From assembly GCF_009650765.1 (NCBI RefSeq), contig NZ_CP045740.1, positions 4,378,001 through 4,442,000 of the forward strand: a stretch of DNA of 64,000 nt, read 5' to 3'. Both the position numbers and the translations under genes were made by a program. Under the pieces are notes generated by a model that was given only the letters and a program-made list of their open reading frames with translations, had not been told where the DNA came from and ran no database searches. Shown in pieces: positions 1 through 64,000 of the stretch. Positions within the stretch are counted from its first letter, which is position 1, and each line of letters starts with the position of its first letter. The stretch comes from Streptomyces sp. SUK 48 (GTDB taxonomy: Bacteria; Actinomycetota; Actinomycetes; Streptomycetales; Streptomycetaceae).

Positions 1-296
1 CATTCGGTGATGCGGGGGTTGAGCAGAACGACCGGGGGTGCGGCGGGGTCGGCGGGCCGGACGACGGCAGCGGCCCGGGCGATGCCGATCTGTGGTGCGG
101 CGATGCCCATGCCCTTGGCGAAGGGGTGGACCTGTCCGATGCGCTCCATCGAGGTGAACAGCTTCTCGACGACCTGCTCGGCGGCCTCACGCTCGGTCGG
201 CAGGTCGAAGGGGCGGGCGGGCTCGGCGAGGACGGGGGCGCCGTGCTGCACGACTCCGAGATCACGCATCTGCTCGCTGGGCCGCACCTCGATCAC
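1..296 (-). CDS. def: Peptide deformylase, N-terminal part (runs off the window)
   Basis: The product removes the formyl group from the N-terminal Met of new proteins in the cytoplasm. Reading leftward from GTG at 296, 98 residues are visible. They include the family motif I, GMGIAAPQIG, at about residues 68-77 (consensus GxGxAAxQ). The metal-binding EGCLS and HExxH motifs would lie beyond the window edge. The GTG overlaps the stop of the upstream regulator by four bases (GTGA) and GGGGAG lies just upstream, so the two genes are probably co-transcribed and translationally coupled. The position outside the usual def-fmt context suggests a secondary deformylase, which is inference. Confidence 0.8.
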   Translation of the reverse strand, partial: MIEVRPSEQMRDLGVVQHGAPVLAEPARPFDLPTEREAAEQVVEKLFTSMERIGQVHPFAKGMGIAAPQIGIARAAAVVRPADPAAPPVVLLNPRITE

Positions 297-1264
297 CTGA
301 ACTCCCCTTGGCTTGTGTCACGTTCGGGACGGGTCCGAAATCGCCATTCCAGACGGTACCGGGCGTGGAGGGCAGGTGTGGACGTGCTCCAGGAGAAGAC
401 GCTTACCCCGTCCTCGTTGCGCCGGATCGGGGCGGTCCGCAAGGGTGCCGCCTCGGCGGTCATGGAGGTCTCGGTGCCCCACACCGTGGGATCGAGTGCG
501 GCGGGGAAAGCGAGTTCGACCTCCAGGTGCTCGGTGGGCAGGCGGACGGCGCGCTGGAACCAGCGGCCCCACTTCTCGTCGCCCGCCGAGTAGGCGTACT
601 CGATCCACACCGACTCGCCCGGGTGCAGCGGGTACCGGCCCTGGCCGTTCTCGAAGAGCAGCCAGACTTCCTTGAAGGCGTCGCGGTCGTGCTTGGCCTG
701 CCAGCGCATGTCCTCCCCGTGGCACGTGGCCGTCAGGGCGAGTTCGTCCCAGGTCAGCGGGTGCTCGCGGTAGTGGGCGTTGGAGCGCTCGGGCTCGCCA
801 GGGTAGCGGTCGACGCTGATGCGGATCAGGTAGCGGGTGATCGGCTCGCTGCCGGTGTTCCGCAGCAGTCGGCGCATCGTCAGCCGGTACTGACGCCCGT
901 CGTAGTCCAGGCGTGCGGCGTCGTGCTCGACGACGATGGCCGAGCCCGTCGCGTACGGCTGCTCGGCCCGGCGGGGCGGGGGTGGGGCTGCCGAGGGTGC
1001 CGTGCGGGCCTTTGCCGTCTCGAAGTCGAGCCAGCGTTTCCACAGGGCCTTGCCCGCATTCAGGATGTCCTCTGCACGGCGGGCGAAGTCCTCGGTCGGC
1101 TTGTGCCGCCCGGATTCGACGTGGCTGACGTAGGACGGGTCGAAGCCCATCCTGCGGGCCAGCTCCCGCTTGGACAGCCCCCGCACCTCACGCCAGTAGG
1201 CGACCTCCGCCGCGAACGCCTCGGCGGCCTGCTCAACCGTCGAAGCGTCGTCCCGCGCGTCCAT
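293..1264 (-). CDS. XRE-family helix-turn-helix regulator
   Basis: A 323-aa protein with an N-terminal Cro/CI-type HTH at about residues 20-75 (LSKRELARRMGFDPSYVSHV). The following roughly 240 residues are rich in aromatic and charged residues and match no domain I can name. I chose ATG at 1264, which follows a GGGGG stretch; an in-frame TTG one codon upstream is possible. The gene ends four bases inside the deformylase start, implying one transcript. A 7+7 inverted repeat at 1293-1324, between this gene and the divergent glycosyltransferase cluster, is a candidate operator for it. Regulation of the neighbouring cluster is inferred from position only. Confidence 0.8.
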   Translation of the reverse strand: MDARDDASTVEQAAEAFAAEVAYWREVRGLSKRELARRMGFDPSYVSHVESGRHKPTEDFARRAEDILNAGKALWKRWLDFETAKARTAPSAAPPPPRRAEQPYATGSAIVVEHDAARLDYDGRQYRLTMRRLLRNTGSEPITRYLIRISVDRYPGEPERSNAHYREHPLTWDELALTATCHGEDMRWQAKHDRDAFKEVWLLFENGQGRYPLHPGESVWIEYAYSAGDEKWGRWFQRAVRLPTEHLEVELAFPAALDPTVWGTETSMTAEAAPLRTAPIRRNEDGVSVFSWSTSTPALHARYRLEWRFRTRPERDTSQGEFR

Positions 1265-1292
1265 CAAAGCCCCCGCTCTGGCTGCCGGATGA

Positions 1293-1324
1293 GATGAATG
1301 AACCGTGAGTGACCTCGATTCATC
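1293..1324. promoter_or_regulatory. Candidate operator between divergent genes
   Basis: GATGAAT (1293-1299) and ATTCATC (1318-1324) form an inverted repeat with an 18-bp spacer in the only intergenic space between the XRE regulator and the rightward glycosyltransferase cluster. No convincing promoter hexamers are visible. Confidence 0.3.
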
Positions 1325-1408
1325 ATTCTGTCACGCTCCCGCTTGCCGGTTCCCTTCCTTCACCAGCCCGGTTCGAGTTCCGGGCTTCCGTGAGGGAGGG
1401 CCCCAGCG

Positions 1409-2563
1409 ATGCGTGTGCTGTACCTGCTCAACGTCTCCAACGCCAGTCGGCTGACCGCCGACTCCGGCTTCACCTTCGCCGACCTGCTCGCCCCGGCCAT
1501 GGCCGACGCCGGGGCCGAGGTGACCGTGGCCTCCCCGGTCCCGGCCGGCGATGCCCGCGTGCACTTCGCGCCCACCGCCTCGCCGTCCACCAAGTACCGA
1601 GCCCGCTTCGACCCTGGCATGGATGCCCTGGTCGCACTGATGCGCGAATGGCGGCCCGAGGTGGTGGTGGCCAATCAGGTAGAGGCCGCCCCCGCAGTGC
1701 GGGCCGCGCTGCTGGAGGCCAAGGTGGACGCGCGGATCGCCGGGTACTGCCACTACCTGCCGTTCTCCTTCACCAGCAACGGCATGCTGGAGCTGGACCC
1801 GGCGATGAACGGCGGCGGCCTCGGCCGCAGCGTACTGCTGGCCTTCGCGGCTGGTCTCGCGGCCTGCGACCGCGTGCTGGTCCACTCCTCCACCGCTGCC
1901 TCGTGGGTCACCGCAGCCGCCGCCCGCACCAGCGTCGAACTCGGCGAGAAACTGCACGTCGTCCCTGCCCCCAGGGACGGGATCCTGGTGCGTGACCCGG
2001 CTGACATCACCCCGCCCGGGGGCCGGGCTACCGGCATCTACAACCACCGCCTGTACGCGCACTACGGCACCGCCCGCTTCACCCAGCTCGCCCGCCGCCT
2101 CGTCGCCGAGGCCCCGGTGCGGCTCACGGTGATGGACCTGTTCGGCACCCGCAGCCCCGAGCGCATTCGCCTCGACCCCAGCCCCGAGAGGCACCTGGAG
2201 GCACTCGCAGCCGTGGACGGCGTCACGGTCGCCTCCGACCAGGACGACCGCGTGCGCTACCGCAACCTGCTGGCCGGCGCCCACTTCGGCATCGCCCCCT
2301 TCCGCCCCGGCTGTCCCTGGTCGATGTCGGTGATCGACTGCCAGGCGATGGGCCTGCCCGTGATCGGGCCGCGCACCGGCTGGCTGGCCGAACACATCGA
2401 CGCAGAGCTGCTCTTCGACACCGACGACCAAGCCGTCCAGATCGCCGAGCGCCTCGCAACCGACCCGGAGTTCTACCTGGTGCACGCCAAGCGCGCGCAC
2501 GCCTCCACCGCCGACCTCACACCCGCGATGGTTGCCGCCCGCTACCTGGAGGCGATCGCATGA
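1409..2563 (+). CDS. GT-B type glycosyltransferase (family 4-like)
   Basis: A 384-aa cytoplasmic protein starting at ATG 1409 behind GGGAGGG. The N-terminal Rossmann-like opening (MRVLYLLNVSNASRL) and the C-terminal part (CPWSMSVIDCQAMGLPVIGP, then a segment reading LLFDTDDQAV) match the layout of family-4 retaining glycosyltransferases, where a late E/D-rich segment holds the nucleotide sugar. The canonical EX7E glutamates are not both obvious; D and Q occupy the area. It is the first of four genes that overlap by 4 bp each (ATGA junctions), so they are one translationally coupled operon. Donor and acceptor cannot be told from the sequence. Confidence 0.7.
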   Translation: MRVLYLLNVSNASRLTADSGFTFADLLAPAMADAGAEVTVASPVPAGDARVHFAPTASPSTKYRARFDPGMDALVALMREWRPEVVVANQVEAAPAVRAALLEAKVDARIAGYCHYLPFSFTSNGMLELDPAMNGGGLGRSVLLAFAAGLAACDRVLVHSSTAASWVTAAAARTSVELGEKLHVVPAPRDGILVRDPADITPPGGRATGIYNHRLYAHYGTARFTQLARRLVAEAPVRLTVMDLFGTRSPERIRLDPSPERHLEALAAVDGVTVASDQDDRVRYRNLLAGAHFGIAPFRPGCPWSMSVIDCQAMGLPVIGPRTGWLAEHIDAELLFDTDDQAVQIAERLATDPEFYLVHAKRAHASTADLTPAMVAARYLEAIA

Positions 2564-3264
2564 CCAGCTTCGACGTGGTCCAGCTCTCCTACGACGAGCC
2601 GCTCGCCGACGCCCTGCACACCCGTCTCACCCGCGTGCTGGGCAGCACCACCAAGCGCCTGCACGGAGTGCGCGGAATGCGCCGCGCCTACCGGCTCACC
2701 GCCGAACTGGTCGACACCGACCAGTTCTTCCTCGCCGACGGAGACTTCGCCATCGACCCGGAATTCCCCGTCACCACGGTGGAGCCGCTGGCCGAAGGCG
2801 TGTCGATGCGAGTCTGGCGAGCCATCAACCCGGTCAACGGCCTCACCTACGGCTACGGCGGACTCAAACTGATCCGGGCCACCGCCCTGCGCGAGATGGG
2901 CCAAGCCGTCGACGTACTGGCCGCGCTGCCCGGCCGGGTCGAGTTCAGCCGACGGACAGCCGGAATCACGCTGTTCAACCAGACCCCGTTCCACTCATGG
3001 AAGGCGGGCTTCCGCGAGTGCGCGATGCTCGCTCGCGGTAGCGAGTACGGCATGACCGACGCCTCCGCCCGAGAACGCATCACCGCTTGGACGGCCAGCA
3101 GGCACGGCGACTTCGCCACCTACGCGGCGGCCGGCGCCCGCGACGGGCTCACCTTTGCCCGCAACGCGGCACGCGATTCCCAGCGCTTCGAGACACTCAA
3201 CGACCCGTCCTGGCTGTACCAGCACTTCACCGCGCTGCACGGAGAACAGGCGGTCGCCGGATGA
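2560..3264 (+). CDS. Unrecognised protein, possible GT-A glycosyltransferase
   Basis: A 234-aa protein whose ATG overlaps the preceding stop by 4 bp. I do not recognise the family with certainty. The segment TDQFFLADGDFAID at about residues 48-61 contains a DxD-like DGD after a hydrophobic strand, and YGYGGLKLIR at about 100 resembles the GG-containing acceptor region of GT-A enzymes. These suggest a small metal-dependent transferase. No signal peptide or membrane segment is visible. Location between two glycosyltransferase genes, with coupled start and stop, supports a role in the same glycan pathway. It could instead be an accessory protein without catalytic activity. Confidence 0.5.
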   Translation: MTSFDVVQLSYDEPLADALHTRLTRVLGSTTKRLHGVRGMRRAYRLTAELVDTDQFFLADGDFAIDPEFPVTTVEPLAEGVSMRVWRAINPVNGLTYGYGGLKLIRATALREMGQAVDVLAALPGRVEFSRRTAGITLFNQTPFHSWKAGFRECAMLARGSEYGMTDASARERITAWTASRHGDFATYAAAGARDGLTFARNAARDSQRFETLNDPSWLYQHFTALHGEQAVAG

Positions 3265-4490
3265 GCGCGGGCGACAGGCCGCTCGTGTTGATCGAGCCGT
3301 ACGCGCACCGCGGGGGCGGGCACCACCAGCGCACGCTGGCCGCGCTCGCCGCCAGCAGGCCCGGCAGCCTCGTCATCGCCCCCGGCGGCCCGCCCGCCGA
3401 CCTGGCCCTACCCGGGACGCGAGTCGTCTCCGACACCGTCGGCGTACTCGCGGCCGTTCTGGCGGCAGGCGCGCGTGCGGCCGAGCGCGCATCGGCCGCC
3501 GGGCGCCGAGCCTTCGCCTCCCAACGGTTGCCGCCCACGGTTCGCAGGTTCCCTCACCAGGTCACCCTCCTCGCCCGCTGCCTGGCCGAGGCGGCGTGTC
3601 TCCGTACCGGCCGCCGCCTCGCCCCGGACGCCGCGTCGGTGGTGATCCTCAGCGCGAGCGAAGCCCTCCACGGTGCCGCTGCCCTGCTCGGCGGCACCAC
3701 GCACCTTCGGTTCGTCCACGAGATGGTCACCACCGAAGACCTCCCGGTGAGACTGCTGGGCCGCATCACCCAGCACGGCGAGAAGCGGGTGATCGCGCTG
3801 TACCCGACCACCGCCGTCCACGAGCAGTTCGCTCTGGCCTTCCCGCACCTGCCGGGCCAGGTGCGGACCTTCGCGGTCGACGACGGCCTGCGACTGACCG
3901 ACGCCGAACGCGCCGGCGCCCGGACCGCCTTCACGATCCCGCAAAACGCGAAGGCGGTGTGCCTGGTCGGCGGCTGGTGGCCGTACAAGGACATCGCCGC
4001 CCTCGACGCCGCCCTCGCCCGCCTGACCAACCCGCTACACGTCCTGGTGTGCGGCACCCCGCTGGACGACACCGTGCTCGAACGCTGGCATCAGCTGACC
4101 AACGTCCGCCTCCACACGGTGCCCGGACCGGTCGCCGAACCAGTCCTGCGGCTCGTGTACGCCGCCGCCGACGCCGCACTCGTCGCCCGCCGCCCCGACG
4201 TGCGCAAGGAATCCGGACTGGTCATGGACGCCGCCCGCCTCGGCGTCCCCCTGATCGTCTCCACCCACGACCCCGTTCTCACCACCCGGCTGGCCGACCA
4301 GCCGTGGGCACGGCTCTATAAGGCCGGCGACGCCGATGCCCTTGCCACAGCCCTGGACGGCCTCACCCACGTGGTGCCCGAGCAGCCCGGACTCCAGGCA
4401 CCCCGCCGCCTCGGCATGCATCCGGCGGACGAGCAAGTCGCCTTCCTCACCGACACGTACACCCGACTGCAGGCCCAGGAGCAGGCATGA
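3261..4490 (+). CDS. GT-B type glycosyltransferase
   Basis: A 409-aa protein. The frame stays open further upstream, but ATG 3261, which overlaps the previous stop (ATGA), gives a sensible N-terminus (PLVLIEPYAHRGGGHHQRTL) with the glycine-rich loop typical of the N-terminal domain of GT-B enzymes. The C-terminal half has VCLVGGWWPYKD (the start of the nucleotide-binding domain), PLHVLVCGTP and RKESGLVMDAARLGVPLIV (about 313-331), which resembles the E-x7-E region of family 4 transferases. It is the third gene of the coupled operon. Substrate unknown. Confidence 0.65.
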   Translation: MSAGDRPLVLIEPYAHRGGGHHQRTLAALAASRPGSLVIAPGGPPADLALPGTRVVSDTVGVLAAVLAAGARAAERASAAGRRAFASQRLPPTVRRFPHQVTLLARCLAEAACLRTGRRLAPDAASVVILSASEALHGAAALLGGTTHLRFVHEMVTTEDLPVRLLGRITQHGEKRVIALYPTTAVHEQFALAFPHLPGQVRTFAVDDGLRLTDAERAGARTAFTIPQNAKAVCLVGGWWPYKDIAALDAALARLTNPLHVLVCGTPLDDTVLERWHQLTNVRLHTVPGPVAEPVLRLVYAAADAALVARRPDVRKESGLVMDAARLGVPLIVSTHDPVLTTRLADQPWARLYKAGDADALATALDGLTHVVPEQPGLQAPRRLGMHPADEQVAFLTDTYTRLQAQEQA

Positions 4491-5380
4491 CCTTCGTACC
4501 TCCCGTACTGATCGCGGTCATCGGACCCGTCGAACCGGCCCTGCTCGCCGCGTGGACCTCCCACTACCGCGCACTCGGCATCGATCGCTTCCACGTCGCC
4601 TTCCACTTCCCCGACCACGTCCCCAGCCCCTGGCGGCACCAGCTGATCGCGGCCAGCCACGAACTCGGCATCGTCCCGGCACAGATCAGCACCGGGCCAT
4701 GGCACGAGCACACGAACAGCCAGCTCCGCGACAGCCTGCGCGAGCAGGCCGGACGCGGTTGGCACCTGCTCGCCGACTCCGACGAGTTCCAGTCCTACCC
4801 CGCCCCGCTGGCCGAAGTAGTGGCCCAGGCCGAAGCGACCAGGCAGAACGTGGTCGGCGGGCTGCTGCTCGACCGCGTCTCGAACGACGGCCGCCTGACC
4901 CCCTGGCAGCCGGAAATCGGACTGGACCGGACCTACCCGCTCGGCGGCCACGTCACCCACCGGCTCCTCAAAGGCGACCCGCGCAAGATCGTCCTCGCCC
5001 AGTCCTCGGTGACCGTGGCGTCCGGCAACCACCGCGCACCGGGACACAAGCCCGATCCGGACTCGCTCGCGTGCGTGCACCACTTCAAGTGGCGCTCCGG
5101 CGTTCTGGACGACCTCAGGCGACGGGCCGACCAGTTCACCTCCGGCGCCTGGGCCGAGCACACCCCAGCCGTCCGCAGCGAGGCATCCCGCCTGTTGCAG
5201 CACGTCGACCGCTACCGCGGCCGGATCGACGTCGCCGATCCCCGCCTGGCCTTCCGCCGCGTCATCCTCGACCGTCTGCCCAACGGCTGGACCGCCGAAG
5301 CCGCCAAGATCGCCACGACCTGGCACCCGCCCACGCATCAGAGCCAGTCCGGCTCCACGATCTCCTCGCCCTCGCTCTGA
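4487..5380 (+). CDS. Glycosyltransferase family 2/92-like protein
   Basis: A 297-aa protein coupled to the preceding gene (4-bp overlap). The pattern LLADSDEFQSYP at about residues 96-107 is the DxDE core of the Glyco_tranf_2_4/GT92-type family, and ACVHHFKWRSGV at about 193-204 gives the H-x-K type metal/acceptor region seen in these enzymes. The N-terminal IAVIGPVEP...LLAAWTSHYRALGIDRFHV fits the usual 'stay at home and change hands' opening. It ends 43 bp inside the oppositely oriented kinase gene, so the C-terminal 14 residues are encoded antisense to that gene. Confidence 0.65.
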   Translation: MTFVPPVLIAVIGPVEPALLAAWTSHYRALGIDRFHVAFHFPDHVPSPWRHQLIAASHELGIVPAQISTGPWHEHTNSQLRDSLREQAGRGWHLLADSDEFQSYPAPLAEVVAQAEATRQNVVGGLLLDRVSNDGRLTPWQPEIGLDRTYPLGGHVTHRLLKGDPRKIVLAQSSVTVASGNHRAPGHKPDPDSLACVHHFKWRSGVLDDLRRRADQFTSGAWAEHTPAVRSEASRLLQHVDRYRGRIDVADPRLAFRRVILDRLPNGWTAEAAKIATTWHPPTHQSQSGSTISSPSL

Positions 5381-5844
5381 GGCGCCTCGAAGCGGACGAA
5401 GAAGTCGTCCAGGGCCTCCGGCGTCACGACCAGCGCGTTCGCGTCCTCCCGCTCGTTGCGCTTCGCCAGCCTGCGCAGCAGCTCGTCGCGTTCCACCGGG
5501 AAGTAGAGCAGCCGCCACCGTCCGCCGGCCGACTCCACCAGCTCCTTCATCGCCTCGCGATCCTTACGCGGCCACAGCCCGTGGTCCCACACCACGTCCC
5601 GGCCCTCGGCGACCAGCTCGGCCAGCCGCCGGTGCAGCTCGGCGACGACCGGAGCCTCCTTCTCGAAGTAGGTGTTCTCGGGATAGTCGACGCCGTACCG
5701 GCCGTGCCGCTGGTGGACCACCTCGTCCACCGAAAGCCGCACAGCACCTTCAGGCTCCAGCTTCCGCTGGGCATAGGTGGTCTTCCCCGAGCCGGTGAGC
5801 CCCACCAGCAAGAACACCACCGGAGTGCACTCGGCCACCGCCAA
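5338..5844 (-). CDS. P-loop kinase-like ATPase (AAA_33 / Zeta-like fold)
   Basis: A 168-aa protein beginning MAVAECTPVVFLLVG. Walker A is GLTGSGKTTYA at residues 15-25 and RLSVDEVVHQRHG supplies the acidic catalytic Asp at about residue 39. A lid-like R-x6-R segment lies near LLRRLAKRNERED. The layout fits small nucleoside/antibiotic/polynucleotide kinases of the AAA_33 family. The substrate is unknown; there is no antitoxin-like partner, which argues against a zeta toxin pair. The gene is convergent with the glycosyltransferase operon and overlaps it by 43 bp, so the two transcripts could interfere. Confidence 0.65.
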   Translation of the reverse strand: MAVAECTPVVFLLVGLTGSGKTTYAQRKLEPEGAVRLSVDEVVHQRHGRYGVDYPENTYFEKEAPVVAELHRRLAELVAEGRDVVWDHGLWPRKDREAMKELVESAGGRWRLLYFPVERDELLRRLAKRNEREDANALVVTPEALDDFFVRFEAPQSEGEEIVEPDWL

Positions 5845-5938
5845 CTCCCCTCAACATCACCAGCGTTCTCCGGCCAGTCTGCCACCACCCGCCGACCCCC
5901 ACCCGGTCCCTTGCCGTCACCACCCGAAGGAGCCGCCC

Positions 5939-6856
5939 ATGCCCTCCTCCGTTCTCGCCCGCGCGCTGCGGGCCTACGTCCGCCACGCCCCCGGAACCGT
6001 GGGCAAGGCACGGCTCGTCGGCTGCTTCCTCGACGAGCACCTGCGAACCCATCCCGTCCACACCGCCGTCCGGCTGCGGTCCGGTGACGTGGTCACCGTC
6101 ACCACCAGCGACGTCATCCAGCGCTACCAGTACCTGTTCGGCGAGTGGGAGCCGAACCTGAGCGCCTTCCTGCGCGACCGTCTCCAGCCCGGGGACACCT
6201 TCATCGACGTCGGAGCCCACCGCGGCGCGTTCAGCCTCCTCGCCTCCCGTGCAGTCGGCCCCCATGGCCGCGTCGTGGCCATCGAGCCCTCCCCGCAGTT
6301 CCACGACGACCTGAGTGCTGCGGCCACCGCCAACCACCGCACCAACATCCAAACTGTCCGTTCCGCCGCCTCCGACACCCCCGGCACGCTGACCCTCTAC
6401 CTGGAGGACCCCGCCAACCTCGGCCACACCAGCGCCGTCCAGCCCCGTCATGTCCACGCGGCCTTCGAGGTGCCCACCGCACCTCTGATCGACCTGGTCA
6501 GCCAGGCCGAATTCGCCGCCACCCGGATCATCAAGATCGACGTCGAAGGTGCGGAAGCAGCAGCGATCCGAGGACTTCTGCCCGCGCTCCCACACCTCCG
6601 CGACGACGCGGAACTCGTTGTGGAAGTCACCCCCAGGCTCCTGGCCAAGCAGGGCGAGAAAGCGGCCGACGTCATCGACAGCCTGCGCGAGCATGGCTAC
6701 CACGTCTACACGATCAACAACGACTACGACCCGGCTACCTACCCCCGGACCATGCGCCTACCGCAGCCGCCCGTCCGGTGCACCGAAACCCCGAAGGACT
6801 TGACCGACCTGGTCTTCTCCCGCACCGACGCCGATCACCTCACGCTCGGGCGCTGA
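5939..6856 (+). CDS. FkbM-family SAM-dependent methyltransferase
   Basis: A 305-aa protein. ATG 5939 follows GAAGGAG at good spacing; the frame is open upstream but there it would overlap the kinase start. Motif I is FIDVGAHRGAFSLLA at about residues 85-99 (SAM-binding E/DxGxxxG) and VVAIEPSPQ at about 111-119 is the acidic loop. IIKIDVEGAEAAAIRGL at about 198-214 is the hallmark of FkbM proteins. FkbM enzymes O-methylate sugars or polyketide hydroxyls, so methylation of the glycan made by the upstream transferases is a reasonable inference. Confidence 0.8.
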   Translation: MPSSVLARALRAYVRHAPGTVGKARLVGCFLDEHLRTHPVHTAVRLRSGDVVTVTTSDVIQRYQYLFGEWEPNLSAFLRDRLQPGDTFIDVGAHRGAFSLLASRAVGPHGRVVAIEPSPQFHDDLSAAATANHRTNIQTVRSAASDTPGTLTLYLEDPANLGHTSAVQPRHVHAAFEVPTAPLIDLVSQAEFAATRIIKIDVEGAEAAAIRGLLPALPHLRDDAELVVEVTPRLLAKQGEKAADVIDSLREHGYHVYTINNDYDPATYPRTMRLPQPPVRCTETPKDLTDLVFSRTDADHLTLGR

Positions 6857-6950
6857 GCTGAACCCGCACTCTCCGTGGGGTGGGGCCAGTCTGAGCCTCC
6901 TACCTAGACCGTTCGACATCTTCCGGCACGATGACAAGGAGTGGGCACTG

Positions 6951-7424
6951 ATGAACGCCAGCGTCATGAACAGCCGCAACGCGGTCTGTGTGATCGTCCA
7001 CGACAGCGCCGCCGACATGGTCGCCGCCGTGCTCTACGCCGCCCGCAACTGGTCTCCGCAGCCCGCCTGGACCCTACCCGGCGGCAAGGCCGAACCGGGC
7101 GAAGCCCTGGACGAGGCCGCCGCCCGCGAACTCAAGGAGGAGACCGGCCTGCTCGTCGACCCGGCCGGCCTGGTACTCGTTCACGTCATCCACGTAGAAC
7201 AGGGCTGGGACCAGGCTGGGCAGTTCGTCCTCTTCGTCTTCGCCACCGACACGTGGACCGGTGAACTGACCAACACCGAGCCGGACAAGCACCTGACGGT
7301 CCAGTGGGTCACCGCGAACAGCATGCCCGAGCCCGCGTTCCCGACCACCACACAGGCCCTGGCCGCATACCGGGACGGAGGGCCCGCCTTCTCCCGCCAC
7401 GGGTGGTCGGTCCCCGCGACTTAA
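6951..7424 (+). CDS. Nudix hydrolase
   Basis: A 157-aa protein starting at ATG 6951, nine bases after AAGGAG. The Nudix box runs from about residue 43 (GGKAEPGEALDEAAARELKE followed by ETGL) and fits Gx5Ex7REUxEExGU completely. WVTANSMPEPAFP follows near the C-terminus, as in MutT-like proteins. Such enzymes hydrolyse nucleoside diphosphates linked to another moiety; the substrate could be a nucleotide sugar given the neighbouring glycosyltransferases. It is the last gene before the hairpin array and the mobile element. Confidence 0.85.
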   Translation: MNASVMNSRNAVCVIVHDSAADMVAAVLYAARNWSPQPAWTLPGGKAEPGEALDEAAARELKEETGLLVDPAGLVLVHVIHVEQGWDQAGQFVLFVFATDTWTGELTNTEPDKHLTVQWVTANSMPEPAFPTTTQALAAYRDGGPAFSRHGWSVPAT

Positions 7425-7498
7425 AGAGCGGCCTCAAGGCCGGCTGTGCACGCAGGACCAGTTTCTGTGTGCGCCGGCCAACGGAGAACAATGCCCGT

Positions 7499-7748
7499 GC
7501 AGCGCGTGGTCTCCCGATTCGGGAGACCACGCGCTGCGCTTCTGTTCCCCGAGGGAACACCGGACCAGTTCCTTTAGGGAACACGGGGACGTCCAGTCTG
7601 GAAACGCTGACCGTGTCCACTGATTGGACATCGGCGCTGTTCCGATTCGGAACACGCCGCGTGTCCCTTTTCGGGACAAGCCCCGTTTCCCGACCCGGGA
7701 CGCCGTGCGTGTTCAGAGACTGAGCGCAGCGTGGTTCAGGAACTGAAC
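7499..7748. repeat. Array of ten heterogeneous short hairpins at ~24-nt pitch
   Basis: Loop centres fall at 7518, 7551, 7575, 7597, 7622, 7646, 7670, 7694, 7718 and 7741, so the last six are 24, 24, 24, 24 and 23 nt apart. The first has an 18-bp perfect stem (7499-7516 with 7520-7537, loop ATT). The others have 4-7 bp stems: TGTTCCC/GGGAACA, GTTCCT/GGGAAC, TCCA/TGGA, TGTCCA/TGGACA, TGTTCCG/CGGAACA, TGTCCC/GGGACA, TCCCG/CGGGA, GTTCAG/CTGAGC and GTTCAG/CTGAAC. Loops are 3 nt, or 5 nt with a mismatch closing 3 nt. Stem sequences vary but stay complementary, which indicates selection on folding rather than on a protein site. It lies downstream of both the Nudix gene and the relaxase gene. The first hairpin may also act as a terminator. 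Function unknown. Confidence 0.85.
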
Positions 7749-7821
7749 GGCCCTCGGCGGAGAGGCTCACCCTCGGTCGCTGGGCGGGCGGTGCGGTGGT
7801 GACTCGTTCTGGGGTTGGGTG

Positions 7822-9579
7822 TCAGCGCTTGCGGTGCACGGTGTCGGTGGGCCGCTGGATGGCGGGGGGTGTGGTGGTGAGTGGGGTGCGGGTGGTTGTC
7901 GCGTGGCGGGTGCGGGTGGTGGCTGCGCGGGTGCGGGCGGCGGTCTGTTGGGCGGTGGTGTGGCGGAGTCGCCAGGTGAGGACTTCGGCGGGGTGGTCGG
8001 CGCTGTCGAGTTCTCGTTGTTCGGCTGCGGCTGTGAGTGCGTGGCGAGGTGGGGTGCCGGCGGATTCGGCTTGGGCGAGGGTGGTGGCGAGGGCGGGCCA
8101 GGCCGGGTCGGTGAGGATGCGCTGGGCGTGGGCGGGTACGGCTGCCTGGACGACTGCGGCGAGGCGGCGGATCTCGTCCGGTCCGGGGGTGCGGTCGGTG
8201 AGGCGGGCGAGTTCGGGGCGGGCGGTGCGCTGGTAGGCGTTCTGCAGGTGGGCGAGGGCCTGCTGGGCGGCGGCGGCCTGCTGTTCGTGGCCGCGCTGCT
8301 GGTGCCAGTGGTCCAAAGCGATCAGCACGTAGACGGCGATGGCCAGTAGGGAGGCCACCGCGGAGCCGTCCTCGCCGCCCACGGCGCGTATCAGTTCTTT
8401 GCCTGCCTGTCGTAGGGCGTACGCGCTCTGGTGCTCTGCACGGATCGCTGAGCGGTTCGCACGGCCGAACGCGGCTGCTGCGGCATGTAGTTCTGCTCGC
8501 GCTGCCTTCGGGGCGGTGGCGGCGGTGTTGTGGAGCAGTTCGGCGAATGCCGCCGCCTGGGCCTGTACCCGCCGGTCGAACGCTTCCAGGTCCTGCCCGC
8601 CTTCTGGGCCGAGGAGGAAGGCGTGGGTGCTGCGCAGTTCGGATTCGGCGCGTCGCCACGCGTCGCTCTTCGTGCCCCGAGCACGGGCGCGGACGGTGGC
8701 CGTGACTGCAGTGTCGGTGGGGGCTGGGGCGAAGCGTTCACGCAGGCGGTTGAGGGACAGGTCGGGGGCGAGGCTGGAGCCGGCGTAGTAGACCGGTTCG
8801 TTCCTGGCGTCGGTGCCGCCGGGGGCGGCGAGGCTGTAGCCGGTGGTGTCACCGGTCTCGGGGCCGAGCCGTTTCTGGACCTTGATGCCCAGCGCGGTGA
8901 GTACCGCGAAGTACTCGTGTTCGTCACGCGCGGCTGCTGCTGCGGCGTAGGCGTGCTCGCGCAGCCACTGCCGGCTGGTCGTCTTGCGGCCCTGACGCTC
9001 GGCCTTGGCCACCTCGGCACCGGTGGGCGTCTTGGGTGCGGTGCCGTCACCGGACCTCAGCCGGCGCAGTCCGAGTTCGACTTCGATCTTGCGGCATTCG
9101 GCCTGGGCGCGCTGGCCGTCGCGTTTGTTGCGGGGACGGCGGCCGTCCTCGCGGACGCTGGTGGCCATGATGTGGATGTGGTCCTCGGCGTGGCGTACCG
9201 CGATCCACCGGCAGCCGGAGTCGTCGCCGTGCGGGGCGATCCCGGTGGCGTGGACGACGCGGCGCGCGACCTCGGCCCATTCGGCGTCGGTGAGGTAGCG
9301 GTCGCCGGGGGCTGTGCGGACGGGGCAGTGCCACACGTGCTGCGGCACGTTCTTCCCGGTGCGCTGTCGGCGCAGTTCGACAGGCTGGTCGAGGTAGCGG
9401 GCGAGTTCGGTGAGCGCGTCCTGGTGCTCTTCCAGCCGGACGCGGCCGGGATCGGTGATTCCGGGCATGGCGAAGGCGGCGACGATGTGCGGGTCGGTGT
9501 GCTCGTCGCGGCGTCCCGGTCCGAAAAGGTAGGAGAGCAGGCCGCGCGTGCGGTCCCCGGTGGAGACATCAGGCACCAC
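7822..9579 (-). CDS. MobA-type relaxase
   Basis: About 585 aa. The protein would nick oriT and lead single-strand DNA transfer of the mobile element. The N-terminus (VPDVSTGDRTRGLLSYLFGP) is typical of actinobacterial relaxases, and the metal-binding HIHIMAT at about residue 136 is motif III. A likely catalytic Tyr lies in LLSYLFG near residue 16. The C-terminal half is Ala-rich and helical, then Thr/Arg-rich. The frame extends to TTG 9600; I chose GTG 9579 because it matches family starts and overlaps the mobC stop by only 11 bp. Translation is probably coupled to mobC. Confidence 0.8.
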   Translation of the reverse strand: MVPDVSTGDRTRGLLSYLFGPGRRDEHTDPHIVAAFAMPGITDPGRVRLEEHQDALTELARYLDQPVELRRQRTGKNVPQHVWHCPVRTAPGDRYLTDAEWAEVARRVVHATGIAPHGDDSGCRWIAVRHAEDHIHIMATSVREDGRRPRNKRDGQRAQAECRKIEVELGLRRLRSGDGTAPKTPTGAEVAKAERQGRKTTSRQWLREHAYAAAAAARDEHEYFAVLTALGIKVQKRLGPETGDTTGYSLAAPGGTDARNEPVYYAGSSLAPDLSLNRLRERFAPAPTDTAVTATVRARARGTKSDAWRRAESELRSTHAFLLGPEGGQDLEAFDRRVQAQAAAFAELLHNTAATAPKAARAELHAAAAAFGRANRSAIRAEHQSAYALRQAGKELIRAVGGEDGSAVASLLAIAVYVLIALDHWHQQRGHEQQAAAAQQALAHLQNAYQRTARPELARLTDRTPGPDEIRRLAAVVQAAVPAHAQRILTDPAWPALATTLAQAESAGTPPRHALTAAAEQRELDSADHPAEVLTWRLRHTTAQQTAARTRAATTRTRHATTTRTPLTTTPPAIQRPTDTVHRKR

Positions 9580-10396
9580 GGCGGCCACCACCGTCCACAA
9601 CCTGCTCCAGCGCGCGACGCGCCAGCCGCGCGGTCTCGTGCAGTTCGTCGAGGACCTGTTCGGCGCGGTCGGGGAGGTCGCCGGTGTGGATCGCGCGGAC
9701 GATCTGGTTGAGGTTCGTACCGATCCGGTGGAACTCCCGCAGCAGCCTTCCGGACAGGACCATCAGGTCTTGCGTCGCCTGCGGGGAGGGCAGGGCGGGG
9801 ATGGCGGCGGGGCGCTGGTCGGGCAGGTAGGCGTGGGCGAACGTGAGTGCCGCGTCCATCAGGTAGGCCGAGCGGGAGCGCTTCGCCTCGCGTGCGGCGC
9901 GGTCGATGAAGTCGCGCTCCGCCGGTTCCGCCGAGCACGTCAACTGCACGTTCCGTTTGATCCCGGAGCGGGGCCGGTACAGCACGTCGCTCAGCCGCCG
10001 CCGGCGCTCGGAGCCGGGAGCGGCGTCGGTGTCGGCAGGGGCGGGGATGTCGTAGGCGGCGATACCGCGGTGCGCGAACGCGTCAGCGGTGACGGTTGGT
10101 GCGAAGTGCGCGACAGCGTCGGCAGCGGTGGGCTGGTCTTGGTCCTGGTGGAGGTCGCGCTCGGCCTCCACCTTCCCCTGCTCCGAGCCCCGCTGGGCAC
10201 GGGCCTGGTCCGCCCCCGCCGGGGCGGGTCCGAGCGCGAAGTCCGCATCGCCCCCGGCGATGTGGACTTCGCCCCAGCTCGCTCCGCTGTTGACGGTGGT
10301 GCTCTCCGTCGTGTCGCGACGGTGCGAGGGCGCAGTCTGCGGGAGCTGTGCGGGGTGCGTGCGGCGGCCTTTGCGGGAGAACGGGTTGCGGTTCAT
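9569..10396 (-). CDS. MobC-like relaxosome accessory protein
   Basis: A 275-aa protein. The last roughly 110 residues carry the MobC signature: a ribbon-helix-helix-like opening (KRNVQLTCSAEPAERDFI) and RIGTNLNQIVRAIHTGD at about 230-246, equivalent to the conserved 'NLNQ' motif. The first 130 residues are low-complexity, acidic and probably disordered, and longer than in most MobC proteins. It would bind oriT DNA and assist the relaxase, whose start overlaps its stop. The 154-bp space upstream (10397-10550) is the most likely place for oriT by analogy, but no nic motif was identified. Confidence 0.75.
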   Translation of the reverse strand: MNRNPFSRKGRRTHPAQLPQTAPSHRRDTTESTTVNSGASWGEVHIAGGDADFALGPAPAGADQARAQRGSEQGKVEAERDLHQDQDQPTAADAVAHFAPTVTADAFAHRGIAAYDIPAPADTDAAPGSERRRRLSDVLYRPRSGIKRNVQLTCSAEPAERDFIDRAAREAKRSRSAYLMDAALTFAHAYLPDQRPAAIPALPSPQATQDLMVLSGRLLREFHRIGTNLNQIVRAIHTGDLPDRAEQVLDELHETARLARRALEQVVDGGGRRGA

Positions 10397-10550
10397 GGGC
10401 GGTGGGTGCTCCAGTGCTGGATCGGGCGCGCTATCGGCCGGGAGGTGACTGTGTTGCTGAGCGACGGTTCGGCCTAGTCGGACGTCTCGTGTGGTTGTGG
10501 GGAAGGAGTGCCGCCCGGAACCGGTCCGGGCAGCGCCGCGCCGCGACGGG

Positions 10551-11513
10551 TCATCCGATGGGGTGCGGGCGGGCTTCGGTTCCCTGGCGCACCAGTGCCA
10601 TGGCTTCGGCGAGCCGATCGGTGCCGGCGCCGAGTCCGGCGTCGGTGACGGCCTTGCGGGCGCTGTCGCGGGTCAGTCCGGAATTCCCCGGGTGAGCGGT
10701 GCTGATGATGCTGGCCAGCTCGGCGATGGAGGCGATCGCGGGGCGTCCCCCAGGGCTCGTCTCCGGAGCCTGTCCGGAACTCTCGTGAGGGTTCGGGCCT
10801 GCGGGTTCACGCTCCTCTTCGGGCCCGTCGACGGTGCTGTCAGGAACGCTGTCGCGGCCTTGCCCGGAGCCGGAGCCGGGTGCGTCCGTCGAGGGCGAGG
10901 GCTCGGTTTCGGCGGCCCGGGTGGCGGTAGTCGGCTGCTGGGGCGGTGCCGTAGCGGGCCGGACTGCGACGGCGGTGTACGGAACTTCGGCGGCCAGCGT
11001 GCCCAGGGCTTGCGTACCGTCCTGAACTTCGGAAGGAGTTGCGGTCACCGGCGTCCGGGCGGCGGTGATCCCGCCGTAGCGGGTGATCAGAATGTGCAGG
11101 TGGGTCGCTCCGGCCAGGGCGAGCGGTGCGATGGCAGACAGCACGGTGACGGTGCCGTCGCCCAGGTGGAGTGTGACCGCGCCGGGCCGGTTCAGGTCGA
11201 GAGCGTGAAGCCCGTTGGCCCAGATGCTGGCGGCGGTCGCCGTGATGAACAGCGTCCACGCGTACAGCCGTGCGGGCATCGGCGCTTCGCGCAGGACGAG
11301 CAGGGCGCGGACGCCGTAGGCGATGAACCCGTCGATCACCACGGGGAAGAGGTAGGTCAGTTGGTGGCGGACGTGGACGGCGGTGGCCATCTGCCGCAGC
11401 GCGTCGTAGGAGAGCGCGCATCCGGCGATGCCGAGCAGGACGATGGCGAACCGGTCCCACCAGGTGGCGCGGTGGCGGCTGGTGGGCGTGGCAGGTATGG
11501 CGGTGTCGGGCAT
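10551..11513 (-). CDS. DUF2637 (SpdB-like) membrane protein
   Basis: A 320-aa protein. Four hydrophobic segments occupy the N-terminal half (about residues 20-40, 55-75, 85-105 and 125-145). GCALSYDALRQMA followed by LTYLFPVVIDGFIAYGV is the DUF2637 signature found in Streptomyces plasmid-spread and element proteins. The C-terminal half is a Pro/Thr/Ala-rich cytoplasmic tail ending in a helical segment (ARKAVTDAGLGAGTDRLAEA) that may be a small DNA-binding or winged-helix-like module. It lies upstream of mobC in the same direction. A role in intramycelial spread of the element is inferred. Confidence 0.75.
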   Translation of the reverse strand: MPDTAIPATPTSRHRATWWDRFAIVLLGIAGCALSYDALRQMATAVHVRHQLTYLFPVVIDGFIAYGVRALLVLREAPMPARLYAWTLFITATAASIWANGLHALDLNRPGAVTLHLGDGTVTVLSAIAPLALAGATHLHILITRYGGITAARTPVTATPSEVQDGTQALGTLAAEVPYTAVAVRPATAPPQQPTTATRAAETEPSPSTDAPGSGSGQGRDSVPDSTVDGPEEEREPAGPNPHESSGQAPETSPGGRPAIASIAELASIISTAHPGNSGLTRDSARKAVTDAGLGAGTDRLAEAMALVRQGTEARPHPIG

Positions 11514-11929
11514 GGGTGTGGCCCCCTCGGGGTGCGGTTCTGGGTGGGGGTGAGTGGTGATCCGTCTTGGCCGTCTTGCCGTTGACGGTGCAGGTCAGGG
11601 GCGGGACGGCAGGCGTGCGGCACGGTGTCTCAGCGCCGTCCGGGACGCGTCCTGCCGTACGGCGTCGGCTCGGCGGCCGTGGTCGCACTAGTTGGCTCGA
11701 CAGGAGTGCCGGTGCCGTCGGCTCGGGGCCCGGGACGGATGCCTATCCGTCTTGGGACACTGTGCCGTCTTGCCCGGATCGGCTTTGACCTGCGCTTATA
11801 CGGCTGGGACGGCAGGGACGGCACGAGACGGATATGGACCGTGGCTGTCCTTCGGCGGCGTCCGTGCCCGTAGCGGGGTGACCGGCGCGGGTGCCGCCGT
11901 CGAGCGGTCGGCGGCGGCACCCACGCGGG
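11514..11929. repeat. Gene-free stretch with repeated CCGTCTTG octamers
   Basis: This 416-bp region between two leftward element genes holds four copies of CCGTCTTG at 11562, 11571, 11747 and 11765. A downstream inverted partner (GACGGCAC-GAGACGGATA, about 11815-11834) is complementary to the parts TATCCGTCT (11744) and GTGCCGTC (11762). The arrangement resembles iterons or transfer-protein sites in integrative elements. No credible gene is present. Confidence 0.5.
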
Positions 11930-13132
11930 TCAGTCGGTCCGCGCGTCTCTGGCGTCGTCAGGGCCGGTCTCGGGGTGGACGGACGGGCAGTAGCGCTTCC
12001 AGGCGTCGGCGAACTTCGCGCGGGTGTAGCCCTTGAGCTGGGTGCCGTCGGGCATGCGGACGTTGCCGGAGCGGATGCCGTACTCGCGCAGCAGCCCGGA
12101 GAGGGCGCGCGGGTTGAGCCCGCCGCGCCCGGCCTCAGCCCAGGGGGCTTCGGGGTCGGAGTTGAGGCGGTAGAGCAGGGCGTCGGTGGAGACGCTCTCG
12201 GGGTCGCCAGCGGAGGCGAAGGCGCGGCGGATGTCGGCGAGGATGCGGGCATTGGAGGGGTTGTCCTCCTCGGCCTGGACCTCGGCGGTGACCATCTGCG
12301 TGCATGCGGTGCGGGCGCGCTCGGGCCAGGTGCCGCCTGCGAGGTCGGCGACGATCACCAGAGGCTCCCAGGTGTCGGCCGCCCGGTCCTCGACGGGCAT
12401 CCCCGGCTCCAGATGGAGGGCCTGCTGGCTCACCGAGGCGGCCCAGCGCGCGAGACGGGCCCGCAGTTCGTGCAGGCTGGGACTGTCGCGGCGGGTCCGG
12501 TACGGGCTCACCCGCTCGCCCTCTGCGCGGCGGCGCATCCGGATCACGACGGACCGGTCCATGATCGTGTCGGGCAGATCGCCGATACCGGCGAGCGCCG
12601 CCATGGCGAAGGTCGCGAAGGAGTGGGGTGTGTGCTCCTTGCCGACCACTCGCAGTACCGGTCGGCCGCGCTGATGCCCGGCGTTGAGCAGACCGCGCAT
12701 CTCCTCGTTCTTCTCGGCGACCTTGGGGCTGCCGAAGATGGTGTCGGCTTCGTCCACGAGGAGGGTCGGCGGCTCGTCTGAGATCGAGCGGAAGATGGCC
12801 GCTGCCGTGGAGTTCACGGTGATGACGGGCTTGTGGACCGTCTCGGTGAGCAGGTCGAGCAGGCGGGACTTCCCGCACCGCTTCGCCGGGCCGACCACAG
12901 CCAGACGTGGGGCGTGCTGCCACACCTGCTGGAGGTGAGTGGCCGCGATCCACAGCACGGTTGCGTCCAGTGCCTGCTCGCACGGGAGGACCACGAAGCG
13001 GGCGAGGGCGGTGCGCAGCTCGTCCAGCAGCGCGGCGCCGTCCGGCTGCCCACGGTCCGGTGACGGGGTGCCGGTCGGAAGGGATGCCGCAGGGGCGGCG
13101 GGGGCGGTACTCTCGTTCACGGAGATCCTCAC
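11930..13132 (-). CDS. DUF3631 P-loop ATPase of the mobile element
   Basis: A 400-aa protein. LAVVGPAKRCGKSRLLDLL at about residues 79-97 is a Walker A (GxxxxGKS) and PTLLVDEADTIFG at about 122-134 is Walker B; the C-terminal 150 residues match DUF3631 proteins, common in actinobacterial integrative elements and usually annotated as replicative-helicase or primase-associated. GTG 13132 follows GGAG by seven bases. It may replace a classical Rep protein here, since I see no RepSA- or primase-polymerase-like gene; that is inference. C-terminal residues PETGPDDARDARTD are acidic. Confidence 0.7.
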   Translation of the reverse strand: MRISVNESTAPAAPAASLPTGTPSPDRGQPDGAALLDELRTALARFVVLPCEQALDATVLWIAATHLQQVWQHAPRLAVVGPAKRCGKSRLLDLLTETVHKPVITVNSTAAAIFRSISDEPPTLLVDEADTIFGSPKVAEKNEEMRGLLNAGHQRGRPVLRVVGKEHTPHSFATFAMAALAGIGDLPDTIMDRSVVIRMRRRAEGERVSPYRTRRDSPSLHELRARLARWAASVSQQALHLEPGMPVEDRAADTWEPLVIVADLAGGTWPERARTACTQMVTAEVQAEEDNPSNARILADIRRAFASAGDPESVSTDALLYRLNSDPEAPWAEAGRGGLNPRALSGLLREYGIRSGNVRMPDGTQLKGYTRAKFADAWKRYCPSVHPETGPDDARDARTD

Positions 13133-13509
13133 TCGGCGGCTCCGGGGGGCAACCCGGTCCGCCGTGGTCGACTGTCCTGGGATGGGCGGTGGCGAGGTTT
13201 CCTGCAGCCCCCGGTGTTCGTAGCGCCGGGGGTTTTCGCGTTCCTCGGGGCACCTAGGTGTTTCAACCTCGGTGCGGTTCGCTAGTAGATGCCCTCATGG
13301 CATAAGTGTGCACGAGCGCCCGCCCGTAGTCAACCTTCCAGTGAATCGATAATCCAACCCCTACGGGAATGCTCGCTGCTCAAGTCCATAGTGACGCGTG
13401 CCACATGCGGGGTTAATCTCTTGCGGGTTGGGGTATCCATGCTGGTAGGTTTTAAGGGTGGAGGTGTGGCGCCCTCCGTCGACCGAGAAAGAGGAGGGAG
13501 GTGAAAGAA
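13133..13509. promoter_or_regulatory. Divergent control region ahead of the XRE regulator
   Basis: This 377-bp stretch separates the leftward ATPase gene from the rightward XRE gene. It holds a stem CCCCCGG (13208-13214)/CCGGGGG (13226-13232) followed by TTTT, and is locally AT-richer from 13290 to 13460. TTGCGG near 13421 with TAGGTT about 19 bp downstream is a weak promoter candidate. GGAGGGAG at 13493-13500 is the ribosome binding site. No gene is seen. Confidence 0.45.
13209..13224 (+). repeat. 16-bp repeat, copy 1 of an inverted pair
   Basis: CCCCGGTGTTCGTAGC here is repeated in inverse orientation at 14086-14101, so the two copies bracket the XRE regulator gene. Each copy sits inside a local hairpin with the loop centred on the TTCGTAG / CTACGAA core. 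Confidence 0.8.
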
Positions 13510-14016
13510 GTGGAAGATGCCAAGCCGCAGCGCTGGGCTCCGCCCGAAGGGGAAGCCCTGGTGGCGCACAACCTGAAGGTCCTACGCATGACGGCCCGCC
13601 TGTCCCAGGAGGACATGGCGGAGCGCATGCGCCGCCTGGGCTTCAAGATGCACCAGACCCAGATCGCCAAGATCGAGAACGGTGGTCGGAGCATCAGCCT
13701 CAACGAGGCCCTGGGCTTCGCCAAGGCTCTCGGCGTCCCTGCTGATCACTTCCTGCTCGAAGCCGTCGCGGGCCTCGACGATCCTCACTGGGAGCTGCAG
13801 GAAGCGGCCTTCGACATTCAGAAGGCCGAACAGGAGCACCGGGTCGCCCAAGATCTCGCCGTTGCCGCGAAGAACAGACTTGAGGCGGCCGAGGCCCGGT
13901 ACGACGAGATCGCCGACCGCCTCGGCATCGAGCCAGACCCGGGGAGCCTCTCGTTCTATCCGGCTCCGAACTCGCCCGGCGATCCGCTCCGCAGCGGTTC
14001 CGCCGACGACGAGTAA
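13510..14016 (+). CDS. XRE-family regulator of the mobile element
   Basis: A 168-aa protein. The HTH spans about residues 18-75 (LSQEDMAERMRRLGF and QTQIAKIENGGRSIS), followed by a charged coiled-coil-like helix (about 95-140) and a short acidic tail. An in-frame GTG at 13501 abuts the Shine-Dalgarno GGAGGGAG, so GTG 13510 with nine bases of spacing is the better start. It probably controls excision and transfer genes in both directions: the ATPase and mob genes read leftward, xis and int rightward. A hairpin ATGGGCT(14048)/AGCCCAT(14061) downstream looks like its terminator. Confidence 0.75.
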   Translation: MEDAKPQRWAPPEGEALVAHNLKVLRMTARLSQEDMAERMRRLGFKMHQTQIAKIENGGRSISLNEALGFAKALGVPADHFLLEAVAGLDDPHWELQEAAFDIQKAEQEHRVAQDLAVAAKNRLEAAEARYDEIADRLGIEPDPGSLSFYPAPNSPGDPLRSGSADDE

Positions 14017-14047
14017 CCGCTCGGCGGATATCTCCTCAGGCGCCTGA

Positions 14048-14067
14048 ATGGGCTCTTCGAAGCCCAT
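14048..14067 (+). terminator. Hairpin after the XRE regulator
   Basis: ATGGGCT at 14048-14054 pairs with AGCCCAT at 14061-14067 around CTTCGA. There is no U-tract, so it is a weak terminator call. Confidence 0.4.
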
Positions 14068-14085
14068 CCACCGCCATCCCTCGGT

Positions 14086-14101
14086 GCTACGAACACCGGG
14101 G
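14086..14101 (-). repeat. 16-bp repeat, copy 2 of the inverted pair
   Basis: The reverse complement of the 13209-13224 sequence. Here CGGTG (14082-14086) and CACCG (14094-14098) form a hairpin with loop CTACGAA about 95 bp ahead of the excisionase start. Confidence 0.8.
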
Positions 14102-14192
14102 TTCACCAGCGCGGACACCGATCCAAGCCCACCGCCCATCCCGGACAGTCCAGCGGTCACGTTGCCCCGTGACCACCGAAAGGCGATCCCGC

Positions 14193-14498
14193 ATGCCCAC
14201 CACCCTGCCCCCGCTCACCCGCATCGCCGACGCCCTCGGCGTCCCCGAGCAGCGGCTCCGCACTCTGGTGCTGGAACACACGGCACCCACCCCTGACGCG
14301 ACCCTCGCCGCGCTCACCGTCGAGGAGGCCGCCCGCCGCCTCGGCGTCGGCCGCACCACCATGTACGCGCTCATCGCCTCCGGCGAGGTCCAGTCCGTCC
14401 GCATCGGCCGCCTGCGCCGAGTGTCTGCCGATGCCCTGGCCGTCTACCTCGCCGACTGCTCCCAGGCTCCCGCCCCGACCGTCGCCCTCGCGGCCTGA
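14193..14498 (+). CDS. xis: Excisionase / MerR-type DNA-binding protein
   Basis: A 101-aa protein. LTVEEAARRLGVGRTTMYAL (about residues 44-63) followed by IASGEVQSVRIGRLRRV is the winged-HTH 'excisionase family' domain. The upstream GTG 14169 is in frame, but ATG 14193 has GAAAGG eight bases before it and gives the usual length. Only 11 bp separate it from the integrase, an operon arrangement typical of actinobacterial integrative elements. It would bend DNA at the att sites and bias the integrase to excision. Confidence 0.8.
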   Translation: MPTTLPPLTRIADALGVPEQRLRTLVLEHTAPTPDATLAALTVEEAARRLGVGRTTMYALIASGEVQSVRIGRLRRVSADALAVYLADCSQAPAPTVALAA

Positions 14499-14509
14499 AG
14501 GGGGCGGAC

Positions 14510-15745
14510 ATGGCCAACTCCCGCCAGCCCAACGGCGCCTCCTCGATCTTCCTCGGCAGGGACGGCAAGTGGCACGGCTACGTGACCGTCGGCGTCAAGG
14601 ACGACGGCAAACCCGACCGGCGCCACGTCAAGCGCAAGACCCGTGCCGACGCCACCAAGGCGGTCCGCGAACTGGAACGCAAGCGCGACTCCGGCACCGT
14701 CGGCAAGGCCGGGCAGACCTGGACCGTCACGACCTGGCTGACCCACTGGGTCGAGAACATCGCCGCACCACACGTGGGCGAGAACACCATCGACGGCTAC
14801 CGCGTCGCCGTCTACCACCACCTCATCCCCGGCCTCGGCGCACACCGCCTCCCCAAGCTGGAGCCCGAGCACCTGGAGCGCTTCTACGCCAAGATGCAGA
14901 AGGCCGGCAGCGCCGCCGGTACCGCGCACCAGGTCCACCGCACCGTGCGCACGGCCCTCAACGAGGCGGTGCGCCGAGGTCACCTCACCGTCAACCCCGC
15001 CTCCGTCGCCAAGGCGCCACGCCTGGAGGAGGAAGAGGTCGAGCCCTACACGGTTGAGGAGGTGCAGAAGCTCCTCGACCTGGCCAACAAGAGCCGACAC
15101 CCCGCGCGCTGGGTCATATCCCTGGCACTCGGACTGCGTCAGGGCGAGGTCCTCGGGCTCAAGTGGACGGACGTCGACTTCGAGCTGCGGGTCATGACGG
15201 TCCAGCGCAATCGACTGCGACCTCGGTACGAGCACGGCTGCGGCAACCGCTGCGGGCGCAAGCCCGGCTACTGCCCCCAGAAGGTCAACATCCGACGCGA
15301 GACCAAGGACACCAAGTCCCGCGCCGGACGTCGGCCCATCGGCATCCCCGAACCGCTGGTGCGGCTGCTGCTCCAGCACCGGCGAGAGCAGGAGCGGGAC
15401 CGCCGACTGGCCGGCGACCTCTGGACGGAGAAGGGGTACGTCTTCGCCTCCCCGACCGGCGAGCCCCTCAACCCGAACACCGACCACCACGAGTGGAAGG
15501 ACCTCCTGAAGGCGGCGGGTCTGCGCACAGGCCGTCTCCACGACGCCCGTCACACGGCGGCGACCGTGCTGCTGATTCTCGGTGTTCCGGACACGGTCGT
15601 TGACGCGATCATGGGCTGGGAACCCGGCAAGTCCGCCCGGATGCGCCGCCGCTACCAGCACCTCACCAACCGGGTGCTCACGGACACGGCCGACAAGATC
15701 AGCGGCCTGCTCTGGCCGCTGCCCGAGGTACCGCCCGTCGTCTGA
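14510..15745 (+). CDS. int: Tyrosine site-specific integrase
   Basis: A 411-aa protein. An N-terminal AP2-like/SAM-like DNA-binding part (to about residue 180) precedes the catalytic domain. LALGLRQGEVLGLKW holds the first catalytic Arg (about 210), RLHDARHTAAT gives the HxxR box (about 345) and MRRRYQHLT the nucleophilic Tyr (about 384). The second box His is replaced by Trp in MGWEPG, a common variant. A Cys-rich insertion (HGCGNRCGRKPGYCP) is visible at about 243-257, typical of Streptomyces integrases of this type. It follows xis and ends before a strong hairpin. Confidence 0.9.
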   Translation: MANSRQPNGASSIFLGRDGKWHGYVTVGVKDDGKPDRRHVKRKTRADATKAVRELERKRDSGTVGKAGQTWTVTTWLTHWVENIAAPHVGENTIDGYRVAVYHHLIPGLGAHRLPKLEPEHLERFYAKMQKAGSAAGTAHQVHRTVRTALNEAVRRGHLTVNPASVAKAPRLEEEEVEPYTVEEVQKLLDLANKSRHPARWVISLALGLRQGEVLGLKWTDVDFELRVMTVQRNRLRPRYEHGCGNRCGRKPGYCPQKVNIRRETKDTKSRAGRRPIGIPEPLVRLLLQHRREQERDRRLAGDLWTEKGYVFASPTGEPLNPNTDHHEWKDLLKAAGLRTGRLHDARHTAATVLLILGVPDTVVDAIMGWEPGKSARMRRRYQHLTNRVLTDTADKISGLLWPLPEVPPVV

Positions 15746-15771
15746 GCGCCGCACACTTCACCAGCGGGGCT

Positions 15772-15803
15772 GTCGGCTCGAATGCGTCTGCATTCGGGCC
15801 GAC
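15772..15803 (+). terminator. Hairpin after the integrase
   Basis: CGAATGC (15779-15785) pairs with GCATTCG (15790-15796) around GTCT, extended by GTCGG (15772-15776) with CCGAC (15799-15803). It lies between convergent genes and could end the int transcript; it might also be part of an att-site arm. Confidence 0.55.
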
Positions 15804-15843
15804 TTGGGTCGGCTCCCTACGAGTCCTCCTTCTAGGTGGGAGG

Positions 15844-17859
15844 CTATTCGGGGCTGCCTTCGTCTGTAGTGGTCTCGTCGTCAATCAGCCCGTAGGGGGG
15901 TCGGTCCTCGTTGCGGCTGTACCGGACCACGACGTTCTCTTCCACGAGCATGGGCGGACTGTTGTCGACGATGATCACCTGGGCACCGGCCCCCTGTTCA
16001 GCCAGCCAGCTGCTCAGGTGGCGGTAGAAGTCGTCGATGGCGATCGCGTCTGCGATTACCGCATCCCGGGTGGCGCCGTGGCCCAGGTTCTTCTGTGGGC
16101 TGTCGATCATGAGGAAGCCGGGGTGGGCTGCCGATGTTTCGACGGCGACCTCGAAGACGGCCAGCTGCCAGGCCAGGGTCAGGAGTGTTCGGGCGCCGGA
16201 TGATGCCTCGCGGTAGGAGTCGCCGCGTACGTTAGGAACCAGGTTCGTGTCGATCATCGGCTGGCTGAGTTTCGGGTAGCGCCACTGCCGCAGGAGGTCG
16301 CTGTACCGGCCGCTGATTCGGCCGACCATCAGGTCCCGGTCCTGTGCGGCATCTCCCAGCCGGTCGCGTTCCTCCCGCAGACGTTCGATCTGTGCCTCAT
16401 GCCGCTCCACGAGCGCGGCGCGCTTCTCCAGGCCAGCCTGAAGCTTCGTCGCGTTCTCGGCGTGCTGTAGATGACGGAGGACTTCCTCGCGCCGGCGCTG
16501 GAGGTTGTCGCGAGCGGCGAGGAACGGGGTGACGGTGGGCGAAGTGGCCTCGTCGACCGCGGCCGCGGCACGTTCTTCGTCGATGGAGGCGTCTTCTGCC
16601 TGGAGCTTCAACGTGGCGAGCGAGCTGTCCAGGCCCTCGATGTAGGCAGTGATCTCCTTCAAACGGGCCTTGGTGGCCCTGACCTCGGCTGCGACGTCCA
16701 GCCGCCCTTCATCCGACGAGTGCTCAGCTGTGGCGGTGCCGAGCGTCAGGTGACCGTCGCCGTGGGGCAGCTCGTGGCTGCAAAGACTGCACGAGCCGTT
16801 TTCCACCGACGGGGGAGCGGGCAGTCGGTTCAGGCACGCCGGGCAGTTGGTGACGCTGAGGGGGTCGAACAGGCGCTGCGCTTCGGCCAGCATATTGAGC
16901 TTGACGAGGTCGTCCGCGTACTGCGCCCGCAGCGGCATCATCCGGGTGAGTTGCGTCTCGCAGTCACGTACCACGCCGGCGGCTTGCCGGGCGCGCTGGG
17001 CAGCTTGCTGGTGCTCGCGGCGCAGACGCCCGGCGAAGGCGGTGCCGGCTTGCGCTGCCTCGTCGAGGACCCGTAGTTGCTCGGTCAGCTCCCGCAGCTC
17101 GCCTTCGTATTGCTCAGCGATCAGCGCGCCGACCGTGGGAACGTCCTGCTCGTCGACGAACGCCCGTGCCGCGGCGAGTTCGGAGCGTGCCTGGGTGAGT
17201 CGGGCACCCAGTTCTTTGATGCGTTGCCCAAGCTCGACGGCGCGGTCGTCGTGAACGCCGAAGACGACGTCGACCACCTGCTTCAGCTTGTGCTTCTTCA
17301 TGTACTCGTTCTCGAACAGGAAGTTCTTGGAGGCGACGCGCTCGTTGGGCAGAAACGCGAGGTTCATGAGGTCGCGGATGCTCAGGGGGTCGGTCCGGGA
17401 CTCACGACTGGAGGGGGCCTCCCGCAGCTGGACGCCTTCGAGCTTGCAATGCCCCAGCAGCAGAGCGGAGAGGCTCTCGGGTGCTCCCGCCGGCTCGATG
17501 GTCCTGCTCTCAGGCTTGGAGAGCGGCGGGCTGTCCAGCGTCCCCCGGCGTACGTAGGCGACCTTCGACGGTTCCCCGACGGGCCGCTCGATGACGTGCG
17601 GTTCGCCGGACAGCTCGACTTCCAGAAGGCAGGAACGGACCTTCCGCAGCACCTCAGGATGCCGTGGATGACGCTTCCCGCCGAGGCCGTAGGCGATGAA
17701 CTCCAACACCGCGGTCTTGCCCGAGCTGAATGCCCCGGCTACCACGGACAGGTCCCGCACCCGCTGGTCCTGCGTGAAATCGACGTCATAGTTCCGGCTG
17801 ACGCCAGCAAGGCGCAGGCGCCGGATCCGGATGCCAGGCAGAGGCTGCATGGTGGTCAT
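15844..17859 (-). CDS. SMC/RecN-like ATPase of an ABC-3C-type system
   Basis: A 671-aa protein. Walker A is GAFSSGKTAVLEF at about residues 42-54; the C-terminal half holds a signature region (REASSGARTLLTLAW, about 550) and Walker B FLMIDSPQKN at about 585-594. Two coiled-coil arms flank a zinc hook made of CPAC and CSLC (about 335-357), as in Rad50/RecN-like proteins. Its ATG overlaps the stop of the next upstream gene by 4 bp. With its two partners it matches the ABC-three-component (ABC-3C) conflict systems described by Krishnan, Burroughs, Iyer and Aravind, in which the ATPase is thought to sense invading nucleic acid. Defence activity is inferred. Confidence 0.75.
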   Translation of the reverse strand: MTTMQPLPGIRIRRLRLAGVSRNYDVDFTQDQRVRDLSVVAGAFSSGKTAVLEFIAYGLGGKRHPRHPEVLRKVRSCLLEVELSGEPHVIERPVGEPSKVAYVRRGTLDSPPLSKPESRTIEPAGAPESLSALLLGHCKLEGVQLREAPSSRESRTDPLSIRDLMNLAFLPNERVASKNFLFENEYMKKHKLKQVVDVVFGVHDDRAVELGQRIKELGARLTQARSELAAARAFVDEQDVPTVGALIAEQYEGELRELTEQLRVLDEAAQAGTAFAGRLRREHQQAAQRARQAAGVVRDCETQLTRMMPLRAQYADDLVKLNMLAEAQRLFDPLSVTNCPACLNRLPAPPSVENGSCSLCSHELPHGDGHLTLGTATAEHSSDEGRLDVAAEVRATKARLKEITAYIEGLDSSLATLKLQAEDASIDEERAAAAVDEATSPTVTPFLAARDNLQRRREEVLRHLQHAENATKLQAGLEKRAALVERHEAQIERLREERDRLGDAAQDRDLMVGRISGRYSDLLRQWRYPKLSQPMIDTNLVPNVRGDSYREASSGARTLLTLAWQLAVFEVAVETSAAHPGFLMIDSPQKNLGHGATRDAVIADAIAIDDFYRHLSSWLAEQGAGAQVIIVDNSPPMLVEENVVVRYSRNEDRPPYGLIDDETTTDEGSPE

Positions 17860-18434
17860 CCCTCCCAGGGCATGTCAGGTGCCTGCGGTCCCGGACCCAG
17901 CACGCTGAGGAGCGCGGCACCGGGACCGCCCTCGCCATCCGGCCTCAGCCACCGTGCGGTCTGTTCCCGCAGCGCCTTGTCGCTGAGCTTGCGGAGGCTA
18001 CGCACGACGATGGACGCCGCAGTGGTGAACGACGCGGCGTAGGTGGCGGTGAAGCGAGCCCCGAGTTCCCGACCGCGGTTGCTGATCGAATAGGCGAAGG
18101 CGCCGTTGCGGTTGTGAACCTCGCAACACCCGTAAGCCACGAGCAGCCCGAGATCGTGCTGGATGCGCTCGCGTCGACTGGTGAAGCGCTGCGAGGAGGA
18201 CGCGTACGAGAGCACCTGCGGATCGAACCCGGCCAGCCTGAGCATATTGCCCTCCCGGCCGTCGGAATTGACGACTAGGAAGGGATTCGCAGACAGGAAG
18301 TCGTAATAGCCGATGCGCTCCAGGCTCGCCCCCTTCGCGTCCTGTCCGGCGACAGCGTCGAGAAGAAGCAGCAGCTGCGCCAGCCGGAAGGTCACCTCGT
18401 CCTCCGGCATCATCACCGGCCGGTGTGCTTCCAC
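17856..18434 (-). CDS. ABC-3C middle component-like protein
   Basis: A 192-aa protein. GTG 18434 is chosen because CGAGGAG lies six to seven bases upstream; the frame is open further but would overlap the nuclease gene extensively. The middle reads FRLAQLLLLLDAV, then a winged-HTH-like stretch (TSRRERIQHDLGLLVAYGCC and AFAYSISNRG). This helix-rich, wing-containing layout fits the small 'middle component' that accompanies ABC-3C ATPases. It is coupled to the ATPase (ATGA overlap) and lies 40 bp after the nuclease stop. Confidence 0.6.
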   Translation of the reverse strand: MEAHRPVMMPEDEVTFRLAQLLLLLDAVAGQDAKGASLERIGYYDFLSANPFLVVNSDGREGNMLRLAGFDPQVLSYASSSQRFTSRRERIQHDLGLLVAYGCCEVHNRNGAFAYSISNRGRELGARFTATYAASFTTAASIVVRSLRKLSDKALREQTARWLRPDGEGGPGAALLSVLGPGPQAPDMPWEG

Positions 18435-18474
18435 AGCGAACTCCTCGTAGGTCTGACAGGACAGGTGACGGCGG

Positions 18475-19455
18475 TCAGCCGTCGGGGTGCTCGGCGGCGA
18501 TCTGCCGCCAGTGTTTGACCCAGCCCGCCTTGCGGTTGTCCACGAGCCGGTGGACCAGCCCCCAGCTGTGCACCAGCTCCAGGCGGAGCGACTTCGGCAA
18601 TTTGTCGTGCTCGTTGCGTACATCCCGCCAGACACGGGTGTGGAGAACTCGAAGCGCGTCCTCAGCCGCGCATTCATTGAACTGCATCTCCCATAGCCCG
18701 TGGAGCGTCGCATCGGCAGAACTGAGCGCCGCCACCTCAGCCGGAACATCCTTGTGCGCGATCTCGCGAGCCACCAGATCGGCATTGAAGAACTGCCTCT
18801 TGGCCGAGTCCAGCTCCACGTGGCCGGCCTCTGTCATCTGCCGAATGAACAAGGCGGAGCCAAGGGCAGCTGCCTTGTCGTCCTCGACCTCGAGTACCAG
18901 CCGAAGCTGCTCCACGGGGGCCGGGGCGGAGGCGGCCTGAGCGTACGTCTCGTAGAAGCCGCGACGCACGTCGTCGCCTTCGGGGCTAAGAAGCTTCTTC
19001 CGGAGGGCGGTCTCGTCCCAGAGCTGGATGACGAGGCCGAGTTCCTTCTCCCTCGCCTTCGTCCACGTGTCCCACCATGCCGTCATGGGGCCGTCCATGC
19101 TGGAAGGGATGCACAGAATCCAGCTGGCGATGGTGTGGCCGTTCTTGACGGCTGCCTTCAGCACGTTGTCGAGCGAGTCTGTGACCTGCTGTACGTGCTT
19201 CTTGGTGGTGACCGGCATGAAGTACTTGGACTGCCACACTGTGATCGCTCCGCCGAGGTTTCCGGCGAAGGCGTCGATACCCCAGTCGCCCGGGTTCGCA
19301 GCGACGGACCGTACGTTTGGGGTCGTTGCGGCGGCAAGCTGAGCGATCATCGTTTCGAAGTCGTCGCGGGCTCCGCCGAGGCTTCCCCCGCGGACTGCGT
19401 GCACGTCGAAGCTGATTGGCTGGACACCCGTCGGCACGGCTATCGAGTCAGGCAC
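18475..19455 (-). CDS. PD-(D/E)xK nuclease-like effector of the ABC-3C-type operon
   Basis: A 326-aa protein starting at GTG 19455 behind GGGGGG. The N-terminal 130 residues look like a restriction-endonuclease fold: FETMIAQLA, GDWGIDAFAG (catalytic Asp about 61) and VWQSKYF (the QxK motif, about 73-79), as in Mrr-like enzymes. The C-terminal 200 residues are helical and match no family I can name, consistent with the ABC-3C C-terminal effector linker. It is the first gene of the three-gene operon. It probably cuts DNA when activated by the SMC-like partner. Confidence 0.65.
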   Translation of the reverse strand: MPDSIAVPTGVQPISFDVHAVRGGSLGGARDDFETMIAQLAAATTPNVRSVAANPGDWGIDAFAGNLGGAITVWQSKYFMPVTTKKHVQQVTDSLDNVLKAAVKNGHTIASWILCIPSSMDGPMTAWWDTWTKAREKELGLVIQLWDETALRKKLLSPEGDDVRRGFYETYAQAASAPAPVEQLRLVLEVEDDKAAALGSALFIRQMTEAGHVELDSAKRQFFNADLVAREIAHKDVPAEVAALSSADATLHGLWEMQFNECAAEDALRVLHTRVWRDVRNEHDKLPKSLRLELVHSWGLVHRLVDNRKAGWVKHWRQIAAEHPDG

Positions 19456-19787
19456 AGCCCACCCCCCTGCGCCGGTGGCTGCACACAGGATGTTCCCCGT
19501 GCGTCACACGCCGTATCGGTGGAGCCTATCCAACGGCCACTCGTCTGATCAAGAAGCGGAACGCCCCGGCATCTCAAGTACGGTCCCCTGCGCAGCACGG
19601 CAATCGCGCGAAACCTGCGGGCCACGGTTCAGGCGTGCAGGTCGTCTTGGCGAGAGGGCTGCAGCCCTCTCCCGCAGGGGGCCGTCGCGGCCTGATCGCG
19701 GCAACTGCAACCCAAACTGCAACCCTCAACGTCGAAGGGCCCCACTGCGAGCAGTGGGGCCCTTCGACATCGTGCCCGGTGAGGCAC
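19456..19787. other. Gene-free stretch beside tRNA-Ser
   Basis: 332 bp without a credible gene. It contains a tandem GCAACTGCAACC / AACTGCAACC motif at about 19701-19724 and a perfect 18-bp inverted repeat at 19731-19768. Stretches of this type often mark the boundary of integrative elements at tRNA genes in Streptomyces; the association is inference. Confidence 0.4.
19731..19768. terminator. Perfect 18-bp stem-loop
   Basis: Positions 19731-19748 are fully complementary to 19751-19768 around GA. It lies 20 bp from the encoded CCA of the tRNA-Ser gene. It could terminate the tRNA transcript, though without a U-tract, or belong to an att region. Confidence 0.6.
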
Positions 19788-19875
19788 TGGCGGAGGATAC
19801 GAGATTCGAACTCGTGAGGGGTTGCCCCCAACACGCTTTCCAAGCGTGCGCCCTAGGCCACTAGGCGAATCCTCC
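19788..19875 (-). tRNA. tRNA-Ser (anticodon GGA)
   Basis: An 88-nt gene including encoded CCA. Acceptor GGAGGAT pairs with ATCCTCC; the anticodon stem CACGC/GCGTG encloses TTGGAAA, giving GGA; there is a long class II variable arm and TTCGAAT in the T loop. It lies between the defence operon and SRP RNA, and its 3' end faces the mobile region, as expected of an integration target. Confidence 0.95.
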
Positions 19876-19951
19876 GGTCGGAACATTACATGACCGAGGA
19901 GGGTGCTCGCGAACTCGTTCCCGCCGGCCCGGATCGGGTACTCTCTGCGTA

Positions 19952-20037
19952 GCCCCTCACGCGGCGCTATCTGACTGAACTCCCCCAGGGCCGGAAGGCA
20001 GCAAGGGTAGGTCGGCTCTGGCGGGTGCGTGGGGGGC
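19952..20037 (+). ncRNA. ffs: Signal recognition particle RNA (4.5S-like)
   Basis: The terminal helix GCCCCTCACGC (19952-19962) pairs with GCGTGGGGGGC (20027-20037), and the apical domain contains the invariant CCGGAAGGCAGCAAGGG. With Ffh it targets membrane and secreted proteins. Its place just upstream of dnaX is the usual actinobacterial arrangement. Confidence 0.9.
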
Positions 20038-20084
20038 GTCTGCGTTGGCGGGGGCTTCGACGGGACCGGTTGTCAGCGGTCGCC

Positions 20085-20090
20085 TATAAC
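20085..20090 (+). promoter_or_regulatory. Candidate -10 box for leaderless dnaX
   Basis: TATAAC ends nine bases before the GTG start and no Shine-Dalgarno is visible. Transcription starting at or near the GTG would give a leaderless mRNA. No good -35 hexamer is seen at normal spacing. Confidence 0.4.
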
Positions 20091-20099
20091 CTCGTAAGC

Positions 20100-22424
20100 G
20101 TGTCGTCTCTCGCGCTGTACCGCCGCTACCGTCCCGAGACCTTTGCCGAGGTCATCGGGCAGGAGCATGTCACCGACCCGTTGCAGCAGGCGCTGCGCAA
20201 CAACCGGGTCAATCACGCGTACCTGTTCAGCGGGCCGCGTGGCTGCGGGAAGACCACCAGCGCGCGCATCCTCGCCCGCTGCCTCAACTGCGAGCAGGGC
20301 CCCACGCCCACCCCGTGCGGCACGTGCCAGTCCTGCCAGGACCTCGCGCGCAACGGACCGGGCTCGATCGACGTCATCGAGATCGACGCCGCCTCCCACG
20401 GTGGCGTGGACGACGCCCGAGAACTGCGCGAGAAGGCGTTCTTCGGCCCGGCGGGCAGCCGGTACAAGATCTACATCATCGACGAGGCCCACATGGTCAC
20501 GTCGGCCGGCTTCAACGCCCTGCTGAAGGTCGTCGAGGAGCCGCCCGAGCACCTCAAGTTCATCTTCGCCACGACCGAGCCCGAGAAGGTCATCGGCACC
20601 ATCCGCTCGCGGACCCACCACTACCCGTTCCGGCTGGTGCCGCCCGGCACCCTGCGGGACTACCTCGGCGAGGTGTGCCAGAAGGAGGACATCCCCGTCG
20701 ACGACGGTGTGCTCCCCCTCGTCGTGCGCGCGGGCGCCGGATCCGTCCGTGACTCCATGTCCGTCATGGACCAGCTCCTCGCCGGCGCGGGCGCGGACGG
20801 TGTGACGTACGCCATGGCCACCGCCCTCCTCGGCTACACCGACGGCTCCCTCCTCGACTCCGTGGTCGAGGCATTCGCCACCGGTGACGGCGCGGCCGCC
20901 TTCGAGGTCGTCGACCACATCATCGAGGGCGGCAACGACCCCCGCCGCTTCGTCGCCGACCTGCTCGAACGCCTCCGTGACCTGGTGATCCTCGCCGCCG
21001 TGCCGGACGCCGTCGACAAGGGGCTCATCGACGCCCCCGCCGACGTCCTGGAGCGCATGCAGGCCCAGGCGTCCACCTTCGGCGCGGCCGAGCTGAGCCG
21101 CGCCGCCGACCTCGTCAACGAGGGGCTCACGGAGATGCGCGGCGCCACCTCGCCCCGCCTCCAGCTCGAACTCATCTGCGCCCGCGTCCTGCTCCCCGCC
21201 GCGTACGGCGACGAGCGCTCCCTCATGGCCCGCCTCGACCGCATCGAGCGCGGCGTCAACTTCAGCGCGGGCGCCGGCGCCCCCGCCATGGGCTACGTCC
21301 CCGGCCCCGAGGCCCACGGCGGCGCCCCGGCCGCGATGGTCCCGCCCGGCGGCGGCCCGGCGGCGGCGCGGGCGGCGGTGCGGGGGGTGCCGGGGGGAGC
21401 GGTTCCCGGGTCCGGCCCGGGTGCCGGTGGTGCGTCCGGCGCGTCCGACTTCGGTGGTGCGGCTCCGGCTGCCCCCACGCCCGCCCCCGCTGCCGCGCCC
21501 GCGCCTGCTCCCGCCCCCGAGCCCGCCGCTCCGGTGGCGCCCGCTCCCGCGTCGGCCCTGGCTCCCGCTCCCGCCGAGCAGCCGGCCCCGGCCGCGCAGG
21601 CTCCCGCCTCCGCCGCGCCCGGCGCGTGGCCCACGGCCGCTCCCGCCGGTGGCGGACGGCGCCCCGGTGGCTGGCCCACGGCCGCGGCTCCCGGCGCTCC
21701 GCAGCAGCAGGCTCCCCCGGCCGCCCCCCAGCCGTCGGCCCAGCAGGCCCCCGCCGCCGTGCCCTCGGCCCCCCAGCCTCCCGCGGCCGCCCCCGCCGGC
21801 GGTCTCGACCCCCGCATGCTCTGGCCGAACATCCTGGAGGCCGTCAAGAACCGCCGGCGCTTCACCTGGATCCTGCTCAGCCAGAACGCCCAGGTCACCG
21901 GCTTCGACGGCACCACCCTCCAGCTCGGCTTCGTGAACGCCGGGGCGCGTGACAACTTCGCGAGCAGCGGCAGCGAGGACGTGCTGCGAGCCGCGCTGGC
22001 CGAGCAGTTCAACGTGCAGTGGAAGATCGAGTCGCTGATCGACCCGTCCGGCGGCGGCTCCGCGCCCCCGGCTCCGGGCGGCGGCTCCTCCGGCTTCGGC
22101 GGCGGCTCGGGTGCCCCCGGCGGCGGTTACGGCGGTGGCGGCGCGCCCGCCGGCAGCGGCTACGGCTCCACGCCCGCGCCCCGCCCGAGCGGCCCCTCCC
22201 AGTCCGCCCCGCAGCCCTCCGGCCCCGCGTCGGGCGGCCCGACCCCGCCCGCGTCCGGCCCGGCCACGCCCCGCCCGGCCGCTCCCGAGCCGCCCCCTGT
22301 CTCCATCGAGGACGACATCCCCGAGGACGACGATCCCGACCTGGACGAGTCCGCCCTCTCCGGCCACGACCTGATCATGCGCGAACTGGGCGCCACGGTG
22401 GTGGAGGAATTCACCAACGAGTGA
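20100..22424 (+). CDS. dnaX: DNA polymerase III subunit gamma/tau
   Basis: A 774-aa clamp-loader ATPase. I chose GTG 20100, which gives the family N-terminus SSLALYRRYRP. Walker A is GPRGCGKT at 45-52; zinc-binding cysteines lie at 64, 73, 76 and 79; Walker B/DEAH is YIIDEAHM at about 121-128; the SRC-like sensor is GTIRSRTH. After the clamp-loader domains (to about residue 390) the protein has a long Ala/Pro/Gly-rich linker with PAPAPAPA-type repeats, a conserved C-terminal block (LWPNILEAVKNRRRFTWILL) and an acidic tail (EDDIPEDDDPDLDES). It follows SRP RNA and is probably leaderless. Confidence 0.95.
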   Translation: MSSLALYRRYRPETFAEVIGQEHVTDPLQQALRNNRVNHAYLFSGPRGCGKTTSARILARCLNCEQGPTPTPCGTCQSCQDLARNGPGSIDVIEIDAASHGGVDDARELREKAFFGPAGSRYKIYIIDEAHMVTSAGFNALLKVVEEPPEHLKFIFATTEPEKVIGTIRSRTHHYPFRLVPPGTLRDYLGEVCQKEDIPVDDGVLPLVVRAGAGSVRDSMSVMDQLLAGAGADGVTYAMATALLGYTDGSLLDSVVEAFATGDGAAAFEVVDHIIEGGNDPRRFVADLLERLRDLVILAAVPDAVDKGLIDAPADVLERMQAQASTFGAAELSRAADLVNEGLTEMRGATSPRLQLELICARVLLPAAYGDERSLMARLDRIERGVNFSAGAGAPAMGYVPGPEAHGGAPAAMVPPGGGPAAARAAVRGVPGGAVPGSGPGAGGASGASDFGGAAPAAPTPAPAAAPAPAPAPEPAAPVAPAPASALAPAPAEQPAPAAQAPASAAPGAWPTAAPAGGGRRPGGWPTAAAPGAPQQQAPPAAPQPSAQQAPAAVPSAPQPPAAAPAGGLDPRMLWPNILEAVKNRRRFTWILLSQNAQVTGFDGTTLQLGFVNAGARDNFASSGSEDVLRAALAEQFNVQWKIESLIDPSGGGSAPPAPGGGSSGFGGGSGAPGGGYGGGGAPAGSGYGSTPAPRPSGPSQSAPQPSGPASGGPTPPASGPATPRPAAPEPPPVSIEDDIPEDDDPDLDESALSGHDLIMRELGATVVEEFTNE

Positions 22425-22887
22425 GGAACGAAGGGACCGAGGCCCCCGGCAACTTGCATCCGACGCCCTCGGCAACCCCCTGAGGGACGCGAGGGACTGC
22501 GCGATCAGCCACGACGGCCCCGCGCCCGACGACGGCCCGCACGCCCCCGCCCGCAATCAGGCAGCACCGAGAATCCGAGGCCCCCGGCGACCCCCGAGGG
22601 GCGCGGGGAACTGCGCACCTGCCCCCACGGTCCCGCACTCGTACGACGGCCCTGAGCCACCCGTGACCGCCGCCCCATGCCCCTTGCAGCCGATGCCCTC
22701 GGCAACCCCCTGAGGGGCGCGGGGAACTGCGCGATCAGCCATCACGGACCCGCACCCGTGTCCGCACTCGCACCCGCGCCGGAACACGGACGGTCCACCC
22801 CCGCCCGCGCCCACCCCGGCCCCCTTGTAGGAACGTACGGCTTCCCCGCCCCCCGGACTTCGGCGGCCTTGCCATTAGGCTGACCCC
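22425..22887. repeat. Intergenic region with three copies of a Streptomyces-type GC-rich repeat
   Basis: Copies lie at about 22465-22517, 22584-22618 and 22694-22760. The core is CCCTGAGGGGCGCGGGGAAC followed by TGCGCGATCAGCCA. Copy 1 has GAGGGAC in place of GGGGAAC and copy 2 lacks the CAGCCACGACGG tail. I have seen this type of repeat in other Streptomyces intergenic regions. There is no gene. Confidence 0.75.
22876..22881 (+). promoter_or_regulatory. -10 box for leaderless purD
   Basis: TAGGCT is followed by exactly six bases (GACCCC) and then the GTG start, without any Shine-Dalgarno. This is the standard geometry of leaderless actinobacterial transcripts. Confidence 0.55.
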
Positions 22888-24144
<1,257 letters not shown>

Positions 24145-24184
24145 GCGCCCTCCCGACGCCTCCCGGCTCCCGTTTCACCCCCCC

Positions 24185-24211
24185 AGGCCCCGGATCCGCA
24201 ATCCGGGGCCT
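24185..24211 (+). terminator. Terminator after purD
   Basis: AGGCCCCGGAT (24185-24195) pairs with ATCCGGGGCCT (24201-24211) around CCGCA; GATCTTTGCTG follows. Confidence 0.8.
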
Positions 24212-24330
24212 GATCTTTGCTGTCTGTCACCCAGCTCTGACCAAAGCCATTCCATCGAGTGAGCAATCGCCCATACGGCTGACGTGGGCCGGGGCCGCAA
24301 CTAGGGTGCCGCGCAGGCGTTCCGGCGCTT

Positions 24331-24394
24331 GGCACACCGGCATTGCGCACGCGGCTCATCGGCACTGCGCACTTGGCCCACCGGCATTGCGTTG
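24331..24394 (+). repeat. Three 22-bp imperfect tandem repeats
   Basis: Units begin at 24331, 24353 and 24375 with the shared pattern GGC-CA-CGGCA-TGCG. They lie in the 328-bp space (24145-24472) between purD and the membrane protein gene, about 80 bp before its start. They may be binding sites; no gene is present in that space. Confidence 0.65.
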
Positions 24395-24472
24395 TCAGTG
24401 ACGGGTGCCACAGTGGGGGAGTGAGCAGCACCAGGACAGGGCGGCATCGGCAGGGGAGGGGGTGAGCGGCAG

Positions 24473-26377
24473 GTGACCGGAATCGGTGTGGAAGCGGGCG
24501 CGCAGGCCGCGCGTTCCCGGGCCCTCGCGGTGTTGCGGGTCCGGGGCCGGGCCCTGGGCGTGGCCGTGCTGCCCGCGGCGGCCGAGGTGATCCTGCTGGC
24601 CGGCGCGGCCACGGGCCACCTGGTCGGCCCCGGCTGGGACGCCGCCCGCTGGGCCGTGGGCGCCCTCGCGGTCCTCGTCCTGCTGGCCACCGCCGGCATC
24701 GCCCTGGTCGTCGCCCGGGCCCGCCCCGCCATGACGCCCACGGTGCCGGTCGCCGAGGAGTCCGCCCCCGACCTGTACCGGATGGTGCGCGACCTCGCCG
24801 AGCGGCTGGAGGTCCCGGCGCCCTCCGCCATAGCCCTCACCCCGGACTGCGACAGCTGGCTGGAGGACCGTACACACGCGGCGCACGGCCCGCCCGCCCG
24901 GCCCGGTCCCGGCGAGGCGGACATACCGGGCGAGGGGCGCCGCCCCCGCCGGGCCCCCGTCGCGCCGGTCCTCGTCATCGGCTCCCCGTTCCTGTGGTGG
25001 ATGCGGGTCGGCGAGCTGCGCGCCGTCATCGCCCCGGTCGTCGCCGGTACGGGCCCCTCGGCACAGCCCGACATAGCCGCCGCCCGGCGCTTCGTGCGCG
25101 GCCTGGACGCCACCCTGGCCGTGGCCGCCACGCCGCGGCGGGGCCCGCTGGCCCGCGGGGCGTGCGCGCTTCTCGGCCGGGTGGCCCGGCTGCTGCTTGG
25201 CGCCTGCCGCGAGCACGCCGCGCAGATGGAGCGCGGGGTCGCCGCGGCGGCCGCCGAGCGGGCGCAGACGGTGGACTACGGGCTGCGGATCGTCGCCCAG
25301 GAGCAGGTCGGGCTCGCGTACGCGGGCTGGGACCGGCTGCTGACCCGGGTGGCGCTGCCCGCCTGGCGGATGGGCCGCTGGCCCTCCCGCCTCGACGCGG
25401 GCGTGGTGGCCGCGCTCACCGAGCTGTCCCGGCGCGACCGGCTGGCCGAGGGCTTCACCTCCCGCCTCGGCGAGCGGCCCGCCTGCGATCTGCTGGAGGA
25501 GCCCGGCAGCGTGGACGAGGCCACCTCGCTGCTCGCCGCGCGCCTCTTCCACGGCGGCCCGGCCGGACCCCGCGCCGACTGGGCGCCGGTGGACTGGCAG
25601 TCGTACCCGGAGGAGGTCGTGGACCGCACCTGGCGCGCCGACGCGGCCCGGCTGCACCGCGTCCTGGACTCCCTCGGCACCCGCCCGGCCCGGCACACCG
25701 GAGCCCCCACCCTGGCCCGGATCCTCGACCACCTCACCGAGCCCACGGACCCGGACCCCGTTCCCGGGCCCGCGGACCCCGCGGACGATGCCACCGGGCA
25801 CAACGAGCGCGAGGCCACCGGCGACCCCGGCGGACCGGCGCGGACCGCGCCCGGCACCGCCCTCGTCCCCGCGCACACCGGCGCGGACGCCTTCCCGGAC
25901 CACCCGGCGACCGCCGAGGACCGCGGGGCCGACGAGCACGACGAGCACGACGAAGACGGCGAGGACGAGGACCCCGGCACCGAACGCAGCGCCCTCCTCG
26001 CCGCCGGCCTCAGCGCCGAGGTGGCCCGGGAGGAGAACGCCGTACCGCGCGGCGCCACCGCCGCCGGACAGAGCCCGCCCTGCACCCTGTGGGACGGCGG
26101 CGCGCTGCCGCTGGTCCCCCTCCAGCCCCCGCGTACCGCCCGCGAACTGCTGACCGATCACGTCACGGCGATGGTGTGCTGCGCCGCCGTGGACACCGCG
26201 GGCGCGGTCCCGGCCCTGGACTGGCTGGACGGCCCGTCCCTGCTGCTGCACGGCGAGCGCGCGGCCGACCTGACGCCCCGGGTGCTGAGCCTGATCGAGG
26301 AGGGCGACCCGGGCCCGCTGCGCGACTGGCTGGCCGCCGCGGGGATACGCCCCGAGAAGCCGATACGCCTCGTCTGA
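24473..26377 (+). CDS. Membrane protein with a degenerate M48-peptidase-like region
   Basis: A 634-aa protein. Two N-terminal membrane segments (about residues 28-50 and 60-80) are followed by an M48-like module: LYRMVRDLAERLEVPAPSAI, a VLVIGSPFLWWM strand and VGELRAVIAPVVAGTG (about 178-193). The last aligns with the M48 helix L-x-E-L-x-A-V-x-x-HE-x-x-H but has no HExxH. The C-terminal 350 residues are Ala/Pro/Asp-rich with an acidic low-complexity stretch (about 480-505). I chose GTG 24473. It lies among purine genes in the same direction; function unknown. The pseudo-peptidase reading is an inference from pattern only. Confidence 0.55.
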   Translation: MTGIGVEAGAQAARSRALAVLRVRGRALGVAVLPAAAEVILLAGAATGHLVGPGWDAARWAVGALAVLVLLATAGIALVVARARPAMTPTVPVAEESAPDLYRMVRDLAERLEVPAPSAIALTPDCDSWLEDRTHAAHGPPARPGPGEADIPGEGRRPRRAPVAPVLVIGSPFLWWMRVGELRAVIAPVVAGTGPSAQPDIAAARRFVRGLDATLAVAATPRRGPLARGACALLGRVARLLLGACREHAAQMERGVAAAAAERAQTVDYGLRIVAQEQVGLAYAGWDRLLTRVALPAWRMGRWPSRLDAGVVAALTELSRRDRLAEGFTSRLGERPACDLLEEPGSVDEATSLLAARLFHGGPAGPRADWAPVDWQSYPEEVVDRTWRADAARLHRVLDSLGTRPARHTGAPTLARILDHLTEPTDPDPVPGPADPADDATGHNEREATGDPGGPARTAPGTALVPAHTGADAFPDHPATAEDRGADEHDEHDEDGEDEDPGTERSALLAAGLSAEVAREENAVPRGATAAGQSPPCTLWDGGALPLVPLQPPRTARELLTDHVTAMVCCAAVDTAGAVPALDWLDGPSLLLHGERAADLTPRVLSLIEEGDPGPLRDWLAAAGIRPEKPIRLV

Positions 26378-26461
26378 CCGCCGGGGCACCTCGCCCAACG
26401 GGAGCCTCCGCTTCCACTTCAGGTCAATTCGCAACGAATAGTGACCGAGCCCGTGCGTTAT

Positions 26462-26483
26462 GTGATGTGCTGGAACACATCAC
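26462..26483. promoter_or_regulatory. Candidate operator upstream of the DmfA2-like gene
   Basis: GTGATGTG (26462-26469) and CACATCAC (26476-26483) form a perfect 8+8 inverted repeat with spacer CTGGAA, about 97 bp before the start codon in the local AT-richer intergenic stretch. Confidence 0.5.
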
Positions 26484-26579
26484 GCACCTGGCAAAGGCAT
26501 GCGACATACGACAGCAGGGCCGAGCACCGCGAGCACCGCCCGCCTACAGGCTTCGGGGGGCTCGGGGAGGGGAGCGACC

Positions 26580-28076
26580 ATGGCCTCGGACCACATCCGC
26601 CGCTGGGAGTCCGGAGCGATCGCGCACGCCGTCACCGATCCCTTCGGCCTGGGCCCGGTGCCCTGGCTGCGCGGCAGCGAGACCTACTTCGACGACACCG
26701 GCCACGTGGTGCCCTGGTACGTCGACGCCGTGCCGCAGCAGCACACCCGGGGCGACACGCGCATCCCCGCGCCGCGCACCTCCCCCGGCGGCCCCCGCTC
26801 GGCCGACGACGTGCACCGCCAGATCAAGGGCTTCACCGCCACCGGCGCGGTCGCGCCCGGCGAGGCGATCGACTTCCATGTCACGGTCGACCCGCCGCAG
26901 GAGTTCTCCGTCGACATCTACCGGATCGGCCACTACGCGGGCGACGGCGCCGCCAAGATCACCACCAGCCCCCGGCTGTCCGGCATCGTGCAGTCCCCGC
27001 CGCTGACCGCCGACCGCACCGTCTCCTGCCACCACTGGTGGCTGTCCTGGCGCCTCCAGGTGCCCTCGCACTGGAGCGTCGGCGCCTATGTGGCCGTGCT
27101 GACCACCGCCGACGGCTACCGCTCCCATGTGCCGTTCACGGTCCGCGACGACCGCCCGGCCGATCTGCTCCTGCTGCTGCCCGACGTGACGTGGCAGGCG
27201 TACAACCTGTACCCGGAGGACGGGCACACCGGTGCCAGCCTCTACCACGCCTGGGACGAACAGGGCGCGCTGCTCGGCGAGGCCGACGCGGCGACCACGG
27301 TCTCCTTCGACCGGCCGTACGCGGGCGCGGGCCTGCCGCTGCACGTCGGACACGCCTACGACGTCATCCGCTGGGCCGAGCGCTACGGCTACGACCTCGC
27401 CTACGCCGACGCCCGCGACCTGCACGCCGGCCGGGTGGACCCCACCCGCTACCGGGGCCTGATCTTCCCCGGGCACGACGAGTACTGGACGCTGCCGATG
27501 CGCCGCGCCGCCGAGCGGGCCCGCGACCACGGCACCTCGCTGGTCTTCCTGTCCGCCAACACCATGTACTGGCAGGTCGAGTTGGGGGCCTCGCCGTCCG
27601 GGGCGCCGGACCGGCTGCTGACCTGCCGCAAGCGCAAGGGCCCCGGCAAGCCGGTGCTGTGGCGGGAGGTCGACCGCCCCGAACAGGAGCTGATCGGCAT
27701 CCAGTACGCGGGCCGGGTGCCCGAACCGCGCCCGCTGATCGTGCGCAACGCCGGCCACTGGCTCTGGGAGGCCACCGGGGCGCACGAGGGTGACGAGATC
27801 CCGGGCCTGGTCGCGGGCGAGGCGGACCGGTACTTCCCGCGCACCGCGCTGCCCGCGCACGACGAGCGCATCCTGCTCGCGCACTCCCCCTACACCGACA
27901 CCGGCGGCGCCCTGCGCCACCAGGAGACCTCCCTGTACCGGGCCCCGTCCGGCGCCTGGGTGTTCGCCTCCGGCACCTTCGCCTGGTCCCCGGCCCTGGA
28001 CCGCCCCGGCCATGTGGACCCCCGTATCCAGCGGGCCACGGCCAACCTTCTGGACCGCATCTGCAAACGCGACTGA
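26580..28076 (+). CDS. N,N-dimethylformamidase large-subunit-like protein
   Basis: A 498-aa protein, starting at ATG 26580 after GGGGAGGGGAG. The N-terminal part is beta-rich (DFHVTVDPPQEFSVDIYRIG), followed by a flavodoxin/amidotransferase-like module: LLLLLPDVTWQAYN, YDVIRWAERYGYDLAY, GLIFPGHDEYWTLPMRRA (about 297-314) and LVFLSANTMYW (about 321-331). This order matches the DmfA2 (N,N-dimethylformamidase beta-subunit) C-terminal domain family. Real dimethylformamidases need a small subunit, which is absent here, so the substrate is open. There is no signal peptide. It lies between a membrane protein gene and purC in the same direction. Confidence 0.65.
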   Translation: MASDHIRRWESGAIAHAVTDPFGLGPVPWLRGSETYFDDTGHVVPWYVDAVPQQHTRGDTRIPAPRTSPGGPRSADDVHRQIKGFTATGAVAPGEAIDFHVTVDPPQEFSVDIYRIGHYAGDGAAKITTSPRLSGIVQSPPLTADRTVSCHHWWLSWRLQVPSHWSVGAYVAVLTTADGYRSHVPFTVRDDRPADLLLLLPDVTWQAYNLYPEDGHTGASLYHAWDEQGALLGEADAATTVSFDRPYAGAGLPLHVGHAYDVIRWAERYGYDLAYADARDLHAGRVDPTRYRGLIFPGHDEYWTLPMRRAAERARDHGTSLVFLSANTMYWQVELGASPSGAPDRLLTCRKRKGPGKPVLWREVDRPEQELIGIQYAGRVPEPRPLIVRNAGHWLWEATGAHEGDEIPGLVAGEADRYFPRTALPAHDERILLAHSPYTDTGGALRHQETSLYRAPSGAWVFASGTFAWSPALDRPGHVDPRIQRATANLLDRICKRD

Positions 28077-28168
28077 GCCGCTCCCCGGTCCCGGGCGACC
28101 CCTGGCCGAAAGCGGCCTCCCGCATAAGGGAGAATCGAGGCAGTTGGACAGAACCACGGGGAGGAACC

Positions 28169-29068
28169 GTGTCCGGATTCGTAGAAAAGCCCGAGCCGAT
28201 CCAGGTTCCGGGCCTGGTGCACCTGCACACCGGAAAGGTGCGGGACCTGTACCGGAACGAGGCGGGCGACCTCGTGATGGTCGCCAGCGACCGCATGTCG
28301 GCCTACGACTGGGTGCTCCCCACGGAGATCCCCGACAAGGGCCGCGTCCTCACCCGGCTCTCCCTGTGGTGGTTCGACCAGCTGCGCGACCTCGCCCCGA
28401 ACCATGTGATCTCCGAGGAGCTGCCCGCCGGCGCCCCCGCCGACTGGGCGGGCCGGACTCTGGTCTGCACGTCGCTGAAGATGGTCCCGGTCGAGTGCGT
28501 GGCCCGCGGCTACCTCACCGGCTCGGGTCTCGCGGAGTACGAGGAGTCCCGGACCGTGTGCGGCCTCGCGCTGCCCGAGGGCCTCGTCGACGGCTCCGAG
28601 CTGCCCGCCCCGATCTTCACCCCGGCCACCAAGGCCGAGGTCGGCGAGCACGACGAGAACGTCTCGTACGAGGAGGTCGCCCGTCAGGTCGGCGCCGAGA
28701 CCGCAGCCCAGCTGCGCCAGGCCACCCTCGCCGTCTACTCCCGGGCCCGCGACATCGCCCGCGAGCGGGGCATCGTGCTCGCGGACACCAAGTTCGAGTT
28801 CGGCTTCGACGGGGACACGCTCGTCCTCGCCGACGAGGTGCTCACCCCGGACTCGTCCCGCTTCTGGCCGGCCGACCAGTGGCAGCCGGGCCGGGCGCAG
28901 CCGTCGTACGACAAGCAGTTCGTGCGCGACTGGCTGACCTCCGCGGAGTCCGGCTGGGACCGTCGCAGCGAGCAGCCCCCGCCGCCGCTGCCGCAGCGGG
29001 TCGTGGACGCCACCCGCGCCAAGTACCTGGAGGCGTACGAGCGTCTGACCGGCACCAGATGGTCCTAG
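28169..29068 (+). CDS. purC: SAICAR synthetase
   Basis: A 299-aa enzyme that couples aspartate to CAIR with ATP, purine step eight in the non-mammalian pathway. HTGKVRDLY, MVASDRMSAYDWVLP, VECVARGYLTGSG (about 109-121) and ADTKFEFGFD (about 208-217) are the family blocks. The start is GTG 28169 behind GGGGAGG. Length and termini agree with bacterial PurC. It ends before a 13-bp-stem terminator and a tRNA-Gly gene. Confidence 0.97.
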   Translation: MSGFVEKPEPIQVPGLVHLHTGKVRDLYRNEAGDLVMVASDRMSAYDWVLPTEIPDKGRVLTRLSLWWFDQLRDLAPNHVISEELPAGAPADWAGRTLVCTSLKMVPVECVARGYLTGSGLAEYEESRTVCGLALPEGLVDGSELPAPIFTPATKAEVGEHDENVSYEEVARQVGAETAAQLRQATLAVYSRARDIARERGIVLADTKFEFGFDGDTLVLADEVLTPDSSRFWPADQWQPGRAQPSYDKQFVRDWLTSAESGWDRRSEQPPPPLPQRVVDATRAKYLEAYERLTGTRWS

Positions 29069-29078
29069 GCACACGAAG

Positions 29079-29107
29079 AAGACCCCGGTCCGATGGACCG
29101 GGGTCTT
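29079..29107 (+). terminator. Terminator between purC and tRNA-Gly
   Basis: AAGACCCCGGTCC (29079-29091) pairs with GGACCGGGGTCTT (29095-29107) around GAT, followed by TCT. It can serve both strands. Confidence 0.85.
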
Positions 29108-29111
29108 TCTC

Positions 29112-29187
29112 TGGAGCGGACGACGAGGCTCGAACTCGCGACCTCAACCTTGGCAAGGTTGCGCTCTACCAACTGAGCTACGTCCGC
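29112..29187 (-). tRNA. tRNA-Gly (anticodon GCC), copy 1
   Basis: Acceptor GCGGACG/CGTCCGC; the anticodon stem CAACC/GGTTG encloses TTGCCAA, giving GCC; CCA is encoded. The sequence is identical to the copy at 33049-33124. Confidence 0.95.
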
Positions 29188-29210
29188 AGTGCGCCGTGGC
29201 GCGAGAGCTA

Positions 29211-29825
29211 CTATACCCAACCTCGCTCGCGGGCGAGACGCACCGCCGCATGCCGGTTCTCGGCGCCCAGCTTGGTGACGGCCGAGGAGAGGTAGTTGCG
29301 CACGGTCCCGGGGGACAGCGCGGCCCGCTCGGCGATCTCCGCGACCGGCGCCCCGTCGGCGGCCAGCTCCAGCACCTCCGCCTCCCGCGCGGTCAGCGGC
29401 GAGTCCCCGGCGGAGATCGCGTCGGCGGCCAATTCCGGGTCCACATAACGGTTTCCGGCGTGCACGGTCCGGATGATCTCGGCGAGCCGCCGGGCGCTGA
29501 CGGTCTTCGGCACGAACCCGCGCACCCCCGCCGCGAGGGCCCGCTTCAGATGCCCGGGCCGCCCGTGCCCGGTGACGATCAGCACCTGGCAGCCGGGCAG
29601 TTCGGCGCGCAGCGATGTGGCGACCTTCACACCGTCCGCGCCCGGCATCTGGAGGTCCAGCACCGCCACATCGGGGGTGTGCGCCCGCGCCATCGCCAGC
29701 GCCTCGGGCCCGGTGGCCGCCTCGGCGACCACCAGCAGATCGTCCTCGAGGGAGAGCAGGGCGGCCAGCGCGCCCCGGATCAGATGCTCGTCGTCGGCGA
29801 GCAGCAGCCGTACCGGATCACTCAT
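29211..29825 (-). CDS. NarL/LuxR-type response regulator
   Basis: A 204-aa protein. The receiver domain has the acidic pair DDE (about 11-13), phospho-acceptor Asp in VAVLDLQMPG (about 57) and Lys in FVPKTVS (about 107). The C-terminal LuxR HTH is LTAREAEVLELAADG...VAEIAERAALSPGTVRNYLS. It is coupled to the sensor kinase (4-bp ATGA overlap). It probably controls the ABC exporter genes at the start of the same operon through the palindrome near 32956. Confidence 0.9.
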   Translation of the reverse strand: MSDPVRLLLADDEHLIRGALAALLSLEDDLLVVAEAATGPEALAMARAHTPDVAVLDLQMPGADGVKVATSLRAELPGCQVLIVTGHGRPGHLKRALAAGVRGFVPKTVSARRLAEIIRTVHAGNRYVDPELAADAISAGDSPLTAREAEVLELAADGAPVAEIAERAALSPGTVRNYLSSAVTKLGAENRHAAVRLARERGWV

Positions 29826-31099
29826 GACGTGAGGTCACTCGCTTCCCGCGCCGTTCGCGGCGCCCCGTCCGGCAAGGGCACCTCGGCCACCAGCCGGAAC
29901 CCGTCCTCACCCGCGGCATCGGCCGCCAGTGTCCCGCCCACCGCCGCGAGACGCTCCCGCAGCCCGGCGAGCCCCGATCCGCCGCTCGTGGGCGTCGCGG
30001 CGGCCCGCACCCCGTCGTTCTCCACCGTCAGCACCACCACTCCCTCCCGTACCGCCAGCCCCACCGCACACCGCCGCGCGTCCCCGTGCCGCAGCACATT
30101 GGTGGTGGCCTCCCGCACCACCCAGCCGAGCGCCGACTGCACCTCGGCGGGCAGCCCGCCCGGCTCCGCGCGCACCTCGCAGCCGATTCCGGCCGCCTCC
30201 AACACGCCTTGCGCGCCCGCGAGTTCGGTACGCAGATCGGCCTCCCGGTAGCCGCGTACGACGGCCCGCACCTCCCGCTGCGACTCCTGCGCGATCCGCT
30301 GCACCTCGATCATCTGCTCCACCGCCTCCGGCCGCCCCCGCCGGGCCAGTTGGACGGCCAGTTCGCTCTTGAGGGAGATCACGGAGAGGTTCCGCCCGAG
30401 GACGTCGTGCAGATCGCGCCCGAACCGCAGCCGCTCCTCGGCCACCGCGAGCCGCGCCTGGATCTCCCGGCCGCGCTCGGCCTCCCAGAGCACCGCGAGG
30501 GTCCAGGCACCGCAGCGGGCGGCCAGCAGGGTGAAGCCGGTGGCGAACGTGACGGCCAGCGCGGTCGCCACCGCACCGAGGCCGCTGGGACGGGCGAGCA
30601 GCAGGACGACCACGAGCAGCGCGGTCAGGGCGGCGGACCGGCGCAGGAACACCGCCATGGGGACGGTGAGCGCGTAGGTCATCCCGAAGGACACCAGCAC
30701 CGCGCTGAGCATCATCCGGCTGGTGGGCCCGTTCATCCTGCCGAGCGCGACGAGGGTCACGAGCAGGGCCAGGGCCAGGGCGAGCAGCAGGGCCGCGCCG
30801 CGGTGGGCGCGCGCGGGCAGGTCGGACCGGCCGAGGTAGTGGTCGAGCGCGGGGCGCGTGAGCCGGGAGGCGACCAGGCACTGGAGCAGGCCGACGGCGA
30901 TCAGCAGGCCGCCGAGCGCGAGGGCTCCGGGGTGCCGGTGGAGGCCGACCGTGATCGGGGGCAGCATCCAGCTCAGCGGGAACAACCAGAGGGTGGCCTT
31001 CCAGGTGACCACGCTCTGGAATTCGACCCGCTCCGCCTTGCTCCGCTCGCCCCAGTACCGCCGCTGCCAGCCCCGCATCCGCCCCAGCACGCGCCGCAC
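29822..31099 (-). CDS. Sensor histidine kinase (HisKA_3 type)
   Basis: A 425-aa membrane kinase. I chose GTG 31099, six bases after AGGA and eight bases past the permease stop; the frame extends upstream into the permease gene. About six membrane segments fill residues 40-205. The phospho-acceptor His lies in RFGRDLHDVLGRNLSV (about 226), and the ATP-binding N box is VVREATTNVLRHG (about 322); a G box GSGLAGLRERL follows. It resembles DesK/LiaS-like kinases that sense the membrane or cell-wall drugs and pair with NarL regulators. Signal unknown. Confidence 0.88.
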   Translation of the reverse strand: MRRVLGRMRGWQRRYWGERSKAERVEFQSVVTWKATLWLFPLSWMLPPITVGLHRHPGALALGGLLIAVGLLQCLVASRLTRPALDHYLGRSDLPARAHRGAALLLALALALLVTLVALGRMNGPTSRMMLSAVLVSFGMTYALTVPMAVFLRRSAALTALLVVVLLLARPSGLGAVATALAVTFATGFTLLAARCGAWTLAVLWEAERGREIQARLAVAEERLRFGRDLHDVLGRNLSVISLKSELAVQLARRGRPEAVEQMIEVQRIAQESQREVRAVVRGYREADLRTELAGAQGVLEAAGIGCEVRAEPGGLPAEVQSALGWVVREATTNVLRHGDARRCAVGLAVREGVVVLTVENDGVRAAATPTSGGSGLAGLRERLAAVGGTLAADAAGEDGFRLVAEVPLPDGAPRTAREASDLTS

Positions 31100-31107
31100 C
31101 CCCGTCC

Positions 31108-31887
31108 TCAGCGCCGCGGTTCCCAGCGGAACCACCGTCGTACAGCAAACACCGCCACCACGGTCCAGGCCAGTGCGGTGGCCAGGGCGGCCAGGGCCCC
31201 CGGGCCGCTCGACCGTCCGGTCCAGCCCGCTTCGACGAGCCGGATCGCCGGGGACAGCGGGAGCAGCGCGCAGAGGGACGCGATCCGGTCGGGCAGGGCC
31301 GCGGCGGGGATGGTGATCCCGGAGCCGAGCATGGACACGAGGAGCAGGGGCAGCGCGGTCACCTGGGCGCTCTCGGTGGTCCTGGTGAAGGACGCGGTGA
31401 CGGCGGCGAGCGCGGCGCTCACCACGAGGCCGGACAGCAGCCCCGGCAGGATCAGCCAGGGTGCCTTCGGCGGTCCGGTGTGCAGCAGCAGGGCGCAGCC
31501 GACGGACAGCACCAGGACCTGGGCGAGGCCGAGCCCGACGGCGGGCAGGGCGGTGCCGGTGAGGATCTCGGCGTCGGAGAGCTCGCCGGTGCGCAGCCGC
31601 TTGAGGACGAGTTCCTCGCGGCGGGCGACGAACGCGCCGACCAGCGCGGTGTAGACGGCGAAGAGGAAGGAGAAGCCGATGGCGGCCGTCAGCATCGCGA
31701 TGCCGACGTTCACCCCGTGCGCCTTCACATCGAGCCGGTCGTACGCCCCGCGCACGGTGAACGGCAGCGCGAGCGGTACCAGCAGCGCGGTGACCACGGC
31801 CCCCCGGTTCCGCCCGAGCAGCGCCAGCTCGGCCCGCCCGAGCGCCGCCAACCGCCGCCGGGCCGCCGGCCGTACGACTCCGCTCAT
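31108..31887 (-). CDS. ABC-2 type transporter permease
   Basis: A 259-aa protein with about six hydrophobic segments. The start ATG 31887 has GGAGG seven bases upstream. The order (N-terminal cytoplasmic helix, LLVPLALPFTVRG, then a polytopic ABC2_membrane region ending near FAVRRWFRWEPRR) is that of DrrB-like exporters. It forms the membrane half of an exporter with the ATPase encoded upstream; the sensor kinase gene follows after eight bases. Confidence 0.85.
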   Translation of the reverse strand: MSGVVRPAARRRLAALGRAELALLGRNRGAVVTALLVPLALPFTVRGAYDRLDVKAHGVNVGIAMLTAAIGFSFLFAVYTALVGAFVARREELVLKRLRTGELSDAEILTGTALPAVGLGLAQVLVLSVGCALLLHTGPPKAPWLILPGLLSGLVVSAALAAVTASFTRTTESAQVTALPLLLVSMLGSGITIPAAALPDRIASLCALLPLSPAIRLVEAGWTGRSSGPGALAALATALAWTVVAVFAVRRWFRWEPRR

Positions 31888-31934
31888 GCCGCTTCCTCCC
31901 CCGCTCGGGTACGTCCGTCCGGCTGCCGCCCCGC

Positions 31935-32897
31935 TCATGCCGCCACCCCCTGGCCGAAGCCGCCGTCGTGCCCGGCGATCCCCAGGAACGCCTCCTCCAG
32001 GGAGGCCGAGCGCACGTCGAGGGCGGCCAGGCACAGGCCGGTGCGGTCGGCCCAGGCGAGGACGCCGGCGGCGGTGCGCTGGGGGTCGGTGGTGTGCAGC
32101 CGTACGGTCCGGCCCTCGTGCTCGTGGCCGCAGACGCCGAGGCCGGCCAGTGGGGGCAGATCGCCGAGGTGATAGCCCTCGGGCAGCTGGAAGGACATCC
32201 GGCCGGGGCGGCCCGCGGTGACCTCGGCCGGGGTGCCCGCCGCGGCGATGCGGCCCGCGTGCAGGATGGCGAGCCGGTCGGCCAGGCCCTCGGCCTCCTC
32301 CAGATAGTGCGTGGTGAGCAGCACGGTCGTCCCGGCGTCCCGCAGCGCGCGCACCAACTCCCAGGTGTCCCGGCGGCCTTCGGCGTCCAGGCCGGTCGTC
32401 GGCTCGTCCAGGAAGAGCACCTCGGGGTCGCCGAGCAGGGCGAGCGCGAGGTCGAGCCGGCGCCGTTCGCCGCCGGACAGCTGCTTGACCCGTACCGCGT
32501 GCCGGTCCCCGAGGCCCACCCGCGCCAGCACCTCCTTCGGGGGCCGGGCGCCGCTGGTGCAGCCCGCCCACATCCGCGCGGTCTCCGCGACGGTCAGCTC
32601 CGCGGGGAAGCCGCCCTCCTGGAGCATCACGCCGGTGCGGGGGCGTACGGCGGTCCGTTCCCGGTAGGGATCGTGGCCGAGGACCCTGATCTCGCCGCGG
32701 GTCGGCGCGGCGAGCCCCTCCAGGAGTTCCACGGTGGAGGTCTTGCCCGCGCCATTGGTGCCCAGCAGCGCGAAGATCTCCCCGCGCGCCACGGAGAAGC
32801 TGATTCCGCGTACGGCCTCGAATCCGCCGGATCCGCCGCCGTAGACACGGGTGAGGCCGGTGACCTCGATCACCCGATCGTGTCCGTCGATGTCCAT
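31935..32897 (-). CDS. ABC transporter ATP-binding protein (DrrA-like)
   Basis: A 320-aa protein. Walker A is LLGTNGAGKTSTV (about 44-56), the signature LSGGERRRLDLA (about 140-151) and Walker B VLFLDEPTTGLD (about 160-171), with the H-loop LLTTHYLEEAE. The extra C-terminal roughly 90 residues (ending SLEEAFLGIAG) are typical of DrrA-type drug or lipid exporters. It is the first gene of a four-gene exporter/two-component operon, so the cassette probably regulates its own resistance function. Confidence 0.92.
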   Translation of the reverse strand: MDIDGHDRVIEVTGLTRVYGGGSGGFEAVRGISFSVARGEIFALLGTNGAGKTSTVELLEGLAAPTRGEIRVLGHDPYRERTAVRPRTGVMLQEGGFPAELTVAETARMWAGCTSGARPPKEVLARVGLGDRHAVRVKQLSGGERRRLDLALALLGDPEVLFLDEPTTGLDAEGRRDTWELVRALRDAGTTVLLTTHYLEEAEGLADRLAILHAGRIAAAGTPAEVTAGRPGRMSFQLPEGYHLGDLPPLAGLGVCGHEHEGRTVRLHTTDPQRTAAGVLAWADRTGLCLAALDVRSASLEEAFLGIAGHDGGFGQGVAA

Positions 32898-32940
32898 GCC
32901 CTCAGCGTCCCGGCGCCCGGGGACGGCCGGCAGTGCGCGG

Positions 32941-32967
32941 TGTCATCGGCCGGCATGACAAATGTCA
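32941..32967. promoter_or_regulatory. Candidate response-regulator site upstream of the exporter operon
   Basis: TGTCAT (32941) with ATGACA (32955) and the overlapping 12-bp palindrome TGACA-AA-TGTCA (32956-32967) lie 44-70 bp upstream of the ATPase start codon. NarL-family regulators often bind such TGACAT-like dyads; the link is inference. Confidence 0.5.
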
Positions 32968-33014
32968 GCGGAGATCCGGAAGTCGCTTCGGGGAGAACAC
33001 GCGGGAGGGCACGA

Positions 33015-33045
33015 AAAAGCCCCGGTCGCGAAGACCGGGGCTTTT
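33015..33045. terminator. Bidirectional terminator by tRNA-Gly copy 2
   Basis: AAAAGCCCCGGTC (33015-33027) pairs with GACCGGGGCTTTT (33033-33045) around GCGAA, with A- and T-tracts on both sides. Confidence 0.85.
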
Positions 33046-33048
33046 CTC

Positions 33049-33124
33049 TGGAGCGGACGACGAGGCTCGAACTCGCGACCTCAACCTTGGCAAGGTTGCG
33101 CTCTACCAACTGAGCTACGTCCGC
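33049..33124 (-). tRNA. tRNA-Gly (anticodon GCC), copy 2
   Basis: Identical in sequence, CCA and flanking TCTC to the gene at 29112-29187. The two copies bracket the exporter/two-component operon. Confidence 0.95.
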
Positions 33125-33206
33125 ACTGCCCCCGACCGGCTCCCACCGATCGGTGCGAGCACCAGCCTACCTGATCCACAAGAGTGGTCGGGACGGCCGA
33201 TGCCAG

Positions 33207-33278
33207 AGCGGGTGACAGGAATCGCACACTGCGCCTTCCCCCTGGAAGGGGGATGTTCTACTACTGAACTACACCCGC
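33207..33278 (-). tRNA. tRNA-Gly (anticodon TCC)
   Basis: A 72-nt gene. The anticodon stem TCCCC/GGGGA encloses CTTCCAG, giving TCC. Acceptor GCGGGTG/CACCCGC; CCA is not encoded. It lies 82 bp from the GCC copy. Confidence 0.9.
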
Positions 33279-33467
33279 ACGATCCTCGGGGTTCCTGCCT
33301 TTCGGCCTCGCCCCTCGGCGTGTCTCAGACATTAGCTGATCAGCAGGGGGGTAGCGCAAGTCGGCTTCCCGGACGGCCGTCCGCGCGCCCCCGCCCGGCC
33401 CAAGTGCACGGCGCCCAGGGCCCGCTGACGGACCCTGGGCGCCGCCCCTTCGCGGGCCCGGCACGCC

Positions 33468-33785
33468 TCACTGCGCGCTGCTGAACGCCTCGTAGACCTT
33501 CTTGGGAATGCGTCCGCGCGCGGGCACGTCCATCTTGTTGGCCTGGGCCCAGGCGCGGACGGCGGCCGGGTCGGGCGCCACCTCGGTCTGCTTGTACGCC
33601 TTGCCGGAGCGCGACCGCTTGCGGCCGGCCTCGACGAACGGCGCGAGCGCCTTGCGCAGTTTCTTGGCGTTGGTTTCGTTCAGGTCGATCTCGTACGACT
33701 TGCCGTCGAGTCCGAAGGCGATCGTTTCCGCCGCTTCCGAGCCGTCGATGTCGTCAAAGAGAGTGACCACGACCTTTTGCGCCAC
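33468..33785 (-). CDS. lsr2: Lsr2 nucleoid-associated protein
   Basis: A 105-aa H-NS-like protein that bridges and silences AT-rich, often foreign, DNA. The N-terminal dimerisation part (MAQKVVVTLFDDIDGSEA) and the C-terminal DNA-binding part with the minor-groove hook ARGRIPKKV (about 90-98) are characteristic, and the basic linker GRKRSRSGKAYKQ is present. Its own upstream region (33786-34095) is the AT-richest part of this neighbourhood, which fits autoregulation. Confidence 0.95.
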   Translation of the reverse strand: MAQKVVVTLFDDIDGSEAAETIAFGLDGKSYEIDLNETNAKKLRKALAPFVEAGRKRSRSGKAYKQTEVAPDPAAVRAWAQANKMDVPARGRIPKKVYEAFSSAQ

Positions 33786-34095
33786 GAATATCGGTCCCTT
33801 CGTGCGGCACGTCGATACAGCTCACCGGCGTTGACGTGCCGAGTATCGGCTATTGCCAATTCATTTGTACAGTGCCCGGCAATGCAAAGTGAAGCCCGAC
33901 TAAATCCGTCCGCGTGTCCGAACGCAATAGGGGTTGCGGGCGGCCTGTCGAACTTTCCCAGAACTTTTCACGACCACCGGGCTCCGACACCCGATCGTGA
34001 TGCGCCTCACGTAGTTTCCTCCAACTCTACCCGCGTAGAAATTTTGTGCGGGTAGTCTGAAGGAACCTGCTCAGCACCACACATCGGGAGTGCCA
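33786..34095. promoter_or_regulatory. Divergent control region between lsr2 and purS
   Basis: 310 bp without a gene. GGCACGTC (33806-33813) and GACGTGCC (33833-33840), with inner or outer CGATAC/GTATCG, form inverted repeats in the lsr2 leader. The stretch 33850-33895 and the purS-proximal part are unusually AT-rich. GGGAG at 34086-34090 is the purS ribosome binding site. Confidence 0.5.
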
Positions 34096-34368
34096 GTGGC
34101 ACGCGTCGTAGTCGACGTCATGCTCAAGCCGGAGATCCTCGACCCCCAGGGCCAGGCGGTCCAGCGTGCGCTGCCGCGCCTGGGATTCGAGGGGATCTCG
34201 GACGTCCGTCAGGGAAAGCGTTTCGAACTGGAAGTTGACGGCCCGGTCGACGAGGCCGCGCTCGCCCGCATCCGTGATCTCGCGGAATCCTTCCTCGCCA
34301 ACACGGTGATCGAGGACTTCACCGTCAAGGTGGAAGAGGGCGCGGAAGTCGCGGAGGCGGCGAAGTGA
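34096..34368 (+). CDS. purS: FGAM synthase subunit PurS
   Basis: A 90-aa structural subunit of the three-part FGAM synthase complex. GTG 34096 gives the family start [16 protein letters not shown] and has GGGAG five bases upstream; an in-frame GTG at 34090 is inside the Shine-Dalgarno. [17 protein letters not shown] and [10 protein letters not shown] are conserved. It is coupled to purQ by a GTGA overlap. Confidence 0.95.
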
Positions 34369-35045
34369 CCGCTCGTATTGGCGTCGTCACTTTCCCGGGC
34401 AGCCTGGACGACCGGGACACCCAGCGCGCGATCCGTCTCGCGGGCGCCGAACCGGTCGCCCTCTGGCACAAGGACAAGGACCTCAAGCAGGTCGACGCCG
34501 TGGTCCTGCCCGGCGGTTTCTCCTACGGCGACTATCTGCGCGCCGGCGCCATCTCCCGTTTCTCGCCGGTCATGGACACGCTCATCGAGCAGGCGAAGGC
34601 CGGCCTTCCGGTCCTCGGTATCTGCAACGGCTTCCAGGTCCTGACCGAGGCCCACCTGCTGCCCGGCGCGATGCTCGGCAACGACCACCTCCACTTCATC
34701 TGCCGCGACCAGAAGCTGCGGGTGGAGAACGCGGAGACGGCCTGGACCGGCGACTACCGCCAGGGCCAGGAGATCCACATCCCGCTGAAGAACATGGACG
34801 GCCGGTACGTCGCCGACCCGTACACGCTCGACAAGCTGGAGGCGGAGGGCCGTGTCGTCTTCCGCTACCTGGACGTGAATCCGAACGGCTCGCTCAACGA
34901 CATCGCGGGCGTCACCAACGAGGCGGGCAACGTCGTCGGCCTGATGCCGCACCCCGAGCACGCCGTCGAGCCGCTGATCGGTTCGGGCCGCACCGACGGC
35001 CTTCCCTTCTTCACCTCGATCCTCAAGAAGCTGGTCAACGCATGA
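34365..35045 (+). CDS. purQ: FGAM synthase glutaminase subunit
   Basis: A 226-aa class I glutamine amidotransferase that feeds ammonia to PurL. The nucleophile is Cys in [11 protein letters not shown] (about residue 87), and the His/Glu pair is in [11 protein letters not shown] (about 195-205). The N-terminal [10 protein letters not shown] and [14 protein letters not shown] are family blocks. Start GTG 34365 overlaps the purS stop; its own stop overlaps purL ATG by 4 bp. Confidence 0.97.
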
Positions 35046-37300
35046 GCCGGACGCCTCTGGACACGGTCGAGCACGCGGCCGCGACCCCCGACGTCGAGCT
35101 GCCCTGGGCCGAACTCGGCCTGAAGAAGGACGAGTACGAGCGGGTGGTGGAGATCCTCGGCCGCCGCCCGACCGGCGCGGAGCTCGCCATGTACTCGGTC
35201 ATGTGGTCCGAGCACTGCTCGTACAAGTCCTCCAAGGTCCATCTGCGCCAGTTCGGCGAGAAGGCGCCCGAGTCGGACGCGCTGCTCGTCGGCATCGGCG
35301 AGAACGCCGGTGTGGTGGACGTCGGCCAGGGCTACGCGGTCACCTTCAAGGTCGAGTCGCACAACCACCCCTCCTACGTGGAGCCCTACCAGGGCGCGGC
35401 CACGGGCGTCGGCGGCATCGTCCGCGACATCATCGCGATGGGCGCCCGCCCGGTCGCGGTGGTCGACCCGCTGCGCTTCGGCGCGGCCGACCACCCCGAC
35501 ACCAAGCGCGTCCTGCCGGGCGTGGTCGCGGGCATCGGCGGCTACGGCAACTGCCTGGGCCTGCCCAACATCGGCGGCGAGGTCGTCTTCGACGCCTGCT
35601 ACCAGGGCAACCCGCTGGTCAACGCCGGTGCGATCGGTGTGATGCGGCACGAGGACATCCACCTCGCCAAGGCGTCCGGCGCGGGCAACCAGGTCATCCT
35701 GTACGGCGCCCGGACCGGCGGCGACGGCATCGGCGGCGCCTCGATCCTCGCGTCCGAGACGTTCGACGACGCGAAGCCCTCGAAGCGGCCCGCGGTGCAG
35801 GTCGGCGACCCCTTCCAGGAGAAGCTCCTCATCGAGTGCACCCTGGAGGCGTTCCGCGAGAAGCTGGTCGTCGGCATCCAGGACCTGGGCGCGGCCGGCC
35901 TCTCCTGCGCGACCAGCGAGCTGGCGTCCAACGGCTCCGGCGGCATGCGCGTGACCCTGGACGACGTCCCGCTGCGCGACTCGACGCTCTCGCCCGAGGA
36001 GATCCTCATGAGCGAGTCGCAGGAACGCATGTGCGCGGTCGTGGAGCCGGCGAAGGTCGAGCGCTTCCTGGAGATCTGCCAGAAGTGGGACGTCATCGCC
36101 ACGGTCATCGGCGAGGTGACCGACGGCGACCGGCTGGAGATCTTCTGGCACGGCGGCAAGATCGTGGACGTCGACCCGCGCACGGTCGCGCACGACGGCC
36201 CGGTCTACGAGCGCCCGTACGCGCGCCCCTCCTGGCAGGACGAGCTCCAGGCCGACGACGCGAACAAGCTGCCGCGCCCGGCGACTTCCGAGGAGCTGCG
36301 CGAGCAGGTCCTGAAGCTGGTGGCGTCGCCGAACCAGGCGTCCAAGAAGTGGATCACGCAGCAGTACGACCACTTCGTGCAGGGCAACACGGTGCTGGCG
36401 CAGCCCGAGGACTCGGGCATGATCCGGGTGGACGAGGAGAGCGGCCTCGGCGTCGCCATCGCGACGGACGGCAACGGCCGCTACGCCAAGCTGGACCCGT
36501 ACACGGGCGCGCAGCTGGCGCTCGCGGAGGCGTACCGGAACGTGGCGACGACGGGTGCGAAGCCGCTCGCGGTCTCGGACTGCCTGAACTTCGGCTCGCC
36601 CGAGGACCCGGCGGTGATGTGGCAGTTCGCGGAGGCGGTACGCGGCCTCGCGGACGGCTGCCTGCAGCTCGGCACGCCGGTGACCGGCGGCAATGTCTCG
36701 CTCTACAACCAGACGGGCGAGGCGGCGATCCACCCGACGCCGGTCGTCGCGGTCCTCGGTGTGATCGACGACGTCGCCCGCCGTACCCCGGTCGCCTTCC
36801 AGGAGGAGGGGCAGCTGCTCTACCTCCTCGGCGACACCCGCGAGGAGTTCGGCGGCTCGGCCTGGTCCCAGGTGATCCACGACCACCTGGGCGGTATGCC
36901 GCCAGTGGTCGACCTGGAGCGGGAGCGGCTGCTGGCCGAGATCCTGATCTCCGCCTCCCGCGACGGCATGATCGACTCCGCGCACGACCTGTCCGACGGC
37001 GGTCTCGTGCAGGCCGTGGTCGAGTCGGCGCTGCTCGGCGGGAAGGGCGCGCGCCTGGTCGTCCCCGACGGCCTGGACGCCTTCACCTTCCTGCTCTCCG
37101 AATCGGCCGGCCGCGCCCTCGTGGCCGTCCCCCGCTCGGAGGAGCTCCGCTTCACCGACATGTGCGGCGCGCGCGGCCTGCCGGCCACGCGGATCGGCGT
37201 CGTGGACGGCGACGCGGTCGAGCTCCAGGGCGAGTTCACCCTCCCCCTGACCGCCCTGCGCGAGGCCCACGAGGCCACGATCCCCGCGCTGCTGGCCTAG
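35042..37300 (+). CDS. purL: FGAM synthase large subunit (short form)
   Basis: A 752-aa enzyme that converts FGAR to FGAM. Conserved blocks include [12 protein letters not shown] (about 56-67), [23 protein letters not shown] (about 100-120), [12 protein letters not shown] and [14 protein letters not shown] (about 280). Its length shows the small PurL type that needs PurS and PurQ, which lie directly upstream. A terminator follows 10 bp after the stop. Confidence 0.98.
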
Positions 37301-37309
37301 CGGCCACGA

Positions 37310-37346
37310 AAACCCCCGCCCGGATCCAGGTTCCGGGCGGGGGTTT
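37310..37346. terminator. Terminator after purSQL
   Basis: AAACCCCCGCCCGGA (37310-37324) pairs with TCCGGGCGGGGGTTT (37332-37346), perfect over 15 bp. It serves the converging Uma2 gene as well. Confidence 0.9.
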
Positions 37347-37357
37347 CCCGTGCCGGT

Positions 37358-37942
37358 TCAGCGGACGTAGTTCTTGAGGATCTCCGTGTCCAGCTCGAAG
37401 CCGACCGGACCGGGGAGGGAGACCTTCTCGCCGAACTTGGCGACGTGGAGGTCGCGATAGCCGCCGACCTGCCGGTCCGGTCCGCTGTGCACGGTGACGG
37501 TGCAGGAGTCTCGGTCGATCAAGAGGTACAGCGGGATTCCGGACTGTCCGTACGCGGTCGGCTTCTCGTGCCGGTCTCGCCGGTCGGTGTCCGAGTCGTA
37601 CGAGGTGACCTCGACGATCATGAGCACTCCCTCAGGGTCGGCCCATTCACCGTGCCCCGCGAAGTGGCCTTCCGGTACGAGCAGCGCATCGGGTCGCGCC
37701 CGGCCGTCCCGGTATGCCTCCACCTGAAGTCCTCGGCCCTGGTACAGGTCCAGGTCGGGCCTGGCCTGCATACAGCGCCGGGTAAGCCAGGTCACGATGG
37801 TGTCGTGATCTCCGTCCGCCACCTTCTTTACTCCGATCCGTCCGTCGATGAACTCCAACGTGACGGTCTCGGGAGCGGCGAGGGCGATCGTTTCGAACTC
37901 CTGCACCGACATCTGAGACGTGCGCTCGGCCATAACCGTCAT
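37358..37942 (-). CDS. Uma2-family (DUF820) putative endonuclease
   Basis: A 194-aa protein. ATG 37942 has GGAAGGGGG six bases upstream; a second ATG lies three codons on. The fold is PD-(D/E)xK: GRARPDALLVPE (Asp about 91), VLMIVEVTSYDSDTDRRDR (E-x-S/T region about 109-127) and PLYLLIDRDSCTV. Such genes are numerous in Streptomyces and cyanobacteria; biological role unsettled. It stands alone, convergent with purL. Confidence 0.8.
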   Translation of the reverse strand: MTVMAERTSQMSVQEFETIALAAPETVTLEFIDGRIGVKKVADGDHDTIVTWLTRRCMQARPDLDLYQGRGLQVEAYRDGRARPDALLVPEGHFAGHGEWADPEGVLMIVEVTSYDSDTDRRDRHEKPTAYGQSGIPLYLLIDRDSCTVTVHSGPDRQVGGYRDLHVAKFGEKVSLPGPVGFELDTEILKNYVR

Positions 37943-38047
37943 GTTGCACCCCCTTCCAGGCGGAAGCCAGTGTTGCCCGCCCTCGGCCGTGCGGCGGGGG
38001 TTTCGTTGGTGCTCACCCCCACGGGTGAGTGCGCATAAGCTCGCCCC

Positions 38048-38845
38048 ATGTCCCCGGCCAAGAAGCGTGCCCGTAGCTACGATCCCGTCCGGACCCGTGC
38101 CGCGGTCCTCGGTCAGTTCGGGGCGGTGCGGGAGGCCGTACGCGGGCTGAGCGACGAGCAGTTGGCGGGGGAGACCCGGCTCGGGGGCTGGTCCGTGCGG
38201 GAGCTGGCCGTGCACATCGGGATGGCGCTGACGGCCGTACAGCGGGCGCTCGCGCAGCCCGAGCCGGCCACGGCGGATTCCGTGCTGCTCGACTGGCCGT
38301 TCGCGACCGCCGCCAACGCCGCGGCCATCGACGCGTTCACCCGGGACCTCACCGCCGAACATCCCGACCTCGACGCCCACCTCGCGGAGATCGACGCCAC
38401 CCTGCGCGGCCTCCTCGCCGAGCACCCCGGCGGCCGGCTGCTGCCGACCAGCGCCGGTGTCCTGTCCCTGGACGACTACCTGGTCACCCGCGCCGTCGAA
38501 CTCGTCGTGCACACCGACGACCTGAACGCCGCCGTGCCAGGGCTCGACGTGCCGTACGACCGGCAGGCGCTGGCCGCCACCACCCGGCTGCTCGCCGACG
38601 CGCTCGCGGCGAAGGCGCCCGGCGGCTCCACCGAGGTGCGCGTGCCGCCGTACGCCGTGGTGCAGTGCGTGGAAGGGCCCCGGCACACCCGCGGCACCCC
38701 GCCCAACGTGGTGGAGGCCGACCCGCTGACGTGGGTCCGGCTCGCCACCGGGCGGCTGGACTGGCGGACCGCCGTGGCCGACGCCAAGGTCAGCGCGAGC
38801 GGGGAGCGGGCCGACATCGGGGCACTCCTGCCGGTCATGTCCTGA
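38048..38845 (+). CDS. Maleylpyruvate isomerase-family (DinB-like, mycothiol-dependent) protein
   Basis: A 265-aa protein. The N-terminal four-helix region has GGWSVRELAVHIGMAL (about 47-62) with the metal-ligand His, and AVELVVHTDDLNAA (about 149-162) with the second His cluster. The C-terminal part (from about 170) resembles the small sterol-carrier-like domain. These are the marks of the MDMPI/mycothiol maleylpyruvate isomerase family, which uses mycothiol, the actinobacterial thiol. Substrate unknown. It is monocistronic, starting at ATG 38048. Confidence 0.75.
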   Translation: MSPAKKRARSYDPVRTRAAVLGQFGAVREAVRGLSDEQLAGETRLGGWSVRELAVHIGMALTAVQRALAQPEPATADSVLLDWPFATAANAAAIDAFTRDLTAEHPDLDAHLAEIDATLRGLLAEHPGGRLLPTSAGVLSLDDYLVTRAVELVVHTDDLNAAVPGLDVPYDRQALAATTRLLADALAAKAPGGSTEVRVPPYAVVQCVEGPRHTRGTPPNVVEADPLTWVRLATGRLDWRTAVADAKVSASGERADIGALLPVMS

Positions 38846-38900
38846 GGGGGCCTGAAGAAACCGGGGGGAACCGGTCGGGGCGGCCGGCCGTCGTATCCGT

Positions 38901-39347
38901 ATGAAACGGAACAAAGCGACCGCCGCGCTCGCCCTTCTCCTCCCCGTGGCGGTGGCCTGTGGCGCCGCGCCCGCGCACAGTGGAGCGGTGACCGAGGACC
39001 AGCCCCTGACCGGCGTCGAATGGCGCGTCGTGAGCGTCACCGCCGAGGGCGCCACGCACCCCGCCCCGGCCTCCGCCCGCCTGCTCCTGAACGGCGACGG
39101 GACCGCCGCCGGCAACCTCGGCTGCAACGGCTTCAGCGCCCCCGCCACCCTGCGCGGCGACCACCTCACCTTCGGGCGGCTGCGCACCACCAGGATGGCC
39201 TGCGACGAGGCCCGGATGGCCTTCGAGCGGCTGCTCGGCGGGCTGCTCGGCGGCCACACCCTCACCGCCGCCCCCGGCCACGGCAACCTCACGCTCACCA
39301 CGCGTCACGGGGACCACGTCAACCTCACCCGCAGCACAACCGAATGA
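38901..39347 (+). CDS. META-domain lipoprotein
   Basis: A 148-aa exported protein. The signal peptide MKRNKATAALALLLPVAVAC has a lipobox-like VAVAC with Cys20 and is followed by a short Ala/Ser linker. The META (HslJ-like) domain has LTGVEWRVVSV (about 36-46), GNLGCNGFSAPATL (about 71-84) and TTRMACDEARMAFERLL (about 96-112). It is probably membrane-anchored at the cell surface; members elsewhere are heat-shock or virulence-related. Confidence 0.8.
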   Translation: MKRNKATAALALLLPVAVACGAAPAHSGAVTEDQPLTGVEWRVVSVTAEGATHPAPASARLLLNGDGTAAGNLGCNGFSAPATLRGDHLTFGRLRTTRMACDEARMAFERLLGGLLGGHTLTAAPGHGNLTLTTRHGDHVNLTRSTTE

Positions 39348-39513
39348 TGTGCGACACCTCACTCACGCATACGGCCAAACCGCCCCGCAGAACATCCCGG
39401 GCGGCCGGAGAAAGCCCCGAACGATACCGGACACGCCGCATTGACCTGCGTAAATGTGGAAAGCGACAAGGTGATCCGCAGGTCCCCCACCCGTGACGGC
39501 CGCGTATCCCCAA

Positions 39514-39543
39514 TTCGGACCAGTGGTCGACCTCGCCTACACT
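39514..39543 (+). promoter_or_regulatory. Promoter of leaderless purF
   Basis: TTCGGA (39514-39519) and TACACT (39538-39543) are separated by 18 bp, and the GTG start follows seven bases later. GGAG at 39545-39548 is too close to serve as a Shine-Dalgarno, so a leaderless transcript is likely. Confidence 0.5.
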
Positions 39544-39550
39544 CGGAGCC

Positions 39551-41080
39551 GTGCCACGTGGTGACGGTCGACTCAATCACGACCTGCTCCCCGGTGAGAA
39601 AGGCCCCCAGGACGCGTGTGGCGTCTTCGGTGTCTGGGCTCCGGGTGAAGAGGTCGCAAAGCTCACGTACTTCGGGCTCTACGCCCTCCAGCACCGGGGT
39701 CAGGAATCCGCGGGAATCGCGGTCAGCAATGGCTCCCAGATCCTCGTCTTCAAGGACATGGGCCTGGTCTCCCAGGTCTTCGACGAGACCTCTCTCGGAT
39801 CGCTCCAGGGTCATATCGCGGTCGGACACGCCCGCTACTCGACCACCGGCGCCTCCGTGTGGGAGAACGCCCAGCCGACGTTCCGTGCCACCGCGCACGG
39901 CTCGATCGCGCTCGGCCACAACGGCAACCTGGTCAACACGGCGCAGCTCGCCGAGATGGTCGCCGAACTCCCGAACGAGAACAACAGCCGCTCCACCCGG
40001 GTCGCGGCCACCAACGACACCGACCTGCTGACGGCGCTGCTCGCCGCGCAGGTCGACGAGGACGGCAAGCCGCTGACCATCGAGGAGGCCGCCCAGCAGG
40101 TCCTCCCGAAGGTCCGGGGCGCCTTCTCGCTCGTCTTCATGGACGAGCACACCCTCTACGCCGGCCGTGACCCCCAGGGCATCCGCCCGCTGGTCCTCGG
40201 CCGCCTGGAGCGCGGCTGGGTGGTCGCCTCCGAGTCCGCCGCCCTGGACATCTGCGGCGCCAGCTTCGTCCGCGAGATCGAGCCGGGCGAGTTCGTCGCC
40301 ATCGACGAGAACGGCCTGCGCAGCTCGCGATTCGCGGAAGCAAAGCCCAAGGGCTGTGTCTTCGAGTACGTGTACCTGGCCCGCCCGGACACCGACATCG
40401 CCGGCCGGAACGTGTACCTCTCCCGCGTGGAGATGGGCCGCCGGCTCGCCAAGGAGGCCCCGGCCGAGGCCGACCTGGTGATAGCCACCCCGGAGTCGGG
40501 CACCCCGGCCGCGATCGGCTACGCCGAGGCGTCGGGCATCCCGTTCGGCGCCGGACTGGTGAAGAACGCCTATGTGGGCCGTACGTTCATCCAGCCCTCG
40601 CAGACCATCCGCCAGCTGGGCATCCGGCTGAAGCTGAACCCGCTCAAGGAAGTCATCAAGGGCAAGCGCCTGGTGGTCGTGGACGACTCGATCGTGCGCG
40701 GCAACACCCAGCGGGCCCTGGTGCGCATGCTCCGCGAGGCCGGCGCCGCCGAGGTGCACATCCGCATCTCCTCGCCGCCGGTGAAGTGGCCCTGCTTCTT
40801 CGGGATCGACTTCGCCACCCGCGCCGAGCTGATCGCCAACGGCATGACGATCGACGAGATCGGCACCAGCCTCGGCGCCGACTCGCTCGCCTACATCTCC
40901 ATCGACGGCATGATCGACGCGACCACCATCGCGAAGCCGAACCTGTGCCGCGCCTGCTTCGACGGCGAGTACCCGATGGAGCTGCCGGACCCGGAGCTGC
41001 TCGGCAAGCAGCTGCTGGAGACCGAGCTGGCGGCCGGTCCCGCCGAAACGGCCGCGGCCGACGCGATCCGCCGCCCGTAA
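39551..41080 (+). CDS. purF: Glutamine PRPP amidotransferase
   Basis: A 509-aa enzyme of the first committed purine step. After a 22-residue propeptide the nucleophile is Cys23 (DACGVFGVW), which must be unmasked by processing. LQHRGQESAGIAV and HNGNLVN follow. The PRPP loop is VVVDDSIVRGNTQ (about 374-386). CFFGIDFAT and CRACFDGEYP supply the cysteines of a [4Fe-4S] cluster, marking the Bacillus-type oxygen-labile enzyme. purM follows 35 bp downstream. Confidence 0.98.
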   Translation: MPRGDGRLNHDLLPGEKGPQDACGVFGVWAPGEEVAKLTYFGLYALQHRGQESAGIAVSNGSQILVFKDMGLVSQVFDETSLGSLQGHIAVGHARYSTTGASVWENAQPTFRATAHGSIALGHNGNLVNTAQLAEMVAELPNENNSRSTRVAATNDTDLLTALLAAQVDEDGKPLTIEEAAQQVLPKVRGAFSLVFMDEHTLYAGRDPQGIRPLVLGRLERGWVVASESAALDICGASFVREIEPGEFVAIDENGLRSSRFAEAKPKGCVFEYVYLARPDTDIAGRNVYLSRVEMGRRLAKEAPAEADLVIATPESGTPAAIGYAEASGIPFGAGLVKNAYVGRTFIQPSQTIRQLGIRLKLNPLKEVIKGKRLVVVDDSIVRGNTQRALVRMLREAGAAEVHIRISSPPVKWPCFFGIDFATRAELIANGMTIDEIGTSLGADSLAYISIDGMIDATTIAKPNLCRACFDGEYPMELPDPELLGKQLLETELAAGPAETAAADAIRRP

Positions 41081-41115
41081 CACCCCCGCAGTACGACACG
41101 AAAGCTCTCACAGTC

Positions 41116-42183
41116 ATGTCTGAGACAACTGGTGCCAGCTACGCAGCGGCGGGCGTCGACATCGAGGCGGGCGACCGCGCCGTCGAGCTGATGAAGGAGT
41201 GGGTCAAGAAGACCCGGCGTCCCGAGGTCCTCGGCGGCATCGGCGGCTTCGCCGGACTCTTCGACGCCTCCGCCCTCAAGCGCTACGAGCGCCCCCTGCT
41301 CGCCTCCGCCACGGACGGCGTGGGCACCAAGGTGGACATCGCCCGCCGCCTGGGCGTCTACGACACCATCGGCCACGACCTGGTCGCCATGGTCATGGAC
41401 GACATCGTGGTGTGCGGCGCCGAGCCGCTGTTCATGACCGACTACATCTGTGTCGGCAAGGTGCACCCCGAGCGGGTCGCCGCCATCGTCAAGGGCATCG
41501 CGGAAGGCTGTGTGCTGGCCGGCTGCGCCCTGGTCGGCGGTGAGACGGCCGAACACCCGGGCCTGCTCGGCGAGGACGACTTCGACCTCGCGGGCGCCGG
41601 TACGGGCGTCGTGGAGGCCGACCGGCTGCTCGGCTCGGATCGCATCCGCAAGGGTGACACCGTGATCGCCATGGCGGCCTCCGGGCTTCACTCGAACGGG
41701 TACTCCCTGGTCCGCCACGTCCTGCTGAACACGGCGGGCCTGGCCCTGGAGTCGGAGGTGGCCGAACTGGGCCGCACCCTCGGCGAGGAGCTGCTGCAGC
41801 CCACCAAGATCTACTCGCTGGACTGCCTGGCCCTGACCCGCACGGCCGATGTGCACGCCTTCAGCCACATCACCGGCGGCGGGCTCGCGGCGAACCTGGC
41901 CCGGGTGATCCCGGACGACCTGCACGCCGTGGTCGACCGCGCCGGCTGGACCCCGGGCGCGATCTTCGACCTGGTCGGCAGGACCGGGAACGTGGAGCGC
42001 CTGGAGCTGGAGAAGACGCTGAACATGGGCGTCGGCATGATGGCGATCGTCCCGGAGGAGTCCACCGACGTGGCCCTCGCGACGCTGGCCGACCGGGGCG
42101 TCGAAGCCTGGGTGGCCGGTGAGATCACCGAGCGCGGCGACAAGGACAGCGGCGCGGAGCTGGTGGGGGACTACGCGAACTGA
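41116..42183 (+). CDS. purM: AIR synthetase
   Basis: A 355-aa enzyme that closes the imidazole ring (FGAM to AIR). The start is ATG 41116; the frame is open upstream within purF. YAAAGVDIEAGDRAVELMK, LLASATDGVGTK (about 61-72), GHDLVAMVMDD, GGETAEHPG and GLHSNGYSLVR are conserved PurM blocks. It is in an operon with purF and ends ahead of a hairpin. Confidence 0.97.
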   Translation: MSETTGASYAAAGVDIEAGDRAVELMKEWVKKTRRPEVLGGIGGFAGLFDASALKRYERPLLASATDGVGTKVDIARRLGVYDTIGHDLVAMVMDDIVVCGAEPLFMTDYICVGKVHPERVAAIVKGIAEGCVLAGCALVGGETAEHPGLLGEDDFDLAGAGTGVVEADRLLGSDRIRKGDTVIAMAASGLHSNGYSLVRHVLLNTAGLALESEVAELGRTLGEELLQPTKIYSLDCLALTRTADVHAFSHITGGGLAANLARVIPDDLHAVVDRAGWTPGAIFDLVGRTGNVERLELEKTLNMGVGMMAIVPEESTDVALATLADRGVEAWVAGEITERGDKDSGAELVGDYAN

Positions 42184-42199
42184 CGCCTACGGAGTGGTG

Positions 42200-42220
42200 C
42201 CCGCGAGACCTGCTCGCGGG
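42200..42220. terminator. Hairpin after purM
   Basis: CCCGCGAG (42200-42207) pairs with CTCGCGGG (42213-42220) around ACCTG, between purM and the convergent DUF3073 gene. Confidence 0.6.
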
Positions 42221-42277
42221 TAGCACAGAAGCCGGCCGGTGGCTGTGCCACCGACCGGACAGGTGTTCAGTACAAGG

Positions 42278-42526
42278 TCAAGCGCCGCGACGGTGTTGAG
42301 AGGGACCGTCGTCCTCGTCCTCGTCGTCCTCATAGAGGTCGGCGTAACGGGAGTAAAGGTCGTCCTCGTCCTCGTCATCGTCCTCGAAAGGCTCGCCGTT
42401 CGGCGGCTGGTTCGAAGTTGATGCGCCCAGTTCACTGGCCAGACGTGACAGGTCAGTCCCACCGCTGTTGTACTTCAGCTGGCGGGCGACCTTTGTCTGC
42501 TTGGCCTTGGCCCGGCCGCGCCCCAT
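42278..42526 (-). CDS. DUF3073 small acidic protein
   Basis: An 82-aa protein starting MGRGRAKAKQTKVARQLKY, a basic head found across actinobacteria as DUF3073. It is followed by a very acidic middle (EDDDEDEDD and EDDEDEDDG). The opposite charges of the two halves suggest a nucleic-acid- or ribosome-associated protein; function unknown. It is convergent with purM. Confidence 0.85.
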   Translation of the reverse strand: MGRGRAKAKQTKVARQLKYNSGGTDLSRLASELGASTSNQPPNGEPFEDDDEDEDDLYSRYADLYEDDEDEDDGPSQHRRGA

Positions 42527-42844
42527 GGCTCGACCCCCTCGGTGACGGGGCTCGACGGCCCCAGAGTCTGACACGCGTTCATGATCTGGATCGGACTCTC
42601 CGTGGAGAGGCCGGTCCGTAGGGCTTCCACGGTACCTGAGCCCGCGCCCATACGGTACGTCGCCCGCAGCACGCGCGTGTGCACAGAACCTTCGAGGCGC
42701 CCTGTCCTCGCTGGTCAGTGGCGATTTTAACCACTTATCGGGGAACGACCCGCCGATGGAAGTGAGAGTTCTCTCTAAGCTGCCCTCGGCGGGTACCGCT
42801 CATGTGTGCGAAGACGGGTCGGCGGGGCCCCTCGCGCGGTCGGT

Positions 42845-43948
42845 TCAGTGGCCGCCGCGGCCCGCGCGCGCCTCGGCCATCCGCTGCTCGGCGATCCGGT
42901 CGGCCGCCGCGGCCGGCGGAATCCCGTCTTCCTTCGCACGTGCGAATATGGCCAGCGTGGTGTCGAAGATCCGCGCCGCCTTCGCCCTGCACCGCTCGAA
43001 GTCGAAGCCGTGCAGCTCGTCGGCCACCTGGATGACCCCGCCCGCGTTCACCACGTAGTCCGGCGCGTAGAGGACCCCGCGGTCGGCGAGGTCCTTCTCC
43101 ACACCCGGGTGGGCGAGCTGGTTGTTGGCCGCGCCGCACACCACCGTGGCGGTGAGCACCGGCACGGTCTCGTCGTTCAGGGCGCCGCCCAGCGCGCAGG
43201 GCGCGTAGATGTCCAGGCCGTCGAGGCGGATCAGCGCGTCGGTGTCGGCGACCGCCGTCACGCCCGCGTGTTCGTCGAGGATCCGCTGGACGGCGTCCGG
43301 GCGGACATCCGTGATCACGACCTTCGCGCCCTCGTCCAGCAGGTGGCGCACCAGGTGGTGGCCGACCTTGCCGACCCCGGCGACACCGACCGTGCGGTCG
43401 CGCAGCGAGGGGTCGCCCCACAGGTGCTGGGCGCAGGCGCGCATGCTCTGGTAGACGCCGAAGGCGGTCAGCACCGAGGAGTCGCCGGCGCCGCCGTTCT
43501 CCGGGGAGCGGCCGGTGGTCCAGCGGCACTCGCGGGCCACCACGTCCATGTCGGCCACATAGGTGCCGACGTCGCAGGCGGTGACGTAGCGTCCGCCGAG
43601 GGAGGCGACCATCCGGCCGTAGGCCAGGAGGAGTTCCTCGGTCTTGTCGCGCTCCGGGTCGCCGATGATCACGGCCTTGCCGCCGCCGTGGTCCAGGCCG
43701 GCCATGGCGTTCTTGTACGACATCCCGCGCGCGAGGTTGAGCGCGTCGGCGACGGCCTCGGCGTCGGTGGCGTACGGGTAGAAGCGGGTGCCGCCGAGGG
43801 CCGGGCCCAGAGCGGTGGAGTGGAGCGCGATCACGGCCTTGAGGCCACTGGCGCGGTCCTGGCAGAGCACGACCTGTTCATGACCGCCCTGCTCCGAGTG
43901 GAACAGGGTGTGCAGGACATCAGCAGGCGCGCCGGATACGTCGGTCAC
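42845..43948 (-). CDS. vdh: Valine (Leu/Phe/Val) dehydrogenase
   Basis: A 367-aa NAD-dependent enzyme that deaminates branched-chain amino acids to 2-oxo acids, supplying acyl starters for secondary metabolites. [24 protein letters not shown] (catalytic Lys about 91, region 79-94) and the Rossmann loop [13 protein letters not shown] (about 187-199) are present, with [14 protein letters not shown] 43948 follows GGAG by eight bases. The vdh-to-bldC neighbourhood is conserved in Streptomyces. Confidence 0.93.
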
Positions 43949-44146
43949 TGTGGTGACTCCTGTGTACTAGCGGCGGGTGGGGCCAGCTCCCGTACGGGTG
44001 GCGGGTGCTGGTGGCATGAGCGTAGAGCCTGCGCCCGACCCCCGTCCGGGCAGTGTTCAGGATCACTCGCACGGGCCCACCGCACCCCTGTGGCCGTGGC
44101 ACGATTCGCAGTGTTTCCAGCCGGGTCCGATGGGGAGGGAGCAGGC

Positions 44147-44989
44147 GTGCCGAAGGTGTCCTCCGTGGTCGTCCCCTATGCCGCCTACCTGCGCGTGTAC
44201 GAGCCGCTGGGCGCCTTCCCGGAGCCGGAGCGCGGCCACTGGGCGCGCTACGCCCGCCGCCCGGAGCGGCCCTCGTACCAGGACGAACTGCGGCGCTCGC
44301 TCGCCGACTTGGTGCCGACCCCGCCCATCGCGGTGCCGGTGCACGAGAGCGGTGACGCCTTCGTGCTGGAGGTCGACGGGGTGGTCTGCGTGTGCCCCTG
44401 GCGGACCCGGCTGCGCGGCTGGCGGGCGCTGGAGGAACTCGGTGACGAGCTGCCCCCGCCGGTGCTGGACGCGGTGCTGCCGCCGGTGGTGCGCCGGCAG
44501 GCCGCCCTGGACTACGAGCGCTGGCTCGGCCGCAATCCCGACGCGCGCCCGTGGATCCGCACGGCGACGTGGCAGGTGCCGGTGAACTGGTTCGTGCTGG
44601 TCACGGACGAGGAGCGGCAGTACGGCAAGGCGAGTGCCGAGGCGCCCCCGGTGCTGCGCTACCGCACGCCGATGGTGCAGGCCCGGCGCCGGGTGGCCAG
44701 GGCGCTGCGCACCCTGCGGGAGACCGTGGCCGAAGGGCCGCTGATCGACGGCCTGCTGGACATCGGCCGCTGGCTGGAGGAGTTCCATCCGCGGTCGCTG
44801 GTGGAGCTGGACTACGGCGGTCTGGTGCACGTGCTGCCGGCCGACGAGCTGGCGGATGACCATTCGGCGGCGGATGTGGCCGAGGGCATCGAGGCGCTGC
44901 GCCAGGGGGACGAGGCGGCGGCCGGAGAGGCGTACGCGCGGCTCGTGGAGCGGTGGCGTGCGGTGCGGGACCGGCGTTCGGCGAACTGA
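44147..44989 (+). CDS. Conserved actinobacterial protein of unknown function
   Basis: A 280-aa protein with no recognised domain. GTG 44147 follows GGGGAGGGAG by five bases; the frame is open far upstream only because it is antisense to vdh. The N-terminus is VSSVVVPYAAYLRVYEPLGA, the middle WIRTATWQVPVNWFVLVTD and the C-terminus a long charged helix (ALRQGDEAAAGEAYARLVER). No signal peptide or membrane segment is seen. It sits between vdh (divergent) and bldC. Confidence 0.75.
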   Translation: MPKVSSVVVPYAAYLRVYEPLGAFPEPERGHWARYARRPERPSYQDELRRSLADLVPTPPIAVPVHESGDAFVLEVDGVVCVCPWRTRLRGWRALEELGDELPPPVLDAVLPPVVRRQAALDYERWLGRNPDARPWIRTATWQVPVNWFVLVTDEERQYGKASAEAPPVLRYRTPMVQARRRVARALRTLRETVAEGPLIDGLLDIGRWLEEFHPRSLVELDYGGLVHVLPADELADDHSAADVAEGIEALRQGDEAAAGEAYARLVERWRAVRDRRSAN

Positions 44990-45543
44990 CGTGCAAACAG
45001 AATCCGCCAGAACGTGACCCGCGCCACAGCCCGGACGGTGCTCGACGGCGTACGGTCAAGCGCGTTTCATCCAACTGACGGGGCGTCGGCCCCGATCCGG
45101 GCGTTTGCGTCAAGGACGCCCGAAAGGTGATGGACTGCACGTACGGGGCCCTTGCGCCTCTTCCCCCTCCTCATGCCAAAATAGGACAAGGAGTCCGGGG
45201 AGGGCTCCTTCCGTCCAAGTGTGGTGCACTATGGGCGGAATCTCTGCATTGCACGCTTTGGGGGGTCTGGTGCCTCCTGATCGCCCTGTGACTGATCGTC
45301 ACTGTGGCGTGACTGTCCGCTATGGCATGGTCCATCGGCTTCCGTCGCTGATGAACACCTGGGAGGGCAATTCCATCGGTTTGGCCGACCGGGCTGGACA
45401 GATGGTGTAGTTGTAGTGCCGAGGACAAGCCGTTCGTCCTATAACCGACTCGACTCGCGTCCGCCATTTCGGGCAACGCGGGTCAAGGTGCAGAATTTAG
45501 AGGAAAGAACCGAGAAGGTTCGGTTCTCCCGAGGAGGCCGCTC
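44990..45543. promoter_or_regulatory. Long upstream region of bldC
   Basis: A 554-bp space with lower GC than its surroundings near 45170-45230 and 45400-45510. It contains a possible 59-codon frame (45231-45410; ATG, no clear Shine-Dalgarno) whose coding nature is doubtful. AGAACCGA (45506-45513) and TCGGTTCT (45520-45527) form a stem-loop ending four bases before the GAGGAGG ribosome site. bldC probably has a long regulated leader. Confidence 0.5.
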
Positions 45544-45750
45544 ATGACCGCTCGCACCCCTGATGCCGAGCCGCTGCTGACCCCGGCTGAGGTCGCCACC
45601 ATGTTCCGTGTCGACCCCAAGACGGTCACGCGGTGGGCGAAGGCCGGCAAGCTCACGTCGATCCGCACGCTCGGCGGGCACCGCCGTTACCGCGAGGCTG
45701 AGGTCCGCGCTCTGCTCGCGGGCATCCCGCAGCAGCGCAGCGAGGGCTGA
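45544..45750 (+). CDS. bldC: Developmental regulator BldC
   Basis: A 68-aa MerR-like DNA-binding protein that lacks an effector domain. LLTPAEVATMFRVDPKTVTR holds the HTH and TLGGHRRYREAEVRALLAG the wing. In Streptomyces it delays entry into development by repressing and activating sporulation genes, binding head-to-tail on direct repeats. The start ATG follows GAGGAGG at seven bases. A terminator at 45911-45944 lies downstream. Confidence 0.97.
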   Translation: MTARTPDAEPLLTPAEVATMFRVDPKTVTRWAKAGKLTSIRTLGGHRRYREAEVRALLAGIPQQRSEG

Positions 45751-45910
45751 CCGAGCAGGCGGAACAACTGAATACAGGGCGAAACGACAGGCCCCCCAAC
45801 CTGCCGAGGCGCCCGAAACCCTAGCTTCAAGCGACGCGGGACCTGCCCCAACAGGCCCCACGCCCAAGCCGAAAAGAACGTTGTAGGCAAGCGACACAGG
45901 GTGCGTCGTC

Positions 45911-45944
45911 GATCGCGCTGGACTCCGCCGGGTCCAGCGCGATC
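45911..45944 (+). terminator. Terminator after bldC
   Basis: GATCGCGCTGGAC (45911-45923) pairs with GTCCAGCGCGATC (45932-45944), followed by TGTTTT. Confidence 0.9.
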
Positions 45945-46062
45945 TGTTTTGTGCGCTGGTCGGAGGCGGGGTGGGGGGCCGGTGAGGGTGCTGAAGGCGC
46001 GCTCCGGTGTGGAGTGCAATTGCACATATTAAATTGACCCGTTGTAGGAGGGGTGTAAGTTG

Positions 46063-46422
46063 CATGGTTCTGAAAACTCATGCAGTGACACCCGTCACAT
46101 GCCAGGTGACTTGTTGCCCCGGGCATTTGTGCGCTAGTGGAATCAATGGTTCCACTACCCGCCGTGTGTACGGGAGTTGGGGCCCGCGCCGGTCGCGCCG
46201 TACGGGACCGCCGGCCCCCGCTCGGCGCCGGCCGCGGCGGCCGATGGGGTGCCGGGCGAAGCGGGCGCGGCCGAGGCCGCGCGACGGCAGGAAGGCGCCC
46301 GGAGGCGTCCGGGAGGGGCCGGGTGGGCTTCTGGTGGGGTTCGCCGAGTTCCGTTGCCCTGAGGGCCGTTGGGCGGCGCCGGCCTCCACCTCGACGGGGC
46401 GGCGGGTCCGGGGACATGAGTG
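46063..46422 (+). CDS. Possible small Cys-containing protein (doubtful)
   Basis: A frame of about 119 codons from ATG 46063, ten bases after GGAGGGG and behind an AT-rich stretch that could hold a promoter (CATATTAAAT at about 46024). The N-terminal part reads VTPVTCQVTCCPGHLCASG, with four cysteines in 12 residues. The rest is Arg/Pro-rich and looks less protein-like. Codon use is weak at the beginning and GC-rich later. It may be a real leader or short gene, or chance. Confidence 0.25.
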
Positions 46423-46457
46423 AGGCCCGCCATCCTCGGGGGATGACGGGCCTCACT
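46422..46457. terminator. Hairpin downstream of tRNA-Asp
   Basis: GTGAGGCCCG...CATCC pairs with GGATG...CGGGCCTCAC around TCGGG, immediately beyond the 3' end of the leftward tRNA-Asp gene. Confidence 0.6.
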
Positions 46458-46464
46458 TCTACTG

Positions 46465-46539
46465 CGGTCCTGACGGGATTTGAACCCGCGGCCTCCACCT
46501 TGACAGGGTGGCGAGCACTCCAAGCTGCTCCACAGGACC
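46465..46539 (-). tRNA. tRNA-Asp (anticodon GTC), copy 1
   Basis: A 75-nt gene. Acceptor GGTCCTG/CAGGACC; the anticodon stem CCACC/GGTGG encloses CTGTCAA, giving GTC. CCA is not encoded. It differs from the copy at 52258 by one base in the D arm. Confidence 0.95.
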
Positions 46540-46636
46540 AGGTTTCGCGGCACTTGGCTTGTTGCTTTGTGCTGCGAGATGAGACTGTACAGGAGGTGGG
46601 CCCGCCAGGTCGAACTCACCCCCTGTGATCAGTCGG

Positions 46637-49600
46637 TCACGGCGCGGCGGCGTCGATCGCCTTCACGATCCGCTTGTCGGAGACGGGGTACGCCGTGCCC
46701 AGCGCGTGCGCGAAATAGCTGACCCGCAGCTCCTCCAGCATCCAGCGGATGTCCAGGACCTGCTGCGGCACGGGCCGCCCCTGCGGCAGCTGCTCCAGCA
46801 GCCAGGCGTACTCGTCCCGCATCTCGTGGACCTTCTCCATGCGCGTGGTGTCCCGCTGCACGTTCGCCGGCATCTGCTGGAGCCGCCGGTCCGCCGCCAC
46901 CAGGTAGCGCATCAGATCGGGCAGCCGCCGTATCCCCGCCCAGGTGACGAACCCCGGCTTCACCAGCGCGTCCAGCTGCTCGCGGACGTCCGTGAGGTTC
47001 GCCAGCAGCGCGGGGCTGCGGACGGCCTTCAGACGCCGCTCACAGGCTTGCCACGCGGCCAGCACCTGCTGCACCTGGCCGACCGTGCGCACCGTGGTGT
47101 CCACGATCTCGGCGCGCACCTTGTCGTACAGCTTCCGGTACGACTCCTCGTCCCACGCCGGCCCCCCGAAGTCCGCGATCAGCTTGTCCGCGGCGGCCAT
47201 CGCGCAGTCGTCGAACAACGCCTGGATGGACCCGTGCGGATTGGCGGACAGCCCCAGCTTCTGCTGGTTGCTGAGCTTCTCGGACGCGAACTTGGCCGGG
47301 TTCACCGGGATGTTGCGCAGGATCAGCCGCCGGGTGCCCTTCCACATGGCCTCCTCCTGCCCGGCCTCGGTGTCGAAGAGCCGCACGGAGACCGTGTCGC
47401 CGTCGTCCACCAGCGCGGGGTACGCCTTCACCGGCTGTCCGGCCCGGCGGGTCTCGAAGACCCGGCTCAGCGTGCCGATCGTCCAGTCGGTCAGCCCCTT
47501 GCGCTCCAGCCCGGGCCCGCCCTCGCGGGACGTGGTCGCCGCCGCGGCCTGGGAGAGCGCCTTGCGCGCCTTCGGCTTCAGCTGGAGCTGCAGCGCCTCC
47601 AGATCCTTGTCCTCGGCCAGCTTCCGGCGCCGCTCGTCGACGATCCGGAACGTGATCCGAAGGTGCTCGGGGACCTTGGCCCAGTCGAAGTCCTCCGCCT
47701 CGAACGGCACCCCGACCATGCGCTTGAGCTCACGCGCCATCGTCGTGGTCAGCGGCTCCTGGAGGGGCACCGCCCGCTCCAGGAACGCCTTGGCGTAGTT
47801 CGGCGCGGGCACGTAGTTGCGCCGGATCGGCTTGGGCAGGGACCGGATCAGCTCCGTGACGACCTCTTCCCGCAGGCCCGGGATCTGCCAGTCGAAGCCC
47901 TCGTCCGTGACCTGGTTGAGGACCTGGAGCGGGATGTGCACGGTCACACCGTCCGCGTCCGCGCCCGGCTCGAACTGGTAGGTGACCCGGAACTTCAGGG
48001 CGCCCTGCCGCCAGCTGTCCGGGTAGTCCGCCTTGGTGACGGCCTCCGCGGACTCCCGGATCAGCATCTCCCGCTCGAAGTCCAGGAAGTCCGGCTGCTC
48101 GTGCCGCTTGTGCTTCCACCAGGAGTCGAAGTGGGCACCGGAGACGACGTGTTCGGGCACCCGCTGGTCGTAGAAGTCGAACAGCGTCTCGTCGTCCACC
48201 ACGATGTCCCGGCGCCGCGCCCGGTGCTCCAGCTCCTCGACCTCGCTGAGGAGCTTGCGGTTGTCGGCGTAGAACTTGTGGTGGGTGCGCCAGTCGCCCT
48301 CCACCAGCGCGTTGCGGATGAACAGCTCGCGGGAGACCTCGGGGTCGATCCGGCCGTAGTTCACCTTGCGCTGGGCGACGATCGGCACGCCGTACAGCGT
48401 GACCTTCTCGTACGCCATCACGGCCGCCTGGTCCTTCTCCCAGTGCGGTTCGCTGTACGTGCGCTTCAGCAGATGCCCGGCGATCGGCTCGACCCACTCG
48501 GGCTCGATCCTCGCGTTGACCCGCGCCCACAGCCGGCTGGTCTCCACCAGCTCGGCCGACATCACGAACTTGGGCTGCTTCTTGAACAGCGCCGAGCCCG
48601 GGAAGATCGCGAACTTGGCGCTGCGGGCGCCCAGATACTCGTTCTTGTTGCCCTCCCGTACGTCCTTCATCCCGACGTGGGAGAGGAGTCCGGCGAGCAG
48701 GGAGACGTGTACGCGGTCGGCGGGGGCGTCCTCCTCGGCGAGGTGGATGCCCATCTGCTTGGCGACGGTCCGCAGCTGGGTGTAGATGTCCTGCCACTCG
48801 CGGATGCGCAGGAAGTTCAGGTACTCCTGCTTGCACATCCGCCTGAACGAGCTGGAGCCGCGCTCCTTCTGCTGTTCGCGCACGTACCGCCACAGGTTGA
48901 GGTAGGCGAGGAAGTCGCTGGTCTCGTCCTTGAAGCGGGCGTGCTGCTGGTCGGCCTGCGCCTGCTTGTCGGCGGGGCGCTCGCGCGGGTCCTGGATGGA
49001 CAGGGCGGCCGCGATGACCATGACCTCGCGGACGCAGCCGTTGCGGTCGGCCTCCAGCACCATCCGGGCCAGCCGCGGGTCCACGGGCAGCTGGGCGAGC
49101 TTGCGGCCGGTGTCGGTGAGCCGCTTGCGCGGGTCCTTCTCGCCGGGGTCGATCGCGCCCAGTTCCTGAAGCAGCTGCACGCCGTCGCGGATGTTGCGGT
49201 GGTCCGGCGGGTCGATGAAGGGGAACTTCTCGATGTCGCCGAGGCCGGCCGCGGTCATCTGGAGGATGACGGAGGCCAGGTTGGTGCGCAGGATCTCCGC
49301 GTCGGTGAACTCCGGCCGGGTAAGGAAGTCGTCCTCGCTGTACAGCCGGACGCAGATGCCGTCGGAGGTACGGCCGCAGCGGCCCTTGCGCTGGTTGGCG
49401 CTGGCCTGCGAGACGGGTTCGATGGGCAGCCGCTGGACCTTGGTGCGGTGGCTGTAGCGGCTGATCCGGGCGAAGCCGGGGTCGATGACGTACTTGATGC
49501 CCGGGACGGTCAGCGAGGTCTCGGCGACGTTCGTGGCCAGCACGATCCGGCGCCCGGTGTGCTGCTGGAAGACCCGGTGCTGCTCGGCGTGCGACAGCCG

Positions 49601-50581
49601 GGCGTAGAGGGGCAGGATCTCGGTGAATCTGTACTTCTTCTTCTCCAGCGCGTCCGCCGTGTCGCGGATCTCCCGCTCGCCGGAGAGGAAGACGAGGATG
49701 TCGCCCTTGCCCTCGGCCTGGAGCTCCTCGACCGCGTCGCAGATCGCGGTGATCTGATCGCGGTCGGCGTCCTCGGACTCCGCTTCGAGGAGCGGCCGGT
49801 AGCGCACCTCCACGGGGTACGTCCGCCCGCTGACCTCGATGATCGGGGCGTCCCCGAAGTGCCGGGAGAAGCGCTCGGGGTCGATGGTCGCCGAGGTGAT
49901 GACGACCTTGAGGTCCGGCCGCTTGGGCAGCAGCTGGGCGAGGTAGCCGAGCAGGAAGTCGATGTTGAGGGACCGCTCGTGGGCCTCGTCGATGATGATC
50001 GTGTCGTAGGCGCGCAGCTCGCGGTCGGTCTGGATCTCCGCGAGCAGGATGCCGTCCGTCATCAGCTTCACGAAGGTGGCGTCCGGGTTCACCTGGTCGG
50101 TGAAGCGCACCTTCCAGCCGACGGCCTCGCCGAGCGGGGTGCGCAGCTCCTCGGCCACGCGCTCGGCGACGGTACGGGCGGCGATCCGGCGGGGCTGGGT
50201 GTGCCCGATCATGCCGCGCACGCCGCGGCCCAGTTCCAGACAGATCTTGGGGATCTGCGTCGTCTTCCCGGAACCGGTCTCACCGGCGACGATGACGACC
50301 TGGTGATCGCGGATGGCCGCCGCGATCTCGTCCTTCTTCTGGCTGACGGGCAGCTGTTCGGGGTAGGTGACGGCCGGCACACGGGCGTGCCGCTCGGCCA
50401 TCCGGCCCGCTGCCTTGTCGAACTCGCCCTCGATCTCGGCGAGCACGGCGTCACGGGCCTCGGGCTTACGGATCTTGCGCGCGCCCTCGAGCCGCCGTCC
50501 GAGCCGGTGCGCGTCACGCAGCGACAACTCGGTCAGACGGGCGGCGAGGGAGCCGAGGGCGGGGGCTGGATGCGTAGACAT
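46637..50581 (-). CDS. hrpA: ATP-dependent RNA helicase HrpA
   Basis: A 1314-aa DEAH-box helicase. Walker A is GETGSGKTTQIPK (about 80-92), motif II IIIDEAHERSLN (about 177-188), motif III TSATID, motif V TNVAETSLTVPGI and motif VI QRKGRCGRTSDG. A long C-terminal region with OB-fold and DUF3418-like parts follows. The length agrees with bacterial HrpA. The enzyme resolves stalled ribosomes or mRNA structures in other bacteria. Start ATG 50581; divergent from the membrane protein gene at 50696. Confidence 0.95.
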   Translation of the reverse strand: MSTHPAPALGSLAARLTELSLRDAHRLGRRLEGARKIRKPEARDAVLAEIEGEFDKAAGRMAERHARVPAVTYPEQLPVSQKKDEIAAAIRDHQVVIVAGETGSGKTTQIPKICLELGRGVRGMIGHTQPRRIAARTVAERVAEELRTPLGEAVGWKVRFTDQVNPDATFVKLMTDGILLAEIQTDRELRAYDTIIIDEAHERSLNIDFLLGYLAQLLPKRPDLKVVITSATIDPERFSRHFGDAPIIEVSGRTYPVEVRYRPLLEAESEDADRDQITAICDAVEELQAEGKGDILVFLSGEREIRDTADALEKKKYRFTEILPLYARLSHAEQHRVFQQHTGRRIVLATNVAETSLTVPGIKYVIDPGFARISRYSHRTKVQRLPIEPVSQASANQRKGRCGRTSDGICVRLYSEDDFLTRPEFTDAEILRTNLASVILQMTAAGLGDIEKFPFIDPPDHRNIRDGVQLLQELGAIDPGEKDPRKRLTDTGRKLAQLPVDPRLARMVLEADRNGCVREVMVIAAALSIQDPRERPADKQAQADQQHARFKDETSDFLAYLNLWRYVREQQKERGSSSFRRMCKQEYLNFLRIREWQDIYTQLRTVAKQMGIHLAEEDAPADRVHVSLLAGLLSHVGMKDVREGNKNEYLGARSAKFAIFPGSALFKKQPKFVMSAELVETSRLWARVNARIEPEWVEPIAGHLLKRTYSEPHWEKDQAAVMAYEKVTLYGVPIVAQRKVNYGRIDPEVSRELFIRNALVEGDWRTHHKFYADNRKLLSEVEELEHRARRRDIVVDDETLFDFYDQRVPEHVVSGAHFDSWWKHKRHEQPDFLDFEREMLIRESAEAVTKADYPDSWRQGALKFRVTYQFEPGADADGVTVHIPLQVLNQVTDEGFDWQIPGLREEVVTELIRSLPKPIRRNYVPAPNYAKAFLERAVPLQEPLTTTMARELKRMVGVPFEAEDFDWAKVPEHLRITFRIVDERRRKLAEDKDLEALQLQLKPKARKALSQAAAATTSREGGPGLERKGLTDWTIGTLSRVFETRRAGQPVKAYPALVDDGDTVSVRLFDTEAGQEEAMWKGTRRLILRNIPVNPAKFASEKLSNQQKLGLSANPHGSIQALFDDCAMAAADKLIADFGGPAWDEESYRKLYDKVRAEIVDTTVRTVGQVQQVLAAWQACERRLKAVRSPALLANLTDVREQLDALVKPGFVTWAGIRRLPDLMRYLVAADRRLQQMPANVQRDTTRMEKVHEMRDEYAWLLEQLPQGRPVPQQVLDIRWMLEELRVSYFAHALGTAYPVSDKRIVKAIDAAAP

Positions 50582-50695
50582 ACGCGATCCAGGATCTCAC
50601 CTCGGCCGAAACCCGGTCGACTGATTTGCCGCCGGTGCGGGTCCGCGCCCGGCGATCGACAGGCACCCCCCACGGGTAGATGCCAAAGTTCCCCT

Positions 50696-51751
50696 ATGTC
50701 CGATTCGCGTATGTCCGATTCGCGCTGGACGACGTTCAAGCGGTCCCCCTTCCTCCCCGCCACCGTCCTGCTCCTCCTGATCTCCGCCGCCGCCGGCCTC
50801 TTCGCGGGCTCCTACACCTACGCCATGGCGAACCCGGCCCCGCACAGCATTCCGGCCGCGGTCACCGGCCCCTACGACCGGCCACCGGCGCGCGCCTTCG
50901 TCGCGGGCATGGAGCAGGCCCTGTCGGCCTCCCTGAAGCTGCACCCGTACCCGGACCGGGCGGCGGCCGTACGCGCCGTGGACCAGCAGCGCGTCTTCGC
51001 GGTGGTCGGCGCCCCCACGGGCGGCGGACCGGTCCGGGTGGACGTCTCCGGGGCCTCCGGGGCGACCGTCGCTCAGCTCCTCGGGGAGGCGGCGGGGAAC
51101 GTGGGCCGGGCCACCGGGACGCCCGTCGTGCTGCACGACCTCAAGCCGCTCCAGAAGGGTGATCCGCGCGGGCTGGCGATCTTCTACATCTCCCTCGCCG
51201 CCGTGGTGATCGGCTTCATCGGCGCGATCCAGCTCAGCGTGCACGCGAAGGCGCTGAACCCGCTGGAGCGCATCGCCTTCACCGTCGCCTACGCCCTGCT
51301 CGGCGGGTTCACGATCGCCGCGGTGGTGGACTGGTGGCTGGGCGCGCTGCGGCTGCCGTTCGTGGAGTCCTGGCTGATCCTCGCCCTGACGATGTTCACG
51401 TCCGGCATGGTCTTCACGATGTTCAACACCATGTTCGGGCGCTGGGCCATGCTGCCGACCTGGGGCCTGATGGTGCTGCTGGGCAACCCCTCGTCGGGGG
51501 GCGCCGTCTCCTGGCCCCTGCTGCCGTCCGCGCTCGGCACCATCGGCCGCTGGCTGCCGCCGGGCGCCTCGGTCAACGCCCAGCACACCGCGGTCTACTT
51601 CCGGGGCGACCAGCACGCCTTCCCGTTCCTGGTGCTGGCCGGCTGGTCCGTCCTGGCGTGCGCGATCTTCCTGATCTGGCGCCACCGCCACCCGGGCGGC
51701 CGCTCGACGGGCCCGGCCCAGGAGGTCGGCGCCCAGGAGGCCGGGGCCTAG
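50696..51751 (+). CDS. YhgE/DUF3533-like membrane protein
   Basis: A 351-aa protein with one N-terminal membrane segment (about 20-42), an extracytoplasmic domain of about 110 residues and five C-terminal segments (about 160-330), the topology of ABC-2-like/YhgE-Pip proteins without an ATPase. The start region is a tandem repeat of 15 bp (ATGTCCGATTCGCG-) encoding MSDSR twice; either ATG (50696 or 50711) could initiate. Its stop overlaps the convergent small membrane gene by 4 bp. Function unknown. Confidence 0.65.
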   Translation: MSDSRMSDSRWTTFKRSPFLPATVLLLLISAAAGLFAGSYTYAMANPAPHSIPAAVTGPYDRPPARAFVAGMEQALSASLKLHPYPDRAAAVRAVDQQRVFAVVGAPTGGGPVRVDVSGASGATVAQLLGEAAGNVGRATGTPVVLHDLKPLQKGDPRGLAIFYISLAAVVIGFIGAIQLSVHAKALNPLERIAFTVAYALLGGFTIAAVVDWWLGALRLPFVESWLILALTMFTSGMVFTMFNTMFGRWAMLPTWGLMVLLGNPSSGGAVSWPLLPSALGTIGRWLPPGASVNAQHTAVYFRGDQHAFPFLVLAGWSVLACAIFLIWRHRHPGGRSTGPAQEVGAQEAGA

Positions 51752-52083
51752 GAAGCCGGGGCGGGCGCCGCGGGGGCGGGGATCGCGTCGGTGCCGGCGG
51801 GGGCCGCGGGGGCCGGGGCGGGCGGCTGCTGCTGGGCCGGTCCGGCGGCCAGGGTCATGGACCGCGCGGTGTTGGAGACGGCCTTGATGCCCAGATAGGC
51901 GGTGGTCATGCTGCTGACCGCGGTGAAGGCGGCGGTGAGGATGCCGACGATCACCGAGGTGTCGCCCTTCAGCCGCCAGACCCCGACGACCGCCACGGCG
52001 ACGATCGAGACATTGCTGACCATCACCGCCAGCAGCCCGAACTTCGCCTTGTCCTTCTCGAGCTCGATCTCGGTACCGCTCAT
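51748..52083 (-). CDS. Small two-segment membrane protein
   Basis: A 111-aa protein starting at ATG 52083 behind GGGGG. After a charged head (MSGTEIELEKDKAKFG) two membrane segments occupy about residues 17-38 and 48-70, followed by a Pro/Ala-rich tail. No family recognised. It is convergent with the YhgE-like gene, sharing 4 bp. Confidence 0.6.
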   Translation of the reverse strand: MSGTEIELEKDKAKFGLLAVMVSNVSIVAVAVVGVWRLKGDTSVIVGILTAAFTAVSSMTTAYLGIKAVSNTARSMTLAAGPAQQQPPAPAPAAPAGTDAIPAPAAPAPAS

Positions 52084-52156
52084 TGGTCCCCCGACCTGGC
52101 TGGAGCGCGACGCCCGCAAACGACGAAGGCCCCGTTCGTCGAACGGGGCCTTCGGG

Positions 52157-52233
52157 TGGTGGCTGGGGCCGGGGTCGAACCGGCGACCTATCGCTTTTCA
52201 GGCGATCGCTCGTACCAACTGAGCTACCCAGCC
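52157..52233 (-). tRNA. tRNA-Phe (anticodon GAA)
   Basis: The acceptor GGCTGGG pairs with CCCAGCC; the anticodon stem ATCGC/GCGAT encloses CTGAAAA, giving GAA. CCA is encoded at 52157-52159. It is the 3'-most of a three-tRNA cluster (transcribed Glu, Asp, Phe). Confidence 0.95.
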
Positions 52234-52257
52234 ACGAGGTTTCACGTGAAACCTCAG

Positions 52258-52332
52258 CGGTCCTGACGGGATTTGAACCCGCGGCCTCCACCTTGACAGG
52301 GTGGCGAGCACTCCAAACTGCTCCACAGGACC
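52258..52332 (-). tRNA. tRNA-Asp (anticodon GTC), copy 2
   Basis: A 75-nt gene that differs from the copy at 46465-46539 at one base (CAAACTGC in place of CAAGCTGC on the plus strand). No encoded CCA. Confidence 0.95.
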
Positions 52333-52371
52333 CAGCTGTTTGTGTGCAACAGTGTCGCACACGGTCTTGCG

Positions 52372-52444
52372 TGCCCCCAACGGGATTCGAACCCGTGCTA
52401 CCGCCTTGAAAGGGCGGCGTCCTAGGCCGCTAGACGATGAGGGC
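52372..52444 (-). tRNA. tRNA-Glu (anticodon TTC)
   Basis: A 73-nt gene. Acceptor GCCCTCA/TGGGGGC; the anticodon stem CCGCC/GGCGG encloses CTTTCAA, giving TTC. It is the first gene of the Glu-Asp-Phe cluster. Confidence 0.95.
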
Positions 52445-52524
52445 TATCGGCCCGCCTGGGCGCTTCTCAGCGCGTCGGGGACGTGAGAAGCATATGGGAT
52501 GGCGAGGGGGATCGCCAAAACGGT

Positions 52525-54111
52525 TTACGGGCGGCGGGCGGAGCCCCTCTTCCCGGAGGGTGCGGGAGCGGTCGGCGAGGGTGTCGCACCGGGCCGGTTG
52601 TCGTCCGCCAGATGGCGGCTGACCTCAGCCGTCGTCAGCCCGAGGCCGCCCAGCTCGATCGCGTCCCACGCCTGGAGCCGGTGGCTGTCGCGGTCGAAGT
52701 AGAGCACCGACGCCTCGATCGGCGCCGGGTACTTCCCCTCCACCGCGCGCAGCCCGCTGCCCCCGGTCGAGCCCTCCATCCGCAGCCGCGTCCCGTACGG
52801 CAGCTTCTCGTCCCCCTCGTGGTGCAGATGCCCGCACAGCACCAGCGGCACCTCCCCGTCCGTCTCCCGCGCCGCCACCGGCTCGTGCGCGATCGCCACG
52901 TCCACCGGCGTCCCCGCCGCCCGCTGAGAGCGCAGCGCGCTGTCCAGCCGGTCGCCCGCCAGCCGCTCGGCGGCGTCACCGCCGGGCACCACCGCGCGGT
53001 CCGGGGTGAACTGCGGATCGCCGATGCCCGCGAAGCGCAGCCCGCCCACCGTCCGCGCGTGGCCGCCGTCCAGCACCCGGACGTTCTTCATGTGCTCCAG
53101 GTAGCGCTGGGTGACCGGGGAGTCGTGGTTGCCCCGCACCCAGACGTACGGCACGCCCAGCCCGGCGATCGGGTCCAGGAAGCCGTTCTCCGCCGCCGTG
53201 CCGTGGTCCATGGTGTCGCCGGAGTCCACGATCACGTCGACCTTGTACTGCTTCACCAGCGAGGCGATGATCTTCCAGCTCGCCGGGTTCAGATGGATGT
53301 CCGAGACGTGCAGGACCCGGATGGTGGAGGGGTCCGGCTGATAGGCCGGCAGCGTGGACGTGACGTCGTACAGCTTGGTCACGTTCGTCACCAGGCGGGC
53401 CAACTCCTGCCCGTAGACGTCGAAGTCGGTGACGATGCTGCGCGCGTTGCCGATCACCGAGGGCGCGGAGGACAGCAGCCCGGAGAACCTCGGCTCCAGC
53501 ACCGACTTCGGGTTCCAGGTGGCGTACGCGCAGGCGCCCGAGGCGGCCAGCAGCGTGAGGGCGAGCCCGCCGGCCGTGAGCGCGCGGCCCGGGCGCCGGT
53601 AGACGGCGAACCCGAGGGCGCCCGCGCCGAGCACCACGGCGACACCGGAGCGCACGGCGAGGTCGAGGGTGCCGTGCTCCACGTCGTGGACCACCTCGTC
53701 CTGGAGGCCGGAGATCCGCTCCGGGTGGTCCACGAGTTCCTGGGAGCGCAGCGGGTCCAGCTGGTCGACGTTGACGTCCAGGCGGACCGGCGCGACATGG
53801 CTGTCCAGGGTGAGCGCGCCCAGCGGGGACACGTTGATCCTGGTACCGCCGGTCAGCGAGGGGCGCAGCGCCATCGTGGTGTTCATCGGGCCGACCGGCG
53901 TCCGCACGTTGCCGACGACCAGCAGCCCGAGCCAGGCGCCCACCAGCACGACCGCGGTGAGGCCCAGCGCGCCCAGCCACGGGCCGGGGCCGGCGGCGAG
54001 TTCCAGCTCGGGGAGCCGGCCGGGACCGGGGCGGGGTCGGCGGAGGAGGGCTGCGACGCGGTTCGGCATGCGGTTCAGGACGGCGGCGGGGACGCGGACC
54101 ATTGATCCCAT
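52525..54111 (-). CDS. Membrane-anchored calcineurin-like metallophosphoesterase
   Basis: A 528-aa protein. Two to four hydrophobic segments fall at about residues 45-70 and 165-215; between them is a Pro/Leu-rich extracytoplasmic stretch. The catalytic domain has all metal motifs: VLHVSDIHLN (about 271), VDSGDTMDHG (about 300), VRGNHDSP (about 325) and LCGHLHHEG (about 438). ATG 54111 is preferred among two close ATGs. The substrate is unknown (nucleotide, lipid or phosphoprotein). It is divergent from the small metallopeptidase gene. Confidence 0.8.
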   Translation of the reverse strand: MGSMVRVPAAVLNRMPNRVAALLRRPRPGPGRLPELELAAGPGPWLGALGLTAVVLVGAWLGLLVVGNVRTPVGPMNTTMALRPSLTGGTRINVSPLGALTLDSHVAPVRLDVNVDQLDPLRSQELVDHPERISGLQDEVVHDVEHGTLDLAVRSGVAVVLGAGALGFAVYRRPGRALTAGGLALTLLAASGACAYATWNPKSVLEPRFSGLLSSAPSVIGNARSIVTDFDVYGQELARLVTNVTKLYDVTSTLPAYQPDPSTIRVLHVSDIHLNPASWKIIASLVKQYKVDVIVDSGDTMDHGTAAENGFLDPIAGLGVPYVWVRGNHDSPVTQRYLEHMKNVRVLDGGHARTVGGLRFAGIGDPQFTPDRAVVPGGDAAERLAGDRLDSALRSQRAAGTPVDVAIAHEPVAARETDGEVPLVLCGHLHHEGDEKLPYGTRLRMEGSTGGSGLRAVEGKYPAPIEASVLYFDRDSHRLQAWDAIELGGLGLTTAEVSRHLADDNRPGATPSPTAPAPSGKRGSARRP

Positions 54112-54210
54112 ATGCCCATATGCGGGCGTGGGTATGCGGCGGTCCGCCGCTCCCGTGCGCGCGTCGTACCGCCGCTCCCGTACGGCCTTCCCGTGCCCGA
54201 CAATGGCCCT

Positions 54211-54561
54211 GTGCTGGAGATGACGCGCGAGGAGTTCGAGGAACTGGTCGCCGAGGCGCTCGACCGGATCCCGCCGGAGCTGACGCGGCTCATGGACAAC
54301 GTGGCGGTGTTCGTGGAGGACGAGCCGCCCGCCGCCGATCCCGATCTGCTCGGGCTGTACGAGGGCACCCCGCTGACCGAGCGGGGCGAGTGGTACGCCG
54401 GCGTGCTGCCGGACCGGATCACGGTCTACCGGGGTCCGACGCTGCGGATGTGCGACACGCGCGAGGACGTCGTGGCGGAGACCGAGGTGACCGTGGTGCA
54501 CGAGATCGCCCACCACTTCGGCATCGACGACGCCCGGCTGCACGCCCTCGGCTACGGGTGA
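54211..54561 (+). CDS. Small zincin-like metallopeptidase
   Basis: A 116-aa protein of the acidic 'metallopeptidase family protein' type (PF06262-like). TREEFEELVAEALDRIPPEL opens the protein; TVVHEIAHHFGIDDARL (about 97-113) holds HExxH and a downstream acidic ligand. GTG 54211 lies six bases after GACAAT, a possible -10 box, without a Shine-Dalgarno, so the message may be leaderless. Confidence 0.85.
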   Translation: MLEMTREEFEELVAEALDRIPPELTRLMDNVAVFVEDEPPAADPDLLGLYEGTPLTERGEWYAGVLPDRITVYRGPTLRMCDTREDVVAETEVTVVHEIAHHFGIDDARLHALGYG

Positions 54562-54720
54562 CGGGCCGTCAAGGGGGCCGCACGGGAACGCGGGCGCGGC
54601 CGTGGGGGCCGTACGGGCCCTACGGGCCGGATGACGTGATGCGTGCGCGGCGCGTGTCCTCCTGCGGGGGACGGGAGTTGAACAGGTTGACCCCGTTCCC
54701 CGCCCCTGGAGGTGGCCGCC

Positions 54721-55239
54721 GTGCGTCCCTTGCCCGTATCCGTACGACTGGCCGTCACGGCGCTGGCGGTCTCCGCCGCCACCGGCTGTGTGAGCGTGGG
54801 TGACGCCGCCGGCCGCACCCCGCCCTCCCCCTCCGCGGGGCGGCACGGCGGCGCCGGAGCGGCGGCGGGCGCCGGGCCCGCGGCGGACGGCGCGGCCGTG
54901 CCCGGCCACGCCGCGTCCGGCGGCGACGGCAAGCGCGGGCACGGCGGCAAGCGGAAGCCGGGGGAGTCGGCCCCGGCGTCCTCGGCCGACGCGTCCGGCG
55001 CGGACAGCGCCTCCGCCGACCCCGCGAAGCCCCGCAAGACCCCCGGCGCCCCACCGGCCCCGCCCGCGCAGCAGCCGACCCCCGGGCCCACCACCGCCCC
55101 GCCCCCGCCCCCGGCGACCACCCCGCCGCCGCCCGACACCCCACCCCCTTCGGCCGAACCCTCCTCCTCGGCGCACGAGGACCCCGGCCCCCAGCTGGTG
55201 CAACGGGAACCGGCACCCGCGGCGGGCGTCCCGATGTGA
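54721..55239 (+). CDS. Proline/alanine-rich secreted lipoprotein
   Basis: A 172-aa protein. GTG 54721 is eight bases after GGAGG. The signal peptide RPLPVSVRLAVTALAVSAAT ends in a lipobox-like AATGC (Cys about 23). The mature part is almost entirely Pro, Ala, Gly and Ser with a basic patch (KRGHGGKRKPG), so it is a disordered cell-wall-spanning tail without a folded domain. Function unknown. Confidence 0.65.
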   Translation: MRPLPVSVRLAVTALAVSAATGCVSVGDAAGRTPPSPSAGRHGGAGAAAGAGPAADGAAVPGHAASGGDGKRGHGGKRKPGESAPASSADASGADSASADPAKPRKTPGAPPAPPAQQPTPGPTTAPPPPPATTPPPPDTPPPSAEPSSSAHEDPGPQLVQREPAPAAGVPM

Positions 55240-55457
55240 CCGGACGCACCCTCCGAAGCGGCCCATCGGTTTGCCTTCAGGGGTGGAGGGTGCGTATGGT
55301 GGTAGATCGTTTGATCCCATTTGCCCGGCGCCACTGCAGAGCGCGCCGTGTGGCGCGTACTCTCCTTTGCCGTGGCGGACCGCATTGAGGCGGTCGTGAG
55401 CGAAACACGGAGTTGACGGGCGCGTGCCGAAGAGACTCCGGAAGGTTTCGCATTCGC

Positions 55458-57608
55458 ATGTCCGTGTCCAGTTTTGACCAGATCGTCGTGCCCGAAAACG
55501 AGAACGAGAACGTACTCGTGGACGAGACGACCGAGGCCACTGAGACCCAGGCCCCCGAGGCCCCCCAGACCACCTTTGCCGACCTCGGCCTCCCCGAGGG
55601 CGTCGTGCGCAAGCTCGCGCAGAACGGCGTGACGGCCCCCTTCCCGATCCAGGCCGCGACCATCCCGGACGCCCTGCTCGGCAAGGACATCCTCGGCCGC
55701 GGCCGCACCGGCTCCGGCAAGACCCTCTCCTTCGGTCTGCCGACGCTGGCCCAGCTGGCCGGCGGCCGCACCGAGAAGAAGCGCCCCCGCGCGGTCATCC
55801 TCACCCCGACCCGTGAGCTGGCCATGCAGGTCGCGGACGCCCTCCAGCCGTACGGCGACGTCGTCGGCCTGAAGATGAAGGTCGTCTGCGGCGGTACCTC
55901 CATGGGCAACCAGATCTACGCCCTGGAGCGCGGTGTCGACATCCTCGTCGCCACCCCGGGCCGGCTGCGCGACATCATCAACCGCGGCGCCTGCTCGCTC
56001 GAGGACGTCCAGATCACCGTCCTGGACGAGGCCGACCAGATGTCCGACCTGGGCTTCCTGCCCGAGGTCACCGAGCTGCTCGACCAGGTCCCGGCCGGCG
56101 GCCAGCGGATGCTCTTCTCCGCCACGATGGAGAACGAGATCCAGACCCTCGTCGACCGCTACCTGAAGAACCCCGTCTCCCACGAGGTGGACGCGGCCCA
56201 GGGCGCGGTGACGACCATGTCCCACCACATCCTCATCGTGAAGCCCAAGGACAAGGCGCCGGTCACCGCCGCGATCGCCTCCCGCAAGGGCCGCACGATC
56301 ATCTTCGTCCGCACCCAGCTGGGCGCCGACCGCGTCGCCGAGCAGCTGCGCGACGCGGGTGTGAAGGCCGACGCGCTGCACGGCGGCATGACCCAGGGCG
56401 CGCGTACCCGCACCCTGGCCGACTTCAAGGACGGTTACGTCAACGTCCTGGTCGCCACCGACGTCGCCGCCCGCGGTATCCACGTCGACGGCATCGACCT
56501 GGTCCTCAACGTGGACCCGGCCGGCGACCACAAGGACTACCTGCACCGTGCGGGCCGTACCGCGCGTGCGGGCCGTACCGGCACCGTCGTCTCCCTGTCG
56601 CTGCCGCACCAGCGGCGCCAGATCTTCCGCCTGATGGAGGACGCCGGCGTCGACGCGGGCCGCCACATCATCCAGGGCGGCGCCGCCTTCGAGCCGGAGG
56701 TCGCCGAGATCACCGGCGCCCGGTCCATGACCGAGGTGCAGGCCGAGTCCGCCGGCAACGCCGCGCAGCAGGCCGAGCGCGAGGTCGGCCAGCTGACCAA
56801 GCAGCTGGAGCGTGCCCAGCGCCGCGCGACGGAGCTGCGCGAGGAGGCCGACCGCCTGGTGGCCCGGGTCGCCCGCGAGCGCGGCGAGGACCCGGAGACC
56901 GCGGTGGCCGAGGCGCAGGCGGCGGTGGCCGAGGCCGCGGCCGTGGCCGAGGAGCCGGTCGAGCGCGAGACCGAGCGCGAGGAGCGTCCGGCGGCTTCGG
57001 CGCCGTACGAGCGCCGGGAGCGCCGCACCTTCGACCGCGACGACCGCGGTGGCCGTGGCTTCGAGCGTCGTGACGACCGTGGCGGCCGTTCCTTCGAGCG
57101 TCGTGACGACCGTGGCGGTTTCCGCCGGGACGACCGCGGTGACCGTCGTGACGACCGTGGTGGCCGTTCCTTCGAGCGTCGTGACGACCGCGGTGGCTTC
57201 CGCCGGGACGACCGCGGTGACCGTCGTGACGACCGTGGTGGCCGTTCCTTCGAGCGTCGTGACGACCGCCGCGACGACCGTCGTGACGACCGTGGTGGCC
57301 GCTCTTTCGAGCGTCGTGACGACCGTGGCGGTTTCCGCCGGGACGACCGCGGTGACCGTCGTGACGACCGCGGCGACCGTGGCGGCCGCTCCTTCGAGCG
57401 CCGCGACGACCGCGGTGGCTTCCGCCGGGACGACCGGGGCGGCCACCGGGGCAGCGACCGTCCGTTCAACCGCGAGCGCCGCGACGACCGTCCGGGCTTC
57501 CGCTCCGGTGGTCACGAGCGCCCCTACGGCCGTCGTGACGACCACCGCGGCACCGGCTCCTCCTTCGGCCGCCGCGACGACAAGCCGCGCTGGAAGCGCA
57601 ACGGCTGA
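55458..57608 (+). CDS. DEAD-box RNA helicase with long RGG/RDD tail
   Basis: A 716-aa protein. The Q motif is TTFADLGLPEGVVRKLAQNG...FPIQ, Walker A GRTGSGKT (about 90), DEAD at about 195 (LDEADQM), SAT (FSATM), and motif VI HRAGRTARAGRTG. After the helicase core (to about residue 410) there is a coiled-coil/acidic stretch (AEREVGQLTKQLERAQRR) and then, from about 515 to the end, more than a dozen repeats of the type ERRDDRGG(R/F). Such tails bind RNA and can drive condensates; the enzyme fits a CsdA/RhlE-like cold-shock or ribosome-assembly role. ATG 55458. Confidence 0.93.
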   Translation: MSVSSFDQIVVPENENENVLVDETTEATETQAPEAPQTTFADLGLPEGVVRKLAQNGVTAPFPIQAATIPDALLGKDILGRGRTGSGKTLSFGLPTLAQLAGGRTEKKRPRAVILTPTRELAMQVADALQPYGDVVGLKMKVVCGGTSMGNQIYALERGVDILVATPGRLRDIINRGACSLEDVQITVLDEADQMSDLGFLPEVTELLDQVPAGGQRMLFSATMENEIQTLVDRYLKNPVSHEVDAAQGAVTTMSHHILIVKPKDKAPVTAAIASRKGRTIIFVRTQLGADRVAEQLRDAGVKADALHGGMTQGARTRTLADFKDGYVNVLVATDVAARGIHVDGIDLVLNVDPAGDHKDYLHRAGRTARAGRTGTVVSLSLPHQRRQIFRLMEDAGVDAGRHIIQGGAAFEPEVAEITGARSMTEVQAESAGNAAQQAEREVGQLTKQLERAQRRATELREEADRLVARVARERGEDPETAVAEAQAAVAEAAAVAEEPVERETEREERPAASAPYERRERRTFDRDDRGGRGFERRDDRGGRSFERRDDRGGFRRDDRGDRRDDRGGRSFERRDDRGGFRRDDRGDRRDDRGGRSFERRDDRRDDRRDDRGGRSFERRDDRGGFRRDDRGDRRDDRGDRGGRSFERRDDRGGFRRDDRGGHRGSDRPFNRERRDDRPGFRSGGHERPYGRRDDHRGTGSSFGRRDDKPRWKRNG
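57040..57600 (+). repeat. Coding tandem repeats in the helicase tail
   Basis: The unit GAGCGTCGTGACGACCGTGG-CGG and variants (GGTTTCCGCCGGGACGACCG-) recur with periods of 24 to about 60 bp. High nucleotide identity between copies suggests recent slippage or conversion. Confidence 0.8.
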
Positions 57609-57630
57609 CGGATCGCCGTAACGCGTCACG

Positions 57631-57664
57631 AAGGGCCCGCACGACCTGTGTCGTGCGGGCCCTT
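57631..57664. terminator. Terminator after the DEAD-box gene
   Basis: AAGGGCCCGCACGAC (57631-57645) pairs with GTCGTGCGGGCCCTT (57650-57664) around CTGT. Confidence 0.9.
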
Positions 57665-57721
57665 CCGCGTGCCGCCCCGAGTGACGCATGTCACGCCCGT
57701 GGCAGGGGAATTGCTGGGGGC

Positions 57722-59263
57722 ATGACAGAAGAGACGACAGGCGGCGCGACACGCGACGCGACGGACGGCGCGGCAGGCGGCGCGACCGGGGGCGGGACGT
57801 CGGACGAGGAACGGCTGGCCCAGCTCGGCTACACACAGGTCCTCGCCCGCCGTATGTCGGCGTTCGCCAACTACGCGGTGTCCTTCACGATCATCTCGGT
57901 CCTGTCGGGCTGTCTGACCCTCTACTCCTTCGGCATGACCACCGGCGGCCCCGCCGTGATCACCTGGGGCTGGGTCGCGGTCGGCCTGATGACGCTGCTC
58001 GTGGGGCTGTCGATGGCCGAGATCTGCTCGGCCTACCCGACCTCGGCCGGCCTGTACTTCTGGGCCCACCGGCTGGCCCCCGCGCGCTCGGCGGCCGCGT
58101 GGGCGTGGTTCACGGGCTGGTTCAACGTGCTGGGCCAGGTCGCGGTCACCGCGGGCATCGACTTCGGCGCCGCGTCCTTCCTCGGCGCGTACCTGAACCT
58201 CCAGTTCGGCTTCGAGGTCACGCGCGTGCGCACGGTCCTGCTCTTCGCCGCGATCCTGCTGCTGCACGGCCTGCTGAACACCTTCGGGGTACGGATCGTC
58301 GCCTTCCTGAACAGCGTGAGCGTGTGGTGGCACGTGCTCGGGGTGGCTGTCATCGTCGGCGCGCTGGCCGTCGTGCCCGACCACCACCGCTCGACGTCCT
58401 TCGTCCTCACCCACTTCGTCAACCGGACGGGCTGGGGCAGCGGCGTCTACGTCGTGCTGCTCGGCCTGCTGATGGCCCAGTACACCTTCACCGGCTACGA
58501 CGCCTCCGCGCATATGACCGAGGAGACGCACGACGCGGCCACGGCGGGCCCGAAGGGCATCGTGCGCTCCATCTGGACGTCCTGGATCGCGGGATTCGTG
58601 CTGCTGCTCGGCTTCACCTACGCGATCCAGTCGTACGACAAGGAGCTGACGTCCGCGACCGGCGCGCCGCCGGCCCAGATCCTCCTGGACGCGCTCGGCG
58701 CCACCTCGGGCAAGCTGCTGCTCCTGGTGGTGATCGGCGCCCAGCTCTTCTGCGGGATGGCCTCCGTGACCGCCAACAGCCGCATGATCTACGCCTTCTC
58801 GCGCGACGGGGCGCTGCCCTTCTCCCGGCTCTGGCACACGGTGAGCCCGCGCACCCGCACCCCCGTGGCGGCGGTCTGGCTGGCCGCGCTCGCCGCGCTG
58901 GTCCTCGGCCTGCCCTACCTGATCAACTCGACGGCGTACGCGGCGGTGACCTCCATCGCGGTGATCGGCCTCTACCTCGCCTACGTCGTCCCGACCTTCC
59001 TGCGGGTCCGCAAGGGCGCGGCGTTCCAGCGGGGCCCCTGGCACCTGGGCCGCTGGTCGGGCGTGGTCGGGGTGGTCTCGGTCCTGTGGGTGCTGGCGAT
59101 CACCGTCCTTTTCATGCTCCCGCAGGTCTCCCCGGTCACCTGGGAGACCTTCAACTACGCCCCCATCGCCGTCCTGGTCGTCCTGGGCTTCGCCGCCATC
59201 TGGTGGCTCGTCTCCGCCCGCCACTGGTTCCTGGCCCCCGCCTCCGCCCCCGTCAAGAAGTAG
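57722..59263 (+). CDS. Amino-acid permease (APC superfamily)
   Basis: A 513-aa membrane protein with about 12 segments. The start ATG 57722 follows GGGGG. The N-terminal tail is Thr/Gly-rich (GGATRDATDGAAGGATGGG), then RRMSAFANYAVSFTIISVLSGC begins TM1. SMAEICSAYPTSAGLYFWA (about 98-116) is the consensus between TM2 and TM3 and TGYDASAHMTEET (about 258-270) is the TM6-7 motif of the GABA/choline/basic amino-acid permease branch. Probably a proton-coupled importer of an amine or amino acid. Confidence 0.85.
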   Translation: MTEETTGGATRDATDGAAGGATGGGTSDEERLAQLGYTQVLARRMSAFANYAVSFTIISVLSGCLTLYSFGMTTGGPAVITWGWVAVGLMTLLVGLSMAEICSAYPTSAGLYFWAHRLAPARSAAAWAWFTGWFNVLGQVAVTAGIDFGAASFLGAYLNLQFGFEVTRVRTVLLFAAILLLHGLLNTFGVRIVAFLNSVSVWWHVLGVAVIVGALAVVPDHHRSTSFVLTHFVNRTGWGSGVYVVLLGLLMAQYTFTGYDASAHMTEETHDAATAGPKGIVRSIWTSWIAGFVLLLGFTYAIQSYDKELTSATGAPPAQILLDALGATSGKLLLLVVIGAQLFCGMASVTANSRMIYAFSRDGALPFSRLWHTVSPRTRTPVAAVWLAALAALVLGLPYLINSTAYAAVTSIAVIGLYLAYVVPTFLRVRKGAAFQRGPWHLGRWSGVVGVVSVLWVLAITVLFMLPQVSPVTWETFNYAPIAVLVVLGFAAIWWLVSARHWFLAPASAPVKK

Positions 59264-59350
59264 CCATCCGGCCCCCCGACGCGGCCGGGTCCCCCTACCC
59301 GATCGGAGACCCGGCCTCCTGCGGCTATGCTCGGACAGGCAACATCGCCT

Positions 59351-59423
59351 GGGCCCTTAGCTCAATTGGCAGAGCAGTGGACTTTTAATCCATTGGTTGT
59401 GGGTTCGAGTCCCACAGGGCCTA
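59351..59423 (+). tRNA. tRNA-Lys (anticodon TTT)
   Basis: A 73-nt gene. The anticodon stem GTGGA/TCCAT encloses CTTTTAA, giving TTT; acceptor GGGCCCT/AGGGCCT with a G-U first pair; no CCA. Confidence 0.95.
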
Positions 59424-59489
59424 CGGAATCGCCCCCAGCTCAGAGGAAGTTCGAGCTGGGGGCTTCGTCCTTTTCCAGGGGGTTCGGTG

Positions 59490-60026
59490 ATGATTCTGCT
59501 GCTGTCCGGGAGCCTGCGGGCCGGTTCCGGCAACGAGGCGCTGCTGCGGACGGCGCGGGCGGTGGCGGCGCGGGCGGGGGTGGAGGCCCTCGTGTACGAC
59601 GGACTGGGGCGGCTTCCGCACTTCAACCCCGATGACGACCGGGAACCGCTGCCGGCGGCCGTGGCCGGGCTGCGGGCGGCGATCGACGCGGCGGACGCGG
59701 TGCTGATCTGCACGCCGGAGTACGCCGGGACGCTGCCGGGCGCGTTCAAGAACCTGCTGGACTGGACGGTCGGCGGGACCGAGATCTGCGACAAGCCGGT
59801 CGCCTGGGTCAACGTGGCGGCACCGGGCCGGGGAGGGGGCGCGGAGGCCACCTTGCGGACGGTGCTCGGGTACACCGGCGCCGCCGTCGTGGAGGCGGCC
59901 TGCGCGCGGGTGCCGTTGGGCCGTGGTGATGTGGGGGAGGACGGAGCCGTCGCCGACCCGGACATCCGCCGAAGGGTCGCGGAGGTGGTACGGCTGCTGG
60001 TGGCGGCCGGCCCGGGGCGGGCGTGA
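59490..60026 (+). CDS. NADPH-dependent FMN reductase-like protein
   Basis: A 178-aa flavodoxin-fold protein. ILLLSGSLRAGSGNEALLR (about 3-21) is the FMN phosphate loop, and TPEYAGTLPGAFKNLLDW (about 73-90) is the hallmark PEY-x-x-(S)-x-PGxxKNxxDW motif. ATG 59490 has GGGGG at seven bases; GTG 59487 is an alternative. It probably supplies reduced flavin or reduces quinones. It lies just downstream of tRNA-Lys. Confidence 0.88.
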   Translation: MILLLSGSLRAGSGNEALLRTARAVAARAGVEALVYDGLGRLPHFNPDDDREPLPAAVAGLRAAIDAADAVLICTPEYAGTLPGAFKNLLDWTVGGTEICDKPVAWVNVAAPGRGGGAEATLRTVLGYTGAAVVEAACARVPLGRGDVGEDGAVADPDIRRRVAEVVRLLVAAGPGRA

Positions 60027-60098
60027 CGGGGGCCGGGCTGCTGTGACGGGGGGCCGCGGTGGCCGGGCCCGCCGGTGTTCCCGGCGGGCCCGGCGTTC

Positions 60099-60752
60099 TC
60101 ACCTGACGTCGTACGGACCCTGCGCCTTGAGGTTGCGGCGGCTGTGCGCGGCATGCCGGGGGCGGGCCACCTTCGAGGAGACCTGGCCGACGATCTCCCA
60201 GAAACACACCAGGGCGGTGATCGGCGGAATTCCGAAGATGATCAGGGAAAGCGGGGAATGCGCCGCATGGCAGACGCACAGGGCGACCGCCATCGTGGAG
60301 GCGCCCAGCAGAACTCCCCAGGATCTCCTGGCACTTCTGTTCTGTACCGTCGCTCGCAGAATGGACAGCGCCGCCACGAGCCAGGGTCCGTACACCGTCA
60401 ACGGCCACCACTGGGCGAGGCGCATCGGCAGTACGGAGGAAGCGGTGGCGCGGAGTTGGGCGTAGGAATAGGAGAAGGACCAGCCCAGCATGCACAACGC
60501 GCATACCGAGATGGTGGCGATCAGCAGCGTGACGGGCGCACCGCGCTGATTGTCACGCAGCAATCCGGGCTCGGTACGGATGCGCCGACGGTTTTTCCGG
60601 TGGCTGGACCTGCCGTGCGGCGGGGCCGGGTCGGGATTCGCGGCGGACGCCCCGGACAGCATCTGGGCCAGCTCTTCGACCGGGTCCCACTGCATCTCGA
60701 GCGTGCTGAACTCATAGTCACACAAAACGTCTTCATCGTGAATCCTGTCCAT
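60099..60752 (-). CDS. DUF2637-like membrane protein
   Basis: A 217-aa protein. An acidic head (MDRIHDEDVLCDYEFSTLEM) and basic linker (SSHRKNRRRIR) precede four hydrophobic segments (about 72-185). GWSFSYSYAQLRATAS followed by WWPLTVYGPWLVAALSI matches the DUF2637/SpdB pattern, the same family as the element protein at 10551-11513. It is coupled with the 57-aa gene ten bases upstream. Such pairs are typical of plasmid or integrative element remnants; this copy is outside a visible element. Confidence 0.65.
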   Translation of the reverse strand: MDRIHDEDVLCDYEFSTLEMQWDPVEELAQMLSGASAANPDPAPPHGRSSHRKNRRRIRTEPGLLRDNQRGAPVTLLIATISVCALCMLGWSFSYSYAQLRATASSVLPMRLAQWWPLTVYGPWLVAALSILRATVQNRSARRSWGVLLGASTMAVALCVCHAAHSPLSLIIFGIPPITALVCFWEIVGQVSSKVARPRHAAHSRRNLKAQGPYDVR

Positions 60753-60762
60753 CGGCTGGGTC

Positions 60763-60936
60763 CTAGAGCCTCACCATCGCCCGCAGGTACTCACTCTCCA
60801 GCTGCCGGATTCTCTTCAAGAAATCGTCAAGAAGATCCGAGCAGCCGTCGGTGAACACCTCGCTTTCCTTGTTTTCCAGCCGGAATGTGACCGGCGAGTG
60901 GAGATTCAGCGCTGTGCGTCTCTCTGTGCGTGCCAC
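60763..60936 (-). CDS. 57-aa hypothetical protein
   Basis: A small frame from GTG 60936 to TAG 60763. Residues include TALNLHSPVTFRLENKESEV and a C-terminal amphipathic helix LLDDFLKRIRQLESEYLRAM, likely coiled-coil. It ends ten bases before the DUF2637-like gene in the same direction. The Shine-Dalgarno (GAGAGG) is distant, so the start is uncertain. No family recognised. Confidence 0.5.
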   Translation of the reverse strand: MARTERRTALNLHSPVTFRLENKESEVFTDGCSDLLDDFLKRIRQLESEYLRAMVRL

Positions 60937-61139
60937 GGTCAGCTAACGAGCCTCTCGGGAGCTGGGGTGTGGGGCATTCGGGTGCTTCTATAGCTCGAAA
61001 GCGGGGTTCGGCGGTCCTATGACAGCAACTGGCGAAAATACGAATGCGGTTTTCGCGGGCCGGGGAACGGGCCATGGAACACGGTGACGTCCCGCCGGCC
61101 GGCCCGTACGCTGGGCGGGAGTCGGGGAGGAGTACGCGG

Positions 61140-61670
61140 GTGACGCTGAGCGAGTCGAACGGCACCGGGAGCGGGACGCGGCGGGTGCGGACGCTGTGGC
61201 TGGTGGCCGCCGTCGCCTACGCCGTCGATCTGGGGAGCAAGCTCGCGGTGGTCGCGGGCCTGGAGGGCCGGAGTCCCGTGCCGGTGCTCGGGTCCTGGCT
61301 GGAGCTGCGGGTGCAGCGCAATCCCGGCGCCGCCTTCGGCATGGGCAGCGCGACGACCATCGTGTTCACCCTGATCGCGCTCGCCGTGGCCGCCGTCATC
61401 GTGCGGGTGTCCCGCAAGCTGACCAGCACGCCCTGGGCGATCGCCCTCGGGCTGCTGCTGGGCGGCGCGGTCGGCAATCTGACCGACCGGCTCTTCCGCG
61501 CGCCGGGCGGCCTGCGCGGCGCGGTGGTCGACTTCGTCGCGGTGCGCGACTTCAGCGTCATGAACCTCGCCGACTGGGCGATCACCTGCGGCGGTGTACT
61601 GATCGTCGTCCTGTCCTTCACCGGGCGGGAACCGGGCGACGCCCGCCGTCCCCGGGAGCAGGCCGGCTGA
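61140..61670 (+). CDS. lspA: Lipoprotein signal peptidase II
   Basis: A 176-aa membrane aspartyl protease that cleaves prolipoprotein signal peptides after lipidation. GTG 61140 follows GGGGAGGAG by seven bases. Four membrane segments; QRNPGAAFGM (about 58-67) is box III, GGAVGNLTDRLFR (about 107-119) carries the first catalytic Asp and FSVMNLADWAI (about 137-147) the second. It serves lipoproteins such as those at 38901 and 54721. The next gene starts 23 bp downstream. Confidence 0.93.
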   Translation: MTLSESNGTGSGTRRVRTLWLVAAVAYAVDLGSKLAVVAGLEGRSPVPVLGSWLELRVQRNPGAAFGMGSATTIVFTLIALAVAAVIVRVSRKLTSTPWAIALGLLLGGAVGNLTDRLFRAPGGLRGAVVDFVAVRDFSVMNLADWAITCGGVLIVVLSFTGREPGDARRPREQAG

Positions 61671-61693
61671 CCCGGAGCCGCACACTGGAGCCG

Positions 61694-62875
61694 ATGAGCA
61701 CCATGAGCACGATGAGCGCCGAGCGAGCCCTCCCCGAGTCCGCGCCGTACCCGTACGTGCTGCTGTCCGCCGCCGTCTCCCTCGACGGCTGCCTGGACGA
61801 CACCGGCCCGGAGCGGCTGCTGCTGTCCGGACCGGCCGACTTCGACCGGGTCGACGCGGTACGGGCCTCCGCCGACGCCCTGCTGATCGGCGCCGGCACC
61901 CTGCGCGCCGACAACCCCCGCCTCCTGGTCGGCTCCGCCGAGCGGCGCGCGGCGCGGCTCGCGCGGGGCAAACCGGAGTACCCGCTGAAGGTCACCGTCA
62001 CGGGCAGTGGCGATCTCGACCCCGGGGCCCGCTTCTGGCACACCGGCGGCGACAGACTCGTCTACACGACCGACCGGGGCGCGGCGCGGGCCGCCCGGCT
62101 GCTCGGCGGTGCCGCCGAGGTCGTCGCGCTCGGCCCGGAGCTGGACTGGCGGGCCCTGCTCGGGCATCTGCGCACGGAGCGCGGGGTGCGCCGGCTGATG
62201 GTGGAGGGCGGCGCGGCCGTGCACACCCAGCTCCTCCAGCAGGGTCTCGCCGACGAGCTGCACCTGGCCCTCGCCCCGCTGATCGTGGGCGACCCGGCCG
62301 CCCCGCGGCTGTTCGGGCCCGGCCGCTACCAGGAGGGGCGGCTGCGGCTCGTCGAGTCCCGCCGGATCGAGGACGTGGTCCTGGCGCGCTACGAGCCCAC
62401 CGCGCCCGGCACCGGCCCGGTGCCCACCGCCGCCGACCGGCACTGGCTGCGCACCGCCTGCGAGCTGGCCGCGCTGTGCCCGCCCTCGGAGACGGCCTTC
62501 AGCGTCGGCGCGGTCGTGGTCGCCGCCGACGGCACCGAGCTGGCCCGCGGCCACTCCCGGGAGGGCACGGACCCGGTGGCGCACGCGGAGGAGGCGGCGC
62601 TCGCCAGGACCGACCCCGCCGACCCCCGGCTGCCCGGCGCCACCGTCTACAGCAGCCTGGAGCCCTGCGCCCGCCGCGCCTCCCGGCCCGCGCCCTGCGC
62701 CGAGCTGATCCTGCGGGCGGGGGTGCGCCGGGTGGTCACCGCCTGGCGCGAGCCGGACACGTTCGTGGTGGCGGCCGATGGCACGGGAGTGCTGACCGGC
62801 GCGGGCGCCGACGTCGTCCTCCTGCCCGAGTACGAGGCCCTGGCCCAGGCCCCGAACCGGCATCTGCGGGGCTGA
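61694..62875 (+). CDS. RibD-like bifunctional enzyme with inverted domain order
   Basis: A 393-aa protein. The N-terminal half is the RibD_C/dihydrofolate-reductase-like pyrimidine reductase: VLLSAAVSLDGCLDD (about 23-37), DALLIGAGTLRADNPRLL (about 60-77) and RRLMVEGGAAVHTQLL (about 166-181). The C-terminal half is a cytidine/deaminase fold: VAHAEEAAL (Zn His, about 297) and SSLEPCARRASRPAPC (about 320-335) with the two Zn cysteines. In ordinary RibD the deaminase comes first. Three close ATGs (61694, 61703, 61712) are possible starts; the first follows GGAG. It could act in riboflavin or a related pyrimidine-derived pathway. Confidence 0.8.
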   Translation: MSTMSTMSAERALPESAPYPYVLLSAAVSLDGCLDDTGPERLLLSGPADFDRVDAVRASADALLIGAGTLRADNPRLLVGSAERRAARLARGKPEYPLKVTVTGSGDLDPGARFWHTGGDRLVYTTDRGAARAARLLGGAAEVVALGPELDWRALLGHLRTERGVRRLMVEGGAAVHTQLLQQGLADELHLALAPLIVGDPAAPRLFGPGRYQEGRLRLVESRRIEDVVLARYEPTAPGTGPVPTAADRHWLRTACELAALCPPSETAFSVGAVVVAADGTELARGHSREGTDPVAHAEEAALARTDPADPRLPGATVYSSLEPCARRASRPAPCAELILRAGVRRVVTAWREPDTFVVAADGTGVLTGAGADVVLLPEYEALAQAPNRHLRG

Positions 62876-62939
62876 TCCGGGGGCCTGTCCCAACCGATGT
62901 GCTTTCCGCCCCTGGGATGGCGTACAGTAGAGACATCGC

Positions 62940-63013
62940 CGCGGGGTGGAGCAGCTCGGTAGCTCGCTGGGCTCATAACCCAGAGGTCGCAGGTTCAAAT
63001 CCTGTCCCCGCTA
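62940..63013 (+). tRNA. Initiator tRNA-Met (anticodon CAT)
   Basis: A 74-nt gene. It begins with C that cannot pair with position 72, and has the three G-C pairs GGG/CCC flanking CTCATAA, both marks of initiator tRNA. TTCAAAT in the T loop. No encoded CCA. Confidence 0.93.
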
Positions 63014-63020
63014 CTGATAT

Positions 63021-63059
63021 CTCAGGGCCGGAATCCAGTTGACGGATTCCGGCCCTGAG
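63021..63059 (+). terminator. Terminator after tRNA-fMet
   Basis: A perfect 16-bp stem (63021-63036 with 63044-63059) around AGTTGAC, followed by TGTTTT. Confidence 0.9.
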
Positions 63060-63225
63060 TGTTTTCCGGAGCCCGGATACGGGGGTTACCCGTAGTGACC
63101 GTTCGACCGCCCTGCGCATAACGTCTGAGTCACCATCAAAAACCGGATGACTGCTGAACGCCGGTCAACTCGCCCGGTTCGGCGGCCTGCTGGGGGATAC
63201 GTCCATGGCCTGAAGCGTTAATGAT

Positions 63226-63241
63226 CAAGCCGAACGGCTTG
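63226..63241 (+). other. Short hairpin in the leader region
   Basis: CAAGCCG (63226-63232) pairs with CGGCTTG (63235-63241) around AA, 60-70 bases upstream of the riboswitch. It is possibly a promoter-proximal operator. Confidence 0.35.
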
Positions 63242-63304
63242 GAAAGTTCCCCCGGGTCTATTAACGTTCGATAACGCAGCGCGGTCGTCCCAGCCGTCAC
63301 CCGC

Positions 63305-63470
63305 GACGGCTCCGCGCGCACGCGCCGAATCCCGCAAGGGAACCGGGGAACCACCACCTTGGGGTGAATCACGCGAAAACCGTCACGGACCGCACGCCGG
63401 TCCGCGAGCGGTATACGCGCGTAGGAGACCTTCCTGCTCCGAACCCGTCAGCTAACCCGGTAGGCGGAGG
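63305..63470 (+). ncRNA. c-di-AMP riboswitch (ydaO/yuaA class)
   Basis: Hallmarks of the actinobacterial form are present in order: CCGAATCCCGCAAGGGAACC, GGGGAACCACC, GGGGTGAATC, GGAGACCTTCCTG and GAACCCGTCAGCTAACCCGG. TCCGC near 63311 and GCGGA near 63464 can close P1 just before the ribosome site GGAAAGGAG (63472-63480). High c-di-AMP normally turns such genes off. It controls the downstream envelope protein gene. Confidence 0.85.
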
Positions 63471-63490
63471 AAGGAAAGGAGCACGCCCCC

Positions 63491-64000
63491 GTGGCGTCCA
63501 ACCGGCCTGCCCCAGAATCCCCGTTCGTGCCCGCTCAGCGCGAGCCCGAGTCGTTCGGCCCCGGCCCCGGCCTCGACGACGACGGCCCCTGGGAGGAGTG
63601 GAACCCGACCGAGGAGACCGTCGCCCCGGTCCGCGGCCGCCACCGCGTCGCCAAGCAGCGCGGCGGCTTCGCCCGCAGCTCCACCGTCCTCGGCGTCGGC
63701 GTGATCGCCGCCGTCGGCGCGGGCGGCATCGCCAGCGCCAACACCGGCAAGCCGCCGGTCTCCATCTCGATGCCGGACATGCCGAACGTCTCGGTGCCGC
63801 AGCTGTCCACCGTCGAGCACTTCTTCGGCGACGACTCCACGGACGGGCCCAAGGCCGAGACCGCCACCGCGCTCACCGATCTCGGGCACACCACCGAGGG
63901 TGTCAGGGACAGCGGCGCCGGCGAGGCCCTGCGCAACCGGATCATGGCCCAGGCCGAGCAGCAGCAGGGCCAGGCCGACAGCAAGGCCACCGCCGCGAGG
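63491..64000 (+). CDS. Envelope protein, probable M23-type peptidase (N-terminal part)
   Basis: 170 codons are visible before the window ends. GTG 63491 follows GGAAAGGAG. The N-terminal ASNRPAPESPFVPAQREPES is acidic and disordered; a basic patch (VRGRHRVAKQRGG) and hydrophobic segment (STVLGVGVIAAVGAGGIASA, about 78-97) form a signal/anchor. The rest so far is Ser/Asp/Gln-rich. In Streptomyces, c-di-AMP riboswitches commonly precede cell-wall hydrolases (Rpf, NlpC/P60, M23), and this N-terminus resembles M23 proteins; the catalytic part is beyond the window. Confidence 0.6.
   Translation, partial: MASNRPAPESPFVPAQREPESFGPGPGLDDDGPWEEWNPTEETVAPVRGRHRVAKQRGGFARSSTVLGVGVIAAVGAGGIASANTGKPPVSISMPDMPNVSVPQLSTVEHFFGDDSTDGPKAETATALTDLGHTTEGVRDSGAGEALRNRIMAQAEQQQGQADSKATAAR

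Follow-up and report, generated by a model that had tools for sequence, protein, structure and literature searches.

An array of palindromes beside a relaxase gene

The window, by which we mean the whole stretch of 64,000 nucleotides from Streptomyces sp. SUK 48 that was analysed, carries at 7543-7749 nine 17-nt palindromes with a 24-nt pitch, one of which has decayed. The genes round this array, from the relaxase to the tyrosine integrase, form an integrative element with a relaxase, and Pfam finds an XRE gene among them as well. The features of the locus are as follows.

6951..7424, plus strand: NUDIX protein, convergent neighbour
7499..7537: terminator-like hairpin, a 19-bp perfect inverted repeat between the convergent NUDIX and relaxase genes; not an array unit
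7543..7559: unit 1, TGTTCCC CGA GGGAACA, type TTCC; an identical unit occurs in L010 and L122
7567..7583: unit 2, AGTTCCT TTA GGGAACA, type TTCC
7590..7606 (about): unit 3, decayed, in weak register; decayed in the G341 orthologue too
7614..7630: unit 4, TGTCCA CTGAT TGGACA, type TCCA; three copies in G341
7638..7654: unit 5, TGTTCCG ATT CGGAACA, type TTCC; two copies in G341
7662..7678: unit 6, TGTCCC TTTTC GGGACA, type TCCC
7686..7702: unit 7, TTTCCCG ACC CGGGACG, TCCC-like with a changed outer pair
7710..7726: unit 8, TGTTCAG AGA CTGAGCG, TTCA-like with one T.G pair
7733..7749: unit 9, GGTTCAG GAA CTGAACG, type TTCA
7822..9600, minus strand: relaxase (PF03432)
9569..10396, minus strand: MobC/NikA-like accessory protein
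10551..11513, minus strand: DUF2637 protein
11930..13132, minus strand: DUF3631 protein
14169..14498, plus strand: HTH_17 protein, excisionase-like
14510..15745, plus strand: tyrosine integrase

The table of PMC3218068 equates RepAM with DUF3631. A Pfam scan of 20 window ORFs showed no T4SS or FtsK-type transfer gene, and a direct-repeat search did not find the ends of the element. At 15844-18785, a large ORF (671 aa, no Pfam match) adjoins a gene for an ABC-three component middle component 2 (PF20288); together these may make up a defence system next to the integrase. A c-di-AMP riboswitch (RF00379, 90.2 bits) lies at 63313-63481. About 32 kb outside the window, the same genome encodes an SCO6880-family gene (L227, G000:C1:4474191-4475633, 184 bits), beside which no ParB of the array-linked family described below was found.

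The original prediction for this locus had been ten hairpins at a near-constant 24-nt pitch. The hairpins are indeed present, but only nine are units: the tenth, at 7499-7537, is longer than the units, is centred 33 nt from the first of them and out of register, and is best treated as a separate terminator-like hairpin. An alignment shows that the G341 orthologue keeps this inverted repeat with a paired T:A to C:G change. The units themselves are centred at 7551, 7575, 7598, 7622, 7646, 7670, 7694, 7718 and 7741, which gives the expected 24-nt steps apart from two of 23. That the stems keep complementarity is likewise largely borne out, since 50 of the 63 arm positions pair and the arms covary, the exception being the decayed unit 3. 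The array does lie beside a relaxase, whose gene ends next to it. Nor is the array a product of chance, because composition-matched shuffles never reach its pairing: the maximum was 38 paired positions in 2000 dinucleotide shuffles of the array region and 41 in 20 shuffles of the whole window, while the best other place in the window reached 39.

Two simple classifications of the array were rejected. It is not a CRISPR array, as the units differ in their arms, the spacers are 6-8 nt long, and no Cas domain was found in the 20 Pfam-scanned ORFs. It is also not a coding sequence in the window, where the two 23-nt steps break the frame and two long through-frames have no Pfam match.

It had also been proposed that geometry is conserved in the array while sequence is not. 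We found otherwise: the units share GT-Y-C-M...K-G-R-AC, with the consensus YGTYCM...KGRACR. Aligned units have G2, T3, C5, G13, A15 and C16 in common, with Y and R at the ends, while the variable base pairs are 4 (T:A or C:G), 6 (C:G or A:T), 7 and, rarely, 3, with the two arms changing together. Further variation falls in the two end bases, the loop and the spacers. Pair 4 is Watson-Crick in 80 of 86 distinct units, where independent arms would give 51.7, and pair 6 in 83, where they would give 49.7.

Strong covariation of this kind at paired positions is what would be expected if the units fold as hairpins in single-stranded DNA, during conjugative transfer or rolling-circle replication, or in RNA, such that pairing alone matters. 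However, pairing alone does not account for the near invariance of the GT, C, G and AC positions. No strand bias was found either, pairs 2-7 containing 7 G.T or T.G and 10 A.C or C.A combinations in 60 distinct units from the three positional classes defined below (A, B and C), read along the gene. In addition, no Rfam family was found at gathering score in the window array or in 12 array loci.

Related arrays are found in many Streptomyces genomes

We searched for relatives of the array with a covariance model, R1, of three units, built from the units of the window, L006, L010 and L012. R1 matches 82 of 392 congeneric genomes (E<=0.01), of which G000, G136, G009 and G007 match by construction because the model was built from their units. 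When 293 genomes of the order were searched at E<=1e-5, 23 matched, and all 23 belong to the window's genus, one of nine represented; for surveys of over 40 genomes the filters were stricter. Units also occur in the ParB-like genes of named Kitasatospora records (e.g. L167). Searches with blastn gave no match to the array among plasmids and phages and, in 150 congeneric genomes, four short matches besides the window's own, of which L006 and L007 were useful and L004 and L005 lie in other sequence without an array. We found no description of such arrays in the literature, so far as the partial texts available cover it.

Forty of the best-scoring arrays were fetched with 15-17.5 kb stretches. 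A relaxase homologue was detected by tblastn in 29 of these 40, two of which are short matches only (L055, L077), even though relaxases of this kind are not common, a match at E<=1e-20 being present in 63 of 101 genomes. This co-occurrence, which had been suggested as something to check in a covariance-model search, agrees with the earlier suggestion of a transfer-linked array, in that the arrays are tied to relaxase or transfer elements. In the 38 arrays outside ParB genes, the pitch is 24 in 90 of 100 steps.

The fetched arrays occupy three recurrent positions. Class A arrays lie directly 3' of a relaxase, as in the window and 10 of the 40 loci (L051, L057, L063, L070, L076, L078, L083, L084, L088 and L089). 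Class B arrays (11 of 40) follow, at 82-83 nt from its stop, a small gene of cluster c5, which has no Pfam match and looks HTH_17- or excisionase-like by eye, and precede a DUF3631 gene. Class C arrays (8 of 40) lie in frame inside a ParB-like gene (L056, where the gene is split over two frames, L064, L065, L066, L068, L072, L073 and L085); seven of these loci have no relaxase match and L072 has one. Two of the 40 matches, L087 and L090, proved to be other repeats, the context of L071 and L082 is unsettled, and the remaining arrays lie near relaxases in other positions.

In 10 of the 11 class B loci the array lies 60-189 bp upstream of the DUF3631 gene as called (in L058 that frame extends into the array), a position that would suit operators for a regulator of the element itself or of its host. 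We consider this reading very unlikely, as arrays are found in different places (within a gene, between genes or 3' of a relaxase), a single array can hold several arm types, and no gene cluster accompanies every array.

Class C arrays lie within genes for orphan ParB-like proteins

The genes that contain class C arrays are named in their sources as ParB N-terminal domain-containing protein, ParB/RepB/Spo0J family protein, or plasmid replication/partition related protein, and the array sits in frame just before the part of the gene that encodes the HTH. The family consists of orphan ParB-like proteins with a ParB/Srx-like N-terminal domain and an HTH. Its profile gives weak matches to structures of Noc, ParB and Spo0J (best E 8e-6), and the LG[RK]GL ParA-binding motif was found in the first 80 residues of none of the 120 homologues listed. 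Altogether 408 homologues were found, of which 120 were listed and 99 parsed; at least one unit is present in 90 of the parsed proteins and none in nine. The other 21 of the 120 did not parse with our pattern and were left out of the helix-unit count given below.

An AlphaFold2 model of one member, P0031 (mean pLDDT 81, pTM 0.45), places the units relative to the predicted fold. Residues 91-102, coded by the first two units, have a model confidence below 50, while the third unit codes the first HTH helix (104-111) and the recognition helix is modelled at 115-127.

The family has at least two branches with different neighbours. The seven class C loci that lack a relaxase match all contain genes of clusters c10 and c12, tested representatives of which are VirB4-like and SCO6880-family, which makes these loci T4SS-type conjugative elements. 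In the second branch the ParB-like gene has one unit; 19 loci with such a gene were fetched, and in 15 of them a relaxase match lies next to it. The ParB-like genes of L129-L146 each have one unit, in frame, and most have a relaxase as neighbour; those members with an Arg helix have an asymmetric site, with a TTCC-type left arm and a GGGAC right arm.

The family was found in 31 of 392 genomes, a set that does not include G000, G007, G009 and G341, so we rejected the idea that every array has a ParB-like partner in the same genome. No member was found in the window genome (E<=1e-10; 6 of 39 first-look candidates scored), whose only ParB_N match is the chromosomal ParB sequence. In PLSDB, no record covers 80% of the query, and 63 records match partially at below 60% identity. 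A cognate ParB is thus encoded together with the site for arrays inside ParB genes, and not for the window genome.

The arrays inside ParB genes are predicted to be the family's own loading sites. There is precedent for such an arrangement, in that Bacillus subtilis has a parS inside its parB gene. No second site cluster was found in 39 ParB-bearing stretches scanned, some of which represent the same locus twice, and in the whole genomes of G270, G188 and G256, which have TTCAG-type ParB genes, at most one exact TTCAG site per genome lies outside the array.

Units within ParB-like genes are constrained as DNA

The 24-nt pitch implies an octapeptide periodicity, which had previously been regarded as secondary. 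This view does not hold for the relatives in which the array lies in frame inside a ParB-like gene, and we asked whether the peptide or the DNA is conserved there. If the repeat served to code an octapeptide, the peptide would be kept and the codons would be free. Instead, codons that are rare elsewhere in the same frames are preferred in the units and third codon positions covary, and we rejected this explanation. In the T4SS branch, the Arg codon CGT is used in 29 of 34 cases in units and in 123 of 1041 elsewhere in those open frames, with corresponding values of 28 of 36 and 27 of 292 for the Ser codon TCA, 27 of 31 and 156 of 391 for the Glu codon GAA, and 10 of 10 and 101 of 445 for the Gly codon GGA. 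In the relaxase branch, GGA is used for Gly in 11 of 11 cases in units and in 66 of 406 elsewhere. These counts include near-identical genes, and L072 and L099 are one gene.

We then considered 64 distinct coding units. Pair 6-12, which joins third codon positions, is Watson-Crick in 58 of the 64 (the best of 5000 permutations gave 45), and pair 3-15, which does the same, in 61 (best permutation 59). The filter for this set required G2, T/C3, C5, G13, A/G15 and C16, and the protein pattern limited residues 2 and 5; pairs 2-16 and 5-13 are therefore conditioned by the filter, which fixed those positions. A C:G at pair 3 (GCTCAG/CTGAGC) occurs in all three units of L102 and two of three in L103, and in combination with the helix RISQA of these proteins may represent a further position of the code described below. 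These sequence patterns show that, in coding units, constraint acts on the DNA itself.

Arm types correspond to residues of the recognition helix

Arm types differ from gene to gene and follow the recognition helix that the gene itself encodes. Among the 99 parsed homologues, all 21 genes in which Arg is the first helix residue have P..G units (C4:G14), and non-Arg helices go with S..E units (T4:A14) in 67 of 69 genes with units, the other two being mixed. A second correspondence appears at the DNA level in 39 distinct genes (L169 and L173, for which no helix was parsed, are left out): A6:T12 is found in 18 of 19 genes with an S.G helix and in 1 of 20 with other helices, the remainder of the latter having C:G (16) or A.G mismatches (3). 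The combinations of T or C at pair 4 with C or A at pair 6 define four main recognition classes.

On a tree of 88 proteins from which the array and HTH had been removed, the helix label changes six times, the unit label six times, and the two jointly six times. Because the array adjoins the HTH, linked inheritance inflates the helix-unit association. The Arg rule holds fully in two lineages (ARA and SRG) and by half in a third, so that there are few independent events. The half case is the relaxase-linked branch, where T4.G14 is found in 9 of 9 distinct Arg-helix genes and the code fits one half-site. Against the code stand L097, which has mixed units, and 3 of 24 non-Arg genes in which T4.G14 is the commonest type.

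The Arg column lines up with G-R-S-R in the chromosomal ParB that the window genome encodes. According to the relevant part of PMC7383237, R173 of Caulobacter ParB contacts a parS guanine, and its replacement with Gln is part of a switch to Noc sites. We treat this likeness as a parallel, and not as proof, because the base position differs.

That arm types go with recognition-helix residues argues for duplex sites, bound by dimers that differ in specificity. Folding of single strands, as the locus was originally read, does not predict such a relationship, and the tracking of arm types with the ParB-like recognition helix makes a folded DNA or RNA function less likely than it had seemed. Two further observations bear in favour of folding: pair 4 is T.G in 12 and C.A in only one of the 64 distinct coding units, and the elements that carry the arrays are, where their context is settled, conjugative or mobilizable. 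Of the 12 T.G units, however, seven or eight come from the relaxase-linked ParB branch. On balance, we regard folded hairpins as an improbable explanation, though not a negligible one.

Palindromic units that lie in frame in a coding gene and also in intergenic DNA could instead be a selfish repeat that inserts in frame. Rickettsia palindromic elements offer the model: these are palindromic DNA elements in frame in genes, which gives them a likeness to the coding units, and they are longer and dispersed, unlike the array units. We know of no link between the Rickettsia elements and a DNA-binding protein. In our data, positions recur within element lineages, in-frame units occur in one gene family only among the fetched loci, and arm types go with the HTH, all of which runs against insertion of a selfish repeat and leaves it a far-fetched explanation.

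We conclude that the putative sites and the recognition code are well supported by sequence, and that there is strong indirect evidence for predicting each 17-bp palindrome to be a duplex site for a ParB-like dimer.

Arrays outside ParB genes often combine several arm types

Of the 19 distinct ParB genes that have at least two symmetric units, 18 contain a single arm type. Arrays outside ParB genes contain several types in 16 of 32 cases and one type in the other 16 (Fisher 0.0016 for the contrast, close relatives included). The set of 32 includes class B relatives and leaves out arrays in or derived from ParB genes (including L053), as well as L082, L087 and L090. The 127 symmetric units outside ParB genes, selected with C5 fixed, positions 3 and 4 limited to T or C, and pair 6 free, comprise 81 TTCC, 24 TTCA, 17 TCCC, 4 TCCA and 1 CTCA; these five types are the same five that are seen in ParB genes. 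The window array holds the four main types, TTCC, TCCA, TCCC and TTCA. The longest composite arrays, counted by units passing the filter, are L207:7824-8247 (14 units) and L209:7879-8235 (12 units). Both lie 3' of a relaxase with a cluster c14 gene adjacent, and in both like units come in runs of about three.

Comparison of the window array with its orthologues shows how such arrays change. In G341, whose relaxase is 93% identical, the array has the window's set of types and is longer, with 13 units by our count compared with nine, and G422 has runs of three like units. A more distant orthologue in G080 has three units, one of them decayed, while in G028 (relaxase 75% identical) no array was found within the 1.5 kb looked at. 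Over eight unit pairs of the window and G341, matched by hand with the decayed unit left out, differences fall at 5 of 96 stem positions, 6 of 24 loop, 13 of 56 spacer and 5 of 16 end-base positions (Fisher 0.0006 for stem against loop plus spacer).

The window array might also be a relic, left or passively expanded after loss of a one-unit ParB-like gene 3' of the relaxase. The one-unit branch and its neighbours provide a plausible source, as the gene is beside a relaxase homologue in 15 of its 19 fetched loci; in L053 the frame of a ParB-like remnant runs through the array, albeit with an hmmsearch E of only 0.33; and the copy number of 3, 9 and 13 among orthologues would fit passive expansion. 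Yet the stems change less than the loops and spacers, modules of several arm types cannot derive from a single one-type gene, and the class B arrays follow a different gene at a fixed distance. For these reasons we consider a relic unlikely.

A model for the window array

The reading that we favour, with moderate confidence, is that the 17-bp palindromes are parS-like duplex sites of an orphan ParB family, and that the mobilizable element of the window is a hitcher that recruits the ParB of a helper. We infer that the element is a mobilizable hitcher because it has a relaxase and no transfer machinery was seen among the scanned ORFs. The multi-type set of sites on mobilizable elements would probably be read by ParB proteins of helper elements. 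When a helper ICE enters the cell, the hitcher array would recruit that ICE's ParB, which would load on the array and mark or spread over the hitcher, such that the hitcher might be segregated, expressed or transferred together with the helper. Several site types in one array would widen the range of helpers. The outcome of binding could be co-segregation, coupling of transfer, expression of rep or mob genes, or titration, the alternatives being that the hitcher uses, senses or titrates the helper's protein.

The predicted system has features of several known ones. Like ParB-parS and Noc-NBS, it has short palindromes that an HTH would read, and its proteins match structures of Noc, ParB and Spo0J distantly; in ParB and Noc, HTH residue 173 and three others set base preference, as the text of PMC7383237 on this subject describes. 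Unlike those systems, it has an odd-centred 17-bp site in 24-bp tandem arrays and several specificity classes in one family and in one array, its listed proteins lack LG[RK]GL, and the window element does not encode the ParB. BisD of a Pseudomonas ICE, which the available sections of PMC12704722 describe along with other orphan ParB-CTPase proteins on mobile elements, is likewise an orphan ParB-like protein of integrative elements; the same sections describe no tandem multi-type site arrays for BisD of the kind found here. The Streptomyces plasmid SCP1 has parS1 and parS2, and plasmid ParBs with different inverted-repeat sites, but these are 13-bp and 19-bp sites in three identical copies each, round complete parAB operons (PMC13245405, in the portion available). 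The closest known logic is that of SGI1, a mobilizable island with sites for the helper activator AcaCD, one of them upstream of an HTH_17-rep cluster (excerpts of PMC7433901). There, as predicted here, sites for a helper protein lie on a mobilizable island; judging from those excerpts, SGI1 depends on one helper family and one specificity, whereas several ParB-like specificities are suggested here from sequence alone.

A broader version of this proposal, which we advance tentatively and would not yet call probable, is that mobilizable Streptomyces elements carry "skeleton-key" arrays, small libraries of parS-like sites that between them match the four main recognition classes of the ParB-like proteins found on conjugative elements. 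Many helpers, each distinct from the others, could then adopt, sense or mark one such hitcher, and the recognition code would be readable from genomes, as every ParB gene carries sites of its own. If this is true, it would explain how a mobilizable element might remain open to more than one helper, and would make helper range predictable from sequence. It would also give a ParB family a natural specificity code that can be read from sequence, with site and reader in one gene, and would mean that the in-frame palindromic octapeptide repeats of actinobacterial ParB-like proteins are features of the DNA rather than of the protein.
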